A DNA stretch of 64,000 bases. Origin: Vreelandella zhanjiangensis DSM 21076 (lineage in GTDB: Bacteria > Pseudomonadota > Gammaproteobacteria > Pseudomonadales > Halomonadaceae). The notes beneath the pieces are model-generated. The model was not told the origin of the DNA and did not search any database. It was given only the letters and a program-made list of their open reading frames with translations. How positions within the stretch are numbered: position 1 is the stretch's first letter; the number at the start of each line of letters is the position of its first letter. Made by a program: the position numbers and the translations under genes. Location of the stretch: contig NZ_KB898647.1 in NCBI RefSeq assembly GCF_000377665.1, forward strand, positions 437,559 to 501,558, in the 5' to 3' direction. Below, one piece after another: positions 1 to 64,000 of this stretch.

Positions 1-15
1 CCCAGGGAGATCTCT

Positions 16-669
16 ATGCGCGATACGCAAACTCTGCTTTCTTCACCATTATCATTGGCGGCTGCCGCCCTTGGCTTAACGTTTGCTGCCCCGGCTGCCT
101 GGGCGAACGATGCAGCCGAGCGCCTAACTGAACGGCTTGAGCCATTGGAAAACTACCAGGCCACCTTTGATCAAAAAATTCTCGATGGTGCTGGCGAGCG
201 TTTGCAGAATGCACGTGGTGAAATGTGGCTTTCACGTCCGGGCATGTTGCGCTGGGAAGTAGAAGCCCCCTATTCGCAGGTCGTGGTATCCGACGGTAAC
301 GATGTTTATTTATACGACCCGGATCTTGAGCAGGTGACGGTTCAGCCGATGGATGACCGTGTAACGCACACGCCGGCACTGCTGCTTTCGGGCAATGTCA
401 GTGATCTGACCGAAAGCTACGATGTGGTGTATGAGCAGGAAGGCGGCGAAGACATCTTTACACTGGTACCCAACTCTGCAGATACGCTGTTTGAAGAGCT
501 GAGCCTGGTGTTTGACAACGAAACCCTGACCGAGCTGTGGATGATGGACAGCACCGGCCAGAAAACCATGATTACCTTTAGTGATATAACTCGTAACGGC
601 TCTATCAACCGTAGCCTGTTTAACTTTGATATTCCTGAAGGAACCGACGTCATCCGTGAAGAGTTTTAG
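16..669 (+). CDS. lolA: Outer-membrane lipoprotein carrier protein LolA
   Basis: Periplasmic chaperone that takes lipoproteins from the LolCDE exporter and passes them to LolB at the outer membrane. The 217-residue product has a hydrophobic signal peptide ending in an A-W-A site near residue 30. The mature part has the LolA pattern: an early ENYQATFDQ strand, then GEMWLSRPGMLRWEVEAPY and a VVSDGNDVYLYDPDLEQVTVQ strand. A GGGAG ribosome site lies a few bases before the ATG. In many relatives lolA sits in a ftsK-lolA-rarA operon. Here rarA follows on the opposite strand, so the two genes converge. Identification is by family pattern and length and is confident. Confidence 0.93.
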   Translation: MRDTQTLLSSPLSLAAAALGLTFAAPAAWANDAAERLTERLEPLENYQATFDQKILDGAGERLQNARGEMWLSRPGMLRWEVEAPYSQVVVSDGNDVYLYDPDLEQVTVQPMDDRVTHTPALLLSGNVSDLTESYDVVYEQEGGEDIFTLVPNSADTLFEELSLVFDNETLTELWMMDSTGQKTMITFSDITRNGSINRSLFNFDIPEGTDVIREEF

Positions 670-697
670 TGGTGATTAGTGATTGGTAAACAATAAC

Positions 698-723
698 GAT
701 CAGGCGCCCTAGGGCGCCTGATC
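698..723. terminator. Perfect 26-bp palindrome between convergent lolA and rarA
   Basis: Two 13-base arms (GATCAGGCGCCCT and its complement) meet with no spacer. The palindrome overlaps the last codons and stop of rarA. Neither side has a long T-tract, so it may act as a two-way hairpin terminator or an RNA-stabilising end. Confidence 0.5.
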
Positions 724-2043
724 TGCTTCCTGATCGCGGCTTTCCCGCCACGCCATAATCTCGGCAAAGCGTTTTTCCTGGCCAAGCGCGCTGGGTTCAA
801 AAAAGCGTGCCTGGGGTAAGTCCTCCGGCCAGCAGTTATGCGTGCTGCCAGCCGGGTAGCCGTCCGGCTCGTTATGGGCGTAACGGTAGCCTTCACCATG
901 GCCTAGTTGTTCCATTAGCTTGGTAGGCGCGTTGCGCAAATAGGTGGGCACCTCTACCTGAGGCTGTTGGCTGACAAACTGCTTGGCGGCCTTCCAGGCA
1001 CGATCAATCCGATTACTCTTCGGCGCCACGGCCAGATGAATGGCCGCATGAGCAATCGCACGCTGGCCTTCGTAATCCCCTAAACGCAGATAAGCATCCC
1101 AGGCGGCTATCACCAGCGGTAGCGCTCGTGGGTCGGCATTGCCGACATCTTCTGAGGCAATCGCGGCAAGCCTTCGCACCACGTCCAGCGGGTCACCACC
1201 ACCCTGCATAAACCGCGCCATATAAAGTAGAGCGGCGTCCGGGCGTGATGAGCGTATTGATTTATGAATAGCCGAGAGCAGGTCGTAATAGGCGTCCCCC
1301 TGCTTATCAAACGCGCTTGCCTGATGGCCGATTACATCCGCCAGTACTGCCATGGGCAGCACTTCCTGGCCATTCTCCTGCTGGGTAAAATCACACGCGG
1401 TTTCCAGAAGGCCCAATGCCCGCCGGGCATCGCCAGCACTTGCATGCGCCAGGGCCGAGAGCACTTCATCATCAACGTGGATATTGCGCTTGCCAAGCCC
1501 GCGCTGGTCGTCGCTAAGCGCTTGGCGCATCACGCTGATCAGCTCTTCTTGGTCGAGCGCTTTAAGCACGTAAACTCGGGCGCGTGAAAGCAGGGCGGAG
1601 TTAACCTCGAACGACGGATTTTCCGTTGTCGCGCCGATCAGGGTTAACAGGCCGGATTCAACGTGGGGCAGCAGCGCATCCTGCTGGCTTTTGTTTAAGC
1701 GGTGAATCTCATCCAAAAAGAGAATAACCGGCGAAGTGTGCTGCTGGGCACGCTCCACTGCCGCGCGTATCTCTTTCACTCCGGCCATTACCGCACTTAA
1801 ATGCTCAAGCTGAGCATTGGAAGCATGGGCGAGCAGTTCGGCAAGCGTCGTTTTTCCAACGCCGGGAGGGCCCCATAAAATCATTGAGCGTACAAGGCCC
1901 GCCTCGGCCATGCGGCGTAGCGGTTTGCCAGGCCCCACCAGCGCCTGTTGGCCTATGTAGTCATCCAGCGTCTGTGGGCGCATCCGGTAGGCCAGGGGGG
2001 CGTCATCGCTGGGTGCTGAGCGCTGAGAATCAAACAGGTCCAT
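709..2043 (-). CDS. rarA: Replication-associated recombination protein A (AAA+ ATPase)
   Basis: RarA/MgsA-type clamp-loader-like ATPase that acts at stalled replication forks. The 444-residue product starts MDLFDSQ. It has Walker [10 protein letters not shown] at about residues 58-66, Walker B with DEIH at about 112-115, and a sensor-1 segment [10 protein letters not shown] near 138-147. The C-terminal oligomerisation half includes the family pattern [16 protein letters not shown]. Length fits the family. It is convergent with lolA. The ATG chosen gives the conserved N-terminus and follows a purine-rich stretch. Confidence 0.95.
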
Positions 2044-2237
2044 ATAAACTTCCGTTGTAAATCTAGACGTTGAGCAGCAAAGTGACTACAAGTGTGTATG
2101 GTAAACGGCGTATTGTCAGGCTACCTTTTGCATAGCCTTCACTAAAAAATGATAAGAATAATACGCTTGCTAGGGTAGTGTCTTAAGTGCATGGTGACAT
2201 TAGTCAGCGTACTTACTGGAAGGTGCTAATGTGCAGT

Positions 2238-2328
2238 ACTTTTCGAAGAGCTTTTTTGAAGAACTTGTTTGAAGTGCTTGCCTAAAGTACTAGCTTGAAG
2301 TATTCGTTTGAAGCACCAGATTTAAGTA
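2238..2328. repeat. 13-bp degenerate tandem array (about 7 units)
   Basis: Successive 13-base units run through the rarA/hemerythrin-like divergent intergenic region: ACTTTTCGAAGAG, CTTTTTTGAAGAA, CTTGTTTGAAGTG, CTTGCCTAAAGTA, CTAGCTTGAAGTA, TTCGTTTGAAGCA and a weaker seventh. The common core is close to TTTGAAG. The rest of 2044-2480 holds no supportable gene, only this array and the one at 2352-2396. Confidence 0.75.
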
Positions 2329-2351
2329 ATTTGCCATCGGTATACACATAC

Positions 2352-2396
2352 CGTGTATAGACATATCGTGTATAGACATGTCTTGTATGGATATAG
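2352..2396. repeat. 15-bp tandem repeat, three units
   Basis: Units CGTGTATAGACATAT, CGTGTATAGACATGT and CTTGTATGGATATAG are directly adjacent. They end 84 bp before the hemerythrin-like start codon. Confidence 0.75.
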
Positions 2397-2480
2397 TGTA
2401 GTGATACACGCTTATGATTGCGTGCCCTACGCCATGTAAGAATTAGGCGGTCGGCATGACACAACCAAGGAGACGGCACG

Positions 2481-3026
2481 ATGTTAAACCAACTGCGTCT
2501 AGATCATGCCAACATGGCGCGAATGCTCCATGTATTGCAGCTTAAACAAAAAACGCTGGCCGTGGGCGAGCGGCCTAATTTTCAGCTGATGCGTGAAGTA
2601 GTGGATTACATTCTGGCCTACATGGAAGGTTTTGCCGCTCCATTAGAGCGTATATGCGTTGACCGTCTGGAGACTAAAGCGCCTGAGCATCTGGCTCTAA
2701 TGGAGCAGATGGCAAGCGATTACCTTAAGCTCAAGCCTCGGCTACAGCAGCTTTCGGACAATATCGATATGATCCTGATGGACAATGTACTGCCCATGGA
2801 TCGCTTTGCAGAAGATCTAGGCAGTTACCTTGAAGCGCACCGCGCGTATCTTCGCCATGAGCGTGAAGGCCTCTTTCCGCTAATTGATCAGCACTTTACG
2901 CAAGAAGATATGCAGGAGCTTCTGCAAGCCCTGCCTGAAGGAGCCGAGCAGGATCTTGAACGCCTGCAGCAGGCTTACCCGGAGCTTTATGCCGAACTAC
3001 GCGGCGCAGAAGTACCTCCGGTCTAG
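2481..3026 (+). CDS. Hemerythrin-like helical protein lacking the HHxxE ligand motif
   Basis: An all-helical 181-residue protein with the layout of bacterial hemerythrin HHE-domain proteins. His9 follows LRLD, the helix VVDYILAYMEGF lies at 41-51, and a last ligand-like helix has His120 and His126 followed by LFPLI. Canonical members carry an H-H-P-K/x-E segment after the second helix. Here that position reads FAAPLE, so two expected iron-ligand histidines are missing. It may bind metal poorly or have changed role. A strong AAGGAG site precedes the ATG. Two tandem-repeat arrays fill its upstream region. Family assignment is moderately sure, function unknown. Confidence 0.7.
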   Translation: MLNQLRLDHANMARMLHVLQLKQKTLAVGERPNFQLMREVVDYILAYMEGFAAPLERICVDRLETKAPEHLALMEQMASDYLKLKPRLQQLSDNIDMILMDNVLPMDRFAEDLGSYLEAHRAYLRHEREGLFPLIDQHFTQEDMQELLQALPEGAEQDLERLQQAYPELYAELRGAEVPPV

Positions 3027-3116
3027 CCAAGCGGTCTAGTCACGAGAGCTTCCTTCAGCGGCCAGCGGTGCGTGTTAAACTAGCGTCCCGTGAATGAGCG
3101 GCTGAAGGAGAAGCAG

Positions 3117-3170
3117 GTGTATCTATTCAAACAAAAGGCCAAGGCCAAACAAAAGGCTAAGGGGCAGTAA
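3117..3170 (+). CDS. Putative 17-residue leader peptide coupled to murI
   Basis: A GTG codon six bases after an AAGGAG site opens an ORF encoding MYLFKQKAKAKQKAKGQ. Its TAA stop overlaps the murI ATG (TAATG). The peptide is very basic, and its body is a doubled six-residue unit (KQKAKA, KQKAKG) produced by an 18-bp DNA duplication at 3128-3163. The overlap suggests translational coupling, so ribosomes finishing the peptide could start murI. No expression evidence exists; this is inferred from the ribosome site and stop-start overlap. Confidence 0.4.
   Translation: MYLFKQKAKAKQKAKGQ
3128..3163. repeat. 18-bp tandem duplication before murI
   Basis: The unit CAAACAAAAGGCCAAGGC is followed directly by CAAACAAAAGGCTAAGGG. 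The second copy supplies the AAGGGG sequence that could serve as the murI ribosome site. Confidence 0.8.
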
Positions 3171-3955
3171 TGGCTGGCCCCGTGCTGATTTTTGACTCTG
3201 GCGTGGGCGGGCTTTCCGTAGCCCGGTCGTTGCGCCAGCATTTTCCCGATGCGGCCATGTGCTACGCCTGTGATAACGCGTGGATGCCTTATGGGCTGCG
3301 CGATGACGTCACGCTTTCGGCACGAATCGTGGCCGTTTGCCAGGCCGCTGTTCAGGCCTGCCAGCCAAGCGTTCTGGTGGTCGCCTGCAATACCGCCAGC
3401 ACACTCGCACTCGATGGCTTGCGCAAGGCCCTGACCATCCCCGTGGTTGGAACGGTACCCGCCATCAAGCCCGCCGCTGCCATCAGCCGGACCCGCCATA
3501 TTGGCTTGCTTGCCACTCGGGCAACGGTGGGCAGGCCCTATACGCAAAAGCTTATCGAAAGTTTTGCCAGCGACTGCATTATTACCCGGGTCGCGGCAGA
3601 TAAGCTGGTGCTTGAAGCCGAAGCACTGCTTGGCGGGATTTCTCCCAACACTGAACGACTTCAGCAGGCCCTGTCGCCTCTTTGGCAAGCGGCCGATACC
3701 CAGCCCGTGGATACCGTTGTACTTGGCTGCACCCACTTTCCCCTGCTCAAGCCCTGGCTTGAAGCGCTGGCGCCAACGCCAGTGAACTGGATTGATTCCG
3801 GCGATGCCATCGCCCGGCGCGTCGGTCAGATAGCCCCGGTATTAAAAAACGGGCAGGATGGGCGCTTTTTCACGACTGCGTCGGCCGATACGCTGGGTCA
3901 GGGCTTTGCACAGTATGGTTTTTGCATCCCAAGCCGGTTGGAATTAAGCGCCTAG
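3170..3955 (+). CDS. murI: Glutamate racemase
   Basis: Converts L-glutamate to D-glutamate for peptidoglycan synthesis in the cytoplasm. The 261-residue product shows the N-terminal FDSGVGGLSV motif, the first catalytic cysteine in ACNTAS (C73) and the second in GCTHFPLL (C187), all family hallmarks. Length is normal. The start overlaps the stop of a short basic upstream ORF. It is downstream of the hemerythrin-like gene in the same direction but about 145 bp away, so separate transcription is possible. Confidence 0.94.
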   Translation: MAGPVLIFDSGVGGLSVARSLRQHFPDAAMCYACDNAWMPYGLRDDVTLSARIVAVCQAAVQACQPSVLVVACNTASTLALDGLRKALTIPVVGTVPAIKPAAAISRTRHIGLLATRATVGRPYTQKLIESFASDCIITRVAADKLVLEAEALLGGISPNTERLQQALSPLWQAADTQPVDTVVLGCTHFPLLKPWLEALAPTPVNWIDSGDAIARRVGQIAPVLKNGQDGRFFTTASADTLGQGFAQYGFCIPSRLELSA

Positions 3956-4010
3956 AGCGCGTATTTTCTAGCCTGAGCTGACACTACTATTATTAGCATC
4001 TTTAATTAAT

Positions 4011-4058
4011 ACCACTGTTAACACCGTTATTGATGCCGTTATTGATACCGTTTTTGAA
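4011..4058. repeat. 12-bp tandem repeat, four units, upstream of trmA
   Basis: Units ACCACTGTTAAC, ACCGTTATTGAT, GCCGTTATTGAT and ACCGTTTTTGAA are adjacent. They end 14 bp before the trmA start. Confidence 0.8.
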
Positions 4059-4072
4059 AAAGAGGCGCCGAC

Positions 4073-5197
4073 TTGGCTATCCCCGTGATAAACCCCGAAC
4101 GTTATGACGAGCAGCTCGCCGAGAAGCGTGCATACCTGGAAAGCACCTTTGCGGTATTTAATCCGCCTGCGCTTGAAGTGTTTGCCTCGCCGCCGAGCCA
4201 TTACCGTCAGCGCTGTGAGTTTCGGATATGGCATGAAGGTGATGATCTTTTCTACGCCATGTTCGAGGTCGACCCTGCCGACCCTAAGAACAAGCGCGTG
4301 GTACGCCTTGATCAGTTTGATGTCGCAAGCGAGTCCATCAATGCGTTAATGCCGCGCCTGCGCGAGGCGTTTTTAGCCAGCAATGAGCTGCGGCGTAAGC
4401 TTTTTCAGGTGGAGTTTCTCACTACGCTGTCAGGCGAAGCGCTGGTGACACTGGTTTATCACCGCCCGCTGGAAGCGTCCTGGGAGCAGGAAGCGCGCGC
4501 CCTGGAAGCCGAGCTTGGCATTATGATTATCGGCCGCTCGCGCAAGCAGCGCCTGGTGCTGACCCGCGACCATGTCTGGGAGCGCCTGACGGTTGATGGA
4601 CGAGCGCTCGATTATCAGCAGGTCGAGAATAGCTTTACCCAGCCAAACGCGCATATCTGCCAGAAAATGTTGAGCTGGGCGCGGGAAGTCACTGCAGGCC
4701 GACAGGCAGAAGATTTGGTGGAGCTTTATTGCGGCAATGGCAACTTCACCATTGCCCTGGCCGATAATTTTCGACGCGTGCTGGCGACCGAAATCTCGCG
4801 CACGTCGGTGGCTAGTGCCAACGTCAATCTTGAAGCCAATAACATCACCAATGCGCATGTAGCCCGCATGTCGGCTGAAGAGTTTGCCCTGGCGCTCAAA
4901 GGTGAGAAAGGTGGCCGTCGTGTAGCCGAAATGGCGCTGGACGAATATCGCTTCTCCACCGTGCTGGTTGACCCGCCTCGCGCAGGTCTGGACGCGCAGA
5001 GCTGCGAGCAGATCAGCGAATATGATCAGATCGTCTATATTTCATGCAACCCGACAACACTTGCCGATAATTTAGCGCTGCTTACCAAAACGCATCAGAT
5101 CGAGCGTTTTGCATTATTTGACCAGTTTCCATTCACCAACCATTGTGAATGTGGCGTATGGCTCACGCGGCGCGAGATTAATCAAGAGGGCGCATGA
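4073..5197 (+). CDS. trmA: tRNA (uracil(54)-C5)-methyltransferase TrmA
   Basis: SAM-dependent enzyme that makes T54 in the T-loop of tRNAs (and the equivalent site in tmRNA). The 374-residue product begins at a TTG preceded by GAGG. That start gives the PERYDEQLAEK beginning seen in E. coli TrmA. Motifs include FRIWHEGDDLFYAMF near the N-terminus, the SAM-site LVELYCGNGNFTIALA, VDPPRAGLD, and the catalytic nucleophile in YISCNPTTL (C325) with the general-base glutamate in TNHCE (E359). No iron-sulfur cysteines are seen, as expected for TrmA rather than RlmD. Confidence 0.94.
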   Translation: MAIPVINPERYDEQLAEKRAYLESTFAVFNPPALEVFASPPSHYRQRCEFRIWHEGDDLFYAMFEVDPADPKNKRVVRLDQFDVASESINALMPRLREAFLASNELRRKLFQVEFLTTLSGEALVTLVYHRPLEASWEQEARALEAELGIMIIGRSRKQRLVLTRDHVWERLTVDGRALDYQQVENSFTQPNAHICQKMLSWAREVTAGRQAEDLVELYCGNGNFTIALADNFRRVLATEISRTSVASANVNLEANNITNAHVARMSAEEFALALKGEKGGRRVAEMALDEYRFSTVLVDPPRAGLDAQSCEQISEYDQIVYISCNPTTLADNLALLTKTHQIERFALFDQFPFTNHCECGVWLTRREINQEGA

Positions 5198-5342
5198 TGC
5201 GAAAGTGGCATACACCATGAAGAACATGTCAGATGAATAGAGGGACGACCCTGGGTAGCGTAAGCTAGTCGTTATATTGGCCTAAAGGCCTATTGTCCTA
5301 CGTTTTTTTGGCCAAATGTGGCCCCGGCAGTCGAGGTGATTG

Positions 5343-8300
5343 ATGGATTACGTTGCGAGTGAAGAGAGTCGGCAAGACCTTTTGAAGCAGCTTTTTGAGC
5401 GCTTGGAAGCGCGGCTGGAACCGGACCGAGCAACGGCTATAGAAGCGTTTGCACGACGATTTTACGCAAGCGTGCCGGTAGAGGATCTTGTCGATCGTCG
5501 TCTGGATGATCTGTACGGCGCCACGCTATCCATTTGGCAGTTTCTGCAGCACCATGATGCCCAGCGTCCTAAAGTGCGCGTGTTTAATCCTGATTTCGAA
5601 GAAAACGGCTGGCAGTCGACCCATACGTTTGTGGCGGTGTTGCATGAAGATATGCCGTTCTTGGTCGACTCGGTACGCATTGAGCTGAATCGCCGCGGTC
5701 TCACCGTGCATGCGATTCAGAACTCCGTGTTCGCCGTTGCCCGCAATGAGCAGAATCAGCTACAGGCGCTGGCCTCACCCCGGGACACCAATGCGCCTGA
5801 AGCGCGTGAGTCACTGATCGTGATCGAGGTGGATCGCCATACTGATCCTGAAGCGCTTTCGAATATCGAAAAGCAGCTGCATCAAGTATTGCGCGATGTG
5901 CGCACGGCGGTTGATGACTACGATGCTATCTGTGGGCAAATCACCGCGACGATCCAGGAGCTGGAAAAAAACTGCCCGCCTCAGATCGACCCCGATGACC
6001 ACGAAGAAGCCATTGCCTTCCTGGAGTGGCTGATAAAAGATAATTTCACCTTCCTGGGGTATGACGAATACCTGCTCGAAGGCAACGAGCTGCAGCGCGA
6101 CCCCAATAGCCTGCTGGGCGTATTCCGCCTGGACGAGCCGCGTTACGATGAACGCATTCGTGCCGAGGAAGGCATCGATGAGCAGGGCAACTATGAGCTG
6201 GTGCCCCAGCTGCTCTCGTTTGCTAAAAGCGCCCACCACTCGCGGGTACATCGCCCGACCTATCCTGATTACATCACCGTCGACCGTTATGACGACGACG
6301 GCAACGTAATCGGCGAGCGCCGCTTCTTCGGCCTGTTTACCTCGACGGTATATAACGAGTCGCCACGCAATATTCCGCTGCTGCGCCGCAAGCTCAAAGC
6401 GGTGATGGATATCGCCGGTTTCAACCCGCAAGGCCATAACGGCAAGCAGCTTTTGCAGGTGCTTGAGGTCTATCCTCGCGATGATCTGTTCCAGATCAGT
6501 ACGGAGTCGCTGGCGCATACTGCGTTGGGCATTCTCGATATTCGCGAACGCCGTCAAGTGCGTCTGTTTATTCGCGCCGACGTCAGCGGGAAATTTTACT
6601 CGTGCCTGGTATTTGTTCCGCGCGACGTGTTTTCGACCGATCTGCGCCAGCGTATTCAGAACCTGCTGTGCGAAGAGCTTGATGCCCACTTTGGCGATTT
6701 CAACACCCACTTGTCTGAGTCGGTACTGGCGCGCATCCAACTGATTTTACGTTTCAACGGCAGTGCACCAAGCCAGTTTGACCTTAAGCGTCTGGAAAGC
6801 AAAGTGGCCCGTCTTGCGCGTAGCTGGCGCGATGAGCTGATGGCCGCCATGGTGGAAGGTTTTGGGGAAGAGCGCGCCAACCATCAAATGGAGCATTTCC
6901 AGAGCGCCTTCTCGGCAAGCTATCGTGAGGACTTTACCGCGCGTACTGCCGTGTTTGATGTCCAGCATCTGCTCACGCTCAATAACGGCGATGACCTGTC
7001 ACTATCGCTTTATCGTCCGCTGGAAGAGAAGGGTGGCGGAGTCAATCTCAAGCTGTACCACCGTGGCTCGCAGATACCGCTTTCCGACGTACTGCCGATG
7101 ATGGAAAATCTGGGCTTGCGGGTGATTGGTGAGCGCCCCTACGAAATCAATGCTCCCGAGCAGCGCTACTGGATCCACGACTTCGAGCTTGAGCACGGTA
7201 ATAAAGACGTTAACCTGGGCGAAATGCGGGAAACCTTCAGCGAAGCCTTCAAGCGCATATGGGCGGGCGAGGCTGATAACGACGCTTTCAACCGGCTGAT
7301 CATTGCCGCCGGGCTGGACTGGCGCGAAGTGGCGATGCTGCGTGGCTATGCGCGCTATCTCAAACAGATCCGTTTTGGCATGTCGCAACACTACATTGCC
7401 GCGACACTGGCTAACTATCCACAGATTACCCAGGAACTGGTGGAAATGTTCCGCCTGCGCTTTGACCCAGCGCTTGACTCTCATGATACCGATGAGTGCG
7501 TGGCGCGGCTAAATGAACACCTGGAAGCGGTTGCCAGCCTCAACGATGACCAGCTGTTACGTCGCTTTATGGAGCTTATCCAGGCAACGCTGCGTACCAA
7601 CTATTATCAGCGTGCTGAGGACGGCCGCTTTAAAGATTACATCGCCTTTAAGCTTGAGCCTTCCAAAGTCACCGGAATGCCCAAGCCACGGCCGATGTTC
7701 GAGATTTTTGTCTGCTCGCCACGCGTGGAAGGTGTTCACCTGCGCGGTGGCAAAGTAGCCCGCGGTGGTTTGCGCTGGTCTGATCGCCATGAAGATTTCC
7801 GTACCGAAGTGCTCGGCCTGGTAAAAGCCCAGCAGGTTAAAAATGCGGTGATCGTGCCGGTCGGTGCCAAGGGCGGTTTCGTGTGTAAGCGGATGCCGGA
7901 AAACGCTGACCGCGAAACCCAACAGAAAGAAGGCATCGCCTGCTATAAAATCTTTATTCGCGCGCTTTTGGATGTCACGGACAATTTGAACGGTAGCGAC
8001 GTGGTGCCGCCTGCAAACGTCGTGCGTCATGATGAAGATGATGTCTATCTGGTAGTGGCTGCTGATAAAGGTACGGCGACGTTCTCGGATATCGCCAACG
8101 AAATCTCCATTGAATATGGTCACTGGCTGGGAGATGCGTTTGCCTCCGGCGGCGCGAACGGCTACGACCACAAGAAAATGGGCATTACCGCCCGCGGTGC
8201 CTGGCAGTCGGTCAGGCGCCACTTCAAGAACCTGGGTATCGACACTCAGCAGGATCTGTTCAGCGTTGTAGGCGTGGGCGATATGGCCGGCGACGTGTTC

Positions 8301-10166
8301 GGTAACGGCATGCTGCTGTCCGACAAGATTCAGCTGGTAGGGGCCTTCAACCATCTGCATATCTTTGTGGATCCGAATCCTGACGCCGAGGCTGCCTTTG
8401 CCGAGCGCAAGCGGCTGTTTGATCTGCCGCGCTCCAGCTGGGAAGACTACAGTGCCGAGCTGATTTCCCAGGGCGGCGGTATCTTTAGCCGCAGCGCCAA
8501 ATCGATCGCGATTACTCCGGAAATGCAGCAGGTGTTCGGCATTCAGGAAGAGCGCCTGTCACCCAATGAACTGATTCGCGCCATGCTCCAGTCCAAGGTG
8601 GATTTGATCTGGAATGGCGGTATCGGCACCTATGTGAAAAGCTCGGATGAAACCGATGCCGACGTGGGCGACAAGGCCAACGATGCGCTGCGCATTAACG
8701 GCGCTGATCTCAACTGCCGCGTGGTAGGTGAGGGCGGTAACCTCGGCCTTACCCAGCGTGGGCGTATGGAAGCCGCCGCCAAGGGCGTGCGCGTTTATAC
8801 CGACTTTATCGATAACGCGGGCGGCGTGAACTGCTCTGACCACGAGGTCAATATCAAGATATTGATCGATGACGTGGTCAAACGTGGCGACATGACCGAC
8901 AAGCAGCGCAATGAACTGCTTGCCGAAATGACCGATGAAGTGGCCGATCTGGTGATTCTGGATAACTATCGTCAGGCGCAGGCGCTTGATCTCTCAGAGA
9001 TTCTTTCTCTACAGGGCATCGGGCCTTACCGTCGCTTTATCAGTGAGCTGGAAGCCGCAGGTCAAATCGACCGTGAGCTTGAGTTCCTGCCTACCGATGA
9101 CGTACTAAAAGAGCGTGCCAGCAATCAGCAAGGGATGCGCTTGCCTGAACTCTCGGTACTGATCTCCTACGCCAAGAGTACGCTTAAAGGTGATCTGATT
9201 ACCTCTGATGTACCTGATGATACGTATATCCATCGCCACATCGAGCGGCTGTTCCCATCGGTATTGACCGAGCGCTATCAGCCGGAAATGTATGAGCACC
9301 GCCTGAAGCGCGAGATCGTCGCCACGCAAGTCGCCAATGATCTGGTCGATCATATGGGCATTGTGTTTGTCCGTCGGTTAAGAGATTCCACCGGTGCAGG
9401 CCGAGCCGATATCGCGCGTAACTATGTGATTGCCCGCGACAGCTTCAACCTGCCCTCGCTTTGGTCACAGATTGAAGCGCTGGATAATCAGGTGCCAAGC
9501 AAGGTACAGCACTCCATGATGCTGGATCTTATGCGCTTGATTCGCCGTTCGACGCGCTGGTTCCTGCGTCAGCATCTAGGACTTACCACGCAGGATACGA
9601 TCGAGTATTTCGGTCCTCGTCTGGCGCAGTTGCAGGAAGAGATGGGCGAGCTGTTAAGCGGTGAAGAGCTGGACGCATGGCGTGCTCGTCGTGATGAACT
9701 GCAGGAAGCAGGTGTACCAGAAGCGCTGGCTTCAACCGTTGCGGCAGCGCCCAGCCTTTATGCCGGGTTGGGTATCATTCAGGCGGCGCGCGTCACCAGC
9801 GAGAAGCCCCAGCGAGTAGCCGAGGTGTTCTACGAAATCGGCAGCCGCCTGGAGCTACCCTGGATGAGCCAGCAGGTCACTCAGCTTGAAGTGCGCGACG
9901 CATGGCAAGTGCAGGCGCGAGAAACCTTCCGCGATGATATCGACCGTCAGCAGCTGGCGCTTACCACCAGCGTGTTGAAGCTTGAAGCCGGCAGCCGTGA
10001 CACGCCAGAGCGTGTTGATCAGTGGCTCGAGCAGCACGAGCACCTGCATAACCGCTGGCGCCGTTTGCTTGAAGAGGTGCGTGGTGGCAGTGAAGGCGGA
10101 TTTGCGCTGTTTGCGGTAGCCGTACGCGAGTTGGTAGACCTTGCTGAAAGTGACAGCGAAGCCTGA
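5343..10166 (+). CDS. gdhB: NAD-specific glutamate dehydrogenase, large 180-kDa type
   Basis: Oxidises glutamate to 2-oxoglutarate and ammonium with NAD. The product, about 1607 residues, matches the GDH-180 family in length. The N-terminal half holds ACT-like regulatory segments ([21 protein letters not shown] near residues 100-120). The catalytic centre includes [33 protein letters not shown] near 810-845 and GAKGGFV. Later come [17 protein letters not shown] and [11 protein letters not shown]. An in-frame TTG lies directly before the ATG. The ATG is preferred because it is six bases after GAGG. A hairpin terminator follows. Confidence 0.95.
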   Translation: [1607 protein letters not shown]

Positions 10167-10196
10167 ACGACGCGGCGCTAGCTAGGTAAAACGCGT

Positions 10197-10226
10197 AAGC
10201 GCTGTAGAAATAAGCGTTGTGGAAAA
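10197..10226. repeat. 15-bp tandem duplication after the glutamate dehydrogenase gene
   Basis: AAGCGCTGTAGAAAT is followed by AAGCGTTGTGGAAAA, just before the terminator hairpin. This is one of the few arrays at a 3' rather than a 5' end. Confidence 0.55.
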
Positions 10227-10230
10227 AAGT

Positions 10231-10264
10231 AACCGTGCCTGGGCAATCCAGGCACGGTTTTTTT
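10231..10264 (+). terminator. Rho-independent terminator of the glutamate dehydrogenase gene
   Basis: Ten-base stem CCGTGCCTGG / CCAGGCACGG with loop GCAAT, followed by seven T residues. Confidence 0.9.
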
Positions 10265-10369
10265 AGGCCTTTGCCCACCGTTAATGGCTGAGTGCCGTGC
10301 GCTAAAAGGGGAGTTTGCGCTATACTCGGCGCCGCTCAGCACCGCTCACCTTAATAAGAGACTTAGTCG

Positions 10370-11383
10370 ATGTACTCACTTGCACGCTCGCTGCTCTTTC
10401 GTATTGACCCTGAAACCTCTCACGGGTTGGCTCTAAAGACGTTAGACGCGTTGCACCGCGTGGGTGGCGTAGCGCCCCTGGTGGGTAAGTCGATAGACGA
10501 TTCGGTCGAACTGATGGGGCTGCGGTTTGCCAACCGCGTGGGGCTAGCCGCGGGGCTTGATAAAGACGCCGACCACCTGGATGCACTGGGTGCACTGGGA
10601 TTTGGGTTTGTTGAAGTAGGTACTGTGACGCCCAAGGCGCAGCCGGGTAACCCGAAGCCGCGCCTGTTTCGTTTGGCAGGCCATGACGCCATCATCAACC
10701 GCTTTGGGTTTAACAACAAAGGGGTTGAGCACTTGGTGGCGCAGGTTAAAAAGCGCCATTACCAGGGCGTGGTAGGTATTAATATCGGTAAAAATCTCAG
10801 CACCGCCGTCGATAACGCCCTGGATGACTATTTGGTCTGCTTGGATGCAGTTCACTCGGTGGCCGACTATATTACGGTGAATATTTCTTCGCCCAACACG
10901 CCAGGGCTACGCACGCTGCAGTTTGGTGAGCAGTTGGATGGCTTGCTCGGGCCAATTCGTGAGCGCAGTCGGGTCTTGGATACGCAATCCGGGCGCAAGG
11001 TGCCGCTATTAATTAAAATAGCGCCGGATATGAGCGAGGAAGAAGTTGCGCTGGTGGCAGAAAGCATCGCCCGCAATGAGTTGGATGGCGTGATTGCCAC
11101 CAACACGACCGTATCCCGTGAAGCGGTGCAAAGCGACCCACAGGCTGACGAGGCGGGCGGGCTTTCTGGCAAGCCTGTGTTCGAGGCATCTAACGTGGTG
11201 ATTCGTCTGTTGCGTCAGCATCTGCCAACGCTTCCGATTATCGGCGTTGGCGGCATTGATAGCGCAGAAGCTGCGAAGGCCAAGATAGCGGCGGGCGCCG
11301 ACTTGATTCAGCTCTATTCGGGGCTTATTTATCAAGGGCCCAAGCTGGTCAATGAGTGTGCCCGTGCGCTAAAGGCGCATTAA
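10370..11383 (+). CDS. pyrD: Dihydroorotate dehydrogenase (quinone), class 2
   Basis: Membrane-associated FMN enzyme of pyrimidine synthesis that oxidises dihydroorotate with quinone. The 337-residue product has the class 2 N-terminal helix (MYSLARSLLFRIDPETSHGLAL), the GLAAGLDKDA segment, the VGTVTPKAQPGNPKPRLFRL stretch, the NISSPNTPGLR catalytic-serine region near 170-180, and the C-terminal phosphate-binding IGVGGIDSAEAA. Length is normal. It stands alone between a terminator and the rmf gene on the other strand. Confidence 0.95.
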   Translation: MYSLARSLLFRIDPETSHGLALKTLDALHRVGGVAPLVGKSIDDSVELMGLRFANRVGLAAGLDKDADHLDALGALGFGFVEVGTVTPKAQPGNPKPRLFRLAGHDAIINRFGFNNKGVEHLVAQVKKRHYQGVVGINIGKNLSTAVDNALDDYLVCLDAVHSVADYITVNISSPNTPGLRTLQFGEQLDGLLGPIRERSRVLDTQSGRKVPLLIKIAPDMSEEEVALVAESIARNELDGVIATNTTVSREAVQSDPQADEAGGLSGKPVFEASNVVIRLLRQHLPTLPIIGVGGIDSAEAAKAKIAAGADLIQLYSGLIYQGPKLVNECARALKAH

Positions 11384-11426
11384 TTTTTCAGCGTGAATTA
11401 AAAACGCGGATTAAAAAACATTAGCT

Positions 11427-11452
11427 AAAAAGCCCGCTGAAAAGCGGGCTCC
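11427..11452 (-). terminator. Terminator hairpin of rmf
   Basis: Stem AGCCCGCT / AGCGGGCT with a four-base loop. Read on the minus strand it is followed by TTTTTAGC; on the plus strand no T-tract follows. It therefore fits rmf better than pyrD. Confidence 0.7.
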
Positions 11453-11489
11453 ATGTTCCAAAATGTAAAATTAAGGAATATATAAATTG

Positions 11490-11699
11490 CTAGGTCATGA
11501 CGAGGGGGTTTTTGTGGATACCGGAAATGCCGGTCATTCCGTCCCACTGGTCTCCGCGACCTTCACGCCAACCGCTCATCCAGTACTCGCGTAAATTGAC
11601 ATCTTGACTGGGACACTCATCACGGGAACGGCCGATAACACCTGCTTTATACCCGTGAACATAGGCCCGCTGGAAGCGGTCACGTTTTTGTCGTTTCAT
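11490..11699 (-). CDS. rmf: Ribosome modulation factor
   Basis: Small basic protein that dimerises 70S ribosomes into inactive 100S particles in stationary phase or stress. The 69-residue product starts MKRQKRDRFQRAYVHGYKAG, closely resembling the E. coli RMF start MKRQKRDRLERAHQRGYQAG. It keeps the internal GRSRDECP and WMSGWREGRGD segments. It is somewhat longer than E. coli RMF (55 residues) through a C-terminal extension. An AGAGG site precedes the ATG. The 337-bp gap upstream to rlmKL contains a duplicated segment but no other gene. Confidence 0.93.
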   Translation of the reverse strand: MKRQKRDRFQRAYVHGYKAGVIGRSRDECPSQDVNLREYWMSGWREGRGDQWDGMTGISGIHKNPLVMT

Positions 11700-11865
11700 T
11701 GGCTAACCTCTTTTCATGAAAGCCTTTAAAAAGAAATAGTGCACTATGCCTTAAGCGTTAGGCCCCTATTTCGAGAGCTGACTTCAAGAGCAGGCTGCCA
11801 GCCGTGCGCTAATGTCTAGCACTCACGAGCTGAACCGGCTAGGCGGCAACCAAAACAAGCCTTTA

Positions 11866-11898
11866 GTCTATTAATGACCTTTTGGTCTATTAATGACC
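11866..11898. repeat. Duplicated 14-mer with 19-bp period between rmf and rlmKL
   Basis: GTCTATTAATGACC occurs at 11866 and again at 11885, separated by TTTTG. The remainder of 11700-12036 shows no gene. Confidence 0.7.
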
Positions 11899-12036
11899 AA
11901 GACAAGCAACGCATGCGTTTTCAGTAGCTACTCCTTTATTCTTAGATCATTATGGGGGCACTTGTCGACCCCCAAATTGTCATAAGATGTAAATACATTT
12001 GCCATATATAGGAATATCGCGCGGTTACGCGCTGCC

Positions 12037-14241
12037 ATGACTATGACCGAAACGAGTCAAAACGCCCCCCTGAACCTGCTGGCGACTTGCCCTAAAGGCA
12101 TTGAAGGCCTGCTGGCCGATGAGCTGGCAGCGCTAGGCGCGACGCCTGGAAAAACCACCGTGGCTGGCGTGTACTTTTCCGCCAGCCAAGCCATCGCCTA
12201 CCGTGTATGCCTGTGGTCTCGGCTTGCCAACCGGGTAATTCTGCAGCTGGTTCGCGAGCCGATGATTGAAACGCCGGAGCAGCTACGCGATGTGGTTGCC
12301 CGTATCGCCTGGACCCAGCACTTGGCGGTTGGAAAAACCCTGGCGGTGGATTTTCATGGCCGCAGCGATCACATTCGCCATACTCGATTTGGCGCCCAAA
12401 CGGTAAAAGATGGCGTGGTAGACGCGCTACAGCTTGCCGGACAAGAGCGTCCTTCCATCGATACCAAAACGCCGGATTTGCGTCTCTACGCGCATCTGCA
12501 TCGCGCCAACCTGACCATTGGTATCGACCTTTCGGGGGAAAGCTTGCACCGCCGGGGCTATCGTCGTGATGTCGGCCATGCGCCGCTTAAGGAAAACCTC
12601 GCGGCAGCGTTGCTGATCCGTGCTGGCTGGCCCGAGCGGGCGAAAGCTGGCGAGCCGCTGATCGACCCGCTGTGTGGTGCCGGCACGCTGCTGATTGAAG
12701 CCGCACTTATGGCCGCCGATCAGGCGCCGAACCTGGACCGTGAACGGTTCGGTTTCAAGGGCTGGGCCGGGCACGATGAGGCGCTTTGGCTTGAGCAGAA
12801 ACGAGAGGCCGAAGCGCGCGCCTCGATTGGTCGCAAGCGGTGTAAAACCCAGCTTCTGGGCTTTGACCAAAGCCCGGCGGCGCTATCGGCTGCAAAAACC
12901 AACGCGATGCGTGCAGGTATTCCGGCACTTATCACGCTACACGGGCAGAGCCTTGCACAGCTGACTCGCCCCGAAACGCTATCGGCAGAAAGCGGGCTTC
13001 TGATCACTAACCCGCCTTACGGCGAGCGGTTGGGTGAGCTACCTGAGCTTGTGCGCCTATATTCCCAGCTGGGTGAAAAAGCCAAAGCGCTGTTTCCTGG
13101 CTGGACGCTGGCGATGTTTACCGGCAACCCCGACTTAGGGCACCGGCTGGGCCTGCGCGCACATAAGCAATATGCGCTTAAAAACGGCGCGCTGGATGCC
13201 AAGCTGCTGCTGATGGATATCGGTACACCTGCGGTGGGTAACGACGCCCAGGCGGAAGGCAAAAGCGCTGATGCACCGCCTAAAACAGCGCCTGCAGTGT
13301 CTGAAAACGCGCAAATGTTCGCCAACCGGCTGGGCAAGAACCAGAAACGCCTCAAGAAGTGGCTTAAGCAGAGCGGTGAAACCTGCTACCGAATCTATGA
13401 TGCGGATATGCCCGAGTTTGCGTTGGCGATTGACCGCTATGGCGACCGCGTACACGTTCAGGAGTACGCCGCGCCTAGCTCGATAAACCCTGCTCAGGCC
13501 CAAAAGCGTCTGTTTGATGCGCTTGAAGTGCTGCCGGATGCGTTAGGCGTTGACCCCAGCAAGGTATATATCAAACGTCGTGAGCGGCAAACCGGCACTG
13601 CCCAGTACCAAAAGCGTGAGGCCAGCGGTGAGCGCTTTGAAGTGCGTGAAGGCGATGCGCGGCTATGGGTCAACCTGCGCGACTACTTGGATACTGGGCT
13701 GTTCCTGGATCACCGGCCGGTACGCCGTATGCTGGGCGAAATGGCTCGCGGCAAGCGCTTTTTGAACCTGTTCTGTTATACCGCCACGGCCACCGTTCAG
13801 GCAGCCTTGGGTGGTGCCAGCGACAGCGTCAGCGTGGATATGTCCAACACTTACCTTGAGTGGGCGAAGGATAACTTTACCCTTAACAAGCTCGATCTGC
13901 GCCTTCACCGCGTGGTGCGTGATGACTGTTTCCGCTGGCTGGAAACCGCCAACGCCGAGTTTGACCTGATCTTTATGGATCCGCCGACGTTCTCCAATTC
14001 GAAGAAAATGCGCGATACCCTGGATATACAGCGTGATCATCCGCGCCTGGTGGAACTTGCCATGGCCCGGCTCGCTCCCGGCGGCACATTGGTATTCTCT
14101 AACAACCAGCGTCGCTTCAAGCTTGATGACGCGCTTAGCCAGCACTACGCGGTAGAAGAGATCACCTCGCGCACCTTTGACCCAGACTTTCAGCGGCGCA
14201 CCAACATGCACCACGTGTTCCTGCTGCGTCACCGCAGATAG
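12037..14241 (+). CDS. rlmKL: Bifunctional 23S rRNA methyltransferase RlmKL
   Basis: Fused enzyme that makes m2G2445 (RlmL half) and m7G2069 (RlmK half) on 23S rRNA. The 734-residue product has an N-terminal THUMP domain. A first methyltransferase domain follows, with DPLCGAGTLLIEAA near 209-222 and the catalytic NPPY at 325-328. A low-complexity linker near 400-425 leads to the RlmK half, with LNLFCYTATATVQAA and DPPTFSNSK from about 648. Length is as in E. coli RlmKL. It stands alone after a gene-poor gap. Confidence 0.95.
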   Translation: MTMTETSQNAPLNLLATCPKGIEGLLADELAALGATPGKTTVAGVYFSASQAIAYRVCLWSRLANRVILQLVREPMIETPEQLRDVVARIAWTQHLAVGKTLAVDFHGRSDHIRHTRFGAQTVKDGVVDALQLAGQERPSIDTKTPDLRLYAHLHRANLTIGIDLSGESLHRRGYRRDVGHAPLKENLAAALLIRAGWPERAKAGEPLIDPLCGAGTLLIEAALMAADQAPNLDRERFGFKGWAGHDEALWLEQKREAEARASIGRKRCKTQLLGFDQSPAALSAAKTNAMRAGIPALITLHGQSLAQLTRPETLSAESGLLITNPPYGERLGELPELVRLYSQLGEKAKALFPGWTLAMFTGNPDLGHRLGLRAHKQYALKNGALDAKLLLMDIGTPAVGNDAQAEGKSADAPPKTAPAVSENAQMFANRLGKNQKRLKKWLKQSGETCYRIYDADMPEFALAIDRYGDRVHVQEYAAPSSINPAQAQKRLFDALEVLPDALGVDPSKVYIKRRERQTGTAQYQKREASGERFEVREGDARLWVNLRDYLDTGLFLDHRPVRRMLGEMARGKRFLNLFCYTATATVQAALGGASDSVSVDMSNTYLEWAKDNFTLNKLDLRLHRVVRDDCFRWLETANAEFDLIFMDPPTFSNSKKMRDTLDIQRDHPRLVELAMARLAPGGTLVFSNNQRRFKLDDALSQHYAVEEITSRTFDPDFQRRTNMHHVFLLRHRR

Positions 14242-14259
14242 AACATAAGGCTTGCGGCG

Positions 14260-14592
14260 GTGATTTCACTTACGCTCTACACCACCCTGGGTTGCCATCT
14301 GTGCACCCAGGTGGAAGCCTTGCTGTCAGCGCTTGCCAATCAACCGGTAACGCTTAAGCGCGTGGAGATCAGCGAGCAGGCGGCCTTGATCGAGCGCTAC
14401 GGTGAGCTTATTCCGGTGGTGGTGGATAGCCAGGGCAGGGAGCTGATACGTGGATTTGAAGTGGCACGTATGAGCGATTGGCTAGGCGAGCGCGGCTGGC
14501 TTGATGAGCGCGCGCTAGCATCGTTGATAGAGCCTGAAGATTCGCCGCCAAAAGGCATGCGCCTGCATAACGGGCGGCGTTTTCTAGGTTAG
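14260..14592 (+). CDS. Glutaredoxin/thioredoxin-fold small redox protein
   Basis: A 110-residue glutaredoxin-family protein (DUF836-like). A first strand leads to the redox motif CHLC at residues 12-15, followed by a helix and a cis-proline-region strand ELIPVVVDSQGRELIRGFE. It would act as a small dithiol oxidoreductase, partner unknown. The start is GTG, 18 bp after rlmKL, with AAGGCTTGCGGCG upstream, so co-transcription is likely. The C-terminal 35 residues (SPPKGMRLHNGRRFLG) extend beyond the core fold. Confidence 0.75.
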   Translation: MISLTLYTTLGCHLCTQVEALLSALANQPVTLKRVEISEQAALIERYGELIPVVVDSQGRELIRGFEVARMSDWLGERGWLDERALASLIEPEDSPPKGMRLHNGRRFLG

Positions 14593-14643
14593 TGAGCACT
14601 CAGCCTGCTGGGTTTTAGCATGCGTGCTTCTAAACAATAGTGT

Positions 14644-14925
14644 TTAAAGCAGGTCCAGCAGTGAAAGCTGGCGCATGGCTTCCTGGCCTTCCGGGGTGTG
14701 GTCATCAACGTCCAGCACCTTATGAAAACCGCGCGACTTTTGAATCGTCGTCTCATCTTCCAGCCACATCTGAGCCTGCTCAAGGGTGTCGGCCAGTTGA
14801 TGCTTTAAACCGCCAAACTGAGTGCCGATTTGCCCCCAGGCACGACTGAAAATCCAGTCGCCAAACATGTCTTGATGAATATGAACCAGCACATAGTCAT
14901 GGTCGGTTTCCCACCTAACGATCAC
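14644..14925 (-). CDS. WGR-like domain small protein
   Basis: A 93-residue protein. The sequence YVLVHIHQDMFGDWIFSRAWGQIGTQFGGLKHQ resembles the WGR fold, with W-x-x-x-R-A-W-G-[RQ]-I-G at its centre. In other proteins this fold binds nucleic acid. An upstream in-frame ATG at 15024 would add 33 residues that are mostly read from a tandem repeat. The GTG at 14925 is preferred because GGGAG lies eight bases before it. Function is not known. It is convergent with the glutaredoxin-like gene. Confidence 0.7.
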   Translation of the reverse strand: MIVRWETDHDYVLVHIHQDMFGDWIFSRAWGQIGTQFGGLKHQLADTLEQAQMWLEDETTIQKSRGFHKVLDVDDHTPEGQEAMRQLSLLDLL

Positions 14926-14978
14926 AAGCTTACTCCCTTGGTTGTTCTTAACGCTGGCCTGCCCATTAGGCACTCCCT

Positions 14979-15043
14979 GTCCCAAATACGATTCCCCAAT
15001 ACCGTTCCCAAATACCGTTACCAAATACTATTTCCCAATTCGG
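14979..15043. repeat. 13-bp tandem repeat, five units
   Basis: Units GTCCCAAATACGA, TTCCCCAATACCG, TTCCCAAATACCG, TTACCAAATACTA and TTTCCCAATTCGG are contiguous in the divergent region between the WGR-like gene and pdxB. Confidence 0.85.
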
Positions 15044-15113
15044 TGTGGCGGGCGGTATTGTAAAGCCCGTTATCGCAAACGACCATGTCTGGCGATAAAT
15101 AGCCTGGATCTGA

Positions 15114-15173
15114 CTGTAAATAGGCCTGACTGAAATAGATCTGCTGTAAATAGATCTGCTGTAAATAGATTTG
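15114..15173. repeat. 15-bp tandem repeat, four units, upstream of pdxB
   Basis: CTGTAAATAGATCTG occurs in two near-identical copies (the second ends ATTTG) after two more diverged copies of 16 and 14 bases. The array ends 29 bp before the pdxB ATG. Confidence 0.85.
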
Positions 15174-15202
15174 CTTGTCCTGGGTCTTATAAGGATACCG
15201 CT

Positions 15203-16351
15203 GTGAAGCTGATTGTAGATGCCAACATACCCGCCGCCGAGCGCTGCTTTGGGGATTTTGGCTCACTGACCCGCGTGCCGGGGCGTGAGATAAACGCTGA
15301 ACACGTTAAAGACGCCGATGCGCTGATCGTACGCTCCATCACCCAGGTAAATGCCGCGCTGCTTGCCGATAGCTCAGTACGCTTTATCGGCACCTGCACG
15401 ATTGGCACTGACCATATCGACCATGACGCACTGGCCGAGCGGGGCATTGCCTTCGCAAGCGCCCCTGGCTGCAATGCAGAAGCCGTGGTGGACTACGTGC
15501 TAAGCAGCCTGTTGACGCTTGCCGAGCGCGATGGCTGGTCGCTTCTGACGCGCACCGTTGGCGTTGTTGGCGTGGGCAATGTGGGCAGCCGTTTATTGGC
15601 GCGGCTAACGGCGCTGGGGATTAAAACGCTGGCCTGCGACCCGCCCAGAGCGGAGCAGGAAGGCGAGCAGGGCTTAGAGTCGCTGGATACACTGATTGAC
15701 CGCTGCGATATCCTTTGCCTACATACGCCGCTGGTAGCGCAGGGGCCGCACGCCACTTATCAGCTGCTTAATGCGCAGCGCATCAACGAGCTGGCACCCG
15801 GCACTGTATTGTTGAATGCAGGGCGGGGCGACTGTATTGATGGACTGGCACTGCGCAGCCGCTTGACGGGCAAAGGGGATATCACCGCTGTTTTGGACGT
15901 ATGGGAGAGCGAGCCGGAAATCGATGCCGGGTTGCGCGACCTGGTTACCCTCGCCACTCCGCATATTGCCGGGCATAGCCTGGATGGCAAACTGCGCGGC
16001 ACCTGGATGATTCAGCAGGCGCTAGCCAGCCATCTCGGCCTTGCCAGTCAGATGGCGTTTGCCGATATCTGCCCGCGGCCAGTATTGGCGTCGCTGCATT
16101 TGCAGGATGCGCTGCCCATTGAGGATGCGCTGCGTGTGTGCATGCGCGCGGTATACGATGTACGCCGCGATCACGATAGCCTGCAGCGCCAGGTACTCAA
16201 ACAGGGTATTAAGCAGGGCTTTGATACCTGCCGGGCGAACTACCCGCTGCGCCGCGAGTTTGCCACCCTGAACGTGCAGCTATCGGGCAATGCGGTGGCG
16301 CTCGAAGCGCCGCTAAGTGCTGCAGGCTTTCGTGTCTCGCGGATGCCATAA
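15203..16351 (+). CDS. pdxB: Erythronate-4-phosphate dehydrogenase
   Basis: Second step of the deoxyxylulose-5-phosphate-independent pyridoxal phosphate route in gammaproteobacteria. The 382-residue D-2-hydroxyacid dehydrogenase has NAD-binding GVVGVGNVGSRLLARL near 119-134. The catalytic arginine lies in LLNAGRGDCIDG, the histidine in ATPHIAGHSLDGK, and a PdxB-type C-terminal dimerisation domain follows. The start MKLIVDANIPAAERCFG matches family members. Four copies of a 15-bp repeat occupy the leader. Confidence 0.95.
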   Translation: MKLIVDANIPAAERCFGDFGSLTRVPGREINAEHVKDADALIVRSITQVNAALLADSSVRFIGTCTIGTDHIDHDALAERGIAFASAPGCNAEAVVDYVLSSLLTLAERDGWSLLTRTVGVVGVGNVGSRLLARLTALGIKTLACDPPRAEQEGEQGLESLDTLIDRCDILCLHTPLVAQGPHATYQLLNAQRINELAPGTVLLNAGRGDCIDGLALRSRLTGKGDITAVLDVWESEPEIDAGLRDLVTLATPHIAGHSLDGKLRGTWMIQQALASHLGLASQMAFADICPRPVLASLHLQDALPIEDALRVCMRAVYDVRRDHDSLQRQVLKQGIKQGFDTCRANYPLRREFATLNVQLSGNAVALEAPLSAAGFRVSRMP

Positions 16352-16397
16352 CGCAGCGTTTATCCATCATGCTGACCCGGTCGCCATGCCATAGATA

Positions 16398-16427
16398 CAA
16401 TCAGGCCCGCTTAAGCGGGCCTGATTG
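16398..16427. terminator. Perfect 30-bp palindromic bidirectional terminator
   Basis: Arms of 15 bases (CAATCAGGCCCGCTT and its complement) meet without a spacer between convergent pdxB and htpX. A GTTTTGG run follows on the plus side and a TTGTATC run on the minus side. Confidence 0.75.
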
Positions 16428-16453
16428 GTTTTGGCTGATGTGCGAGATGTCGC

Positions 16454-17359
16454 TTACTGGCGGTAGGCGGCTTCTTTTAGTGCGCGAATACGCGCATCCA
16501 GAGGCGGGTGACTGGCAAACAGCTGCTCAAGCAGCGAACGCGTCTGGCCTTTGGTGATCGCCATGGCACGCATGGTGTCGGGCATTTGGTCCGGCATTTC
16601 TGTTTCCGCTTTCAGGCGGGCGAGGGCATTCACCATGGAACCCGTACCCGCTAAGCGCGCGCCAGCCTCGTCGGCACGGTATTCGCGGTAGCGCGAGAAC
16701 CATGCAACGATAGCCGAGGCGACAATCCCGAATACGATTTCTGCAACAATGACCACTGCGAAGTAGCCCATAAAGCCCAGGCCGCCTTCGCCGCCGCTGC
16801 GGCTTTTAAGAAAACCATCCACCAGCTGAGCCACCACGCGGGCAAAGAACATCACGAAGGTGTTCACCACGCCCTGAATCAGCGCCAGCGTTACCATGTC
16901 GCCATTGGCCACGTGGCCAATTTCGTGGGCAAGCACCGCGCGCACCTCATCAGGGCGCATCCGGTTTAAAAGCCCGGCTGACACCGCCACCAGCGCGTCA
17001 TTCTTGTTCCAACCCGTAGCAAAGGCGTTTGACTGCTGGGCGGGGAAGATACCTACCTCGGGCGTTTTAATGCCTGCCTCGCGGGAAAGCTCTGCCACTG
17101 TATCCACCAGCCACTGCTCGGTGGAGTTGGAAGGAGACTCAATAATTACCGTGCCGGTGCTGCGTTTCGCCATCCATTTGGAAATAAACAGCGAAATCAG
17201 CGAGCCGACCATGCCGAAGATAAAGCAGAAGATCAGCAGGCTGGTAAAGTTGATTCCCTGGCTGCGTAAGTAACCCTCAACGCCAAACAGGCGCAGCGTA
17301 ATACTGGCGACAAGCAGCACCGCCAGGTTGGTGGCTAAAAACAGCACAATTCGCATCAT
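16454..17359 (-). CDS. htpX: Membrane protease HtpX (M48B)
   Basis: Zinc metalloprotease of the inner membrane that degrades misfolded membrane proteins with FtsH. The 301-residue product has two N-terminal membrane helices (about 3-23 and 38-60), the zinc motif HEIGH at 145-149, and two further membrane helices near 155-215. The third ligand glutamate lies in the [10 protein letters not shown] segment. The C-terminus reads [15 protein letters not shown], typical of the family. The GGAG site lies ten bases before the first ATG. Confidence 0.95.
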
Positions 17360-17466
17360 GGTGCAGGTTCTCCGTAAGAGGTCATCAATGCGTTACCGGG
17401 TTTTCAAGCCCTAGAATGCTTGTTTAGATACGTACACTTCATGGCAGTTTCAAGTCACAGCGCGCT

Positions 17467-18717
17467 TTATTGGCGGTAGCGGGACAGGAAATTACCGAAT
17501 CTGTCCAGGGCGTCGCCTAGCTGGTCGGCCCAGGGCAGCGTCACGATGCGCACGTGATCGGGTTCCGGCCAGTTAAACGCCGTGCCCTGCACCAGCAGAA
17601 TTTTCTCCTGCAGAAGCAAGTCCAGCACCAGCTTCTGGTCATCCTTAATATTGAACACCTTGGGGTCGAGGCGTGGAAACGCATAGAGTGCGCCCTTCGG
17701 CTTGACGCAGGATACCCCGGGGATGGCATTGAGCTTCTCCACCGTGATATCGCGTTGAGCCAATAAGCGGCCACCCGGCAGAATTAAATCATTGATGGAC
17801 TGGTAACCACCCAGCGCTGTTTGAATCGCATGCTGGGCAGGTACGTTGGCGCACAGACGCATGGAGGCCAACATGGTCAGGCCCTGAATGAAGTCTTTGG
17901 CGCGCTGTTTGGCAATCGTGCCGGAAATCGTCATCCAGCCTGAGCGAAAGCCCGCACAGCGGTAGCTTTTCGACAGCCCGTTCATGGTAATCACCAGTTG
18001 GTCATCATCGGCCAGGGCGCCGGTCGCGGTATGTTCTACGCCGTCATAAAGAATCTTGTCGTAAATCTCGTCAGAGAACACCACCAGGTTGTGCTCTTTG
18101 GCCACGGCCAGTACGTCGCGCACCACGGCCGGTGGATAAACTGCGCCGGTCGGGTTGTTGGGGTTAATCAACACAATCGCGCGGGTACGGCTAGTGATCT
18201 TGGTGCGAATGTCGGCAATATCCGGCGTCCAGTCGGCCTGTTCATCGCATAGGTAGTGCACCCCGTGACCGCCAGAAAGATGGGCGGCTGCAGTCCATAG
18301 CGGGTAGTCCGGCGCGGGGATCAGGACTTCATCGCCATCGTTTAATAGCGCCTGCATGCACATCACGATCAGCTCGGATACGCCGTTGCCGATGTAAATA
18401 TCTTCAATGCCAACGCCCGGGATCTCCTTGCGCTGACACTCCTGCATAATGGCTTTACGGGCCGAATAAAGGCCCTTTGAATCGCAATAGCCCTGGGCGG
18501 TGGGCAGGTTGCGCATCACATCCTGCAAAATCTCTTCAGGTGCTTCAAACCCAAACGGCGCCGGGTTGCCAATATTGAGCTTTAAAATCCGCTGGCCTTC
18601 ATCTTCCAGCCGTTTGGCGTGGTCAAGTACCGGGCCACGGATGTCGTAGCAGACGTTATGCAGTTTATGGGATTTTTTTAGCGTCTGGGGAGGCGCTTGA
18701 AGCTGAGAGGTTTCCAT
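17467..18717 (-). CDS. alaA: Glutamate-pyruvate aminotransferase AlaA
   Basis: PLP-dependent alanine-synthesising transaminase. The sequence follows E. coli AlaA closely across its length: VCYDIRGPVL, LKLNIGNPAPFGFEAPEEI, NLPTAQGYCDSKGLYSARKAIMQ, EDIYIGNGVSELIV, INPNNPTGAVY, and the PLP lysine in NGLSKSYRCAGFRSGW near residue 250. The ATG at 18717 gives 416 residues. An in-frame TTG at 18732 would add five. It is next to the RbgA-like GTPase gene on the same strand with a 57-bp gap. Confidence 0.93.
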   Translation of the reverse strand: METSQLQAPPQTLKKSHKLHNVCYDIRGPVLDHAKRLEDEGQRILKLNIGNPAPFGFEAPEEILQDVMRNLPTAQGYCDSKGLYSARKAIMQECQRKEIPGVGIEDIYIGNGVSELIVMCMQALLNDGDEVLIPAPDYPLWTAAAHLSGGHGVHYLCDEQADWTPDIADIRTKITSRTRAIVLINPNNPTGAVYPPAVVRDVLAVAKEHNLVVFSDEIYDKILYDGVEHTATGALADDDQLVITMNGLSKSYRCAGFRSGWMTISGTIAKQRAKDFIQGLTMLASMRLCANVPAQHAIQTALGGYQSINDLILPGGRLLAQRDITVEKLNAIPGVSCVKPKGALYAFPRLDPKVFNIKDDQKLVLDLLLQEKILLVQGTAFNWPEPDHVRIVTLPWADQLGDALDRFGNFLSRYRQ

Positions 18718-18774
18718 GTGTGATTTATCCAAGAGTGTCCAAAGGCCGTGCGACGGCGCCGGTCGGTTTGCTCA

Positions 18775-19728
18775 TTATGCGTCGGAAAGTGCTTGATTGT
18801 CTTCGTCGTTATGCACAACAGGTGGCGGAATATCGTCGGGCGTTTCCAGCGTTAGGCGGCCGAGCTTGCCATCACGCAGTTCGTGTAGCAGAACTTCGGC
18901 GCCGCGGTGCAAATCTACCTCGCCGCCCGCGCGCAGACCGCCCCGTTTACCGGCGATTTCTTTCAAAATCGCATGGCCATCAAATCCGGCAATCGCCAGG
19001 AAGTCCGGTTTTTTCGGCCCATCCGCATCGACTTCATTGCTAACTGGCGCCTCATAGGTGGGCAGGGCCTTTAGCTTATAGCGAGCGGTCAGCTCAGTAG
19101 GATAGCGCTTGGCAAGCTCGGCGCTGGTCACAATCGCCACGTCGGTATATTCAATCGCGGTATCCCGAATAGCCCCGCTTGCCGCCAGCCGGTATGCACT
19201 TGCCTGGTCTTCAATTTTTGGCCACAGCACGCCAGGCGTATCAATTAGCGCGACTCGCCCATCGATACGTACCTTTTGCTGGCGCTTGGTTACCGCCGGC
19301 TCGTTGCCGGTTTTGGCAATTTTGCGCCCGGCCAAGCCGTTAATCAGGGTGGATTTTCCCACGTTGGGAATGCCCATCACCATCACCCGAACGTCGCGGT
19401 CGGCGCGTACGGCACCTGCAAGCTCATGACAAAGCTTGGGGATTTTCTTGAGCTCGCGGGTGTTGGTCGTGGTGATCGCGAGTGCCCGGGTATCGTCCTG
19501 GGCATCAAAAAACGCCACCCATTCGGCGGTGCGCTCAGGGTCGGCAAGGTCCGCCCGGGAGAGAATTTTCAGCACCGGCTTGTGCCGGGTCAGCTCGGCC
19601 AGCATCGGGTTGGCGCTGGAGTAGGGCAGGCGTGCGTCCAATACTTCAATGACCACGTCGATTTCCGGCAGCGCATCCTTTATCTGGCGGCGGGCCTTGT
19701 TCATATGTCCGGGGAACCAGCCGAGCAT
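18775..19728 (-). CDS. Circularly permuted GTPase, RbgA/YlqF family
   Basis: Ribosome-assembly GTPase with permuted G motifs in the order G4 (SRADLAD, about 57-63), G5, G1 (GIPNVGKSTL, about 118-127), then G3 (DTPGVL). The 317-residue length and the start MLGWFPGHMNKARRQI are typical of YlqF-type proteins. RbgA in Bacillus matures the large subunit; the role in this lineage is inferred from family. A TAGGAG site precedes the ATG. Confidence 0.92.
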   Translation of the reverse strand: MLGWFPGHMNKARRQIKDALPEIDVVIEVLDARLPYSSANPMLAELTRHKPVLKILSRADLADPERTAEWVAFFDAQDDTRALAITTTNTRELKKIPKLCHELAGAVRADRDVRVMVMGIPNVGKSTLINGLAGRKIAKTGNEPAVTKRQQKVRIDGRVALIDTPGVLWPKIEDQASAYRLAASGAIRDTAIEYTDVAIVTSAELAKRYPTELTARYKLKALPTYEAPVSNEVDADGPKKPDFLAIAGFDGHAILKEIAGKRGGLRAGGEVDLHRGAEVLLHELRDGKLGRLTLETPDDIPPPVVHNDEDNQALSDA

Positions 19729-19756
19729 GAGTTTCTCCTACAAGCACAAAAAACGG

Positions 19757-19802
19757 GCATAAAAAAGCGAGCAACCATTCTACCAGATGGTGCCCGCTTT
19801 GC
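19757..19802 (-). terminator. Terminator hairpin of msrB
   Basis: Read on the minus strand, an imperfect stem of AGCGGGCACCAT with ATGGTTGCTCGCT is followed by a run of six T. It sits between msrB and the GTPase gene. Confidence 0.6.
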
Positions 19803-19833
19803 CGGAGTTCGTTATACGTTTATGCCGTAGCGC

Positions 19834-20232
19834 TTACTCGTCAGGATGGAACTCAAGTGAAACGGAGTTGATGCAGTAGCGAAGCCCCGTAGATTCCGGC
19901 GGCCCGTCAGGAAACACGTGGCCCAGATGGGCATCGCAGTGAGAGCACACCACTTCCGTGCGCACCATGCCGTGAGTCGTATCGCTATGCTCTTCGACAC
20001 TGTTTCTGCCCAGTGGCCTGTCGAAGCTTGGCCAACCGCAGCCAGCATCAAACTTGTGCTCGTTTTCAAACAACGGCGCATGGCAGCAGACGCAGTGATA
20101 AATACCCTGAGCGTCGCGAACCTGATAGTCACCCGTAAAAGGGCGCTCGGTGCCTTTCTCACGTGCTACCCGGTACTGCTCGGGGGTCAGCTTTTCACGC
20201 CACTGCTCGGGGGATTTTTCAATTTTGGCCAT
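19834..20232 (-). CDS. msrB: Peptide-methionine (R)-S-oxide reductase MsrB
   Basis: Reduces methionine-R-sulfoxide in oxidised proteins. The 132-residue product has two zinc CxxC pairs (CVCCHAPLF and [12 protein letters not shown]), [10 protein letters not shown], and the catalytic cysteine in [11 protein letters not shown]. The family start is present: [26 protein letters not shown]. An AGGAGACATTAA leader precedes the ATG, and a 16-bp tandem repeat lies about 45 bp upstream. Confidence 0.96.
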
Positions 20233-20276
20233 TTAATGTCTCCTTTCCCTCTATTACTTGCAGGCTAGCGTACTCT

Positions 20277-20308
20277 TTTCAGTAAAGACAGATTTCAGTA
20301 AAGACAGA
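20277..20308. repeat. Perfect 16-bp tandem duplication upstream of msrB
   Basis: TTTCAGTAAAGACAGA occurs twice without mismatch. A third, diverged copy (CATCAGTAAATACACA) lies at 20312-20327. Confidence 0.85.
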
Positions 20309-20481
20309 TCACATCAGTAAATACACAACCATCGATGGTTAAAAGCAGGACCTGCTAAGACAGCATAGCACCCACCTGAGTTCGGCGGCCAAAGGGCGTA
20401 ACCGCCGGTTAATAGCAAGGGTAAGCACAGGGCTTGAAAGAACTTGTTGCACAGATAGAAAGCAGAGCGATATCAGAGTGC

Positions 20482-20510
20482 TTGACAGAAACTCATGCTC
20501 TGAGTAATAT
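20482..20510 (+). promoter_or_regulatory. Sigma70-type promoter of the tRNA-Glu/Gly cluster
   Basis: TTGACA and TAATAT are separated by exactly 17 bases, about 29 bp before the first tRNA. A GC-rich discriminator (ACGCGCC) follows, as in stringently controlled stable-RNA promoters. Confidence 0.85.
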
Positions 20511-20538
20511 ACGCGCCACCTCGACGAGGCAATGAAAC

Positions 20539-20614
20539 GTCCCATTCGTCTAGTGGTCTAGGACACCGCCCTTTCACGGCGGTAACAGGGGTTCGAACCC
20601 CCTATGGGACGCCA
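20539..20614 (+). tRNA. tRNA-Glu (TTC)
   Basis: A 76-base cloverleaf. Acceptor GTCCCAT pairs with ATGGGAC, the anticodon loop is CTTTCAC, the T-arm is AGGGG-TTCGAA-CCCCT, and CCA is encoded. First of three near-identical copies. Confidence 0.97.
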
Positions 20615-20638
20615 ATTACATCGTTAGGGTATCGGAGT

Positions 20639-20713
20639 GCGGGAATAGCTCAGTGGTAGAGCATCGCCTTGCCAAGGCGAGGGTCGAGAGTTCGAATCTC
20701 TTTTCCCGCTCCA
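20639..20713 (+). tRNA. tRNA-Gly (GCC)
   Basis: Acceptor GCGGGAA pairs with TTCCCGC, the anticodon loop is TTGCCAA, the T-arm is GAGAGTTCGAATCTC, and CCA is encoded. First of three copies. Confidence 0.97.
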
Positions 20714-20719
20714 AAATAC

Positions 20720-20795
20720 GTCCCATTCGTCTAGTGGTCTAGGACACCGCCCTTTCACGGCGGTAACAGGGGTTCGAACCCCCTATGGGACGCCA
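20720..20795 (+). tRNA. tRNA-Glu (TTC), second copy
   Basis: Identical to the first copy in the visible cloverleaf, with encoded CCA. It lies six bases after the preceding tRNA-Gly. Confidence 0.97.
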
Positions 20796-20819
20796 ATCCG
20801 ATTGCGAAAAATTGATTAA

Positions 20820-20894
20820 GCGGGAATAGCTCAGTGGTAGAGCATCGCCTTGCCAAGGCGAGGGTCGAGAGTTCGAATCTCTTTTCCCGCTCCA
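20820..20894 (+). tRNA. tRNA-Gly (GCC), second copy
   Basis: Same sequence as the first tRNA-Gly, with encoded CCA. Confidence 0.97.
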
Positions 20895-20928
20895 ATCAAG
20901 TGATTGATAGTGTGGTTAAGCAAGTGCA

Positions 20929-20976
20929 GGTCGAGAGCTGGTGCGCCAGTCCGATCAAATCTCTTTTCCCGCTCCA
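20929..20976 (+). repeat. Interrupted copy of the tRNA-Gly 3' end (copy 1)
   Basis: Begins GGTCGAGAG and ends CTCTTTTCCCGCTCCA exactly as tRNA-Gly does, but carries a 16-base insertion where the T-loop would be (CTGG..CGCCAG hairpin). No 5' half is present, so it is not a functional tRNA gene. Confidence 0.85.
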
Positions 20977-20995
20977 ATCAAATAGATGTCTATAC

Positions 20996-21071
20996 GTCCC
21001 ATTCGTCTAGTGGCCTAGGACACCGCCCTTTCACGGCGGTAACAAGGGTTCGAACCCCTTATGGGACGCCA
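20996..21071 (+). tRNA. tRNA-Glu (TTC), third copy
   Basis: Differs from the other two by T-to-C in the D-loop and a compensated change in the T-stem (AAGGG with CCCTT instead of AGGGG with CCCCT). Pairing is preserved, so it should be functional. Confidence 0.96.
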
Positions 21072-21089
21072 TCTAAAACAGTTTGCGTT

Positions 21090-21164
21090 GCGGGAATAGC
21101 TCAGTGGTAGAGCATCGCCTTGCCAAGGCGAGGGTCGAGAGTTCGAATCTCTTTTCCCGCTCCA
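21090..21164 (+). tRNA. tRNA-Gly (GCC), third copy
   Basis: Same cloverleaf as the other two tRNA-Gly genes, with encoded CCA. Confidence 0.97.
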
Positions 21165-21192
21165 TGCAAACAGTCGCATCCAGTGATGCGAT

Positions 21193-21240
21193 GGTCGAGA
21201 GCTGGAACGCCAGCCCGGTCGAATCTCTTTTCCCGCTCCA
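21193..21240 (+). repeat. Interrupted copy of the tRNA-Gly 3' end (copy 2)
   Basis: Same 48-base architecture as the copy at 20929. Differences fall in the insertion (CTGGAACGCCAG versus CTGGTGCGCCAG) and its right flank. The inserted hairpin arms CTGG and CCAG are conserved. Confidence 0.85.
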
Positions 21241-21418
21241 TGCAAACATCTCCAGCTCGTTACCCCTCTAGTTTGTTATCTCTTCTGTTTATTCTCTTGA
21301 ATATATCGTTTCTACCCACCGTCTTTGCTGACGGCGTTTTGCCGTGCGCGTAATTTATACACAGGTGGTTGATAACGGCCTACGCCCAGGCGGCATGCCT
21401 GAGCATAAGCGGTGATGC

Positions 21419-23050
21419 TTAACTCAGCGTGAAGTGATTGACGATGCTATTGAGCGACTGGGAGCGCTGTTTCAGGTCGTGCGCCGAGTCGGCGGTTTGC
21501 TGAACCATGGTGGCGTTATCCTGGGTCGATTGATCAAGTTGGGCGATGGCCACATTGATCTGCTCAATACCCTGGGTTTGCTCGTGAGTGGCGGCGGTGA
21601 TGTCCGCGAACAGGTCGTTGATGCGCTGAATCTGCTGGTCAATATGCTGCATGCGTTCCCTGGCGGTGGTCACCAGCGATGCGCCGTTATCTACTTGCGC
21701 ATTAGATGTGTTGATCAGCGTTTTAATCTCGTGGGCGGCTGTTGCCGAACGGTTAGCCAACTGACGCACTTCGCCAGCTACCACGGCAAAGCCTCGGCCA
21801 TGCTCGCCCGCCCGTGCGGCTTCGACAGACGCATTAAGCGCCAGAATATTGGTCTGGAAGGCAATGCTGTCGATTAGCGTGACAATATCGGCAATCTTGG
21901 CCGCTTCGGCACTGATTTCCTGCATGGAGGTAACGGCTTCACCGATGGCCTTCTGGCCAACCTGTGAGGTGTCGCTGGCGCTGCGTACCAGTTCCTTGGC
22001 TTGTTCGACGTTCTCGGCATTCTGGCGCACGGTCGCGGTGACCTCTTCCATGCTCGCAGAGGTTTGCTGAAGGGCGGCGGCCTGCTGCTCGGTGCGCGAT
22101 GAAAGCTCCTGGTTGCCTGCGGCGATATCGCCGGAGTTATGGTCCACCGCCGCGCTGGTCGTATGGATTTCCTGCATCGTGGCGTGCAGCTTGTCACGCA
22201 TCTGCTGGATATCGTAAAGCAGACTGTTGGTATCGTTAGCGCTCAAATTCACCTTGGCCGTCAAATCACCCTGGGCAATCCGCCCGACAACGCTTGCTGC
22301 ATAGCTCGGCTCGCCGCCCAGACGACGTAGAATCAGGGAAATCATTCCCCAGAACGCCAGGGTGACCAAGGCACCTGCCAATAGGCCGACCAGAATGCTT
22401 TTCATTAGCTGGCCCATGATCGTGCGGCTTATATCGCCCATAAAGACGCCACTGGCTATATATACGTCCCAAGGGGCATAGGCTTCGGCGTACGCACGCA
22501 CCAGAGGCATTGCATCGTTACCCCGGGCGAAATTCGAATGGTATTCGGTAAAGCCGTGCCCTGAGGCTTGCGTGTTATCCAGGATAGAGCGAAAGATTAA
22601 CTTGCCTTCTGGGTCCACCGCTTGGGAGACATCTTCCCCGAAGCTGCGACGCGGATGGGCAAGCATTTTCAGGTCGCCGCTAAAGGCAAACAGATAGTTA
22701 TCATCTTCGCCAAAGCGCACATCGCGAATCGTTTCAAACGCGAGCGTCTTCGCTTCTTCTAGGGTTATTTCACCTTGCTGGGCGAGCTGATCAAAATGCT
22801 CCATGGTTGAAACTGCGATATCCACCGCAACGACCATACGTTGCTCACGCTCGCTATAAAGCAGCGCCCGACTTTGCAAGGCGTTTACGGCAATCATGAT
22901 CGCAAGTATGAGCCATAATACGGCCACGCCCATAAGCCGTTGGCGGCGTAAGGAAAGGGCTGCCAAGCCTCGCTTGGACGGAGTGGATGAACGTTCAGTA
23001 ACAGGTTGCTGCGTAAAGGTGACAGAGGGGTAGGGCGTCATCGTGCTCAT
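21419..23050 (-). CDS. Methyl-accepting chemotaxis protein with Cache sensor
   Basis: Transmembrane chemoreceptor of 543 residues. TM1 lies at about 38-58. A periplasmic single-Cache (sCache_2) domain covers about 65-205, with [21 protein letters not shown] and [11 protein letters not shown]2 lies near 215-240, then HAMP, and a cytoplasmic signalling domain whose hairpin tip carries [22 protein letters not shown], the CheA/CheW contact region. The ligand cannot be told from sequence; sCache_2 receptors often sense small carboxylates. There is no chemotaxis operon nearby, so it is an orphan receptor. Confidence 0.92.
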
Positions 23051-23121
23051 TTAGTGATTTCTCATTTATTTATAAGTGCTTCATTCCCTTGGATGCCAAC
23101 GTAATAACGTAAAGGCATGGT

Positions 23122-23139
23122 CTAATACTAAAGTATTAG
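23122..23139. promoter_or_regulatory. 18-bp palindrome between the chemoreceptor and ABC genes
   Basis: CTAATACT and AGTATTAG flank AA. The symmetry is perfect. It could be an operator for either divergent gene, but no regulator is known. Confidence 0.3.
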
Positions 23140-23318
23140 TCGCCTGCCTGGGTGTGGCAAAATGTCACAAAAGCGCTGTCAGGTGAAAATAATTAGCGGA
23201 TTAACGAATAAGCCGTCTGATACCATGGAGCGCTGGCTTGAAAATAAAGCCGAACGCCCCGATATCATGGCTTCTTACGCATTTTTTTATGCCCCTATTT
23301 TGCTGACAGGACATCTTT

Positions 23319-24287
23319 ATGGCCGAACCGGCATTGTCTATCCGTGGCCTTACAAAGGTGTACGGCAACGGCTTTCAAGCGTTAAAAGGTATTGATCTCG
23401 ACGTCCAGCAGGGCGATTTTTTTGCGTTGTTGGGCCCCAATGGCGCAGGCAAATCCACCACCCTCGGCGTGGTGTGTTCACTGGTGCAGAAGTCGGAAGG
23501 CAAGGTGTCGATTTTTGGTATCGACATCGATAAGGACTTCGCCAAGGCCAAGTACCAGCTAGGTGTGGTTCCCCAGGAGTTCAACTTTAACCAGTTCGAG
23601 AAGGTGCTTGATATCGTGCTGGCCCAGGCGGGCTATTACGGCATGACCCGCCGTGAAGCATTGCCGCGTGCCGAGCAGCTACTGCGCGACCTAGGTCTGT
23701 GGGACAAGCGCAACGGCAACGCGCGCATGCTTTCCGGCGGTATGAAGCGCCGCCTGATGATTGCCCGGGCGCTGATGCATCGGCCCAAGCTGTTAATTCT
23801 GGATGAGCCCACGGCAGGTGTGGATATCGAACTGCGCCGCAGCATGTGGGAATACATGCGCCGCATCAATCAGGATGAAGGCACCACAATTATTCTAACC
23901 ACCCACTATCTGGAAGAGGCGGAAAGCCTGTGCCGCAATATCGCTATCATCAATCATGGCGAAATCGTGCGGAACACCAGCGTGCGCGAACTGCTCGCCG
24001 AGCTTGATACCGAAACCTTCCTGCTCGACCTGGCGGAGCCGGTTAGCCAACCACCCGTCATCGAAGGGTTTGAAATTACCCAGGTTGAGCCTTCGCAGCT
24101 GGCGCTGGTGATTCATCGCGGCCAGCAGTTGAACGATGTGTTCAGTGTGTTAAGCGAACAGGGGATGCAGGTGGTTTCCATGCGCAACCGCGCCAACCGG
24201 CTGGAAGAGATGTTCGTATCAATGGTAGAGGCAGGCAACAACGCGATAGATAAGCGCGCCGAACTGGACAAGGAGGCGCAGGCATGA
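23319..24287 (+). CDS. ABC-2 exporter ATP-binding protein (YadG-type)
   Basis: ATPase of 322 residues with Walker A GPNGAGKST (39-47), the Q-loop in GVVPQEFNFNQFE, signature LSGGMKRR near 143, Walker B LLILDEPTAGVD and H-loop TTHYLEEAE. The C-terminal DUF4162-like part ends in NRLEEMFVSMV, typical of ABC-2 exporters. It overlaps the permease gene by four bases (ATGA), so the two form one transport unit. Substrate is unknown. An ACAGGAC site precedes the ATG. Confidence 0.92.
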   Translation: MAEPALSIRGLTKVYGNGFQALKGIDLDVQQGDFFALLGPNGAGKSTTLGVVCSLVQKSEGKVSIFGIDIDKDFAKAKYQLGVVPQEFNFNQFEKVLDIVLAQAGYYGMTRREALPRAEQLLRDLGLWDKRNGNARMLSGGMKRRLMIARALMHRPKLLILDEPTAGVDIELRRSMWEYMRRINQDEGTTIILTTHYLEEAESLCRNIAIINHGEIVRNTSVRELLAELDTETFLLDLAEPVSQPPVIEGFEITQVEPSQLALVIHRGQQLNDVFSVLSEQGMQVVSMRNRANRLEEMFVSMVEAGNNAIDKRAELDKEAQA

Positions 24288-25057
24288 ATGCAACGCAAAC
24301 GTTCGTAGCGCTCTGGACGCTGGTACTTAAAGAGATCAAGCGCTTTACGCGCATCTGGCCGCAAACGCTGTTGCCGCCGTCTATCACCATGGCGATGTAC
24401 TTCATCATCTTTGGCAATCTGATTGGCTCGCGTATTGGAGATATGGACGGTTTCTCCTACATGGACTTTATCGTCCCCGGCCTGATCATGATGTCGGTGA
24501 TCACCAACAGCTACTCTAACGTGGCCTCAAGCTTCTTCTCGAACAAGTTTCAGCGCTCGGTGGAAGAGCTGATGGTTTCCCCCATGCCGAACTGGGTGAT
24601 TTTATCCGGGTTTATTTTAGGCGGTATGGCGCGTGGTCTGGGCGTCGGCCTGATCGTCACGCTGGTATCGCTGTTCTTTACCCAGCTGACGGTCGAGCAT
24701 CCGTTATTAACCATACTGGTGGTGGTATTAACCTCGGCGCTGTTCTCGCTTGGCGGCTTTATCAATGCGCTGCTGGCCAACAAGTTTGACGATATTTCCA
24801 TCGTGCCGACGTTTATCCTGACCCCGCTGACCTACCTGGGCGGGGTGTTCTACTCCATCTCCATGCTGCCTAATTTCTGGCAGGGCGTGTCGATGTTGAA
24901 CCCCATCCTGTACATGGTTAACGTCTTCCGTTACGGGTTCCTGGGCGTATCGGATATTCCGGTAGGCTGGGCGCTGGCGGCCATCTTTGGCTTTATCATT
25001 GTGCTATTTTTCGTCGCGCTAAGCATGCTGGAGCGTGGTAAAGGCATTCGCAGTTAA
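24284..25057 (+). CDS. ABC-2 family permease (YadH-type)
   Basis: Membrane partner of the preceding ATPase, 257 residues with about six membrane helices. Family patterns are visible: PSITMAMYFIIFGNLIGSRIG, GLIMMSVITNSYSNVASSFFSNKFQRSVEELMVSPMP and the YLGGVFYSISMLPNFWQ loop. Start and stop overlap the ATPase gene by four bases. Likely an exporter of a small hydrophobic or envelope compound; the substrate is not known. Confidence 0.92.
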   Translation: MNATQTFVALWTLVLKEIKRFTRIWPQTLLPPSITMAMYFIIFGNLIGSRIGDMDGFSYMDFIVPGLIMMSVITNSYSNVASSFFSNKFQRSVEELMVSPMPNWVILSGFILGGMARGLGVGLIVTLVSLFFTQLTVEHPLLTILVVVLTSALFSLGGFINALLANKFDDISIVPTFILTPLTYLGGVFYSISMLPNFWQGVSMLNPILYMVNVFRYGFLGVSDIPVGWALAAIFGFIIVLFFVALSMLERGKGIRS

Positions 25058-25062
25058 CCGTA

Positions 25063-25107
25063 TCACCGTTATCAAGATACCGTTGATAAAGTTACCGTTT
25101 ATAAAGA
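25063..25107. repeat. 15-bp tandem repeat, three units, upstream of queF
   Basis: Units TCACCGTTATCAAGA, TACCGTTGATAAAGT and TACCGTTTATAAAGA fill most of the 62-bp gap before queF. The last unit runs into the AGAGAG ribosome site. Confidence 0.85.
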
Positions 25108-25119
25108 GAGTACTGCCCT

Positions 25120-25953
25120 ATGGCACATCGCCCCGATACCTTAGAGCACGCGCCCCTGGGGCGCGATTCCGCCTACCCAGAGCAGTACGATGCCGGGCTA
25201 CTGTTTCCAATCCCCCGCGCCGCCAACCGCGCGCCGTTAGGGATTGAAGAGGGCAAGCTACCTTTTGTCGGCGAGGATGAATGGCACGCCTTTGAGGTTT
25301 CCTGGCTTAACGCCCGTGGCAAGCCCATCGTGGCCGTGGCGCGTTTTCGCCTGCCCGCTGAATCGCCCAGCCTGATCGAATCCAAATCCTGGAAGCTCTA
25401 CCTCAACAGCTTTAACCAGACGCGTGTGGAAAGCCGCGAGGCAGTGGTCGAAACGTTGACGCGCGACTTGAGCGCGGCTGCCTGTGCCCCGGTAAGCGTT
25501 GAGCTACTCGGTGTGGAAGACGCCGAGCTTGCCCCTCGGCCGTTACCCGGCGACTGCCTGGACGACCTGGACATCGAAGTAAGCGATTACACACCCAGCG
25601 CTGCCCATTTAGCGGTAAGCGATGAGGTGGTGGAAGAAACGCTGCACTCGCACCTGCTCAAATCCAACTGCCCGGTGACCGGCCAGCCCGACTGGGGCAG
25701 CGTGATGATTCGCTATAAAGGCCCGAAGCTCGATCGCGAAGGGTTGCTGCGCTACCTGATCGGCTATCGCCAGCACCAGGACTTTCACGAGCACTGTGTC
25801 GAGCATATCTTCACCGACCTGATGCAGCACGCCAAACCTACCGAGCTTCTGGTGCTTGCGCGCTATGTGCGCCGAGGCGGGTTGGATATCAGCCCCTGGC
25901 GCGCCACGCCCGGCCTTGCGCCGCCAAGCCCCTTGCGTCTGGCAAGACAGTAA
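25120..25953 (+). CDS. queF: NADPH-dependent 7-cyano-7-deazaguanine reductase QueF
   Basis: Reduces preQ0 to preQ1 in queuosine synthesis. The 277-residue length is the bimodular (YqcD/E. coli) type. The NADPH-binding QueF motif ESKSWKLY lies at 87-94. The catalytic cysteine C184 lies in KSNCPVTGQPDWG, with the conserved Asp at 191, and the C-terminal half contains YRQHQDFHEHCVE. The remaining queuosine genes are not in the window. Confidence 0.95.
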   Translation: MAHRPDTLEHAPLGRDSAYPEQYDAGLLFPIPRAANRAPLGIEEGKLPFVGEDEWHAFEVSWLNARGKPIVAVARFRLPAESPSLIESKSWKLYLNSFNQTRVESREAVVETLTRDLSAAACAPVSVELLGVEDAELAPRPLPGDCLDDLDIEVSDYTPSAAHLAVSDEVVEETLHSHLLKSNCPVTGQPDWGSVMIRYKGPKLDREGLLRYLIGYRQHQDFHEHCVEHIFTDLMQHAKPTELLVLARYVRRGGLDISPWRATPGLAPPSPLRLARQ

Positions 25954-26000
25954 GCGACTGCGCTACAGTAGTGCCTAACTGATTGATAGGATGAAACCAA

Positions 26001-26561
26001 ATGGATGGACTCACGCTTCTTCATAGCCGCAGCTCAATGGGTAAGCTGGTTGAGCCTGCGCCCACTGCCGAGCAGATGGACGCCATTTACCAGGCAGCCC
26101 TACGTGCCCCCGACCACAAAGAACTGCGCCCCTGGCGGTTTATTGAGTTCACCGGGGAAGGGCGTACGCGCCTGGGTGAGCTGTTTGCTGAAGCTGAGTT
26201 TCAGGAAGACCCCAGTGCCGACGACGACACGCTGAATTCAGCGCGTAAAAAGCCGTTGCGCGCGCCGATGATTATCGCCGTAATCGCCAAGGTAACGCCG
26301 GATCTTCCCAAAGTGCCCAAGATGGAGCAGGTGATTTCCGCAGGCTGCGCCGCCCACGGCATTTTGCTGGCGGCCCACGCGCAGGAGCTGGGTGCCATGT
26401 GGCGTAGCGGTAAGTACGCCTTTGACCCCGTGGTACGCAAAGGGCTTTCCCTGGAAGAAGACGACGAAGTGGTCGCGTTTATCTACCTGGGCAACCTGGG
26501 CGGGCGCCACAAGCCGCTGCCCCAGCACAACGTGGCCGACTTTGTAGAGCGTTGGACGTAA
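26001..26561 (+). CDS. Nitroreductase family protein (YdjA-type)
   Basis: FMN-dependent reductase of 186 residues, small like E. coli YdjA. FMN-contact segments HSRSSMGKL and APDHKELRPWRF occur near the N-terminus, and GAMWRSGKYAFDP and VVAFIYLGNLG later. The natural substrate is unknown. It lies 47 bp after queF and 7 bp before the thioesterase gene, so the three may share a transcript. The ATG follows AGGATG. Confidence 0.88.
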   Translation: MDGLTLLHSRSSMGKLVEPAPTAEQMDAIYQAALRAPDHKELRPWRFIEFTGEGRTRLGELFAEAEFQEDPSADDDTLNSARKKPLRAPMIIAVIAKVTPDLPKVPKMEQVISAGCAAHGILLAAHAQELGAMWRSGKYAFDPVVRKGLSLEEDDEVVAFIYLGNLGGRHKPLPQHNVADFVERWT

Positions 26562-26568
26562 GGAGTTA

Positions 26569-27078
26569 ATGGCCATGCGACAGCCCGGTGTACCTCATCC
26601 ACGTTTGCCACTCCCGGAAGGCCAGGAAGACCTGGGCGCCTTTCAAAAGTGGTTAGGCGAGGCAATCCCGATGGTGGGTGCCATGGGGATTGAAAGCATG
26701 TCACTGCATAACCAGTCGCTCACCTGGCAGCTAACCCTGATGCCCAACCTGAACGATAAAGGCACCGGCTTTGGTGGCGCGCTAAGTGCGCAAACCACGC
26801 TACAAGGCTGGTGCTGGGTCACGCTGTGGCTGCGTGGGCAAGGGCTAGCACGCGATGTAGTGGTTGCCGAGGCTACACAGCGCTTCCTGGCCCCGGTAAC
26901 CGGCGACTACCGCCTGATATGTACACCAGAAGAGCCTGACGGTGTTGAGAAGCTAACTCAAAAGCTTGCCGAACGGGGCAAAGGGCGCATCGCGCTAACC
27001 CAACAGCTCTACTGTGGCGATGCGCTCTGCCTGGAAGCCCACGGCAGCTACGCGGTGTTATCGAGCAGCGATGCTTAG
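26569..27078 (+). CDS. YiiD C-terminal-type thioesterase (hotdog fold)
   Basis: A 169-residue protein matching the thioesterase domain at the C-terminus of YiiD: LTLMPNLNDKGTGFGGALSAQTTLQGWCWVTLWLRG, then VVVAEATQRFLAPVTGDY. It probably hydrolyses an acyl-CoA or acyl-ACP, substrate unknown. The N-terminal acetyltransferase domain of full YiiD is absent. It starts seven bases after the nitroreductase stop, with AAGGAG overlapping that stop. Confidence 0.82.
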   Translation: MAMRQPGVPHPRLPLPEGQEDLGAFQKWLGEAIPMVGAMGIESMSLHNQSLTWQLTLMPNLNDKGTGFGGALSAQTTLQGWCWVTLWLRGQGLARDVVVAEATQRFLAPVTGDYRLICTPEEPDGVEKLTQKLAERGKGRIALTQQLYCGDALCLEAHGSYAVLSSSDA

Positions 27079-27198
27079 CACCAATGAATAGCGGCAAGCC
27101 ACTGATTCTGAAAAAGGCTTGCTATTTGGCCGCTTAAACCATAGTATATGCGCCGTTCTGTCGCGAAAGGCACAGCCTAAGTGATTGAACCAAAATGT

Positions 27199-27286
27199 GG
27201 AGAGGTGTCCGAGTGGTCGAAGGAGCACGCCTGGAAAGTGTGTAAGTCGTAAGGCTTCGAGGGTTCGAATCCCTCCCTCTCCGCCA
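27199..27286 (+). tRNA. tRNA-Ser (GGA)
   Basis: An 88-base class II tRNA. Acceptor GGAGAGG pairs with CCTCTCC, the anticodon loop contains GGA, a long variable arm and TTCGAAT T-loop are present, and CCA is encoded. It marks the left border of the AT-rich accessory region. Confidence 0.97.
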
Positions 27287-27296
27287 CAGAATAGTG

Positions 27297-27330
27297 AAAA
27301 AGCCCGCTGAGCAATCAGCGGGCTTTTTTT
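27297..27330 (+). terminator. Terminator of tRNA-Ser
   Basis: Stem AGCCCGCTGA / TCAGCGGGCT with loop GCAA, seven T residues after it and four A before it. The remaining 280 bp to the next gene show no ORF of interest. Confidence 0.92.
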
Positions 27331-27607
27331 GTGTTTGAAATTTGGCTTAGCCCTACTTTCGTTTCAGTTCAGAGCTTTACCTACCTTTGTCTCGTCTAGT
27401 GATTGCGAAGATGACATGGACTCTTAGTTTCGCTAATGTGGTCTTAATCATAGTGAGTCATTAAATTAGGGCAGGTAGCGACCCAAAGCGGCCCTTCCAG
27501 CGAAAAGCGGCATGCTGATTCAGCCATGTTATGCAGCAGGCACGATAATCTATGTTAGCTGTTAAATCATACAGCAGTATATTTCTGCACCTACTAAAAG
27601 GTAAAAC

Positions 27608-28927
27608 ATGGAAGCTTTTTTATTGCCACCGTATGATAATCATTCACGTAACTTATTGTGGAGTCCGTTTCAAAGCGAAGAACATACAACTAATATAGAG
27701 GCATCTCTAGGTAAGATCGTTAAAATGGATTACTGGGCTAGTCCATTTCCTGAGGGTGATGGAGTTACTTTTAAACCTAACAAACAAAAATCAGAAGATG
27801 AGATTATTTCAGATTTTAAAGAATGTTTTGATTGGTTGGATGTTATGAAGGCATCTCATAAAGAAGCCATCAACAGATTAGCGTTAATAGATGCTGAAAT
27901 ATTGATTGATTGTATTATTACTGTTCCTTTGCAACAAATTCGAATCGAAACCTCTTGTCAAATTGCAGATAACTATAAGTATCTTGCTAATGAAATGAAT
28001 GACACCATTACGATCCCACGTATTGCAGACTTTAATTCTGAACAAATTGAATTTGATTTAAAAATTAAATTTGGAGATTTGCTTAAACTAAATGGCAGTA
28101 GCTTGGAACATGATGATTATGTAATTAACTTGTGTTTAGACCATGCAGAGAGGGGAATGGATTTAATAAGGTTGAGGTATTCTTCTTTTGACAGGCCTGA
28201 ATTTACGCCTAATCCAGCAGGTCAATTAACAAGCGGGTTTTATGAAGTTAAAATTACACCAAACACATCAAAAAGGCTTCCAATCAAACCGAAAGTCTAT
28301 GGCGGGTTATCCAAATCTTTATCAGCTTCAAACAATTGGTTAGGGCCTGAAGTCTCAGATCATTTCAATTTCAATGACTATAAGCTTTCCGAAGTTTTGC
28401 TTGGAAATGAAGTTCATGAGCTGGGTGATTTACTGATTGGTTCGCTGAGAAATTGTCGTCAGGCATTTTATACTATTGGAGATGAATCAAAGTTTTTATC
28501 TTTAATTTTCTCAATTGACGGTTTAGGAGCCCCTGATCAGGATTGGAATGGGTGGAAGCATAGGACATATATTACGGCTTTAGCCTGTAATGAGAACCCT
28601 TCAAAATTCAGAGAAATATTAGAATCTTACGACTATTTGTATACCGATATTCGAAACAAATTAGTTCATAGTGGTAAAAGCTTTTATGAATTAGGTCAAG
28701 ACAATGGCAATAATTCTTGTGAGAAACTTTGGACTATATATAAAGATATTGTAAACCTAATTTTAAATAAAGACTTTACAACAATTTCCGAGCTTCACCT
28801 TTACGCTGAACTCACTCTTAAACAACCATCTTTTATAAATGAAATTAGTACAGTTGTTAATAAAGTGGATAGCACAAGAGTGACTAAATCAGGTCAGCCT
28901 AAGAAAATTAAATTACCAAAGTGGTAA
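27608..28927 (+). CDS. Uncharacterised protein with C-terminal HEPN (ApeA-like) domain
   Basis: A 439-residue protein of strikingly AT-rich codon use compared with its neighbours, suggesting transfer. The C-terminal third resembles ApeA-like HEPN domains: a helix ending in FLSLIFSIDGLG, then YDYLYTDIRNKLVHSGKSF. The R-x4-H motif is R349 to H354, the catalytic signature of HEPN ribonucleases. The N-terminal 280 residues match nothing I recognise. HEPN proteins often act in anti-phage or toxin systems by cutting RNA, so a defence role is inferred, not shown. No antitoxin or modification gene is adjacent. AAGG precedes the ATG. An attC-like structure begins ten bases after the stop. Confidence 0.75.
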   Translation: MEAFLLPPYDNHSRNLLWSPFQSEEHTTNIEASLGKIVKMDYWASPFPEGDGVTFKPNKQKSEDEIISDFKECFDWLDVMKASHKEAINRLALIDAEILIDCIITVPLQQIRIETSCQIADNYKYLANEMNDTITIPRIADFNSEQIEFDLKIKFGDLLKLNGSSLEHDDYVINLCLDHAERGMDLIRLRYSSFDRPEFTPNPAGQLTSGFYEVKITPNTSKRLPIKPKVYGGLSKSLSASNNWLGPEVSDHFNFNDYKLSEVLLGNEVHELGDLLIGSLRNCRQAFYTIGDESKFLSLIFSIDGLGAPDQDWNGWKHRTYITALACNENPSKFREILESYDYLYTDIRNKLVHSGKSFYELGQDNGNNSCEKLWTIYKDIVNLILNKDFTTISELHLYAELTLKQPSFINEISTVVNKVDSTRVTKSGQPKKIKLPKW

Positions 28928-28936
28928 TTTAAAGCC

Positions 28937-29069
28937 AGCTAACGCGGCGTTATACCAGAGACGATTAAAAGCCAGCTTCTGGCCGGATGCTGAACTTCCG
29001 GCTACGCTGATGGAGTTAGTGCGGCAGCTGACGGCCCATAAAATCCACTCTTGCTGAGCAGCGTTATAA
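28937..29069. repeat. attC-like imperfect inverted repeat between two AT-rich genes
   Basis: Outer arms AGCTAACGCGGC and GCAGCGTTATAA pair with few mismatches. Further in, AGAG-n2-GATT and a GCC-n2-C-n4-GCCG pattern recur on the opposite strand, giving symmetry along most of the 133 bp. Integron attC sites of this size have R-Y-Y-Y-A-A-C and G-T-T-R-R-R-Y ends and sit between cassette genes just as here: 10 bp after one stop and 16 bp before the next start. The core boxes match the consensus only partly, and no intI gene is in the window. Confidence 0.45.
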
Positions 29070-29084
29070 ACTACAGAGAGAAAT

Positions 29085-29759
29085 ATGCCTGAGCATAGAA
29101 AGATAGAAAAAATTCCGCCCACGAAGTGGGATAAGCGCAATTTGGTTAAGCTCTCGGAGCTTATGAAGGAAGGTATGAACCTTCGACATGACCCTGATCG
29201 GTTTTCTATTTCCCAAGGAGACGTTTCTTATAACGGGGAGACTTTAAAAGAAATAATTGAAAATAATGATATCGATGAAATTGAGTCAGTGGAGTGTACG
29301 ATTAGAAGCTGGAACGATCGCGATGAGATTGATAAGGGAATAAGGATGAGTCTGCGGGGTAGGATATCAGATTACCAAATTCATTCTATCGATGGCATTT
29401 GGTTTAAAGGAAAATCTACACAGCTAAATGAGTTCTTTAAATGTCGCCAGCCATGGTATTCGAAACTGAGCTCCGGATTTCCGGCAATAGTTGGTTCATT
29501 TCAAGGTGTGCTAATATGCTTATTGGCATTAGCTGCTTTTAGACATCAAACTTATCTAGTTTTGATTTGCCTTATTTTTTTAATAATGCTTGGGATCGCT
29601 TTTAAAGCTTATCTAAAAGGCAAGTTATTTCCGCACACATCATTTGAGATGAGACCGAAGAAAAAGTTAAACATAGAAGTATTCACATTATTTTTTACTG
29701 CAATAGCAGCTTTAGGTACAGTAATAGGAATATGTATAGATTTTCTTGGCGGGCAGTGA
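29085..29759 (+). CDS. Uncharacterised membrane protein, three C-terminal helices
   Basis: A 224-residue protein I do not recognise. The first 125 residues are charged and soluble. Three hydrophobic segments follow at about 130-150, 155-178 and 199-222, the last ending in GICIDFLGG. AGAGAG precedes the ATG by a few bases. Codon use is AT-rich, like the HEPN gene before it. It starts 16 bp after the attC-like element, so it could be the next cassette. Function unknown. Confidence 0.65.
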   Translation: MPEHRKIEKIPPTKWDKRNLVKLSELMKEGMNLRHDPDRFSISQGDVSYNGETLKEIIENNDIDEIESVECTIRSWNDRDEIDKGIRMSLRGRISDYQIHSIDGIWFKGKSTQLNEFFKCRQPWYSKLSSGFPAIVGSFQGVLICLLALAAFRHQTYLVLICLIFLIMLGIAFKAYLKGKLFPHTSFEMRPKKKLNIEVFTLFFTAIAALGTVIGICIDFLGGQ

Positions 29760-29768
29760 TTTATAATA

Positions 29769-29840
29769 AATGGCTACGAAGCGACCGGCTTTCCACTGTT
29801 CTACACCTTCAAAACGGCGCGTGATATGGGCATTATATAA
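29769..29840 (+). pseudogene. Possible C-terminal remnant of a lost gene
   Basis: One frame reads NGYEATGFPLFYTFKTARDM plus GII before a stop, a protein-like tail with no start codon or upstream domain, and GC-richer than the preceding gene. Parent family not recognised. Confidence 0.25.
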
Positions 29841-29958
29841 GGTTTTTCTCAATGTCCTCTCCTGGCCGACACCAGACAAGTAAAACGTATGTTTATCTGC
29901 CTAATTTCTTCGCAAACAACACGTATACTAACGCCCGATATCTGATAGCCGTAAACCA

Positions 29959-29986
29959 ATCACGCCGGGCAATAGCCCGGCGTGAT
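29959..29986. terminator. Strong 12-bp hairpin
   Basis: Perfect 12-base arms ATCACGCCGGGC / GCCCGGCGTGAT around AATA. There is no T-tract. It lies downstream of the remnant at 29769-29840 and beyond the 3' end of the decayed MFS gene, so it may be an orphaned terminator. Confidence 0.5.
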
Positions 29987-30074
29987 GTTATTGCATCGAA
30001 TCAGAGATCGCTTAACTTAACTAACCTCCGCCAACGCTTCTTCCTCTCACCTCTTGTGCTTCTGAAACATAAGT

Positions 30075-30124
30075 ACCAAACCAAACCAAACCAAACCAAA
30101 CCAAACCAAACCAAACCAAACCAG
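30075..30124. repeat. Pentanucleotide microsatellite, ACCAA x9
   Basis: Nine perfect ACCAA units plus a near-unit (ACCAG). Read on the minus strand it is TTGGT, and it lies at the 3' end of a decayed MFS gene. Confidence 0.95.
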
Positions 30125-30125
30125 C

Positions 30126-30480
30126 CCAGCTAAGGCAGTGGTGGTGCCTGCCAGTGCGACGCTGGGTAGCCAGCTCTTGGTGAATAACCACGCCACCTAG
30201 CGCGGCGCCGGTGGCATTGCCGAAGTTGAAGGCGGCGATGTTCATGGAAGATACCAGGTTAGGGACATCGCTTGCTTCTGATACCACCAGCGCCTAGCGG
30301 TGATACCCCAAAGGAAGATCAGCGGAGGTACGATCAACACATTCTGCATGGTAACGGTAAATAGGGTCAGCAAGAAGGCGGTGCCCAGTAGGAAGACTAA
30401 CAGCGTGCCGGTCAGATTACGGTAGGAAAAACGGCCCGAGAGCGTGTTGCCTACTGGCGGTTGCGGGTGTTTGTCGATTA
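30126..30480 (-). pseudogene. Decayed MFS transporter fragment
   Basis: On the minus strand one frame reads RNLTGTLLVFLLGTAFLLTL and on to LIVPPLIFLWGIT. A shift then leads to EASDVPNLVSSMNIAAFNFG and NATGAALGGVVIHQ, after which another shift is needed. These are transmembrane segments of an AraJ/PbuE-like MFS efflux carrier (compare SDAPNLASTLNIGAFNLGNA in intact members). Short deletions, frameshifts and loss of the first half show it is not functional. The ACCAA array follows its end. The rest of 29760-30700 has no gene. Confidence 0.7.
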
Positions 30481-30700
30481 TCTGGTCGAGAAAATGGCGG
30501 AGAGTACCAGTGACGCTGATACTGGATATTCAGTTTTCAGAAAAGCTAAAGAATAGTTTATGTGAAAAATGCTTAGAGCCACCTGGGTGCTATTGTGGCT
30601 GGCTTTAAAAGAAGTGATATATTTAATTGTGCCAGCCATCAAAGGCTCTGAAATCAAAAACCTATTTAACTCAAACCTCTCTACGGACGGAGAAATAGTT

Positions 30701-31453
30701 ATGCTGCGATACTTGTTCTCAGTGGCTGCACTTGGGGTAGTTGCCATCTGGAATCCCGCGTTGGTCGTTGCCCCCGTTAAAGCAGATCAGGTGGCGATGA
30801 CATCCGATGCGAATATCCCGAATGATCTCAATTACCTTCTTTACACACCCGAAGATTACGAAACGTCGGAAGAATCTTATCCCCTTGTTGTCTGGCTTCA
30901 TGGAGGCGGTCAAAGCGGCGACAATATCGATGACGTTAGATCCAGCGGGCTTCCCAAAATAATTGAGCAAGGGCTTGATGCCCCTTTCCTTGCCGTTTCA
31001 CCGCAGAACCCTAGCGAACAGCTTCTCTACCCGATTGAAAAAGTGAAGAATGTCGTAGACGAGTTGATGTCGGAATACCGTGTCGATCCTAGCCGTATCT
31101 ATTTGATGGGGTACAGCCGGGGCGGTTTTGGTGCATGGGCGATGGCTCAGCAGTATCCCGAGACTTTCGCTGCAGTGGTACCTATCGCTGGAGGCGGCGT
31201 CCGCCATTATCTCAATCGTACCAACGAGCAAGCCGCCTTCTGGGTCTTTCATGGTTCTGAAGATGATGTCATTCCACTTTCCGATTCGGTCGTACTCTAT
31301 GAACGCTTGAAAAGTCTCGATCGTGACGCGCGGTTGACCGTACTTGATACAGACCATGAAGAAATCGAAGTCTTGGCTTTGAACAATAAGGAGATGTGGG
31401 ACTGGTTGTTTCAACAACGGCTAGAGGCGGCTTCCTCTACTTCGGCCGAGTAA
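30701..31453 (+). CDS. Secreted alpha/beta hydrolase (esterase/PHB depolymerase-like)
   Basis: A 250-residue serine hydrolase. The start at 30701 follows GGAG by eight bases and gives a signal peptide MLRYLFSVAALGVVAIWNPA ending near PVKA. An upstream in-frame ATG at 30569 would destroy this. The oxyanion segment is VVWLHGGGQSGDN, the nucleophile motif GYSRGGFGAW, and Asp and His candidates lie in GSEDDVIP and DTDHEE. Closest families are prolyl-oligopeptidase-like esterases and LpqC/PHB depolymerases. Substrate unknown; it acts outside the cytoplasm. Confidence 0.82.
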   Translation: MLRYLFSVAALGVVAIWNPALVVAPVKADQVAMTSDANIPNDLNYLLYTPEDYETSEESYPLVVWLHGGGQSGDNIDDVRSSGLPKIIEQGLDAPFLAVSPQNPSEQLLYPIEKVKNVVDELMSEYRVDPSRIYLMGYSRGGFGAWAMAQQYPETFAAVVPIAGGGVRHYLNRTNEQAAFWVFHGSEDDVIPLSDSVVLYERLKSLDRDARLTVLDTDHEEIEVLALNNKEMWDWLFQQRLEAASSTSAE

Positions 31454-31815
31454 GTGATTCATTCTTCATGCTGAGTCCATCGGGCGAGCAAGATGCTTGG
31501 CGTCAGAGTCTTCTGAGTGGGGCCAATATGGGGGATGGAGCTGAATTCAATATCCTGACAGGCATTCAAAATGGGCCGTTCAAGGCGGCTCACTTTTAAT
31601 CCATCATTTCTCCCAAGCTCTCTGGCCCATTCTATATCCGCTTATCAAAGAGCTGTCTAACATGGCAAACAAGGTAGTCATATAAATTTATTCTAGTGGT
31701 CGGAAACAGACGTAATTATGTGTTGTGCTCTTCGCTAGCATCTCCATATTTCCCTAACAATTTGGCGTGATCAGTCCATCACTCCTATCTTGTTGTAAAC
31801 ACAAGGGGAATGAAC
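31454..31815. other. Intergenic region without a supportable gene
   Basis: About 360 bp between the secreted hydrolase and the BCCT gene. One short ORF runs through 31396-31599 but overlaps the hydrolase and has no ribosome site or family signature. No hairpin terminator or repeat was found. Confidence 0.5.
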
Positions 31816-33438
31816 ATGCTCAATACGCTTGCGAGAAGGCTTGGCCTTCGAACGGATCCGACCATTTTTTTCACTTCCGCAGGCATCATGGTGCTGTTCC
31901 TGGTGGCGCTGTTAATTGCACCGGACGCGATAGGTAATGCCTTTGGTGCGGGGCGGGAGTGGGTGGTTACTAACCTTGGCTGGTTCTTTATTTTAGGGGT
32001 GACCAGTTGGGTGGCATTTTTGCTGTGGGTGGCGATCAGCCGTTACGGAGCGATTCGCCTGGGCGGCAATGATGCCAAGCCTGCCTATAGCAATATCTCC
32101 TGGTTTACCATGCTGTTTGCAGGCGGTATCGGTACGGTGTTGATGTTCTGGGGGGTTGCTGAGCCTATTTCCCACTTTTCTACACCGCCAAGGCCGGGTG
32201 TTGAACCCTTTTCGGTTGAAGCCGCCGACGATGCCATGAGCTTTTCGATCTATCACCTGGGGCTGCATACCTGGGCGATTTTCACCATGCCCGGGCTGGC
32301 GTTTGCGTACTTTATCTATCGTTACAACCTGCCGATGCGTTTTAGCTCGGTATTTTATCCGCTGCTGGGCGAGCGCATTCACGGGCCTATCGGTAAAACC
32401 CTTGATATTTTTGCCATTCTCGGCACGCTTTTTGGCGTAGCGGTTTCACTTGGTTTGGGCACGCAGCAGATCAATGCGGGGCTAACCGAGCTGTTGGGTG
32501 TGCCGGATTCGGTGTTTATCAAAGTGACCATTATCGCTGTACTGACAGCTGTTGCCGTTGGATCGATCGTGGCGGGGCTGGATTCCGGCGTCAAGCTGCT
32601 TTCCAATATCAATATCGGCATGGCCGTTGGTCTGCTGATGTTTGTGCTGTTTACCGGCTCGACAGTTTTTCTGCTGCGTGCCGTGGTCGAAACCTTTGGC
32701 CTCTACATTACCAACCTGCTGCCGATGGCGTTCTGGAATGACACGCTGGCGCGCTATACCAATACTGATGGCAGCGGTTGGGGATGGCAGGGCAGTTGGA
32801 CGGTGTTCTATTGGGCTTGGACCGTCACTTGGTCGCCTTTCATCGGAATCTTTGTGGCGCGGATTTCTCGCGGGCGTACCATTCGAGAGTTTGTGCTCGG
32901 TGTACTGTTCGCGCCGTCTATCTTTACGCTGGTGTGGTTTGCGATCTTTGGCTGGTCGGCCATGGAGATTGATGGGATTGGGACTGCCGCACGGGAAGCA
33001 ATGGGGGATCAGGCCGGGGTCTTGTCCACCGCCGTGGCGGAAAGTATTCCGCTGGCCATGTTCGCGTTTTTTGATAACTTCCCGGCGGCTACGTTAATCC
33101 AGGGGTTGGCGGTAGTGGTCGTGGCGATCTTCTTTGCCACCTCATCGGATTCTGCGTCGTTGGTGGTCGATATGCTGTGTACCGGCAGCGCAGACCCTGG
33201 CCCATGGCAACAGCGCGTCTTCTGGGGTGTCTCGGAAGGCATGCTGGCAGCCATGCTGATTGTGTTGGCGGGTGATGCGGGGCTTACCGCCTTGCAGGAG
33301 GTGATCACCGTTGTTGGCCTGCCGATGTTTATTCTGGTGTTTATAATGATGTTCTCACTGTTGCGCGGCCTGTCTCATGAGGATCTCAGCGAAGTGAGAG
33401 TAGGTGCCCCACCCAAACCCGAGAAGCTGAACGAATAG
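31816..33438 (+). CDS. BCCT-family osmolyte transporter
   Basis: Sodium- or proton-coupled carrier for betaine, choline, carnitine or ectoine, with about twelve membrane helices in 540 residues. The family signature W-rich segment GWGWQGSWTVFYWAWTVTWS is near 320-340, followed by GIFVARISRGRTIREFVLG. The N-terminus FVTSAGIMVLFL type and the GGIGTVLMFWGVAEPISHF segment are also typical. The ATG at 31816 is chosen because AGGGG is seven bases before it; the ATG at 31810 is too close. No long regulatory C-terminal tail is present. Confidence 0.93.
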   Translation: MLNTLARRLGLRTDPTIFFTSAGIMVLFLVALLIAPDAIGNAFGAGREWVVTNLGWFFILGVTSWVAFLLWVAISRYGAIRLGGNDAKPAYSNISWFTMLFAGGIGTVLMFWGVAEPISHFSTPPRPGVEPFSVEAADDAMSFSIYHLGLHTWAIFTMPGLAFAYFIYRYNLPMRFSSVFYPLLGERIHGPIGKTLDIFAILGTLFGVAVSLGLGTQQINAGLTELLGVPDSVFIKVTIIAVLTAVAVGSIVAGLDSGVKLLSNINIGMAVGLLMFVLFTGSTVFLLRAVVETFGLYITNLLPMAFWNDTLARYTNTDGSGWGWQGSWTVFYWAWTVTWSPFIGIFVARISRGRTIREFVLGVLFAPSIFTLVWFAIFGWSAMEIDGIGTAAREAMGDQAGVLSTAVAESIPLAMFAFFDNFPAATLIQGLAVVVVAIFFATSSDSASLVVDMLCTGSADPGPWQQRVFWGVSEGMLAAMLIVLAGDAGLTALQEVITVVGLPMFILVFIMMFSLLRGLSHEDLSEVRVGAPPKPEKLNE

Positions 33439-33464
33439 CTGGGTAAGCGAAAAGGCCACTAACC

Positions 33465-33500
33465 AAAAAGCCCGTTGAGAAAAAATCAGCGGGCTTTTTT
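33465..33500. terminator. Terminator after the BCCT gene
   Basis: AAAAAGCCCGTTGA pairs with TCAGCGGGCTTTTTT around a seven-base loop. The A-tract and T-tract on either side allow termination in both directions. Confidence 0.88.
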
Positions 33501-33579
33501 GGTGGGCGCAGGAATTCGAGTCTTTCCATCCGCCGCGTGTCATTCACCGAGTAAAAGTGGCGGCCATGGCGTACAGCCA

Positions 33580-33882
33580 CTATTCAGGTTGGGACAGGAT
33601 CGCCTCCAGCAAGCCTGGGAAACGGCTATCCACATCATCTTTACGCAACGAGTTCATATGGGTCGTGCCCACGGTCTGGGTGTTTACCAACCCGACATCG
33701 CGCAATATCCGGAAATGATGCGACATGGTGGATTTCGGGCGGCCACCGTCCAGCTCGCCGCAGCTTGCCTCACCTAATGTGGCAAGGCGCCGGACAATCT
33801 CCAGACGAACAGGATCGCTCAAAGCGTAAAGCAAACGCTCAAGAACGAACTCGCTAACGGGGGGATGTTTGAAAGGGCGCAT
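33580..33882 (-). CDS. ArsR-family transcriptional regulator
   Basis: A winged-helix repressor of about 100 residues: LLYALSDPVRLEIVRRLATLGEASCGEL, then the recognition helix PKSTMSHHFRILRDVGLV and a wing with TQTVGTTHMNSLRKDD. An upstream in-frame ATG at 33897 is possible, and neither start has a clear ribosome site. Its sensor is unknown; a single cysteine lies in the first helix pair. Divergent from an old-yellow-enzyme gene with a 20-bp inverted repeat between them, a common repressor-target layout. Confidence 0.88.
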   Translation of the reverse strand: MRPFKHPPVSEFVLERLLYALSDPVRLEIVRRLATLGEASCGELDGGRPKSTMSHHFRILRDVGLVNTQTVGTTHMNSLRKDDVDSRFPGLLEAILSQPE

Positions 33883-33916
33883 GGATAAATCATACACGAA
33901 TTTGCCCTTTGCCCAT

Positions 33917-33936
33917 AGTTCGAATATTATCGAACT
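33917..33936. promoter_or_regulatory. Probable ArsR operator
   Basis: AGTTCGA and TCGAACT form a perfect dyad around ATATTA, in the short gap between the divergent arsR-type and OYE genes. Size and symmetry fit ArsR-family sites. Confidence 0.6.
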
Positions 33937-33965
33937 TAAGTAATAACCCCTTTGGAGAAACCTTA

Positions 33966-35057
33966 ATGTCTGCGCTGTTCCAACCCTTCACACTTAAAGA
34001 CGTCACCCTGCGTAACCGTATCGCGATTCCTCCCATGTGCATGTACTCAGCGGAAGATGGCCTGATTAGCGCTTGGCACCGCGTGCATTATGCTTCCCTG
34101 GCACGCGGTGGAGCGGGGCTGGTGGTGGTCGAGGCAACCGCCGTGTCGCCGGAAGGCCGTATCACTCCCGGCTGCGCCGGTATCTGGAATGACGATCTTG
34201 CCCAGGCTTTCGTGCCGGTGGTGGAGTCGATCAAAGCGGCCGGTTCCGTGCCGGGTATTCAGATTGCCCACGCCGGGCGCAAAGCCAGTGCGAACCGCCC
34301 GTGGGAAGGCGATGATCATATTAGCGAAGATGATCCGCGTAGCTGGCAGACCATCGCCCCGTCAGCGGTTGCCTTTGGCGCCCACCTCGATAAACAGCCG
34401 AAGGCCATGACGCTTGAAGACATTGCCCGGGTGCGCGAGGACTTCGTGGCGGCCGCTCGTCGTGCGCGCGATGCCGGCTTCGAGTGGCTGGAGCTGCATT
34501 TCGCCCATGGCTATCTGGCCCAGACGTTCTTATCTGATCACTCCAACCAGCGTGATGACGCCTACGGCGGCAGCTTCGACAACCGTAGTCGCTTTTTGCT
34601 GGAAACACTGGCGGCGGTTCGCGAAGTATGGCCGGAGCACCTGCCGCTAACCGCGCGTCTGGGGGTTATCGAATACGACGGGCGCGACGAGCAGACCCTG
34701 GCCGAGGCTATCGAGCTGACGCGTCGCTTCAAAGATGGTGGGCTGGATCTGCTTAGCGTGAGTATTGGCTTCACCATTCCTGATGCCAACATCCCTTGGG
34801 GCGCGGGCTTTATGGGCGATGTTGCCCAGCGGGTAGGGCGCGAGGCGGGAATCCCCGTGGCCTCCGCATGGGGCTTCGGTACGCCGAGTGTTGCTGAAGA
34901 AGCCATCAAGAGTGGCCAGTTGGACTTGGCGATGATTGGCCGGTCGCATCTGGTTAATCCTAACTGGCCCTACCTCGCTGCCCAGGAGCTGGGGGTAGAA
35001 CGTGCTTCCTGGACCTTGCCTGCGCCCTATGCTCATTGGCTAGAACGCTACAAGTGA
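33966..35057 (+). CDS. NADH:flavin oxidoreductase, YqjM-type old yellow enzyme
   Basis: FMN ene-reductase of 363 residues. The start PFTLKDVTLRNRIAIPPMCMYSAEDGL includes the YqjM-type cysteine that tunes FMN. HAGRKAS, LHFAHGYLAQTFLS near 178 and NQRDDAYGGS are class hallmarks. It reduces activated C=C bonds such as quinones or unsaturated aldehydes; the natural substrate is unknown. GGAG precedes the ATG at 33966. Longer reading frames upstream run through the operator. Likely repressed by the adjacent ArsR protein. Confidence 0.92.
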   Translation: MSALFQPFTLKDVTLRNRIAIPPMCMYSAEDGLISAWHRVHYASLARGGAGLVVVEATAVSPEGRITPGCAGIWNDDLAQAFVPVVESIKAAGSVPGIQIAHAGRKASANRPWEGDDHISEDDPRSWQTIAPSAVAFGAHLDKQPKAMTLEDIARVREDFVAAARRARDAGFEWLELHFAHGYLAQTFLSDHSNQRDDAYGGSFDNRSRFLLETLAAVREVWPEHLPLTARLGVIEYDGRDEQTLAEAIELTRRFKDGGLDLLSVSIGFTIPDANIPWGAGFMGDVAQRVGREAGIPVASAWGFGTPSVAEEAIKSGQLDLAMIGRSHLVNPNWPYLAAQELGVERASWTLPAPYAHWLERYK

Positions 35058-35130
35058 TGCGTTGAGTCGCTGCTTCTTCGGAACCCAGCGATTTAGTACT
35101 CATCGAAGCACCGCTTCTACGAAGAAAAGC

Positions 35131-35170
35131 AAAAAGCCCGCTGATTTTTTTCAGCGGGCTTTTCTTTTAT
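35131..35170 (+). terminator. Terminator of the OYE gene
   Basis: AAAAAGCCCGCTGA and TCAGCGGGCT around a T6 loop, then TTTCTTTT. Confidence 0.9.
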
Positions 35171-35227
35171 AGGCGGTGGAAGTTGGGGTCTCTCATCCGC
35201 CTTATAAACCTGATTGTTGTCGATTGA

Positions 35228-35311
35228 TTAGAACGGCAGGCCGCCGCTGAAACCAATACCCAGTACGGCAATAACGACAACAACAACGACAATAACGGTA
35301 GTAGAAGGCAT
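35228..35311 (-). CDS. 27-residue hydrophobic small protein
   Basis: Encodes MPSTTVIVVVVVVIAVLGIG then FSGGLPF, a single membrane segment. AAGGA lies seven bases before the ATG on the minus strand. Not recognised as a named family; the composition and ribosome site support a real small membrane protein. Confidence 0.55.
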   Translation of the reverse strand: MPSTTVIVVVVVVIAVLGIGFSGGLPF

Positions 35312-35425
35312 TTTACATTCCTTGTAAGTGGCTTGGATGATCTATCAGCTTAGCGCATTGGCCCCGTTTTAGCACGGTGGCATGGCGTTATCGCTCAGAC
35401 GTTGCGAAATGCAAGGGAGCAATAT

Positions 35426-35462
35426 CCTAAAAAGAAAGCGCCCGGCAAAGGCTGCCGGGCGC
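35426..35462 (-). terminator. Terminator of the metallothionein gene
   Basis: Stem GCGCCCGGCA / TGCCGGGCGC with a five-base loop. On the minus strand TTTCTTTTT follows. Confidence 0.85.
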
Positions 35463-35496
35463 GATAGCTTAACGACTAAATCGCGTTGCGAAGCGC

Positions 35497-35652
35497 TTAC
35501 TTACCGCAGCTGCAGTTATGGCCGCAGCCTGTCGAGCCATCCGTATGGCCAATAGCACAAGACTCGGAGCAGAATTTCTGGCCGTTTTTCTCGATAGCCT
35601 GACTATCCACCGAGCAATCGCATTTGGGGCATGCACACTGTTGCTGAGACAT
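35497..35652 (-). CDS. Bacterial metallothionein (SmtA-like)
   Basis: A 51-residue metal-binding protein with nine cysteines (6, 8, 11, 13, 28, 32, 43, 47, 49) and histidines 36 and 45. The arrangement C-x-C-x2-C-x-C then C-x3-C then C-x3-C-x-C fits SmtA-type zinc and cadmium metallothioneins. The ATG at 35652 follows AGGAGG by a few bases. A longer upstream reading frame lacks a matching N-terminus. A terminator follows directly. Confidence 0.92.
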   Translation of the reverse strand: MSQQQCACPKCDCSVDSQAIEKNGQKFCSESCAIGHTDGSTGCGHNCSCGK

Positions 35653-35732
35653 ATTGCACCTCCTATGTTGGTACTCATCAGCATAGACCCGACCCCCAGT
35701 GTTATGTAATTGCGTTGTCGGCTTATATATAG

Positions 35733-36638
35733 CTATAGCTTCAGCTCGGCGTAACGCTCGGCCATGAAGTCCAGCAGTACGCGAACGGAGGGAAGTAGCT
35801 CCCGGCGGGCCAGATAAACCGCATGAATCACTTCCTGGCGGAGTTCCCATTCCGGCAATACGAGCACTAGCTGGCCGGATTCAATGGCGCCGGGGAGTAC
35901 CAGCTTGGGTAGCTGAACAATGCCCACGCCTGCCAGGGTGGCATGGTAAAGGGCGGTCATATCGGTGGTGATTAAACGCGGCGAATGCTCGACCACCTCG
36001 ATTTGCTTATCGCGCTGCAATCGCCAGGTGTGCTGCTCAATGGGCCTTGCCCGGCTGATGCTCGGGAAGCGGGTAAGATCGCCAGGCATTTGGGGTACGC
36101 CGAACTGGCTAAGCAGTTTGGGACTGGCCACCAGGCACTGGCTGCTGTCAGATAATACCTTGTGAAACAGATCGCTATCTTCAAACGGCAGAGGGCGGGC
36201 GCGGATGGCAATATCGATCCCGTCCGTCAGCGGGTCTACATGTCGATTGGCCGCTTCCAGATGAATATGTACCTGGGGGTAGAGCACCATGAACTCCGCG
36301 AGCATGGCACTGACATGAAAGTGGAGTAGGCCAGTGGGGCAGCTTAGCCGAATAGTGCCGCAGGGGCCTGTCTGGCTCTCTTCAATCACCTGCTGGGCGG
36401 CCTCGACCTCTTTCAACATGGCTTTACAGTGCAGGTAATAGCGCTGCCCGATATCGGTCATGCGTAAATGTCGCGTCGAGCGGTGCAGTAATAACACGCC
36501 TAGCTGTTTTTCGAGCTCCCCAACGTGCCGGCTAAGGTTTGACTTGGCAATACCCAGGGCGCGACCCGCCGGTGCAAAGCCTTCGTGGTCCACCACTTGT
36601 ACAAAGTAATAAAGGTCATTGAGATTGGGTATTGTCAT
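35733..36638 (-). CDS. LysR-family transcriptional regulator
   Basis: A 301-residue regulator. The N-terminal helix-turn-helix is NLNDLYYFVQVVDHEGFAPA, GRALGIAKSNLSRHVGELEK. A type 2 periplasmic-binding-like effector domain follows. The ATG at 36638 follows GAGA; a TTG at 36650 would add four residues. It is divergent from the isochorismatase-like gene, about 146 bp apart, and probably regulates it. Effector unknown. Confidence 0.92.
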   Translation of the reverse strand: MTIPNLNDLYYFVQVVDHEGFAPAGRALGIAKSNLSRHVGELEKQLGVLLLHRSTRHLRMTDIGQRYYLHCKAMLKEVEAAQQVIEESQTGPCGTIRLSCPTGLLHFHVSAMLAEFMVLYPQVHIHLEAANRHVDPLTDGIDIAIRARPLPFEDSDLFHKVLSDSSQCLVASPKLLSQFGVPQMPGDLTRFPSISRARPIEQHTWRLQRDKQIEVVEHSPRLITTDMTALYHATLAGVGIVQLPKLVLPGAIESGQLVLVLPEWELRQEVIHAVYLARRELLPSVRVLLDFMAERYAELKL

Positions 36639-36784
36639 TATCGTTCTCAAAATGAAACGGTGTGTCGTGATTTTCCCATCTAATCATCTGGCTGGCGACC
36701 GCTTACACTCAGTTTCGTAAGTCGCAAGGCCAACCGGAGCTGCCAATGCTGATGGCTCCATTAACTGAGTATCAGGAGTGGATC

Positions 36785-37408
36785 ATGTCAAAACCTTACG
36801 TTCGTCTCGATAAAGATAACGCCGCCGTACTGTTAGTTGATCATCAAGCAGGCCTGCTTTCACTGGTTCGTGATATTGAACCTGACCGCTTTAAAAATAA
36901 CGTGCTGGCCCTGGCCGATATGGCTAAATACTTCAACCTGCCAACTATCCTCACCACCAGCTTTGAAAATGGCCCTAACGGCCCGTTGATGCCTGAGTTA
37001 AAAGAACTCTTCCCAGATGCACCTTATATCGCTCGCCCTGGCCAAATTAACGCCTGGGATAATGAAGATTTCGTTAAAGCCGTAAAAGCGACCGGTAAAA
37101 AGCAGCTGATTATTGCCGGTGTCGTGACGGAAGTATGTGTTGCCTTCCCGGCCCTTTCCGCCCTGGAAGAAGAGTTTGACGTGTTTGTGATTACCGATGC
37201 ATCCGGCACCTTCAATGCCATGACGCGTGATGCCGCCTGGGATCGTATGTCCAACGCCGGTGCGCAAATGATGAACTGGTTTGGCGCTGCATGTGAACTT
37301 CACCGCGACTGGCGCAACGATGTTGAAGGCTTGGGTACTTTGTTCGCCCACCATATTCCTGATTACCGCAACCTCATGAATAGCTACAGCACGCTGACGA
37401 GCAAGTAA
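36785..37408 (+). CDS. Isochorismatase-like cysteine hydrolase (YcaC-type)
   Basis: A 207-residue member of the isochorismatase fold, YcaC subgroup. The catalytic Asp is in AAVLLVDHQAGLLSLV (about D19) and the nucleophile C118 is in GVVTEVCVAFPALSALEE. The start MSKPYVRLD follows AGGAG by a few bases and gives a family-like beginning; an ATG at 36746 would add 13 unrelated residues. Substrate of YcaC is uncertain. The ABM-domain gene and the pirin gene follow on the same strand, so a small stress or quinone-related group is possible. Confidence 0.9.
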   Translation: MSKPYVRLDKDNAAVLLVDHQAGLLSLVRDIEPDRFKNNVLALADMAKYFNLPTILTTSFENGPNGPLMPELKELFPDAPYIARPGQINAWDNEDFVKAVKATGKKQLIIAGVVTEVCVAFPALSALEEEFDVFVITDASGTFNAMTRDAAWDRMSNAGAQMMNWFGAACELHRDWRNDVEGLGTLFAHHIPDYRNLMNSYSTLTSK

Positions 37409-37502
37409 TCACGGAGAGCCACTGGCGGCGCGTGTTTCCGGTGGCTTGTTTTCCGTTGGGGCAGCACGGTGCGTTTATCTTCATCGATAACGGGAGCTTC
37501 TA

Positions 37503-38120
37503 ATGTCACAAGAGCCTGTTTCAACAACTGTTTCAAGTACGGGTTCAAGTACGGGTTCCAGCCCAGCCCAAGCCACGAACAGCGTTACGCTGAAAATCTG
37601 TCATCGCGTCAAGCCCAGTGCGCGAAGCGAATATGAAGCCTGGCTACGTAGAATCATCCAGGCGGCGAGCCAGTACCCGGGCCACCAAGGGGTGCATATT
37701 TTAAGGCCGACCGAAGGCCAGCACGATTTCGAGATTGCCTTGCGCTTTGCGTCTTCCGAAGAGGCTGCACGCTGGCTTGAATCGGAAGAGCGTCAGGCAT
37801 TGGTGCGCGATATCCTGCCGGCGTTTCGTCAGGAAGAGGAAATCGAGATCAGTAGCGGGATCGATTACTGGTTTCATACCGCAGGGGCGGCCCCAAGCAA
37901 GCAGCCGGTGCGCTGGAAGCAATGGGTGGTAACGACCGGGGTGATCTGGCCGCTGACCATGTTAGTGCCTTTTTTATGGGCGCCTATCTTTGAAGCGTTT
38001 CCACTATTGAGTACGTGGGGAATCCGGCACGGATTTGTGGCCGCCACGATTGTAGGGCTGGTGGTGTATGTCGTCATGCCACGCGTTGTGCGACTGGTAG
38101 CGCCGTGGATGTTTCGCTGA
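37503..38120 (+). CDS. ABM-domain protein with C-terminal membrane helices
   Basis: A 205-residue antibiotic-biosynthesis-monooxygenase-domain protein. The dimeric alpha/beta-barrel half covers about 27-115 (VKPSARSEYEAWLRRII, then PGHQGVHILRP). Two or three hydrophobic segments follow at about 142-200. Such fused ABM-membrane proteins are common but uncharacterised. The first 20 residues are a serine/threonine-rich stretch produced by a 12-bp in-frame repeat (SSTGSSTGSS). It lies about 95 bp after the YcaC-type gene. Confidence 0.85.
   Translation: MSQEPVSTTVSSTGSSTGSSPAQATNSVTLKICHRVKPSARSEYEAWLRRIIQAASQYPGHQGVHILRPTEGQHDFEIALRFASSEEAARWLESEERQALVRDILPAFRQEEEIEISSGIDYWFHTAGAAPSKQPVRWKQWVVTTGVIWPLTMLVPFLWAPIFEAFPLLSTWGIRHGFVAATIVGLVVYVVMPRVVRLVAPWMFR
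37517..37564. repeat. 12-bp in-frame tandem repeat at the 5' end of the ABM gene
   Basis: Units CTGTTTCAACAA, CTGTTTCAAGTA, CGGGTTCAAGTA and CGGGTTCCAGCC each encode four residues of the low-complexity N-terminus. Confidence 0.75.
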
Positions 38121-38136
38121 GCCTGGCGTAAGAAAC

Positions 38137-38168
38137 AAGTAACAAGCCACTTAAGTAACAAGCAATAA
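38137..38168. repeat. 16-bp tandem duplication upstream of the pirin gene
   Basis: AAGTAACAAGCCACTT is followed by AAGTAACAAGCAATAA. The array ends 49 bp before the start. Confidence 0.75.
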
Positions 38169-38217
38169 CTAAAAAGCCGGGCCGCCTTGCCCACGCTATT
38201 ATTGAGGAGTGCAGCAC

Positions 38218-39168
38218 ATGAGTTGGATGCCGACGATTGAACCCCAATGCCCATCAGCGGGTAGCCTGAAAGATATCGAGACGCTGATTATCCCTCGCGC
38301 GCGTGATCTGGGCGGCTTCGAAGTGCGCCGTGCGCTGCCTGCGCCCAAGCGGCAGATGGTAGGGCCGTTTATTTTCTTCGATCAGATGGGCCCAGCTGAG
38401 TTCTTAACCGAAGGCGGGATCGATGTTCGCCCTCATCCGCATATCGGACTTGCCACCGTTACGTATCTTTATAAGGGTGAATTTCAGCACCGCGATAGCC
38501 TGGGCACCAACCAAATGATCTACCCAGGAGAGGTCAACTGGATGGTGGCTGGCAATGGCGTTACCCATTCAGAGCGCACGAGCCCCGTCACGCGTCAGCA
38601 GTCACCGCACTCACTGTTTGGTATTCAAACCTGGGTGGCGCTACCTGAAGAGCATGAAGACAAGCCTGCCACCTTTGAGCATCAAGGCCAGGAAGCCCTG
38701 CCGCTATTGCAAGGCGAAGGTAAAGAGGTGCGTTTGATTCTGGGCACGGCCTGGGGCGAAAAAGCCCCCGTACAGACTTTCTCGGAAATGTTTTACGCCG
38801 ATGCCACCCTGATGCCGGGCGCTAAATTACCGCTTCCTGATGACCATGAAGACCGCGGGATTTACATTACCTCGGGCAGCGTGATCATCGCAGGTGAAGT
38901 GTTCGAGGAAGGCCGGATGATGGTGTTCCGCCCAGGCGACCCGATTACCGTCACGGCCGGCGAGCGCGGCGCGCGGTTGGTACTGCTGGGTGGCGAAACG
39001 CTCAACGGCCCGCGCTATGTGTCCTGGAACTTTGTCGCCTCTTCCAAAGAGAAGCTTGAAGCTGCCAAGGCAGCCTGGATTGAAGGCGACTTCGAACACG
39101 GCCGCTTCCAGCTTCCGCCTGATGACAATGCGGAATTTATTCCTTTTCCAGGCCAGCCGGGCAATTAA
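38218..39168 (+). CDS. Pirin family protein
   Basis: Bicupin of 316 residues. The N-terminal metal site is visible as the histidine pair in RPHPHIGLATVTYL and the H-S-E-R of GVTHSERTSP, preceded by VGPFIFFDQMGPAE. Pirins bind iron or other metals; some have quercetinase activity and some regulate metabolism. No specific role can be given. The ATG at 38218 follows GAGGAG by eight bases; a GTG at 38209 is less likely. A bidirectional terminator follows. Confidence 0.92.
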   Translation: MSWMPTIEPQCPSAGSLKDIETLIIPRARDLGGFEVRRALPAPKRQMVGPFIFFDQMGPAEFLTEGGIDVRPHPHIGLATVTYLYKGEFQHRDSLGTNQMIYPGEVNWMVAGNGVTHSERTSPVTRQQSPHSLFGIQTWVALPEEHEDKPATFEHQGQEALPLLQGEGKEVRLILGTAWGEKAPVQTFSEMFYADATLMPGAKLPLPDDHEDRGIYITSGSVIIAGEVFEEGRMMVFRPGDPITVTAGERGARLVLLGGETLNGPRYVSWNFVASSKEKLEAAKAAWIEGDFEHGRFQLPPDDNAEFIPFPGQPGN

Positions 39169-39202
39169 TCGCCTGATACGTTTACGATAAACCAAGCCCA
39201 AA

Positions 39203-39232
39203 AAAAAGCCCGCTAAATTTCAGCGGGCTTTT
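39203..39232. terminator. Bidirectional terminator, pirin / CitMHS genes
   Basis: AAAAGCCCGCT pairs with AGCGGGCTTTT around a seven-base loop between two convergent genes. Confidence 0.88.
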
Positions 39233-39265
39233 GCATGGCACGTTACAAAGCTACTTCGTCAGGCT

Positions 39266-40600
39266 TTAAAGCGTGATGATGCCGAACAGGTAACCAAACA
39301 GCAGCAGCACCAGGCTGAACCCCCACATGATGCCGAAGGAGTAGCGGATGTGTTTACCCATTTCCAGCCCGGCAAGCTGTAGTGCCAACCATACGGCCGG
39401 GGCGAGAGGGCTGACAAAGGTGCCGATAATATTACCGATTACCATTGCATACGCGGTTGAAACCGTCGGGACGCCGGCATTGCCGACCACTTCCACCACG
39501 ATGGGTAAAAAGGCGAAAAAGTAAGCATCAGTGCTGAGGATAAGATCAAACGGAACGCCGAAAATGCCGATCAATATATGCATATAGGGCACTACGGCGG
39601 CCGGTAGAATCGCCACGATATCCGCCGACAGCTCGCTCAGCATATTGGAGCCGTTAAGAATGCCCAGGAAGGTACCGGCAGCAATAATAATCGTCGCCAT
39701 GATCAGGGCATTGGGCGCATGGCGTTTGATGCTCTGCATCTGGCCATCCATATGGGTAATATTTACCGGCAGCGCCAAGGCCACACCGATCATGAATACC
39801 AGTGCGGGCGGTAAAACGTCGGTCGTCAGTGCCGCCACAACGGCGATCAATAACAGCGCGTTAAACGTCATCCGCCAGGCAGGCACCTTATTGACGACAG
39901 GCTGCGCCTCGGGTGTTTCCTGAATAGCGGCGCCACTGGCTGCCTCACCCTGTGATGCGTGCGAGTTGAGCGGGGGCAGGCGCTTGATGCGCCGATTTTC
40001 CCGCATGCCCAATACCACCGCCAGTGACAACAGCAGAATCAGGGCAAATATTTGCAGCGGAATAAGCGGTTGCCATAGCTCACCGGGACTCATGCCGAGT
40101 ACCGAACCAATCCGGGCGAGTGGGCCAGCCCAGGGAAGCATATTCATGATGCTGGCGCCCAAACCTACCAGTAACAACAGCAGATAAGGGCTCATGCGCA
40201 GGCGCTGATAGGTGGGATATAGCGCTGGAATGGTTAACAGAAAGGTAGTCGCGCCGGAGCCATCCAGGTGAGCAATGCATGCTACCAGAGCGGTTGCTAC
40301 CGTAATGCTGACCACATTGCCTTTGGATACCGAAAGTACTTTAAGGATGATTGGCTCAAAAAGCCCTGCATCTTGAAGAATGCCGAAGAACAGAATGGCA
40401 AACACAAACATGACGGCGACAGGAATAACCCGAGCAAACCCTTGCTCATAAAACGTTGCGATGTCTTCAATACCAAAACCGGTGACCAGGGCAGCCACAA
40501 TAGGAACCAGTACAAATGCCACCAGGGGGGATACACGTCCGCTTAAAAGCATGGCTACGATAGCAGCAATAGCAATTAGGCCCGCTAAGCTTAGCGACAT
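39266..40600 (-). CDS. CitMHS-family citrate/divalent-metal transporter
   Basis: Secondary carrier of 444 residues with about twelve membrane helices. Patterns of the CitMHS family are seen: SGRVSPLVAFVLVPIVAALVTG, CIAHLDGSGATTFLLTIPALYP and PFDLILSTDAYFFAFLPIV. Known members import citrate complexed with Mg or Ca. The ATG at 40600 follows AAGGAG; an in-frame ATG at 40627 lies upstream of that site. The 287 bp upstream to the CLCA_X gene hold nothing recognisable. Confidence 0.92.
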   Translation of the reverse strand: MSLSLAGLIAIAAIVAMLLSGRVSPLVAFVLVPIVAALVTGFGIEDIATFYEQGFARVIPVAVMFVFAILFFGILQDAGLFEPIILKVLSVSKGNVVSITVATALVACIAHLDGSGATTFLLTIPALYPTYQRLRMSPYLLLLLVGLGASIMNMLPWAGPLARIGSVLGMSPGELWQPLIPLQIFALILLLSLAVVLGMRENRRIKRLPPLNSHASQGEAASGAAIQETPEAQPVVNKVPAWRMTFNALLLIAVVAALTTDVLPPALVFMIGVALALPVNITHMDGQMQSIKRHAPNALIMATIIIAAGTFLGILNGSNMLSELSADIVAILPAAVVPYMHILIGIFGVPFDLILSTDAYFFAFLPIVVEVVGNAGVPTVSTAYAMVIGNIIGTFVSPLAPAVWLALQLAGLEMGKHIRYSFGIMWGFSLVLLLFGYLFGIITL

Positions 40601-40887
40601 ATTCAGCTCCTTGAGCGTGCTTTTCAATCTAGGCTATTTCGTTAGTTCCTAAATTAAACTAATGGATAATAAACTAAAGTCGCGCGGATTATGGTGACTC
40701 CATTTGGGAGGCACAACCTAGACTTTATGCTTAGACGTTTTAAAAAAGATTAAATATCAACGCGGAGGAGGCGGTTCAAGGCGGGGTATGATTGGCCCAG
40801 AGGGCAGGGCTTTGAAGCATTGCTCTGATGGATACATCTGAGCACTGGAAAATGGCATTTTAGGCATGGGCTGCAGCAGTGCGGCGC

Positions 40888-41667
40888 CTATAGGGTATGC
40901 TTCAAGGCTGCTCCTAGCTGATGGAAGTAGGCGCTAAATGCTGAATTGATTGTCTGGCGAGCGTGTCCCTGTGGATAAAGGCCAAGCTCGGCCTCGGGCG
41001 TGGCTTTGGTGCCCTTGACCAGAAAGTGGTTCTTTATTGGTGCATCCTGCACAAAGGCTTCAAACGCCCGGGCGCATAGCTCTTCTGGTTTGCTGTAATA
41101 CACTTGCCCCAGCTTGCGATCCATGGCAGCCGAGTGTTGGAAAAGCTCGCTGGGCTGTTTGCCGCCGGGCTGCAGCAGAATGGCCGTAAAGCACTCCATC
41201 AGGCGTTGGTTAAGCGGGTGGGGGATGGGCGGCGCGTCAGCCAGCCAGGCGGTCGAGGCAAACATACCGCGAGATAGTTCCTTGAAACACTTTTGCGCAA
41301 TGTAGTGATCAAAGGCGTGGAACCACTCGTGCGCGATGCTCCCTGGGCCTGCATTTTTCGCTAGCGCAAAGCTGCGCTGGCCAGGGTCATAGTGAGCCGC
41401 GACCCCTGGCCGACCGCCGCTGCCATATTGCAGCGCGAGCGAGCCGCGTAACGACACCAGCGTCTCAGGCCCTTGCAGAATCAACATCAAATCGCATAGC
41501 GCGTCATGAAATAGCGTTGCTGCACGGTCGCGCTCGGTAGGCGTTACCCAGCGGCCAATTTCGATGGAGCGAAAATCAAACTGGCGCCGAATAAGCGCAA
41601 AGTTGCTGGGCTCATGCTGACGATGAGACGGCCCGTTACGATAAAACGTTCGTGCATCAATGCTCAC
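40888..41667 (-). CDS. CLCA_X family metallopeptidase-like protein
   Basis: A 259-residue protein matching the CLCA_X family. A zinc-protease-like HEWFH motif is at 113-117, within GSIAHEWFHAFDHYIA, with QYGSGGRPGVAAHYDPGQRSFAL before it. The HExxH pattern suggests metal-dependent peptidase chemistry, but no member has a known role to my knowledge. No signal peptide is seen. Adjacent to, and codirectional with, the membrane alpha/beta hydrolase gene. Confidence 0.85.
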   Translation of the reverse strand: MSIDARTFYRNGPSHRQHEPSNFALIRRQFDFRSIEIGRWVTPTERDRAATLFHDALCDLMLILQGPETLVSLRGSLALQYGSGGRPGVAAHYDPGQRSFALAKNAGPGSIAHEWFHAFDHYIAQKCFKELSRGMFASTAWLADAPPIPHPLNQRLMECFTAILLQPGGKQPSELFQHSAAMDRKLGQVYYSKPEELCARAFEAFVQDAPIKNHFLVKGTKATPEAELGLYPQGHARQTINSAFSAYFHQLGAALKHTL

Positions 41668-41770
41668 GGTACACTCACTTATTTTAACGACGGGTTAAAC
41701 GCGTCTGTCAGGGCAATCTGTATATCTTGCCAATAAGCTGTCGCCAAGTATCAACATATTGGTGGTACGT

Positions 41771-43447
41771 TTAGAGCTTGGCCTGGGCTTCCCGCGCTTG
41801 AATAAAGTAGTTGCGTAAACGCATCAATGAATCTTCATCCCAACCGGGCGGCTCAGAAAGCGCCGCCCAGGCATCAATATAATGCTCCGCTGCAATCTCA
41901 TGACCAAAGCCTGGGGGCGCGCTTCCGGTCGCCAGGTCTGCCAGTAACTGCAGCATTGTCACCACTGGGTACCAGCGCAGTTCAGAAGAAACATCGGGTC
42001 CACGCGGTTCACGCATCCAGGCCGGTTCACGCCAGAATGCAGCCGGTTCAAAAAACGTGATGGGGTCGCTGGCATATTGTAGATACGCAATACGAAAATC
42101 TCCCCATTCCCCCGGTGCTTCCTGAAGCCCTTGTGTCTGGTTCATAAAGCGAACTACTGAACCATTGCGAAACGTGGGCAGCCAAGCTGGTGAGCCGGGA
42201 TCACGGCCTGCTGTAACGCTCTTCCAGGTGTCGCTTCTAAACGGTGGGCCGATCCATAAGGCGCCGTTGAAAGGGTCATCGATAATATCGTAGAGATCAA
42301 ACGAAAGATCCGAGTTGAGCGCGCCTAAACTGAGGCCAAACAGGTATAGCCGAGGGCGCTCGCTGCTGGGGAGGCTAGACCAGTAGTTATATACCGCTGT
42401 AAATAACGCACGGGCATTTTCGACGCCGTACTCGGCTTCAGCAATAAGCGATAGGTGGCTTGGCAGATAGGAGTATTGAGCCGTAATCGTGGCGATGTCG
42501 CCGCGGTGTAGATACTCCACCGTATTCTGGGAGCCTGGATCTATCCAGCCGCGCCCTGTGGGGGTGGCTAGTACTAATACAGAGCGCTCAAAACCGCCTA
42601 CCCGAATCAATTCTGCCAGAGCTAGTTCTGCTCGCTCGGTGGGTGTTTCAGCAGCGTTAAGGCCCACATAAACGCGGATAGGGTCAACAGCCTCTTCGCC
42701 AAGAAAGTCACCGATTTGCGCGCCGTCAGGCCCTTCGGTAACAAAGCGGCGGCCACGGCTACCTAACGCTTCCCAGCTAATTAATGATTCAGCACTGCCG
42801 GGTTTCATGGGGTCTTCAGGAGGGGAGAGGTCGCTTTGCATCAGCTCATCTACCTGCTGATAAGAGCGGTCGGCCACCTTTAGCGCATACGAGAAGAGAA
42901 TGCCTTCGATAACGAGCCAAAACAACGCAATAGCCGCTACCGTGCCCAGCACATAGGCCACTCGTCGGGGCAGGATATAAGCCAGCTTGCGAGAAAGCAG
43001 CCGGAAGGTACGCTTAAAAAGCAGCGCCATAAGCATTAAAAACGCAAACACTCCCAGGGTAATTAAAGCGATGGAAAAAGGGTGGGTACCGCTAGCTGGC
43101 TCCATCGCCATGAGCTGGCGAATACTGTTTTGCCATTCGGCGGTTCGCCATAAAAAAATGCCAGCGATGCTCAGGGATGCGGCGGCGGCTAACCAATGGA
43201 AATACGTTTCCACCCGCGCATTGGGCTCCGGTAAATGCAGATAGCGCCAAAGCCCATGCCCCATTACCCCTAGGGCGTAGCCTGCGGTAAAACTAAGCCC
43301 CGACACGATGCCCTGTGCGATGAATGGGCGGGGTACAAGGCTTGGCGTTAGCGAAAACGCAAAGAAAAGCGTGCCTATTACTAAGCCTATGCCTGAAAAA
43401 CGCGCAAGGTGCGAGATAATCCATTGCCGCTGACTGCTTAGTTCCAT
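41771..43447 (-). CDS. Membrane-anchored alpha/beta hydrolase, DUF2319-like
   Basis: A 558-residue protein. The N-terminal part has about five membrane helices (about 17-200, including PRPFIAQGIVSGLSFTAGYA). The C-terminal part, an alpha/beta-hydrolase_9 type domain, carries the nucleophile in LFGLSLGAL (S373) and a segment YVGLNAAETPTERAELALAE. Family members occur in actinobacteria and halophilic proteobacteria, substrate unknown. The domain order membrane part then hydrolase is the normal one. Confidence 0.88.
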   Translation of the reverse strand: MELSSQRQWIISHLARFSGIGLVIGTLFFAFSLTPSLVPRPFIAQGIVSGLSFTAGYALGVMGHGLWRYLHLPEPNARVETYFHWLAAAASLSIAGIFLWRTAEWQNSIRQLMAMEPASGTHPFSIALITLGVFAFLMLMALLFKRTFRLLSRKLAYILPRRVAYVLGTVAAIALFWLVIEGILFSYALKVADRSYQQVDELMQSDLSPPEDPMKPGSAESLISWEALGSRGRRFVTEGPDGAQIGDFLGEEAVDPIRVYVGLNAAETPTERAELALAELIRVGGFERSVLVLATPTGRGWIDPGSQNTVEYLHRGDIATITAQYSYLPSHLSLIAEAEYGVENARALFTAVYNYWSSLPSSERPRLYLFGLSLGALNSDLSFDLYDIIDDPFNGALWIGPPFRSDTWKSVTAGRDPGSPAWLPTFRNGSVVRFMNQTQGLQEAPGEWGDFRIAYLQYASDPITFFEPAAFWREPAWMREPRGPDVSSELRWYPVVTMLQLLADLATGSAPPGFGHEIAAEHYIDAWAALSEPPGWDEDSLMRLRNYFIQAREAQAKL

Positions 43448-43519
43448 TGTTTACCCATTGGCCAATGTCAGGCGTATTAACGATGGTATTCAAACGCCGT
43501 GTGCGTCATAGAGTATTAG

Positions 43520-43700
43520 AATCGGCCGCACAGTAAAACGCTGCATGGCTTTTTGCGGGCCCCACTTCGGGTGAAGAGAACATTCTTATGCTGATACGTG
43601 GGCGCCTAGGTAGGAGCATGTCGAATGCCTCTGCCTAGGGCATGCTCGGGCATAAATCCTATGTACAAAAAAAGCGCCCTCAACTGAGGACGCTTTTTTG
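43520..43700 (+). ncRNA. Possible structured small RNA ending in a terminator
   Basis: A good terminator (AAAAAGCG and CGCTTTTTT around a CCTCA/TGAGG stem, 43667-43699) follows no plus-strand gene. The preceding 150 bases contain GC-rich pairable segments, for example GGAGCATG and CATGCTC, and two CCTAGG boxes. This suggests an independent transcript. 6S RNA and SRP RNA were compared by eye and do not match. No clear promoter was found. Confidence 0.3.
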
Positions 43701-44439
43701 TTACCTTGCTCTTCCATGATGTTGCGTTGCTCATCCTGAGCCATCATTCCCTTGTGTGCGGTTTCCTTGCCGCGAACAATACAAACAATAGAGAATAGTT
43801 AAGCAATGTACAAGTAAAAATTGTAACGTTATTGTACGAAAGCGTTGCGATACTGAGTTAAAGCGATAATGAAGCGTATTTTTGCAGATAAAAGCCCTGA
43901 TAAATGGGTTTTCTGCTTATTTTTTGTTCAGCTTTAAAGTGTCGCATTATACAAAGGTATAATATTGACGTGCGGCCAAAAGCATTTTTCGCTTGAAAAT
44001 TTCTGGGATGCTTTTGAGTAAGGGGAGGTGGGTAAACCTGCCAGTGAGAAAAGTATTCACAAAAATTAGCATACCGACACCTAACTATACTATGGGTTCT
44101 CATTATAGCTAGCTTTCAAACGGTGGTTTGGAGCTAATTAATTGATTGACCTATTTTTATGATTAAATTCAATACCTATTGACTTCTATCGATTAGTTTT
44201 TAATATATAACTATATGGTACGTTTTATATTAGTTTTACCTAGAAAAAAGCATTAATCGGTTATTTTTACGGGCTATAAGGCCAAAAAGATATAAGATGA
44301 AGATATCTTTTATTATTTAAATAATTTTTCCAATATTGATTTAGACATTGATTTTAATTAGAAAAATAAACTAGTTAGAATATGAACTATATTTTTGTAA
44401 AAAATTATTATTTTTAACTTTTCATAACCTGGGTTAGAT
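43701..44439. other. Long AT-rich region without a supportable gene
   Basis: About 740 bp, strongly AT-rich from 44100 on. An 81-codon reading frame at 43858-44103 has no ribosome site or family pattern. TTGACT and TAATAT 16 bases apart (44179-44206) look like a promoter, but no gene starts near. The region leads into the first CsrB-like RNA; GacA/UvrY-controlled RNA genes often have long AT-rich upstream regions. Confidence 0.5.
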
Positions 44440-44610
44440 CATTCAGACGCTTTAAGGTCCATTGTAACGACATGGCGCAAGGACAGCGCAGGAAGGAAGA
44501 GCAAATAAGGATATTTGCGGTATACAAGGAAGCATGAACAGGATGTTCATGAAGCAAGATTAAGGACGAACTAAATCACCCCCGGCCAGTAATGGCCGGG
44601 GGTTTTTTTA
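44440..44610 (+). ncRNA. CsrB/RsmZ-type regulatory RNA, copy A
   Basis: Between about 44440 and a strong terminator there are seven GGA motifs (from 44481 to 44566). Two lie in the loops of perfect hairpins: GCAAATA-AGGA-TATTTGC at 44501-44518 and CATGAACA-GGA-TGTTCATG at 44533-44551. Loop-exposed AGGA/ANGGA is the binding site of CsrA/RsmA, and many such sites in a short terminated RNA define the CsrB/RsmY/RsmZ class. The 5' end is an estimate. No perfect GacA box (TGTAAG..CTTACA) was found upstream. Confidence 0.7.
44579..44609 (+). terminator. Terminator of CsrB-like RNA A
   Basis: Nine-base stem CCCCCGGCC / GGCCGGGGG, loop AGTAAT, then seven T. Confidence 0.93.
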
Positions 44611-44642
44611 CGTTTAAAATTTACGGAATCTTATATATTTAT

Positions 44643-46097
44643 TTAAGGTGTAGGTAAGAGTAACGGCATAATAAAATAAACAAATAGCGTAATGGCAATC
44701 GCGCTTACGATATTCATGGCAAAGCCTGCTTTGGCCATTTGTTTAATAGTAATACGCCCTGTTGAAAAGACGGCCGCGTTGGGTGGCGTCGAAATAGGCA
44801 GCATAAATGCACACGTCGTCGCCAGCGCAACTGCCACCATTAAGCCTAATGGGTTGCCGGTAGTGATCGCCGCAGCCATGCCTGCAGTGATAGGTAGCGC
44901 CATATTGGCCGTCGCTGTATTCGAGATAATCTCGGTCAAGAACAGCATTAACAGCACCATAATCAACAGTAGCCAGAAGTAGTTCACGCCATCTAGCAGT
45001 TGGAGTTGATTGCTGATCCAGCCGGTTAAGTCGCTTGCGACAAATGCCGCGGCCAGCGTCATGCCGCCACCCCAGAGAATGAACAGCCCCCACGGCAAGC
45101 TTTTCATATCGTCCCACACCAGCAGGGCCCGTTTCTCGTTGTGAGCGGGAATCACGAACAGCGCAATGGCGGCGGTTACCGCGATCAGCGTATCGTTAAT
45201 AGGAAGATCGAAAAACGGTGCCAGCCAGCCGCGTAATGCCCAGGCCAGCGCGGTCACCACAAACACACCTAAAACACGCTTTTCTTCCTGGCTCATGGGG
45301 CCTAAAGACGCTAGCTCCTGAGCGACAAAATCAATTTCAAGCGGTGTATTGGGTACCTTGGCATAGATTCGGGTGAGGTAAACATACAGTACCGCCAGCA
45401 GAATCAGGGTTAACGGCAGCGCAAAAATCATCCACTGCAGGAAGCTGATTTCCACGCCTTCAAAAAACTGGGGAATCATCGCGACTACAATAGCGTTGGG
45501 TACCGAGCCGATAATCGTTGCCAACCCGCCTATAGAGGCCGAGTAAGCAACGGTTAGGAGCAAAATACGCGCAAAGCTATCGCGCTGATTGCGATCAAAC
45601 TGGTCGCGTTCGTCCAGCTCACTGGTAAGCGCGACGGCAATGGGCAACATCATAAGTGCCGTGGCGGCATTTGAGATCCACATGGATAGAAACGCCGAGG
45701 CAATCAAAACCCCCAGCACGATGCTGCGCAGGCTATTGCCAATGCGATTAACAATGGCCAGCGCAATACGCCGGTGCAGGTTCCAGCGCTCAATGGCAAT
45801 CGCCAGAATAAACCCGCCCATGTACATATAGATAACCGGGTTGGCGTAGCCCACCACGGCTTCATCCAGCACCATCACGCCGCTTAAGGGCAGCACTAAC
45901 ATAGGCAGGAAAGACGTAATGGGAATAGGTACGGGCTCGGTTACCCACCAAGTGCCCATCCAAACCGTTAAGGCGAGAACCGTCCGCGGCGCAGGATCAA
46001 TCAACGTGTCGGGCAGTATTAGCTGGATCAATATAAAAAGGAGTGGCCCTGCTAGTAATGGCACCCAGTGGCGCCAATTCGATAATGACATTCCCAT
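44643..46097 (-). CDS. DASS (SLC13) family anion/Na+ symporter
   Basis: Sodium-coupled dicarboxylate carrier of 484 residues with eleven to twelve membrane helices. Typical segments: WWVTEPVPIPITSFLPMLVLPLSGVM, SIGGLATIIGSVPNAIV (the SNT-like substrate loop), LTEIISNTATANMALPI with the second SNT motif, and ISTPPNAAVFSTGRI near the end. Likely substrates are succinate, malate or similar acids. AGGAGAGG precedes the ATG. It is flanked on both sides by CsrB-like RNA genes running the opposite way. Confidence 0.92.
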   Translation of the reverse strand: MGMSLSNWRHWVPLLAGPLLFILIQLILPDTLIDPAPRTVLALTVWMGTWWVTEPVPIPITSFLPMLVLPLSGVMVLDEAVVGYANPVIYMYMGGFILAIAIERWNLHRRIALAIVNRIGNSLRSIVLGVLIASAFLSMWISNAATALMMLPIAVALTSELDERDQFDRNQRDSFARILLLTVAYSASIGGLATIIGSVPNAIVVAMIPQFFEGVEISFLQWMIFALPLTLILLAVLYVYLTRIYAKVPNTPLEIDFVAQELASLGPMSQEEKRVLGVFVVTALAWALRGWLAPFFDLPINDTLIAVTAAIALFVIPAHNEKRALLVWDDMKSLPWGLFILWGGGMTLAAAFVASDLTGWISNQLQLLDGVNYFWLLLIMVLLMLFLTEIISNTATANMALPITAGMAAAITTGNPLGLMVAVALATTCAFMLPISTPPNAAVFSTGRITIKQMAKAGFAMNIVSAIAITLFVYFIMPLLLPTP

Positions 46098-46349
46098 ACG
46101 CCTCTCCTGACGCTACAGCATGAATTTATTAGCAATCTGCTAACCATAAGGAGAAAGCATGCTACCACTTTCGTTTATACTCCGTTGGTCGAAAGGGATA
46201 GACTTTGGTATTAGGGTGGGCGCGTTAACCGCCCTCTGTTTTTAGCAGGCGTGAGAATAATAAAGCGAACTTATCTGGCGCAAATTACAGCGTGTCTGGT
46301 GGATTTTTTTTAAATTTATTATCCTGAATTAATGTATCTGACACATTTA
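46098..46349. other. Intergenic region upstream of the DASS gene and RNA B
   Basis: About 250 bp holding the presumed divergent control regions of the DASS carrier (minus) and the CsrB-like RNA B (plus). No ORF or repeat is evident. An AT-rich run at 46305-46325 is the only marked feature. Confidence 0.4.
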
Positions 46350-46505
46350 AGGTTCAAGGTAGGCAGTACCACAAGGAAGGTGGCCAGGAAGAACAAGCAA
46401 GGAGTGCTTGAGTTGCCCAGGGATGCACGAACAGGATGTTTGTGAGGAAATATTACGGAGGACCTGATAAAGCCCCGGCCGATCATTGGCCGGGGCTTTT
46501 TTTTA
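46350..46505 (+). ncRNA. CsrB/RsmZ-type regulatory RNA, copy B
   Basis: Eight GGA motifs lie between 46375 and 46462. Loop-displayed examples are CAAGCA-AGGAG-TGCTTG at 46394-46410 and CACGAACA-GGA-TGTTTGTG at 46426-46444, the second nearly the same as in copy A. A strong terminator closes the gene. Expected role: sequester CsrA/RsmA and so relieve repression of its targets. The 5' end is estimated. Confidence 0.7.
46471..46504 (+). terminator. Terminator of CsrB-like RNA B
   Basis: Ten-base stem AGCCCCGGCC / GGCCGGGGCT with a seven-base loop and a run of eight T. Confidence 0.93.
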
Positions 46506-46551
46506 TGTCAGGTGTACTGACATCAGAGCATTGTTATTCAACATAAAACGC

Positions 46552-47865
46552 TTATTTTTTGTCACTGCTTTCAGACGTTACCGTCTCTGACTTTGCGTTC
46601 TCAGATTTTATGTTCTCAAGCTCTGCGCTCTCAGGTTTTGCATGACCCTGATGGCTAAGCGGGCTTGCCTGATCCAGGCGCGGGTGATTATCCAAAAATT
46701 CACGCTCAAGGTTAGGCAGTTTATCCAGCGCCAGCAGGGTATGGGTAAGCGCATGGATCGCTGCCAGAACATCCTTGGTATTGCCGGTTTCCGAGATGGT
46801 GTGCATGTTACGAATCGGGAAGCCGATAGAGGTGGCGGCGCTATCAATAGAGGCCAATACGCCCGCCATACCGTCAGTACCCGTATCCACACCCACCATA
46901 TCGCGCTGAATGGGAATATCCTGCTCTTTAGCGGCGCTGGCGATGATGCGATTCAACTGCTCGCTGGCAATGGAGCCGACCGACATCGTAAAGCCTTTGC
47001 CCATTTCCAGCGGCTGCATACGCTTATCGCCGATACCCGGAGCGGCTACGTAGTCGTGGTTTACGTCTACACCAATCAACGCGTCGGGTTTTAGCTCACC
47101 GGCCATGACTCGGCTACCAAAACGGCCAATCTCTTCGTAGCTTGCAATGGCAAACATGACGCGCACGTTATCAGTGCCGCCTGCTTCGGCGATCAACCGC
47201 GCGACTTCAGCGGTCACAAAGCAGCCCAAGCCGTTATCCAGGTAGGCGCCGTAGAAGGTATCGGGGCTGAAGCCGGGGCGAATAGGGCGGTCAAAAATAA
47301 TCGAGTCACCCGGGCGCACGCCTAGATTAAGCACTTGCTGCTTTTTGTTCTCGCCGTGAATCTGCAGGTCCAGATAGATCTGCTCTTTCTTGATGCCCTT
47401 GTCGCCAGTGCGCGCCGCTGGGTCGGAAAAGTGAATGGCGCCTAGCGCTTCAACGGTACCACCTTCAATCGAACGGTAGCTGCCGGGTTTTTCAGGGTCT
47501 TCACTGAACAGTTTCACTTCATGACCGATCAGTACAGAAGGCAAAAACGAATCGGTGTTGATCCAGATTTTGCCGTCTTCGCCAATTGAGCGTACCTGCA
47601 TCCGAATCTTGTCCGCATGGCCGATAATCATAACCTTGAACATATCATCGCGGTCAGGGTGGGTATCCAACACCACGCCTGCGTTGCCCTTGAACTGGTG
47701 AAGGTGCCAGCTGTCAGGGGCAAACGTTTCGAAGTAAGGCTTTAAGACGCCGTAGGTCATTGCCCCTTCCAGGCCAACCGGGCTAGGGGCGGCCAGAATG
47801 TCGCGCATCAGCTTGAACTGTGCTTCCGGCATGGACTGCGTCCAGGGTTTTGCAGTATCACTCAT
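46552..47865 (-). CDS. M42-family metallopeptidase with a repetitive C-terminal tail
   Basis: Di-metal aminopeptidase-like protein of 437 residues. Likely metal ligands and catalytic residues: H83-x-D85 (IIGHADK), D210 (AYLDNGLG), E244/E245 (SYEEIGRFG), D267 (GVDVNHD) and H355 (RNMHTISE). Related to the M42 hydrolases found with osmoprotectant dipeptide genes, but those partners are not adjacent. Residues about 408-432 form a five-residue repeat (NAKPE, SAELE, NIKSE, NAKSE, TVTSE) beyond the enzyme domain, encoded by a 15-bp tandem DNA repeat. Confidence 0.85.
   Translation of the reverse strand: MSDTAKPWTQSMPEAQFKLMRDILAAPSPVGLEGAMTYGVLKPYFETFAPDSWHLHQFKGNAGVVLDTHPDRDDMFKVMIIGHADKIRMQVRSIGEDGKIWINTDSFLPSVLIGHEVKLFSEDPEKPGSYRSIEGGTVEALGAIHFSDPAARTGDKGIKKEQIYLDLQIHGENKKQQVLNLGVRPGDSIIFDRPIRPGFSPDTFYGAYLDNGLGCFVTAEVARLIAEAGGTDNVRVMFAIASYEEIGRFGSRVMAGELKPDALIGVDVNHDYVAAPGIGDKRMQPLEMGKGFTMSVGSIASEQLNRIIASAAKEQDIPIQRDMVGVDTGTDGMAGVLASIDSAATSIGFPIRNMHTISETGNTKDVLAAIHALTHTLLALDKLPNLEREFLDNHPRLDQASPLSHQGHAKPESAELENIKSENAKSETVTSESSDKK
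46571..46645. repeat. 15-bp coding tandem repeat at the 3' end of the M42 gene
   Basis: Plus-strand units TCAGACGTTACCGTC, TCTGACTTTGCGTTC, TCAGATTTTATGTTC, TCAAGCTCTGCGCTC and TCAGGTTTTGCATGA. Each encodes five residues ending in Glu. Confidence 0.7.
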
Positions 47866-47993
47866 CTAAACTCTCCAAGTGGTCATCTGTGTGTCTAGTC
47901 TGCCAGATTAATAAGGTTGTTCCACTATTAGACGGTGTGGACTTGGCTATGTACACGTAATATGCAGGCTAATCATTTAGAAACAACGACCAG

Positions 47994-48022
47994 CACCGTG
48001 ATAAACAACACGTAATAAACAA
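47994..48022. repeat. 15/14-bp duplication upstream of the MFS gene
   Basis: CACCGTGATAAACAA is followed by CACGTAATAAACAA, ending 17 bp before the ATG, so it abuts the AGGAGAG ribosome site. Confidence 0.65.
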
Positions 48023-48039
48023 CAGTAACAGGAGAGAGC

Positions 48040-49266
48040 ATGGGCACGGCATCGCTACGCGTTCAGCGCTATAAGGTATTGCTGGCGGGCGTTTTCAGTC
48101 AGCTTTTGTGCGTAGGGATCGCCCGCTTTGCCTATACGCCGTTACTGCCGGTCATGCAGCAGCACACCTGGATGGGCGATGCCGATGGCGGTTGGTTGGC
48201 GGCGCTTAACTATGCGGGCTATATGCTGGGCGCGGTGCTGGCGGCCTCTATCCGCAGTATCTATATCAAAGACACCCTGTATCGTATTGGCCTGGTGCTC
48301 GCGGTGCTGACGACCGTGGGCATGGCGCTGACGGATCACTTCTGGCTATGGGCGGGGCTGCGCTTTTTCGCAGGCCTTTCCAGCAGCGCCGCCATGCTTT
48401 TGGCGTCTGGGTTAATCCTTCACTGGCTGATGCATCACCAGCAGCGGGGCGAACTGGGCATACATTTTGCCGGGCTAGGGTTAGGCATTGTGCTGGCCGC
48501 CGTGGCGGTAGAGCTGATGCTTGCGCTCTCGTTTGACTGGCAGGCCCAGTGGTGGATTTTTGGCTTGTTGGGCGCCGTGCTGCTGATACCCGCCTGGCGC
48601 TGGTTGCCACGACCGGTCAAACCGGTTCCCGGCGCTCGCTCTAGTGAGCTGCCAACTGCGATGCCGCCATCGCGCACTTTTATGCGTTTAATGCTGCCTG
48701 CCTATTTCTGTGCCGGGTACGGCTATGTGATTAACGCCACGTTTATCGTCACCATTGTTGAGCGCGAACCGCTGCTTTCAGGGGCCGGTAACTGGACCTT
48801 TGCGGTGGTCGGCTTGGCGGCCGCGCCCGCCGTGATGCTGTGGGATCTGGTGGCCCGGCGGATTGGTTATTTAGGCGCGCTGATTGTGGCCATGTCGATA
48901 CAGGCGGTGGGGATCGTATTGCCCGCCATGTCTTCAAGCCTAGCGATTGTGCTGCTTAGCGCAGTGCTTTATGGCGGCACGTTTTTAGGCTGTGTGAGTT
49001 TGGTGCTGACCATGGCGGGCAGGCTTTACCCGGCAAGCCCGGCACGCTTGATGGGGCAGATGACGTTGGCGTATGGCGTCGCGCAGATTTTTGCGCCTGC
49101 CTTAACCGGCGTACTGGCCGAAGCTTCGGGCCACTATACTGTGGGCCTTTGGCTGGCCGGGGGCTTCGTGGCTTTAGGGGGGCTGCTATTGATATGGCTG
49201 CGGCGTGTGGATCAAACCGCGCAGCGCCTGGATGCCGAGGCAAAGGCACTCTCAGTGAGGAGCTAG
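48040..49266 (+). CDS. YbfB/YjiJ-type MFS transporter
   Basis: Major facilitator of 408 residues with twelve membrane helices. The start YKVLLAGVFSQLLCVGIARFAYTPLLPVM is the YbfB/YjiJ family pattern, with GWLAALNYAGYMLGAVLAA next. The second half has the CAGYGYVINATFIVTI segment. Substrate unknown. AGGAGAGAGC precedes the ATG. Confidence 0.9.
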   Translation: MGTASLRVQRYKVLLAGVFSQLLCVGIARFAYTPLLPVMQQHTWMGDADGGWLAALNYAGYMLGAVLAASIRSIYIKDTLYRIGLVLAVLTTVGMALTDHFWLWAGLRFFAGLSSSAAMLLASGLILHWLMHHQQRGELGIHFAGLGLGIVLAAVAVELMLALSFDWQAQWWIFGLLGAVLLIPAWRWLPRPVKPVPGARSSELPTAMPPSRTFMRLMLPAYFCAGYGYVINATFIVTIVEREPLLSGAGNWTFAVVGLAAAPAVMLWDLVARRIGYLGALIVAMSIQAVGIVLPAMSSSLAIVLLSAVLYGGTFLGCVSLVLTMAGRLYPASPARLMGQMTLAYGVAQIFAPALTGVLAEASGHYTVGLWLAGGFVALGGLLLIWLRRVDQTAQRLDAEAKALSVRS

Positions 49267-49313
49267 TGGAGATAGGTAGGGTCGCTGACATGGAGGCTGG
49301 GCGAAAGTTTTAA

Positions 49314-49365
49314 AACTGTTTATAAGAACCGTTTATAAGAACTGTTTATAAAAACTGTTAACAAG
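49314..49365. repeat. 13-bp tandem repeat, four units, upstream of the NSS gene
   Basis: AACTGTTTATAAG, AACCGTTTATAAG, AACTGTTTATAAA and AACTGTTAACAAG are contiguous, ending 64 bp before the start. Confidence 0.9.
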
Positions 49366-49429
49366 AGTTTTGTGCTTTTTAGTCGAAATCCTCTAGGATA
49401 AGCGCTTTTTTCATACCAGAAGGATAGTC

Positions 49430-50893
49430 ATGGCGTCTTCCGAGCAACCACGCATCCAGTGGCTAGGCCGTTGGGGATTTATGCTAGCGGCAACGGGTTC
49501 CGCCGTTGGGCTAGGCAATATCTGGAAATTTCCGTATATCACCGGCGAGTATGGTGGCGGCGCGTTTGTACTGGTGTATCTGGCGTGCATTTTTGCCGTG
49601 GGTGTGCCGGTGATGATGAGTGAGATTGCCTTTGGGCGGCGCGGACGTGGTAGCCCCATTGATGCGATTCGCCGGGTGGTGAATGAGTCCGGGCGTTCAT
49701 CGGCGTGGTCGTTGCTTGGCTGGATGGCCATGCTGTGCGGCTTTTTGATTCTATCGTTTTACGTAGTGGTAGCGGGCTGGTCGTTTTCCTACCTGTGGAA
49801 GATGCTGACCGGCGGCCTGGCGGGTACCAGCGTTGACGATATGGCCGCCGTTTTTGGGGCTAACAACGCCAATCCGCTCAACCTGGGCTTCTGGAGCACT
49901 CTGGTAACGTTGATCACCATGGTGATCGTAGGCAAAGGCGTTCAGGAAGGTATCGAAAAAAACGTCGGCTGGATGATGCCGGGCCTGGTCATTATGCTGC
50001 TGTTGCTGATTGTGTTTGGCATATTTTCCGGTGGCTTTGGCGATGCCGTCAGCTTTTTGTTCTCCTTTAAAGCGGGCAGCCTTTCAAGCGAGGGCATGTT
50101 GGCCGCCCTTGGCCATGCGTTCTTTACCCTTTCGCTTGCCTCTGGCGCTATTCTTACCTACGGAAGCTACCTGCCCAAGAGCGCTTCCATTGGGCGTACC
50201 ACTATCAGCGTGGCGATTGCAGATACGGCGGTTGCCCTGATGGCCGGGCTTGCAATCTTCCCGGTGATTTTTGCCAACGGTATGGACCCAGGCGAAGGCC
50301 CGGGGCTGATCTTTATGAGCCTGCCGCTGGCTTTCCAAGCGATGCCGCTAGGCACGCTGTTTGGGATTTTGTTTTTCGCCATGCTGTCGATGGCGGCGCT
50401 GACGTCTTCCATCTCGATGGTCGAAGCAACCGTTTCCTGGCTGTGCGATAACAAAGGGTTCTCACGTCGCAGTGCCGCGTGGAGCACGGGGATTGTGCTG
50501 TGGTTGATCAGTACTGCGGCCATGCTGTCATTTAACCTGGGGGCGGACTGGACGCTGGCAGGTAAAACCTTCTTTGATTGGCTGGACTACATCACCTCAC
50601 GCTGGATGATGCCGCTGGGCGGTTTAGGCACGGTGGTGCTGGCAGGTTTTGTGCTCAAGAATGAAACGTTCCGTGCAGAGCTGGGGCTTTCACCGCTGCC
50701 TTATACGCTGTGGCTTGCCATGGTGCGCTACGTAAGCCCGCTGGGCATTTTAGTTATTTTTGCCGATGCATTAGGTCTTTATACCGTTACCTTCTCTGCG
50801 CACTGGCCTTGGCTATTACTAATCTTGCTGGCCATGATGGTGCTGGGTGAGCTTTTTAGTCCGCGTTTGAAGCAGGCGTTAACGAAACGCTAA
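49430..50893 (+). CDS. Neurotransmitter:sodium symporter (NSS) family transporter
   Basis: LeuT-fold sodium-dependent amino acid transporter, 487 residues. The TM1 signature GSAVGLGNIWKFPYITGEYGGGAFVLVYL carries sodium- and substrate-site residues. GKGVQEGIEKNVGWMMPGLVIML and SLASGAILTYGSYLPKSASI are also typical. Substrate likely an amino acid or related amine. The last 38 bp overlap the convergent LBF_2804-like gene. Confidence 0.93.
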   Translation: MASSEQPRIQWLGRWGFMLAATGSAVGLGNIWKFPYITGEYGGGAFVLVYLACIFAVGVPVMMSEIAFGRRGRGSPIDAIRRVVNESGRSSAWSLLGWMAMLCGFLILSFYVVVAGWSFSYLWKMLTGGLAGTSVDDMAAVFGANNANPLNLGFWSTLVTLITMVIVGKGVQEGIEKNVGWMMPGLVIMLLLLIVFGIFSGGFGDAVSFLFSFKAGSLSSEGMLAALGHAFFTLSLASGAILTYGSYLPKSASIGRTTISVAIADTAVALMAGLAIFPVIFANGMDPGEGPGLIFMSLPLAFQAMPLGTLFGILFFAMLSMAALTSSISMVEATVSWLCDNKGFSRRSAAWSTGIVLWLISTAAMLSFNLGADWTLAGKTFFDWLDYITSRWMMPLGGLGTVVLAGFVLKNETFRAELGLSPLPYTLWLAMVRYVSPLGILVIFADALGLYTVTFSAHWPWLLLILLAMMVLGELFSPRLKQALTKR

Positions 50894-51998
50894 CCTCTTC
50901 TCCCGACAGCCAGCGCTGCTGCTGAGCGATAACTGATTGTTCATGCAGCGGCGTCTGGCAGCGCGCATACACTTCCTGTAAAAACGCCTTCCGCGCCCCG
51001 CGGTAAGGGCCGCTGAGCATTGCGGCCTGGGTCAGGCTTTCAAGTACCACTGAACGCTCGGGTGCGTCCAGCTGCGCATAGTCGCCCAACGCCTGTTGCC
51101 AATCGATATCCACACTTTGCGGCTGATCAGGTAGCGACGCTAAAAGCTGCGACAGTAACAGCACCAGATTGGGATGAGGATGGCGGTTACGCATCATCAG
51201 CTCGCCAATGCCTTGAACGATCAGCTGGCGCTGAGCATGCGATAAAGTGTTCAACTCATGCATTAGCGCGTCGATACGTGGCGGGCCATAGGCCATCAGA
51301 TGGGCTTGATGTAATACGCGCCAGGCAATCCAGGCATTCCAGATAGCGTATAGCGGCCCCATCAACATGGGAATAAAACCGCGTAATGCCAGGCGGCCCA
51401 AGACACGCCGCATCACCACGCGCAGGATAAAGCTGCTCAGGCTAATTTTTAAGCGGTACAGCAAGGCTTTGATCGTCAGCTTCCAGCCATGCAGGTACGC
51501 ATGAGGATTAATACCATAAATGGTATTGCCTGAACTGGGGTATTCAAGCGCAGCACGTGCAACACCGTGAACGGTTAGCTGCAGAGAGGGCGTAAACGCA
51601 TTCTGCTGTGAGTATGCTAAGCCGGCCAGACGGGTAATATGGGTAACGCCGCGCAGTGAATTCCAGTACAAAAAGCCGATCTCAATCGCGGTGATGACAC
51701 CTACGGCGGCGTAGTAGGCGATCCAATAAGGTATCTGTTCGCCAAGGCTCATCTCGGACCAGCCATCAATAGCGATACGCTTCATCCACCACTCACCGCC
51801 CCCAATCAGTGTGCCGGAAATAATCCCGGCAACGGCGGCCCACACTATCGTCCAGCGCTTGATCCGCTTGATAGCATGCGGGTTAGGCGCGGACAGGGGC
51901 GCTTTGCGCGTCAGCAGGTAGCTGATATAGCGGTGTGCTAGGCGTTGCGCCAGGTCAGGAGAGGGAGCGTATTCTTGATCGGGCCTTTCCAATGGCAT
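50856..51998 (-). CDS. LBF_2804-like membrane protein of unknown function
   Basis: A 380-residue protein. Two membrane helices lie near 50-72 and 88-112, and another hydrophobic part spans about 195-235. The segments GGEWWMKRI and SGNTIYGINPHAYLHGWKLT resemble what I know as the LBF_2804 family. A helical soluble C-terminal half follows (SHAQRQLIVQGIGELMMRN). No function is known. Its 3' end overlaps the convergent NSS gene by 38 bp. Confidence 0.7.
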   Translation of the reverse strand: MPLERPDQEYAPSPDLAQRLAHRYISYLLTRKAPLSAPNPHAIKRIKRWTIVWAAVAGIISGTLIGGGEWWMKRIAIDGWSEMSLGEQIPYWIAYYAAVGVITAIEIGFLYWNSLRGVTHITRLAGLAYSQQNAFTPSLQLTVHGVARAALEYPSSGNTIYGINPHAYLHGWKLTIKALLYRLKISLSSFILRVVMRRVLGRLALRGFIPMLMGPLYAIWNAWIAWRVLHQAHLMAYGPPRIDALMHELNTLSHAQRQLIVQGIGELMMRNRHPHPNLVLLLSQLLASLPDQPQSVDIDWQQALGDYAQLDAPERSVVLESLTQAAMLSGPYRGARKAFLQEVYARCQTPLHEQSVIAQQQRWLSGEEVSVSLTPASNAD

Positions 51999-52040
51999 AA
52001 CAGCAAGATTTCCTTAGTTTAAGTCTCCCTAGGGTAACGG

Positions 52041-53342
52041 CTACTTGCGTGCAGCGCACTCTTGAATAGCACCGGGGTGGGTGCCAGCCTGCATCAGCTC
52101 GTCCCAGCGCGTGGTATAGCGGTTTGAGCGATGCGCGCAGCGCAGCTGCCAGGCGGCCTTTGCATCTGTCATGCCAAAGCTGATTGTGCCTTGTCCCATC
52201 CGCTGGTTGATAGTATCCAGCGTGGCCATTAAATACGGATGACGGTTGCGCGGTGGCTGATGCAACAGCGAGAGCTGGTACTGCTCAGCATCGACTAAAT
52301 CAAGCAGAATCACGCCTGCTTTCATGAACTTGTAGCCTGGCCGGTAAATCTGCTCAAGCCCTTGGTGGACGGCTTCAAGAATAGTGCGCGTGTCGTCGCT
52401 AGGTGAGGGCAGCGGCACCATAGCGTGGGGAAAGTACTGCGGCTGGTCGCGGCGATGGCGGTTGGTGTTTAAAAATATCATTACCGCACGGGTCAGACTG
52501 CGCTGTTCACGAAGCTTTTCGGCACTGCGCTGGGCATGGCGGCGTAAGGCATTGTGCACTTCGGTTTTGACCCCGCTTGGCTGGCCGAACGAGCGCGAAG
52601 TCATGATGCGGTGGCGCGGCTGGTCGAGCGCATTCATGTGTAGGCAGGGCGTGCCGCGTAGCTCAAGCGCTGTGCGGGCGATTACCACGGAGTAGCGTTT
52701 ACGTAACTGCTGAATATCCATTTCACGCAAATCCCAGGCGGTATGAATATCGTTGATGGCCAGACGCTCGGCAAGCCTGTGGCCGATTCCCCAGACGCTG
52801 CCCACCGGTGTTTGTTTAAGCAGCGCCATGGTGGTCGCGCTTTGAGCACTCAGCAGGCAAACGCCTTGATAATGGGGTGACTCTTTGGCCAAGTGGTTTG
52901 CCAGCTTGGCCAGCGTGTGAGTCGGCGCAAGCCCGACGCATACCGGTAAGCCTAAATGACGTCGGATACGCCGCCGCAGCCATTCGCCCAATATTTGGCA
53001 CTGCTTGTCGGTGAACTCCTCCAGATAGATGAACATTTCATCGATGGAGTAGGGCGATACCGCAGGACACGTATCGCGCAGCAGCTGGCATAGCCTTGCC
53101 GACATATCACCGTAAAGCTCGTAATTGGATGACTTCAGGTAGATGTCGCCACGCCTGCGCAAGCTTTCAAGCTTGAAAGACGGAATACCCATCGGGATGT
53201 CCATGGCTTTCATCTCAGCAGAGCGGGCGATGATACAGCCGTCGTTGTTCGACATGACGCCGACCGCTTTACCTTCCAGCGCCGGGTCAAACACACGCTC
53301 ACAGCTGACGTAAAAATTGTTGGCATCCACCAGGCCGATCAT
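52041..53342 (-). CDS. umuC: DNA polymerase V catalytic subunit UmuC
   Basis: Y-family translesion polymerase, 433 residues, induced in SOS. Catalytic carboxylates lie in MIGLVDANNFYVSCERVFDP (D6) and SPYSIDEMFIYLEE. The fingers motif VMSNNDGCIIARSAEMK and the helix-hairpin-helix region SVWGIGHRLAERL are present. The C-terminal little-finger region is complete. It overlaps umuD by four bases, so the pair is one operon. Confidence 0.95.
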   Translation of the reverse strand: MIGLVDANNFYVSCERVFDPALEGKAVGVMSNNDGCIIARSAEMKAMDIPMGIPSFKLESLRRRGDIYLKSSNYELYGDMSARLCQLLRDTCPAVSPYSIDEMFIYLEEFTDKQCQILGEWLRRRIRRHLGLPVCVGLAPTHTLAKLANHLAKESPHYQGVCLLSAQSATTMALLKQTPVGSVWGIGHRLAERLAINDIHTAWDLREMDIQQLRKRYSVVIARTALELRGTPCLHMNALDQPRHRIMTSRSFGQPSGVKTEVHNALRRHAQRSAEKLREQRSLTRAVMIFLNTNRHRRDQPQYFPHAMVPLPSPSDDTRTILEAVHQGLEQIYRPGYKFMKAGVILLDLVDAEQYQLSLLHQPPRNRHPYLMATLDTINQRMGQGTISFGMTDAKAAWQLRCAHRSNRYTTRWDELMQAGTHPGAIQECAARK

Positions 53343-53782
53343 CGTAGGTACTCATGGATAACCGCGCGCACCACGCCCCATAGCTGACAATTGGTACCTT
53401 CCAGGGGAAGCGGCGGGTAGTGGGGGTGTGCAGAGCAGAGATGGGGCGTGCCTAGGTAAAGCGCATAGCGCTTGATCAGCACTTCGTCTTCGAACATGGC
53501 CACCAGAATATGCCCCAGGCGGGGCTTGATGCTGCGATCAACGACCAGTAAGTCGCCGTCAAAAATCCCCCAGCCTTCCATGCTGTCGCCGGTCGCCGAA
53601 AGGTAAAACGTCTGGGTAGGATTTTTGATCAACCGCGTATTAAGGTCGAGCGTACGTGGTTCGTAATCCTGCGCTGGCGATGGAAAGCCGCTAAAGCCAG
53701 CGCGGCCTTGCAGGGAGGAGTAAGGCAGCGGCTGAAAGGTTAACGGCAAGGTTGGCACGACAGGCGATGGCGGAAACGGCAT
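53339..53782 (-). CDS. umuD: SOS mutagenesis protein UmuD
   Basis: S24 self-cleaving subunit of Pol V, 147 residues from the ATG at 53782 (GAGG nine bases before). Alternative starts are an ATG at 53791 and a GTG at 53797. The predicted cleavage Ala-Gly is in GRAGFSG (A28-G29), followed by the family segment FPSPAQDYEPRTLDLN. The serine nucleophile is in TGDSMEG (S67) and the lysine in LIKRYALY (K104). A LexA-like box lies just upstream. Confidence 0.93.
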   Translation of the reverse strand: MPFPPSPVVPTLPLTFQPLPYSSLQGRAGFSGFPSPAQDYEPRTLDLNTRLIKNPTQTFYLSATGDSMEGWGIFDGDLLVVDRSIKPRLGHILVAMFEDEVLIKRYALYLGTPHLCSAHPHYPPLPLEGTNCQLWGVVRAVIHEYLR

Positions 53783-53807
53783 CGTCGGCATCCTCACTGA
53801 AATTAAT

Positions 53808-53823
53808 ATGTATTTATATACAG
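53808..53823 (-). promoter_or_regulatory. LexA-like SOS box of umuDC
   Basis: On the minus strand CTGT, eight A/T bases and ACAT match the LexA consensus CTGT-N8-ACAG at seven of eight fixed positions. It is 26 bp upstream of the preferred umuD start. Confidence 0.75.
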
Positions 53824-53874
53824 TATTTATTCGTGAGGCATAAATTGCAAGCGCTGAGCGTCGATCAGACTAAC

Positions 53875-53967
53875 TTAGCGTGCCAGCCACAGGCCAACGA
53901 CCACCGCGCTAATCACCGCAATCAGGAAAACAAGGTTGCGGGAACGCGTATCGCGACGAGGTTTCAT
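53875..53967 (-). CDS. 30-residue single-pass membrane small protein
   Basis: Reads MKPRRDTRSRNLVFLIAVIS then AVVVGLWLAR. A positively charged N-terminus is followed by one membrane helix. GGTGA precedes the ATG. Not recognised as a named family. Upstream of and codirectional with umuD, but separated by the SOS box. Confidence 0.45.
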   Translation of the reverse strand: MKPRRDTRSRNLVFLIAVISAVVVGLWLAR

Positions 53968-54152
53968 AGGGTCACCATTAATCGATAGAAGGGTATAAAG
54001 CGGCGGAAGAATTGCGCTTGGCATGGTAACGTTTGTCGCTTAGACCGTCATCTATGCATTGCTTGAAAATGCGCGACGCTTCTCCTATATCGAAAAACGG
54101 CCAGGCCACGCTTGCTCATCCGCAAGACTGTCGCTTTGCCAGGAAATGACTT

Positions 54153-55055
54153 ATGTCTGAAACAACGTCTGCGTGGACGAATCGCCGTGTTGGGCAAGCG
54201 CTAGTGCTTGCCCAAGGCCGCCTAGCGGCGCTGAGCTGGGGCCGCCAGGATGCCCCCGTATGGTTGGCGCTGCACGGCTGGCTGGATAACGCGGCAAGCT
54301 TTACCCGCCTGGCACCGCTATTGGCCGAAGTGCTGGACATCCGCATTGTAGCAATCGACTTCCGTGGTCATGGGCATTCAAAACATGCTCCGGCGGGCAG
54401 TGACTATGCGCTGTGGGATTACTGCCATGACGTGCTTGATGCGATGGACACGCTGGGTATCGAGCAGGCGTCGCTGTTGGCCCACTCAATGGGAGCGGCC
54501 GTCGCTTGCCTGGTGGCGGTCGCCATGCCGGAGCGCGTTGCTCAGTTGACACTGATTGATGGACTGGGGGCGTTGAATACGCCAGCAGAAGAAACCGCCA
54601 ACCAGCTACGCAAAGGCTTGATTGCCTACCGGCGCCCGCTTTCCCGCCCGCCGCGTTATGCCGATATCGAAAGCGCAGTTGCCGCTCGGGTCGCTGGCGG
54701 AGTCACCCCACTGGATAGCGTGACGGCGATGCCTCTGGTTGAACGTAATACTGAAGCTACCGCCGATGGTTATATACAAATGCGCACCGATAGCCGATTG
54801 CTGAAACCCTCGCTGGTACGCTTTACACCAGAACAGGTGCTGGCTCAGTTGACCTGTATCCAGGCGCCGATGCTCTTGATCGAAGGCGAACGGGGTATTT
54901 TAGGCGAACGCGAGTGGGCTGAGCAGGCGCGCCAGGCGGTTAAGGATCTTACGCGCCACGTGTTACCGGGAGGGCATCACCTGCATCTAGAACCCAAGGT
55001 CGTTGCCGCCGTGGCGGAAGTAGTTGCTGCCCATTGGCAAACGGCCACGGCTTAG
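54153..55055 (+). CDS. Alpha/beta hydrolase fold protein
   Basis: A 300-residue serine hydrolase. The oxyanion HG motif lies in WLALHGWLDNAASFTRLAPLL near 41-60, the nucleophile elbow in LLAHSMGAAVACLVA near 110, and a catalytic histidine in GGHHLHLEP close to the C-terminus. Similar to MhpC/serine hydrolase-like proteins, substrate unknown. No signal peptide. The gene is followed by a 14-bp tandem array and then the patatin gene. Confidence 0.88.
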   Translation: MSETTSAWTNRRVGQALVLAQGRLAALSWGRQDAPVWLALHGWLDNAASFTRLAPLLAEVLDIRIVAIDFRGHGHSKHAPAGSDYALWDYCHDVLDAMDTLGIEQASLLAHSMGAAVACLVAVAMPERVAQLTLIDGLGALNTPAEETANQLRKGLIAYRRPLSRPPRYADIESAVAARVAGGVTPLDSVTAMPLVERNTEATADGYIQMRTDSRLLKPSLVRFTPEQVLAQLTCIQAPMLLIEGERGILGEREWAEQARQAVKDLTRHVLPGGHHLHLEPKVVAAVAEVVAAHWQTATA

Positions 55056-55065
55056 CGCAAGTCAG

Positions 55066-55149
55066 GTTATTCAGTGCTAGTTATTCAGTACCAGTTATTC
55101 AGTACCAGTTATTCAGTACCAGTTATTCAGTACCAGTTATTGATTACCG
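55066..55149. repeat. 14-bp tandem repeat, six units, upstream of the patatin gene
   Basis: GTTATTCAGTACCA occurs four times perfectly in a row, flanked by GTTATTCAGTGCTA and GTTATTGATTACCG. The array ends about 60 bp before the start of the patatin gene. Confidence 0.95.
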
Positions 55150-55210
55150 GTATTCAGAACACGCATCGATACAGCAAAGCGAGTAGGCATAAGAAATACA
55201 AGGACAAGCA

Positions 55211-56224
55211 ATGAACCAACTGACGCGCGCGGGCAATGGCAAAAAGGTCGCCCTGGTATTGGGAAGCGGTGGGGCACGCGGCTACGCACATATTGGTGTG
55301 ATCGAAGCGCTGGAAGCACGTGGTTTTGAGATTATCTCCATCGCCGGGTGCTCGATGGGTGCACTGATTGGCGGTATCTACGCCTCGGGAAAGCTGCCCG
55401 AGTATCGGGAGTGGGTATGCAACCTGGATTATCTCGATGTGCTCAGGCTTGTCGATATGACCTGGAGCCCCATGGGAGCCATGCGCGCCGTTAAGGTCAT
55501 GCACAAGCTAAAAGAGCTGGTAGGCGATGTGCTGATCGAAGATCTGTCGATTCCTGTGACCACGGTGGCCACCGATCTGGTTCGTCAGCGCGAGGTGTGG
55601 TTTCAAAACGGCCCGCTGCTGAGCGCTATCCGGGCATCGATCGCTATTCCCGGCGTGATTACTCCGGTCAGTATGGGCGATCAGATGCTGGTCGATGGCG
55701 GGCTGCTCAACCCCTTGCCAATCATGCCGATCGTCTCAGCGCACAGTGCTGACTTAGTGATTGCCGTTAACGTGACGGCTCATAGCCCGCAGCCGGTGTC
55801 GTTGGAAGAGCTGCTGCCCAAAGAGCATGAAGAGAATGATAGCCGCACGGCCTCGGAGCGCGAGCGCGACGCCAATATGGGGGGGTGGATAAGCGATGTA
55901 CGCGAAGCCACCAAGCGCTTATGGGACGGCCTGGGAGGTAACGGGGAGGACGACGATAGTGAAGAGGAGACCCCCGAAGCCCGTGGCAAGCGCGAGTGGA
56001 GCCGACTCGGCATGATTCTGGAGTCGTTCGATATCACCCAGGCGGCGTTGGCCAAGTACAAGATTGCCGGCTACCCGCCAGATGTACTGATCGAGATACC
56101 CAAAACGGTGTGCAACACGCACGAGTTTCATCGCGCCAAGGAGTTGATTCGTTTGGGACGGCACTTGGCCGACGAAGCGTTAGAGCGGCGCATGCCGAGT
56201 ATCGCGTCGGATGCTACGGAGTAA
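55211..56224 (+). CDS. Patatin-like phospholipase, RssA family
   Basis: A 337-residue lipid hydrolase with a Ser-Asp dyad. The oxyanion loop is GSGGARGYAHIGV (18-30), the nucleophile is in GCSMGALIGG (S48), and the aspartate is in MLVDGGLLNP near 160. An acidic low-complexity segment (EDDDSEEETPE) lies near 243-255. RssA was first noted beside rssB, but no such neighbour exists here. Lipid substrate unknown. The ATG follows AAGGAC. Confidence 0.92.
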   Translation: MNQLTRAGNGKKVALVLGSGGARGYAHIGVIEALEARGFEIISIAGCSMGALIGGIYASGKLPEYREWVCNLDYLDVLRLVDMTWSPMGAMRAVKVMHKLKELVGDVLIEDLSIPVTTVATDLVRQREVWFQNGPLLSAIRASIAIPGVITPVSMGDQMLVDGGLLNPLPIMPIVSAHSADLVIAVNVTAHSPQPVSLEELLPKEHEENDSRTASERERDANMGGWISDVREATKRLWDGLGGNGEDDDSEEETPEARGKREWSRLGMILESFDITQAALAKYKIAGYPPDVLIEIPKTVCNTHEFHRAKELIRLGRHLADEALERRMPSIASDATE

Positions 56225-56235
56225 GTCGCTTGAGC

Positions 56236-56802
56236 CTAGGAGCCCCGCTTACGCAGCAATATATAGACCGCTCCGGTGCCGCCATCGATATCAATCGCGG
56301 AGCAGAATGCCAGCACCCCCGGCCACTCACGCAGCCAGGTATTGGTATGGCTTTTAAGTACGGGGAAGTCGGAGGTGCTGCCCCACGCCTTGCCGTGAAC
56401 CACCAGAACACAGCGTAACCCCTGGCTTGCCGCATCGCGCAGAAAGCTTTCAAGCTCCGCTCGGGCTTCTTCCAGGGTGTAGCCGTGCAGATCGAGTCCC
56501 GCCTGCCACTCGGTTTGGCCGCGCTTAAGCTGGCTAAAGGTGCGCCAGGGTAAATCGGGCACGCTGAATTCCAGATACTCGGAAGGGCGCACGGCTTCCA
56601 CCCGGCCATCCGAGGTGCGCCCGCTGGTTTGCAGGGTGTTGCTCTCGACGGCAGCATTGCGCCTTGCCTGGTGGGCGTTATTATCACGCTTGGGCTTACC
56701 GGGGTCTGCCTGATTGGTCGCAATACGGCGCACGCCTGCTGCTTGAAGCGCCTGGCGAAAGGCACTGATATCGTCATCATTGGGCAGGTGGCGTCGCGTC
56801 AT
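56236..56802 (-). CDS. Smr domain protein (YdaL/SmrA-type)
   Basis: A 188-residue protein with a C-terminal Smr domain: LDLHGYTLEEARAELESFL near 101-119, then VLVVHGKAWGSTSDFPVLK and an AIDIDGGTGAVYILLRK end. The glycine-rich HGKxxGS loop is the likely nuclease site in this family. Smr proteins nick or cleave nucleic acids; E. coli SmrA/SmrB include ribosome-collision nucleases. It ends convergently 12 bp from the patatin gene. Confidence 0.9.
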   Translation of the reverse strand: MTRRHLPNDDDISAFRQALQAAGVRRIATNQADPGKPKRDNNAHQARRNAAVESNTLQTSGRTSDGRVEAVRPSEYLEFSVPDLPWRTFSQLKRGQTEWQAGLDLHGYTLEEARAELESFLRDAASQGLRCVLVVHGKAWGSTSDFPVLKSHTNTWLREWPGVLAFCSAIDIDGGTGAVYILLRKRGS

Positions 56803-56900
56803 GTCAGGCTCAACGTGTGAAAAGTGGGAATGCTGGTCAGAAACAATAGAAAGAGGCGACAGTATAGCGAGCTGAGCGCCGCTGTGAACCGGGCGGCGTC

Positions 56901-56930
56901 AAAGGTACAATCTTTAAAGGTACAATCTTT
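56901..56930. repeat. Perfect 15-bp tandem duplication upstream of prmB
   Basis: AAAGGTACAATCTTT occurs twice with no mismatch. Each unit begins AAAG and ends CTTT. It ends 65 bp before the start. Confidence 0.88.
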
Positions 56931-56995
56931 TCTTTATCAACCGAGTGTAGCTTCATAATGGCTGCATGGATGATTTTCGTTTATCAGGAGTCGCT

Positions 56996-57955
56996 GTGAC
57001 TACGCCCCTCAAAGCTGAGACCTCTCACTCAACCCTTTCGTTGCCGGATACGGCGTTGATGAGCGATCTTTTTACGCTACGCGACTATCTGCGCTGGGTA
57101 TCCAGCGAGTTCTATCTGGCCGGCCTGCACTATGGTCACGGCACGGAGTCCGCCTGGGATGAAGCGGTCGCGCTTTGCTTAGGTGCGTTGCATCTACCCT
57201 GGAACGTCGACCCCAGCGTTCTGGAAGCACGGCTGCTGCCCGTTGAGCGCCAGCGTATTATTGCCCTGGCCCGGGAGCGGGTAACCAGCCGTCAGCCGTT
57301 GCCGTACCTGCTGGGCGAGGCTTTTTTTGCCGGCCACCCCTTTAATGTTGATGAGCGGGTGTTGATTCCACGCTCGCCGATTGCCGAGCTGATCGAAGAC
57401 GGCTTTAGCGCCTGGTTCCCTGAAGAACCCCCGGCTAGCGTGCTGGATTTATGCACTGGCTCTGGCTGTATCGGGATTGCCACTGGCCTTTATCTGCCTA
57501 CCTGTGAAGTCACACTTGCCGATATCAGCCAGGATGCGCTGGCCGTCGCCCGGGAAAACATCACGCGTCACGATGTGGGCGACCGGGTACGGGCGGTCGC
57601 ATCCGATGTATTTGACGGCCTTGAAGGCCAGCGCTTTGATTTGATCGTCTCCAACCCGCCCTATGTGGATGCGCGTGATTTGGCTACCATGCCCGCGGAG
57701 TTCCGTCATGAACCCGCGCTGGCGCTGGGTGCTGGCAAAGACGGCCTGGATATCGTGCGGCGTATTCTGCGTGAGGCGCGCAGCCATTTAAGCGACTCCG
57801 GCTGGCTGATTGTGGAAGTGGGCAATTCTGACCGTCATGTGGAAGCTGCGTTTCCTGACGTACCTTTCATGTGGCTTGACTTCGAGCGTGGCGGCCAGGG
57901 CGTATTTGCCTTGAGCGCTGCTGAACTCGACGCCCATGCGGCGTCTTTTGTGTAA
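56996..57955 (+). CDS. prmB: 50S ribosomal protein L3 glutamine methyltransferase
   Basis: SAM-dependent enzyme that methylates Gln of ribosomal protein L3. The 319-residue product has an N-terminal helical domain and the SAM motif [17 protein letters not shown]. The catalytic NPPY is in [13 protein letters not shown]; PrmB rather than PrmC is supported by the [22 protein letters not shown] start. GTG at 56996 is chosen for its AGGAG five bases before; an ATG at 56966 would add ten residues. Thirteen bp separate it from aroC, so they are probably co-transcribed. Confidence 0.94.
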
Positions 57956-57968
57956 GGAATGAACGCCC

Positions 57969-59060
57969 ATGTCTGGCAATAGTTTTGGCAAACTGTTTAC
58001 CGTAACCACCTTTGGCGAAAGCCACGGCGTGGCACTTGGTGCCATTGTTGATGGCTGCCCGCCGGGGCTTGCGCTGTGTGAAGAGGATTTGCAGCGCGAC
58101 CTGGACCGCCGCCGCCCGGGTAGCTCTCGCCATACCACGCAGCGTAAAGAGCCTGATCAGGTGAGGATTTTATCCGGCGTGTTTGAGGGTAAAACCACCG
58201 GCACCTCGATTGGCCTGTTGATCGAGAATACTGACCAGCGCTCCAATGATTACTCGAAAATCAAGGACCAGTTCCGCCCGGCGCACGCGGACTACACCTA
58301 TCACCATAAATATGGCCATCGCGACTATCGCGGTGGTGGCCGTTCAAGCGCTCGCGAAACCGCCATGCGCGTGGCAGCAGGTGCGATCGCCAAGAAGTAT
58401 TTGGCCGCCCAAGGCGTGCAGATCCGCGGCTACATGAGCCAGCTTGGCCCCATCAAGATCGAGTTCAAAGAGTGGGAAGCCGTCGAGCAGAACGCTTTTT
58501 TCTGCCCCGACCCTGCCAAAGTAGCCGAGCTTGAGACCTATATGGATCAGCTGCGGCGTGACCAGGATTCCGTGGGCGCAGAAATTACCGTGGTGGCCGA
58601 AGGCGTGCCGGTAGGCTTGGGCGAGCCGGTGTTTGACCGTCTGGATGCTGAGCTGGCGCACGGCTTAATGAGTATTAATGCGGTAAAAGGCATCGAGATT
58701 GGTGCAGGGTTTGGTTCGGTTTCCCAGCGGGGCAGCGAACACCGCGATGAGATGACGCCGGAAGGCTTTTTGTCCAACCATGCGGGGGGCGTTTTGGGCG
58801 GGATTTCCAGCGGGCAGCCTATCGTGGCAAGGCTTGCCCTCAAGCCAACCTCCAGTATTACTACGCCGGGGCGCTCCATCGATGTCAACGGCCAGCCGGT
58901 CGAGGTGATTACCAAAGGTCGCCACGACCCGTGCGTAGGCATTCGTGCAACACCCATTGCCGAAGCCATGATGGCCATTACGCTGCTAGATCATTGGTTA
59001 CGTCAACGGGGTCAAAACGGCGAGGTAAGCGTTGATACGCCGCGCCTGAAACAGGTCTAG
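57969..59060 (+). CDS. aroC: Chorismate synthase
   Basis: Last shikimate-pathway step, 5-enolpyruvylshikimate-3-phosphate to chorismate, needing reduced FMN. The 363-residue product has all three family signatures: [19 protein letters not shown] (with its His) at the N-terminus, [16 protein letters not shown], and [18 protein letters not shown] near the end. The prmB-aroC order is common in gammaproteobacteria. AAGGAATGAACGCCC leads the start. Confidence 0.97.
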
Positions 59061-59154
59061 CGCAGATTTAACGTGGAGTTAGCGCAGCGTTAAAGCCATA
59101 TACGGTTCGTTTAACGCTGCTACACTCAAGGGGAGATGGTTAAGGAGTAACTCC

Positions 59155-59532
59155 ATGAAGATTAACGTTGAGTTTGATCTGACCCCGGATGAGTTCCGCC
59201 AGGCGCTTGGGCTGCCTGATATCGAGGCATTTCAGCAAAGCCTGCTGGAAAACATCCAGCGCCAAATGGAGTCAGGTGTTGAAGGCTATGACCCCATGAG
59301 CCTGATGCGGCCTTTCTTGCAGCAGCCGATGATGCAGCAAGGGTTATCGCAGGGACTGGCTAATTTTGGGACGTACCAGCAAATGATGCTGGATATGCTG
59401 CGCCAGGCGGGTAGTTCCAGCGGTACCGCCAATGATCGTCAGGCAGCGGACGATGACACGTCTGGCAGGGGAAGCGCCAAGGCAAAAGCACCGGCGTCCT
59501 CACGCTCGCGTAGTAAAGGAAAAACCGAGTAA
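59155..59532 (+). CDS. Small conserved protein upstream of PHA genes (DUF6489-like)
   Basis: A 125-residue soluble protein. MKINVEFDLTPDEFRQALGLPDIEAFQQSLL is followed by a glutamine/methionine-rich helix (LQQPMMQQGLSQGL) and a charged disordered tail rich in Ser, Lys and Arg. The methionine/glutamine helix resembles phasin-like surface helices. I believe it belongs to DUF6489, often near phaC, but no function is known. AAGGAG precedes the ATG. Confidence 0.75.
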   Translation: MKINVEFDLTPDEFRQALGLPDIEAFQQSLLENIQRQMESGVEGYDPMSLMRPFLQQPMMQQGLSQGLANFGTYQQMMLDMLRQAGSSSGTANDRQAADDDTSGRGSAKAKAPASSRSRSKGKTE

Positions 59533-59584
59533 CGCGGCAAGGTGAGTAGCGGCCAGAAAGATCGCGGTCGTCATCTAAGTGTTA

Positions 59585-59628
59585 TTGCAATGCACCATAC
59601 TAGCGCTTACTCTTTTTTTGCAGTGCAA
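59585..59628 (+). promoter_or_regulatory. Paired TTGCA-n-TGCAA dyads upstream of phaP
   Basis: TTGCAATGCAC (59585-59595) and the perfect dyad TTGCAGTGCAA (59618-59628) have centres 33 bp apart, close to three helical turns, 83-126 bp before the phasin start. TGC/GCA dyads are the type of site bound by PhaR repressors. phaR is not in the window. Confidence 0.45.
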
Positions 59629-59710
59629 CAAAAATACAACATACAGTGCAGTACATTACGTTCATAAGGGCCTTTGGGCTCACCTTAGAAACGCAATAGG
59701 AGCAGACACC

Positions 59711-60121
59711 ATGCAAGACAAGATGACGGACGCCTTTAACGCCCAAACCCGCCAAATGTTTGAGCCGATGCGCAAGATCAACTCGCTGATGCTCAACAAC
59801 ATGGAAAAAATGACCCAATACCAGCTGGAGGCGATGAAACGCTACAGCCAGATGGGGACAGAGCGCATTCGTAGCGCCACTAACATTCAGGATGCGGAAA
59901 GCCTGCGCGATTTCGGTACTCAGCAAGCCGAAATGATGAATGAGATTTCACAGCAGATGCAGGAAGACGCTCGCGCTATGAGCGAAATGAGCCTTCAGTT
60001 CAAATCTGAAATGGAAAAGCTGTTTAGCGATGCCGGTCAAAAAATGACCGAGCAGGCAACCTCCGCGGCCCAAGGCGAAAAGCCGGGTACCGCATCCAGC
60101 CAGTCTTCACGTAAAAAATAA
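59711..60121 (+). CDS. phaP: Phasin family protein PhaP
   Basis: Coats PHA granules. The 136-residue, helical, methionine- and glutamine-rich product contains MFEPMRKINSLMLNNMEKMTQYQLEAMKRYSQMGTERIR, the phasin_2 pattern, and a disordered Ala/Ser/Lys tail. The ATG at 59711 follows AGGAG; the longer frame upstream reads through the promoter region. It precedes phaC by 90 bp with a hairpin between, allowing more phasin than synthase to be made. Confidence 0.9.
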   Translation: MQDKMTDAFNAQTRQMFEPMRKINSLMLNNMEKMTQYQLEAMKRYSQMGTERIRSATNIQDAESLRDFGTQQAEMMNEISQQMQEDARAMSEMSLQFKSEMEKLFSDAGQKMTEQATSAAQGEKPGTASSQSSRKK

Positions 60122-60137
60122 AACGTTGATTGGCTCG

Positions 60138-60161
60138 CGGCGCCTGATGGCGCCGTATTTT
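60138..60161 (+). terminator. Hairpin between phaP and phaC
   Basis: Stem CGGCGCC / GGCGCCG with loop TGAT, then TATTTTTA. Probably a partial terminator. Confidence 0.65.
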
Positions 60162-60211
60162 TATGTCGATGCCGTTAGGCGTGATGGCGCCTGCGAGTAG
60201 GGGGAGTCAGT

Positions 60212-62056
60212 ATGCAAAGGTGGACATCAGACAACATGGCGCCACAGGGCATGTCTCAAGAGGAGATTGAGGCATGGCATGCGCAGCTCAAAGAGATGGG
60301 CGGGCAGTATCAGGGCCTGATGCAGGATCTGCTCGCGCGGATAGCGCCTAGCGAAGCCGCCGATTCGATACAGGATGATATGCGCAAAAGCTTCGAAGCG
60401 GGCGCGCAGTCATTAATGAATAACCCGACCTTGCTCTGGCAAACTCAGACGCGCCTGCTGCAAGATCAGTGGCTGCTCTGGCAACAGAGTATGCGTGCTT
60501 TCTCGGGCGAGCAGGTAGCCCCGCTCATCACTCCTTCCAAAAGCGATCGACGCTTTAAAGATGAAGCCTGGACCAATGACCCTCACTACACGGCCATCAT
60601 GCAGCAGTATCTGCTGTTTTCTCAGATGGTGGAGGAGTTAATTGAGCGCCTTGAAGGCATAGATAGCACACAAAAGCGCAATCTTGAGTTCTATGCCCGC
60701 CAGTTAGTCAGCGCCATGTCACCGACCAATTTCGTTTCCACTAACCCGGAAGTGGTGCGGCGAACGCTGGAAACGCGCGGACAAAACCTGGTAGAAGGTC
60801 TGGCCCGGCTACGTGAAGACCTGGCCAACTCCGCCGAAGGCATTAACGTGTGCATGACTGAGCGCAACGCGTTTGATATCGGCGAAAATATTGCCGTTAC
60901 TCCCGGTGCGGTGGTTTATGAAAACGAGCTTATCCAGCTTATTCAGTACACTCCCACTACCGAGAAAACCTTTAAAACGCCCTTGCTTATCGTACCGCCA
61001 TGGATCAACAAGTATTACATTCTGGACCTGCGCCAAGATAACTCCATGGTCAAATGGATGGTCGATCAAGGCCATACGGTATTTTTGATCTCGTGGCGCA
61101 ACCCTGATTCTGAGCAGCGTGATATTACCTGGGCCGACTATATGCAGATGGGGCCGATCAGCGCTATCGATGCGATCGAGCAGGCCTGCGGAGAGAAGTC
61201 AGTTAACCTGGTAAGTTACTGTGTGGGAGGCACGCTGACCGCCTCGACGGTTGCTTACCTTACGAGTACACGCCAGGGGCGCAAAGTAAAATCGGTAACC
61301 TATATGGCCACCCTGCAGGACTTCCGTGACCCTGGCGACATTGGCGTCTTTCTTAACGAAGGCGTTTTAAAGGGGCTGGAGCAGAGCATGAAGCTCAAAG
61401 GCTATCTGGATGGCCGCTCCATGGCCTATACCTTTAACCTGCTGCGTGAAAATGATCTTTTCTGGTCGTTTTATATCAATAACTATTTGAAAGGTGAGAT
61501 GCCCGCCGCCTTTGATCTTCTGCACTGGAATACCGATGGCACCAATCTACCGGCAACGACCCATGCCTGGTATTTACGCCATATGTACCTTGAGAACCGT
61601 TTGGTACAGCCGGGTGGCATTGAGTTGGACGGCGTGAAAATCGACCTGCGTAAAGTCTCGATTCCGAGCTATTTTGTCTCCACCAAAGAAGATCATATCG
61701 CCAAGTGGAACAGCACGTATTACGGAGCGCTTTTGCCGAAGGGCCCCGTTACCTTTGTACTCGGTGGTTCAGGGCATATCGCGGGGATCGTCAACCCGCC
61801 CCAAAAGAACAAGTATGGCTACTGGAGTAACGACGCGTTGCCTGAATCCCACGAGGAGTGGCTGGAGCAAGCCACGTTCAACGAAGGTTCCTGGTGGCCA
61901 CACTGGCAGGCATGGATGACACAGAATGGCTATGCGGATAGCCACAAAATGGTGCCGGCACGCAAGCCCGGTGATGGCAAACTCAGCGTGATTGAGCCCG
62001 CGCCGGGGCGCTATGTAAAGGTCACCATTTCTCAGTTATCCGGTGAGCTTTCCTGA
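60212..62056 (+). CDS. phaC: Class I poly(3-hydroxyalkanoate) synthase
   Basis: Polymerises 3-hydroxyacyl-CoA into PHA on granules. The 614-residue length fits class I. An N-terminal helical domain is followed by the PhaC_N pattern and an alpha/beta core. The lipase-like box with catalytic cysteine is SYCVGGT (C337). Asp and His candidates lie in VSTKEDHIAKW and GGSGHIAGIVNPP. GGGGGAG precedes the ATG. phaA, phaB and phaZ are not adjacent. Confidence 0.96.
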   Translation: MQRWTSDNMAPQGMSQEEIEAWHAQLKEMGGQYQGLMQDLLARIAPSEAADSIQDDMRKSFEAGAQSLMNNPTLLWQTQTRLLQDQWLLWQQSMRAFSGEQVAPLITPSKSDRRFKDEAWTNDPHYTAIMQQYLLFSQMVEELIERLEGIDSTQKRNLEFYARQLVSAMSPTNFVSTNPEVVRRTLETRGQNLVEGLARLREDLANSAEGINVCMTERNAFDIGENIAVTPGAVVYENELIQLIQYTPTTEKTFKTPLLIVPPWINKYYILDLRQDNSMVKWMVDQGHTVFLISWRNPDSEQRDITWADYMQMGPISAIDAIEQACGEKSVNLVSYCVGGTLTASTVAYLTSTRQGRKVKSVTYMATLQDFRDPGDIGVFLNEGVLKGLEQSMKLKGYLDGRSMAYTFNLLRENDLFWSFYINNYLKGEMPAAFDLLHWNTDGTNLPATTHAWYLRHMYLENRLVQPGGIELDGVKIDLRKVSIPSYFVSTKEDHIAKWNSTYYGALLPKGPVTFVLGGSGHIAGIVNPPQKNKYGYWSNDALPESHEEWLEQATFNEGSWWPHWQAWMTQNGYADSHKMVPARKPGDGKLSVIEPAPGRYVKVTISQLSGELS

Positions 62057-62093
62057 TCCTGGATCAGCACCGTTAATGCATCTCTTGAACGTA

Positions 62094-62130
62094 CAAAGCC
62101 CTGAGTTGTTGTTCAGGGCTTTGCGGTTTT
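62094..62130 (+). terminator. Terminator of phaC
   Basis: Stem CAAAGCCCTGA / TCAGGGCTTTG with an eight-base loop, then CGGTTTT. The remaining 230 bp to the next gene hold no ORF of interest. Confidence 0.7.
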
Positions 62131-62357
62131 CAGGTGTTTATAAAAACGTAGTAGGAAAATTGAAGTGGCGGTACCCAAGAGCGGCATGGGGGGTGCCCCC
62201 GGCGGTTGACATAATGTCGCAGGTGGTTTGTGGAAACACGTAATAGAGCTATGGTAGGCCGACGATTAATAACGGGTGCGCGCCACGCTACAGGCTGGCT
62301 TTACGAGTGAGCTATGCGCGCGCCTGCATCATTACATTCCCCCTAACGAGAGTTGAT

Positions 62358-62825
62358 ATGGCGTACCTAATGCACAAAACGATGATCAAGCGAACCTGCC
62401 GCCAATTAGCATTCACTACGTGTGCGCTGTTATTAACCGCAGGCGTTGCCCAGGCGCAATCACTAGACGTTACCAACGCGCGGCTGAGTCTGTTACCCGG
62501 CAACACCCCGGGGGCTGGGTATTTTGAGTTGCATAATAGTGGCGATGAAAGTGTGACGTTAGTGGGCGCGGAAAGCCCGGCCTTTGAAAGTGTTGAAATG
62601 CATATAAGCTCCGAGCATAACGGCATGGCGCATATGCACGCCTTTGAATCACTGGATATCGGCCCTGATGAGCGTATCGAATTCGCGCCCAAGGGGCAGC
62701 ACTTAATGTTTATGCGCCGCGTAGCGCCTTTAAACGAAGGTGACGAGGTGGAAGTGGTGCTTACGTTTAGCGATGAGCAGCGCTTGCCCGTGACCTTTAA
62801 TGTTGTCTCCCCGACATCCCTGTAA
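62358..62825 (+). CDS. Periplasmic copper chaperone PCu(A)C family
   Basis: Delivers Cu(I) to cytochrome oxidase assembly in the periplasm. The 155-residue product has a signal peptide (MIKRTCRQLAFTTCALLLTA then GVAQA). Copper-ligand residues follow the PCuAC pattern: VEMHISSEHNGMAHM, then HLMFMRR. The ATG at 62358 is used; in-frame ATGs at 62370 and 62379 are also possible. It is 23 bp upstream of the SCO1-like gene, a known functional pairing. Confidence 0.92.
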   Translation: MAYLMHKTMIKRTCRQLAFTTCALLLTAGVAQAQSLDVTNARLSLLPGNTPGAGYFELHNSGDESVTLVGAESPAFESVEMHISSEHNGMAHMHAFESLDIGPDERIEFAPKGQHLMFMRRVAPLNEGDEVEVVLTFSDEQRLPVTFNVVSPTSL

Positions 62826-62848
62826 AAGCAATGATAGGACGATTACGC

Positions 62849-63427
62849 ATGTATAAGGTGTTGCTTGCAACGCTAACTACTCTGCTGCTGGTAGGCTGCA
62901 GTGATCAAAGTTGGCGCACCACGGATGTCGCAGATATTATGCCACCGCTGGATTTTGCACTGGTGGATGAAAACGGTGACAGCGTGCAGGCCGAGGAGTA
63001 TCTGGGTAAACCGACGCTCGTCTATTTCGGCTATACCTACTGCCCCGATGTCTGCCCGATTACCCTTGCAAGGCTGGGCGATGCGATAAGAAAACTTGAT
63101 GATGAAACGCGCGATGAGATTCAGGTGCTGTTTATTTCGGTAGACCCTGCCCGCGATACACCTGAGGTATTAAAACGTTATACGGATGCTTTTGGACCTG
63201 AGTTTGTCGGTTTAAGCGGTGATAAAGCGGCTATCGATGCCGTCACCAACCGCTATCGGGTGGCTTACGAGTATGGCGAAGAGAATGAAAACGGCGATTA
63301 TCTGGTAACCCACTCCAGTGCCGTTTTTGCCTTTGACCGGGAAGGCCAGGCGCAGTTCTTGGTGCGCGACAGCCATCCAGTAAACGACGTTGAAGCCGAT
63401 ATCAAACGTCTGGTGGCCCAAGGTTAA
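62849..63427 (+). CDS. SCO1/SenC family lipoprotein, copper delivery
   Basis: Thioredoxin-fold copper metallochaperone for the CuA site of cytochrome c oxidase, 192 residues. A lipobox LVGC (C17) makes it a membrane-anchored lipoprotein. The copper-binding C-x3-C is YTYCPDVCPITL (C65, C69) and the histidine is in YLVTHSSAVFAFD. An ATG at 62831 would add six residues before the signal peptide. It follows the PCuAC gene closely, so the two are probably co-transcribed, ending in a strong terminator. Confidence 0.93.
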   Translation: MYKVLLATLTTLLLVGCSDQSWRTTDVADIMPPLDFALVDENGDSVQAEEYLGKPTLVYFGYTYCPDVCPITLARLGDAIRKLDDETRDEIQVLFISVDPARDTPEVLKRYTDAFGPEFVGLSGDKAAIDAVTNRYRVAYEYGEENENGDYLVTHSSAVFAFDREGQAQFLVRDSHPVNDVEADIKRLVAQG

Positions 63428-63455
63428 GGTTATTTAGAGGGCTACTGGCGATCAC

Positions 63456-63492
63456 AAAAGGGGGCGACTGAATATCAGTCGCCCCCTTTTTC
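63456..63492. terminator. Bidirectional terminator after the SCO1 gene
   Basis: AAAAGGGGGCGACTGA pairs with TCAGTCGCCCCCTTTT around a three-base loop, with A and T tracts on both sides. Confidence 0.92.
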
Positions 63493-63536
63493 ATACGAAC
63501 ATCTTTAATGGCTAATAGCAGGCTGAGTAAGCTGGT

Positions 63537-63875
63537 TTAGCAAACCGATGAAAGGCCACAGCGCGACTTGTACAATCGAGAGTTAATATCTAGCTCAACT
63601 TTGTCGCTGTCTTTATCGTAAAAGAAGGAAGCATAGCCGTTTTCGGAGGACGCGGTGCGGTATAAGCCACAGATGCCATAGCCGTACTGCACTTCTTGTA
63701 GCTGGGAAAGCTCGATCTCATTGGACGTATCAAGCTCTTTGGCCAGGGCATGTTGAATATCGCTGCCAACGTTGCTGTCAGACATGGCTTGACCACCAAA
63801 AATAGCGACCCCTAGAACGACGATCAGCGCCAGCGGAAGCACGACAAGCAGTAAAAAAGGCCGAGATTTAAGCAT
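63537..63875 (-). CDS. Small membrane-anchored or secreted protein of unknown function
   Basis: A 112-residue protein. A hydrophobic N-terminal segment (MLKSRPFLLLVVLPLALIVV) acts as signal peptide or anchor. The following domain has a VQYGYGICGLYRT stretch and four cysteines, two close to the C-terminus (SRCGLSSVC), which suggests periplasmic disulfides. No family is recognised. Convergent with the SCO1-like gene. About 100 bp of gene-free sequence follow to the window end. Confidence 0.65.
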   Translation of the reverse strand: MLKSRPFLLLVVLPLALIVVLGVAIFGGQAMSDSNVGSDIQHALAKELDTSNEIELSQLQEVQYGYGICGLYRTASSENGYASFFYDKDSDKVELDINSRLYKSRCGLSSVC

Positions 63876-64000
63876 GGCGTTATCCTCTGTCAGCCCGAAT
63901 AAATACGTTAAAAGAGCCGTATTGTAGCGCTACTCGATGTCGCCGCCTACTCACTGCGACAACGTGTCAAGCGAAGGCCGGGAAGTAGCATAAGCGCTGC

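Follow-up and report, generated by a model that had tools for sequence, protein, structure and literature searches.

The 64-kb window (the whole stretch of DNA analysed here, on contig C2 of a 4.06-Mb genome in 16 contigs) holds two GGA-rich segments, RNA A and RNA B, on either side of a DASS-family anion symporter gene. They raise two questions: whether they are sponge RNAs of the Csr/Rsm class, and how such a linked pair came about. A sequence-only reading of the window had taken the pair for an old duplication with the DASS gene as its carrier, and had regarded the linkage as unusual. From our analysis it is very probable that A and B are paralogous CsrA decoys with their own promoters and terminators, and that the pair is old and has been retained next to the M42 peptidase gene, the DASS gene being a later arrival specific to one clade. 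This reading is carried by computed architecture, homology and covariation, by shared order, by conserved promoter-like and terminator parts, and by the presence of a single CsrA.

Architecture of the A/B locus

RNA B, with its eight GGA triplets (46353-46499), lies where the sequence-only reading had placed it, and RNA A does lie 1.9 kb upstream on the same (+) strand, with the DASS gene between them on the minus strand. The features are as follows.

44425-44436, +, dyad TAACCTGGGTTA, -35 position of RNA A
44451-44456, +, putative -10-like TTTAAG of RNA A
About 44457-44609, +, RNA A, candidate Csr/Rsm-class sponge RNA, 7 GGA (covariance model R1; RF00166 below gathering score)
44475-44489, +, RNA A hairpin 1, GCGC AAGGACA GCGC (fold)
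44501-44518, +, RNA A hairpin 2, GCAAAT AAGGAT ATTTGC (fold and covariation)
44533-44551, +, RNA A hairpin 3, CATGAAC AGGAT GTTCATG (fold and covariation)
44578-44603, +, RNA A intrinsic terminator, 11 pairs and T tract (covariation)
44643-46097, -, DASS-family anion symporter gene between A and B (TIGR00785, 276.8 bits)
46320-46331, +, dyad TATCCTGAATTA, -35 position of RNA B, 8/12 letters to TAACCTAGGTTA
46346-46351, +, putative -10-like TTTAAG of RNA B (a TTTAAGG/TATAAGG-like stretch precedes the RNA start in many rows)
About 46353-46504, +, RNA B, candidate Csr/Rsm-class sponge RNA, 8 GGA (covariance model R1 and covariation)
46369-46383, +, RNA B hairpin 1, CCAC AAGGAAG GTGG (from sequence; absent from the MFE fold)
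46394-46410, +, RNA B hairpin 2, CAAGC AAGGAGT GCTTG (fold and covariation helix 1)
46426-46444, +, RNA B hairpin 3, CACGAAC AGGAT GTTTGTG (fold and covariation helix 2)
46469-46499, +, RNA B intrinsic terminator, 14 pairs and T tract (covariation helix 3)
46552-47865, -, M42 peptidase gene, conserved neighbour, convergent with B (PF05343, 138.1 bits)

Each RNA has, by reading, three GGA hairpins and a strong terminator, and both are free-standing genes that end in an intrinsic terminator. The likeness between one hairpin of A and one of B had been pointed out before; the sequences quoted for it are exact, but on our reading they belong to hairpin 3 of both RNAs rather than to hairpin 2. The dyad of RNA A together with the next GAT is the only zero-mismatch genome match listed for TANCCNNGGTTAGAT. 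Upstream of A, about 1 kb of mostly AT-rich DNA (43448-44424) contains no listed frame longer than 81 aa, and an inverted repeat with a T tract lies within it near 43670-43702.

We infer that A and B are transcribed, bind CsrA and act as sponges. Each would be transcribed from its own promoter and end at its own intrinsic terminator, with GGA triplets displayed in the three hairpin loops and in the linkers, where CsrA dimers would bind; CsrA held in this way would leave its mRNA targets free. Two adjacent copies would provide a higher dose of binding sites, and different signals may act on each. As expected for this class, the window's genome encodes CsrA, in one copy (PF02599, 92.8 bits; cut-off 27).

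Relation to known Csr/Rsm RNAs and distribution

No Rfam family reached its gathering score with A or B. RNA A matched PrrB_RsmZ (RF00166) with 31.1 bits (E 1e-4; gathering 44) and RNA B matched RsmY (RF00195) with 17.6 bits (E 0.28; gathering 57), while the best lenient Rfam match of B was NsiR1 (30.3 bits, E 0.003; gathering 39), a match that rests largely on the terminator. The CsrB family gave no match to A or B in the Rfam searches, the lenient one included. When the window's genome was searched with RF00166, RNA A was absent among the six places listed, and the two best-listed loci (L074 and L075) were rejected as they do not read as Rsm RNAs. We used instead a covariance model of our own, R1, whose training set includes the A and B of the window and sequences from some of the searched genomes. 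With R1, B scored 151.7 bits (E 7e-42) and A 147.8 bits in the window's genome, followed by an unlinked copy C (60.4 bits, E 1e-14), and the next match had only 20.6 bits. Copy C (L198:2465-2605, minus strand; G000:C1:833964-834104) has six GGA and a weak T tract.

At E 0.001, R1 matches 122 of 201 genomes of the family, including 44 of the 50 genomes in the window's genus (its own among them; G188 and G196 only at 4e-4 and 7e-4), and 79 of the 201, six of these in the genus, are without a match. The 80 named M42 loci yield 73 matches of at least 44.8 bits, every one of them pointing towards the M42 gene; the next match has 22.5 bits. Outside the genus, nine sister-genus genomes chosen for high counts (G155, G122, G114, G126, G123, G136, G014, G023 and G039) have 8-19 R1 matches each, which are upper bounds as some matches are overlapping or partial. 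In G155, five matches fall within 2.8 kb (L203, G155:C1:1409500-1415000). Several of the sister-genus copies have, by reading, a GacA-like box and a dyad. In three sister-genus genomes (L199, L200 and L201), an extra csrA adjoins a divergently transcribed sponge-type RNA with GacA-like boxes, which reads as a csrA-plus-decoy module.

CsrB of Escherichia coli is a multi-GGA decoy. The A and B of the window, with only seven and eight GGA, differ in this respect both from CsrB and from Pf1 and Pf2 of Pseudoalteromonas fuliginea, where 25, 21 and 9 GGA are given for Pf1, Pf2 and Pf3 in the accessible part of the source (PMC11882849). A form similar to these multi-GGA decoys is seen in four related genomes, where an elongated RNA A reaches about 400 nt and the stretches displayed contain 22-24 GGA (L034:2740-3215, L038:5260-5720, L039:5150-5670 and L036:2120-2575). 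It consists of repeated GCAAA..GGA..TTTGC-like hairpin units between one dyad and one terminator, and the matching named loci (L119, L120, L121 and L149) form one clade in the M42 tree (99/95). Closer to A and B are PrrB/RsmZ (RF00166) and RsmY (RF00195) of Pseudomonas, which resemble them in GGA hairpins, length, intrinsic terminator and the CsrA/RsmA system. They differ in that A and B stay below the gathering scores of both families and are without a recognisable GacA box, whereas two RsmZ controls have the box and lack the -35 dyad described below.

In the open-licence literature accessible to us, we came across no account of RNAs of this kind from Halomonas or Vreelandella. For the Gac system of Halomonas anticariensis, the part available of a 2020 review gives the sRNAs as 'Unknown' (PMC7366521), and a preprint that models CsrA targets in H. 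hydrothermalis leaves sponge sRNAs to future models, according to its accessible text (PMC12889724). A and B are new candidate members of the Csr/Rsm sponge RNA class.

GGA content, folding and covariation

GGA number alone is little proof, because the values are barely beyond chance and equal density occurs elsewhere in the window. Eight GGA in B (46353-46499) give P 0.05 in mononucleotide and 0.06 in dinucleotide shuffles, seven in A (44457-44604) give P 0.10 and 0.07, and across the 64 kb a density of 7-8 GGA per 155 nt is reached six times, at A, at B and at four other places. GGA density was therefore rejected as proof. The folding energy z is -4.0 for B and -5.8 for A, with the terminators contributing to both. 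A and B are 71% identical over 143 aligned columns, and their local alignment, terminators excluded, scores 37 against a maximum of 21.5 among 500 shuffles.

A structural alignment of A with B, which the sequence-only reading had suggested, bears out the relationship. Over 40 A/B sequences, 38 of them from other genomes, three shared helices comprise 19 pairs, of which 15 have two-sided, compensatory changes, and 96.4% of cells are paired; none of 500 shuffles reached the observed value on any of five measures. Paired cells fell to 32-47% in slid-partner controls, which correct only partly for kinship among the sequences, by which the covariation counts are inflated. Hairpin 1 is outside this test, as A and B are misaligned there in alignment A1. 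Several GGA columns are invariant or nearly so over the 40 sequences, and A and B thus have the several conserved GGA triplets in hairpin loops and linkers that mark the class, although the count itself is not significant. The architecture and homology of B support its assignment as a CsrB/Rsm-class RNA.

Linkage of A and B and the place of the DASS gene

When layouts are read from M42 outward (r, RNA; D, DASS), the 80 named M42 loci comprise rr (15), rDr (7, the window being an eighth), r (7), Drr (5), rrr (2), rD (1), Dr (1) and none (42); among the loci counted as without RNA, L122, L141, L147 and L165 end just past M42 and are uninformative. RNA is therefore found at 38 of the 80 loci, and two or three RNAs at 29 of these 38. 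The sequence-only reading had held paired Rsm RNAs to be usually unlinked, and had named a common arrangement as what would speak against it. In other Halomonadaceae the pair recurs beside the M42 gene and is the commonest state at this locus in the named set, and Pseudomonas tandems are published, so that the linked pair is not unusual. The earlier expectation may stem from a 2014 review, in the accessible part of which Csr/Rsm siblings are listed as 'Distal' (PMC4211561).

The published case is rsmX-1/rsmX-2 of Pseudomonas brassicacearum NFM421; the part of the source available gives rsmX tandems for P. fluorescens F113 and P. stutzeri as well (PMC7911923). Like A and B, rsmX-1 and rsmX-2 are linked duplicates (75-81.5% identical, Table 1 of the same partly available source); their copies lie about 100-130 nt apart, and locus and family are other than those of A and B (PMC7911923). 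Unlike A and B, both NFM421 copies have the GacA upstream sequence, and rsmX-2 is reported in the accessible text to be GacA-dependent (PMC7911923). A and B are likewise two homologous linked copies on the same strand, each with its own promoter, the latter seen as a footprint only.

The order within the pair is constant. Of the two RNAs at each of the 28 loci with such a pair (the window's and 27 named ones), the M42-proximal copy is always of B type and the distal copy always of A type; beyond the named set, A is inverted and about 4 kb away in L048. In a tree of 71 RNA rows, which are short (234 columns) and open to gene conversion, the A/B labels need three changes, against a mean of 23.8 when shuffled, with 0 of 500 as low; as the labels were given by profile score, this count is partly circular, whereas the position count is not. 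The weak second pieces of elongated A (L119, L120, L121 and L149) were left out of both the layouts and this tree. We rejected the notion of A and B as two clean clades, since B rows are scattered in several parts of the tree with at least three label changes. The constant order and the tree labels support the earlier view of an old A/B duplication, and the pair is taken to have arisen before the main Vreelandella branches that carry A/B and to have stayed next to M42 since.

The position of the DASS gene varies: it stands as M42-DASS-B-A in five named loci and as M42-B-DASS-A in seven plus the window. In the M42 tree (79 rows, with L178 and L192 dropped), where the window stands closest, among named loci, to Halomonas sp. 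Go_Leine_bin_112, H. colorata and H. citrativorans and the loci are mostly named Vreelandella, the B-DASS-A layout forms one clade of eight rows (support 97/87; in 96% of 200 bootstrap trees). By parsimony, a single event would have brought DASS to its place between the two RNAs, in the common ancestor of the eight genomes sampled and so within the lineage of the window's species. Layouts differ even between V. hamiltonii (L155) and V. stevensii (L157), near neighbours in the M42 tree: the former has M42-DASS-B-A, whereas in the latter an IS605-type tnpB gene separates the two RNAs and the stretch gives no DASS match. The tnpB gene lies at L054:3447-4559 (minus strand) by Pfam and at L157:7713-8822, the same protein being 100% identical over 370 residues. 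In V. nigrificans (L125) and L053, the B dyad begins straight at the T tract of A. Linkage of A and B is thus common and independent of the gene between them. Because B-DASS-A is confined to one clade, DASS is not the carrier or a part of the duplicated unit; elsewhere A and B are adjacent without a gene between them, or DASS lies beyond the pair, or tnpB lies between.

One could suppose that only one copy is active and that the other is a decaying duplicate without function. A single RNA is present at seven of the 38 named RNA loci, and two more have one beside DASS, so one copy can suffice. However, the A and B of the window both keep their stems, terminators, and dyad-like and -10-like stretches, albeit with a weaker dyad at B (8/12), the A and B lineages are each found through much of the genus, and compensatory changes are seen when A and B rows are taken together. 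We regard a decaying copy as improbable. Still less credible is a role other than that of decoys, in which B would serve the convergent M42 gene and A the convergent DASS gene as a 3' regulatory or antisense element, such as a bidirectional terminator. The RNA nearest M42 does face the 3' end of M42 or DASS in named RNA loci, and A faces the 3' end of DASS in the window; yet the conserved unit is a promoter box, GGA hairpins and a terminator, not a terminator alone, the A form is kept in rr loci, where no facing gene was found, and related copies occur at other loci. The A/B pair is real and probably functional, and an ordinary arrangement for the genus.

A conserved dyad at the -35 position

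In promoter counts that leave out RNAs below 60 bits or with too little upstream DNA, at least 9 of 12 letters of TAACCTAGGTTA are present in 31 of 35 A rows (8% in shuffles) and in 25 of 32 B rows (7%); the enrichment is in-sample, as the motif was read off the same Vreelandella alignments. In 28 of the 35 A rows the best-matching dyad begins at position -32 relative to the A profile match. A TATAAGG/TTTAAGG-like stretch comes next, and the order at B is the same. Outside the genus, 13 of 18 sister-genus copies have at least 9/12, 11 of them at -32 to -34, against a shuffle rate of 5% pooled over all 23 rows. Two RsmZ promoters, taken from outside the family but within the order, lack the dyad (7 and 6 of 12; n=2).

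GacA boxes at A/B and elsewhere in the genome

The GacA-type box is TGTAAGN6CTTACA. GacA is encoded in the window's genome by a gene adjoining uvrC (NF007018, 290.6 bits, cut-off 280; a frame of 216 residues). The two RsmZ controls have boxes of 11/12 at -178 and -190 in a 600-nt scan (0 of 300 shuffles), outside the range of a 130-nt scan, and for this reason A and B were scanned over 600 nt as well. The best box of the window's A and B within 600 nt has 8/12 letters, which 96% (A) and 81% (B) of shuffles match. Among Vreelandella rows, at least 9/12 is found within 260 nt in 5 of 35 A and 3 of 30 B rows, i.e. at shuffle level (11% and 13%), a scan that misses part of the promoter in the four elongated A rows; within 600 nt, 9/12 is found in 6 of 34 A and 7 of 32 B rows (shuffles 22% and 25%), and none reaches 10. 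Sister-genus copies have at least 9/12 in 10 of 18 cases against 8.6% of shuffles, and perfect boxes occur among them; seven of the boxes lie at -58 to -61, two at -83 and one at -245. As the box is absent at A/B, GacA control cannot be assumed, and the canonical box probably no longer drives either RNA. Possible explanations are another regulator acting at the dyad, an indirect action of GacA, or a drifted box.

The last of these would make A and B ordinary GacA-driven Rsm RNAs whose box is too diverged for the pattern used. In its favour are the presence of GacA, the boxes of the sister-genus copies, and a conserved stretch, TGATTGTATGT, near -113 to -118 in 11 of 35 A rows and 1 of 32 B rows, which could be a drifted GacA box or another site; the TGTATG within it gives the best box score (8-9 letters) in several rows, and the window's A is without it. 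The stretch, often as CAAACGTGCGTGATTGTATGTTTTTG, is found upstream of A in L125, L126, L130, L132, L133, L136, L138, L143, L146, L155 and L157, and a stretch of this type also lies near -115 upstream of the single RNA in L124. The 600-nt scans with their RsmZ controls point the opposite way: Vreelandella A/B score at shuffle level where the controls reach 11/12. Moreover, because six exact boxes are kept elsewhere in the same genome, the box motif itself has not drifted. A diverged box is a serious candidate to which we give somewhat less than an even chance.

The six exact boxes compare with 0.17 expected from base composition, and none of them is inside the 64-kb window. Two sit upstream of genes of VgrG type (with Phage_GPD and T6SS/baseplate OB domains), and another separates tssB/vipA from hcp in a type VI secretion system (T6SS); a box with one mismatch is upstream of a third VgrG-type gene. 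The T6SS-associated GacA-type palindromes are the following.

C1:505698 (L222), exact
C7:115936 (L225), exact
C11:46544 (L227), exact
C4:243239 (L230), one mismatch

The other three exact boxes are by a GGA-rich sequence with an rsmX-like match, after an enolase-like gene (by eye) and near a TPP-enzyme gene. Three GGA-rich RNA candidates, E, D and F, were seen in the window's genome and had been missed by the R1 search (L226:1195-1312, plus strand; L226 about 1570-1740, plus strand; L224:1140-1345, minus strand). Candidate D has six GGA and lies beside an exact GacA box, E has four GGA and an rsmX match of 33.7 bits (E 0.005; gathering 56), and F has eight GGA and a strong terminator and lies 3' of a gene reading as enolase.

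A more tentative reading, which we consider doubtful, is that the Gac/Rsm cascade has been rewired in Vreelandella: A and B, the main sponge pair, would have lost the box kept by the sister genera and come under another regulator at the -35 dyad TAACCTAGGTTA, which is found throughout the family, and the GacA palindrome would now serve T6SS promoters directly (VgrG-type genes, tssB/hcp) and lie near other GGA-rich RNA candidates. If so, CsrA release and the Gac signal would be partly uncoupled, in contrast to the Pseudomonas model, in which GacA acts through sponge RNAs. Whether sponge RNAs can leave GacA control is a testable matter, and as copy number and length at this locus vary between close species, so is the evolution of decoy dose; candidate sponge RNAs and a covariance model are now at hand for the family. 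Halomonas-type strains are used for bioplastics production, and CsrA dose might be a practical lever in them.

Elsewhere in the window, six tRNA genes of two alternating kinds lie at 20539-21161, three of them with identical scores.
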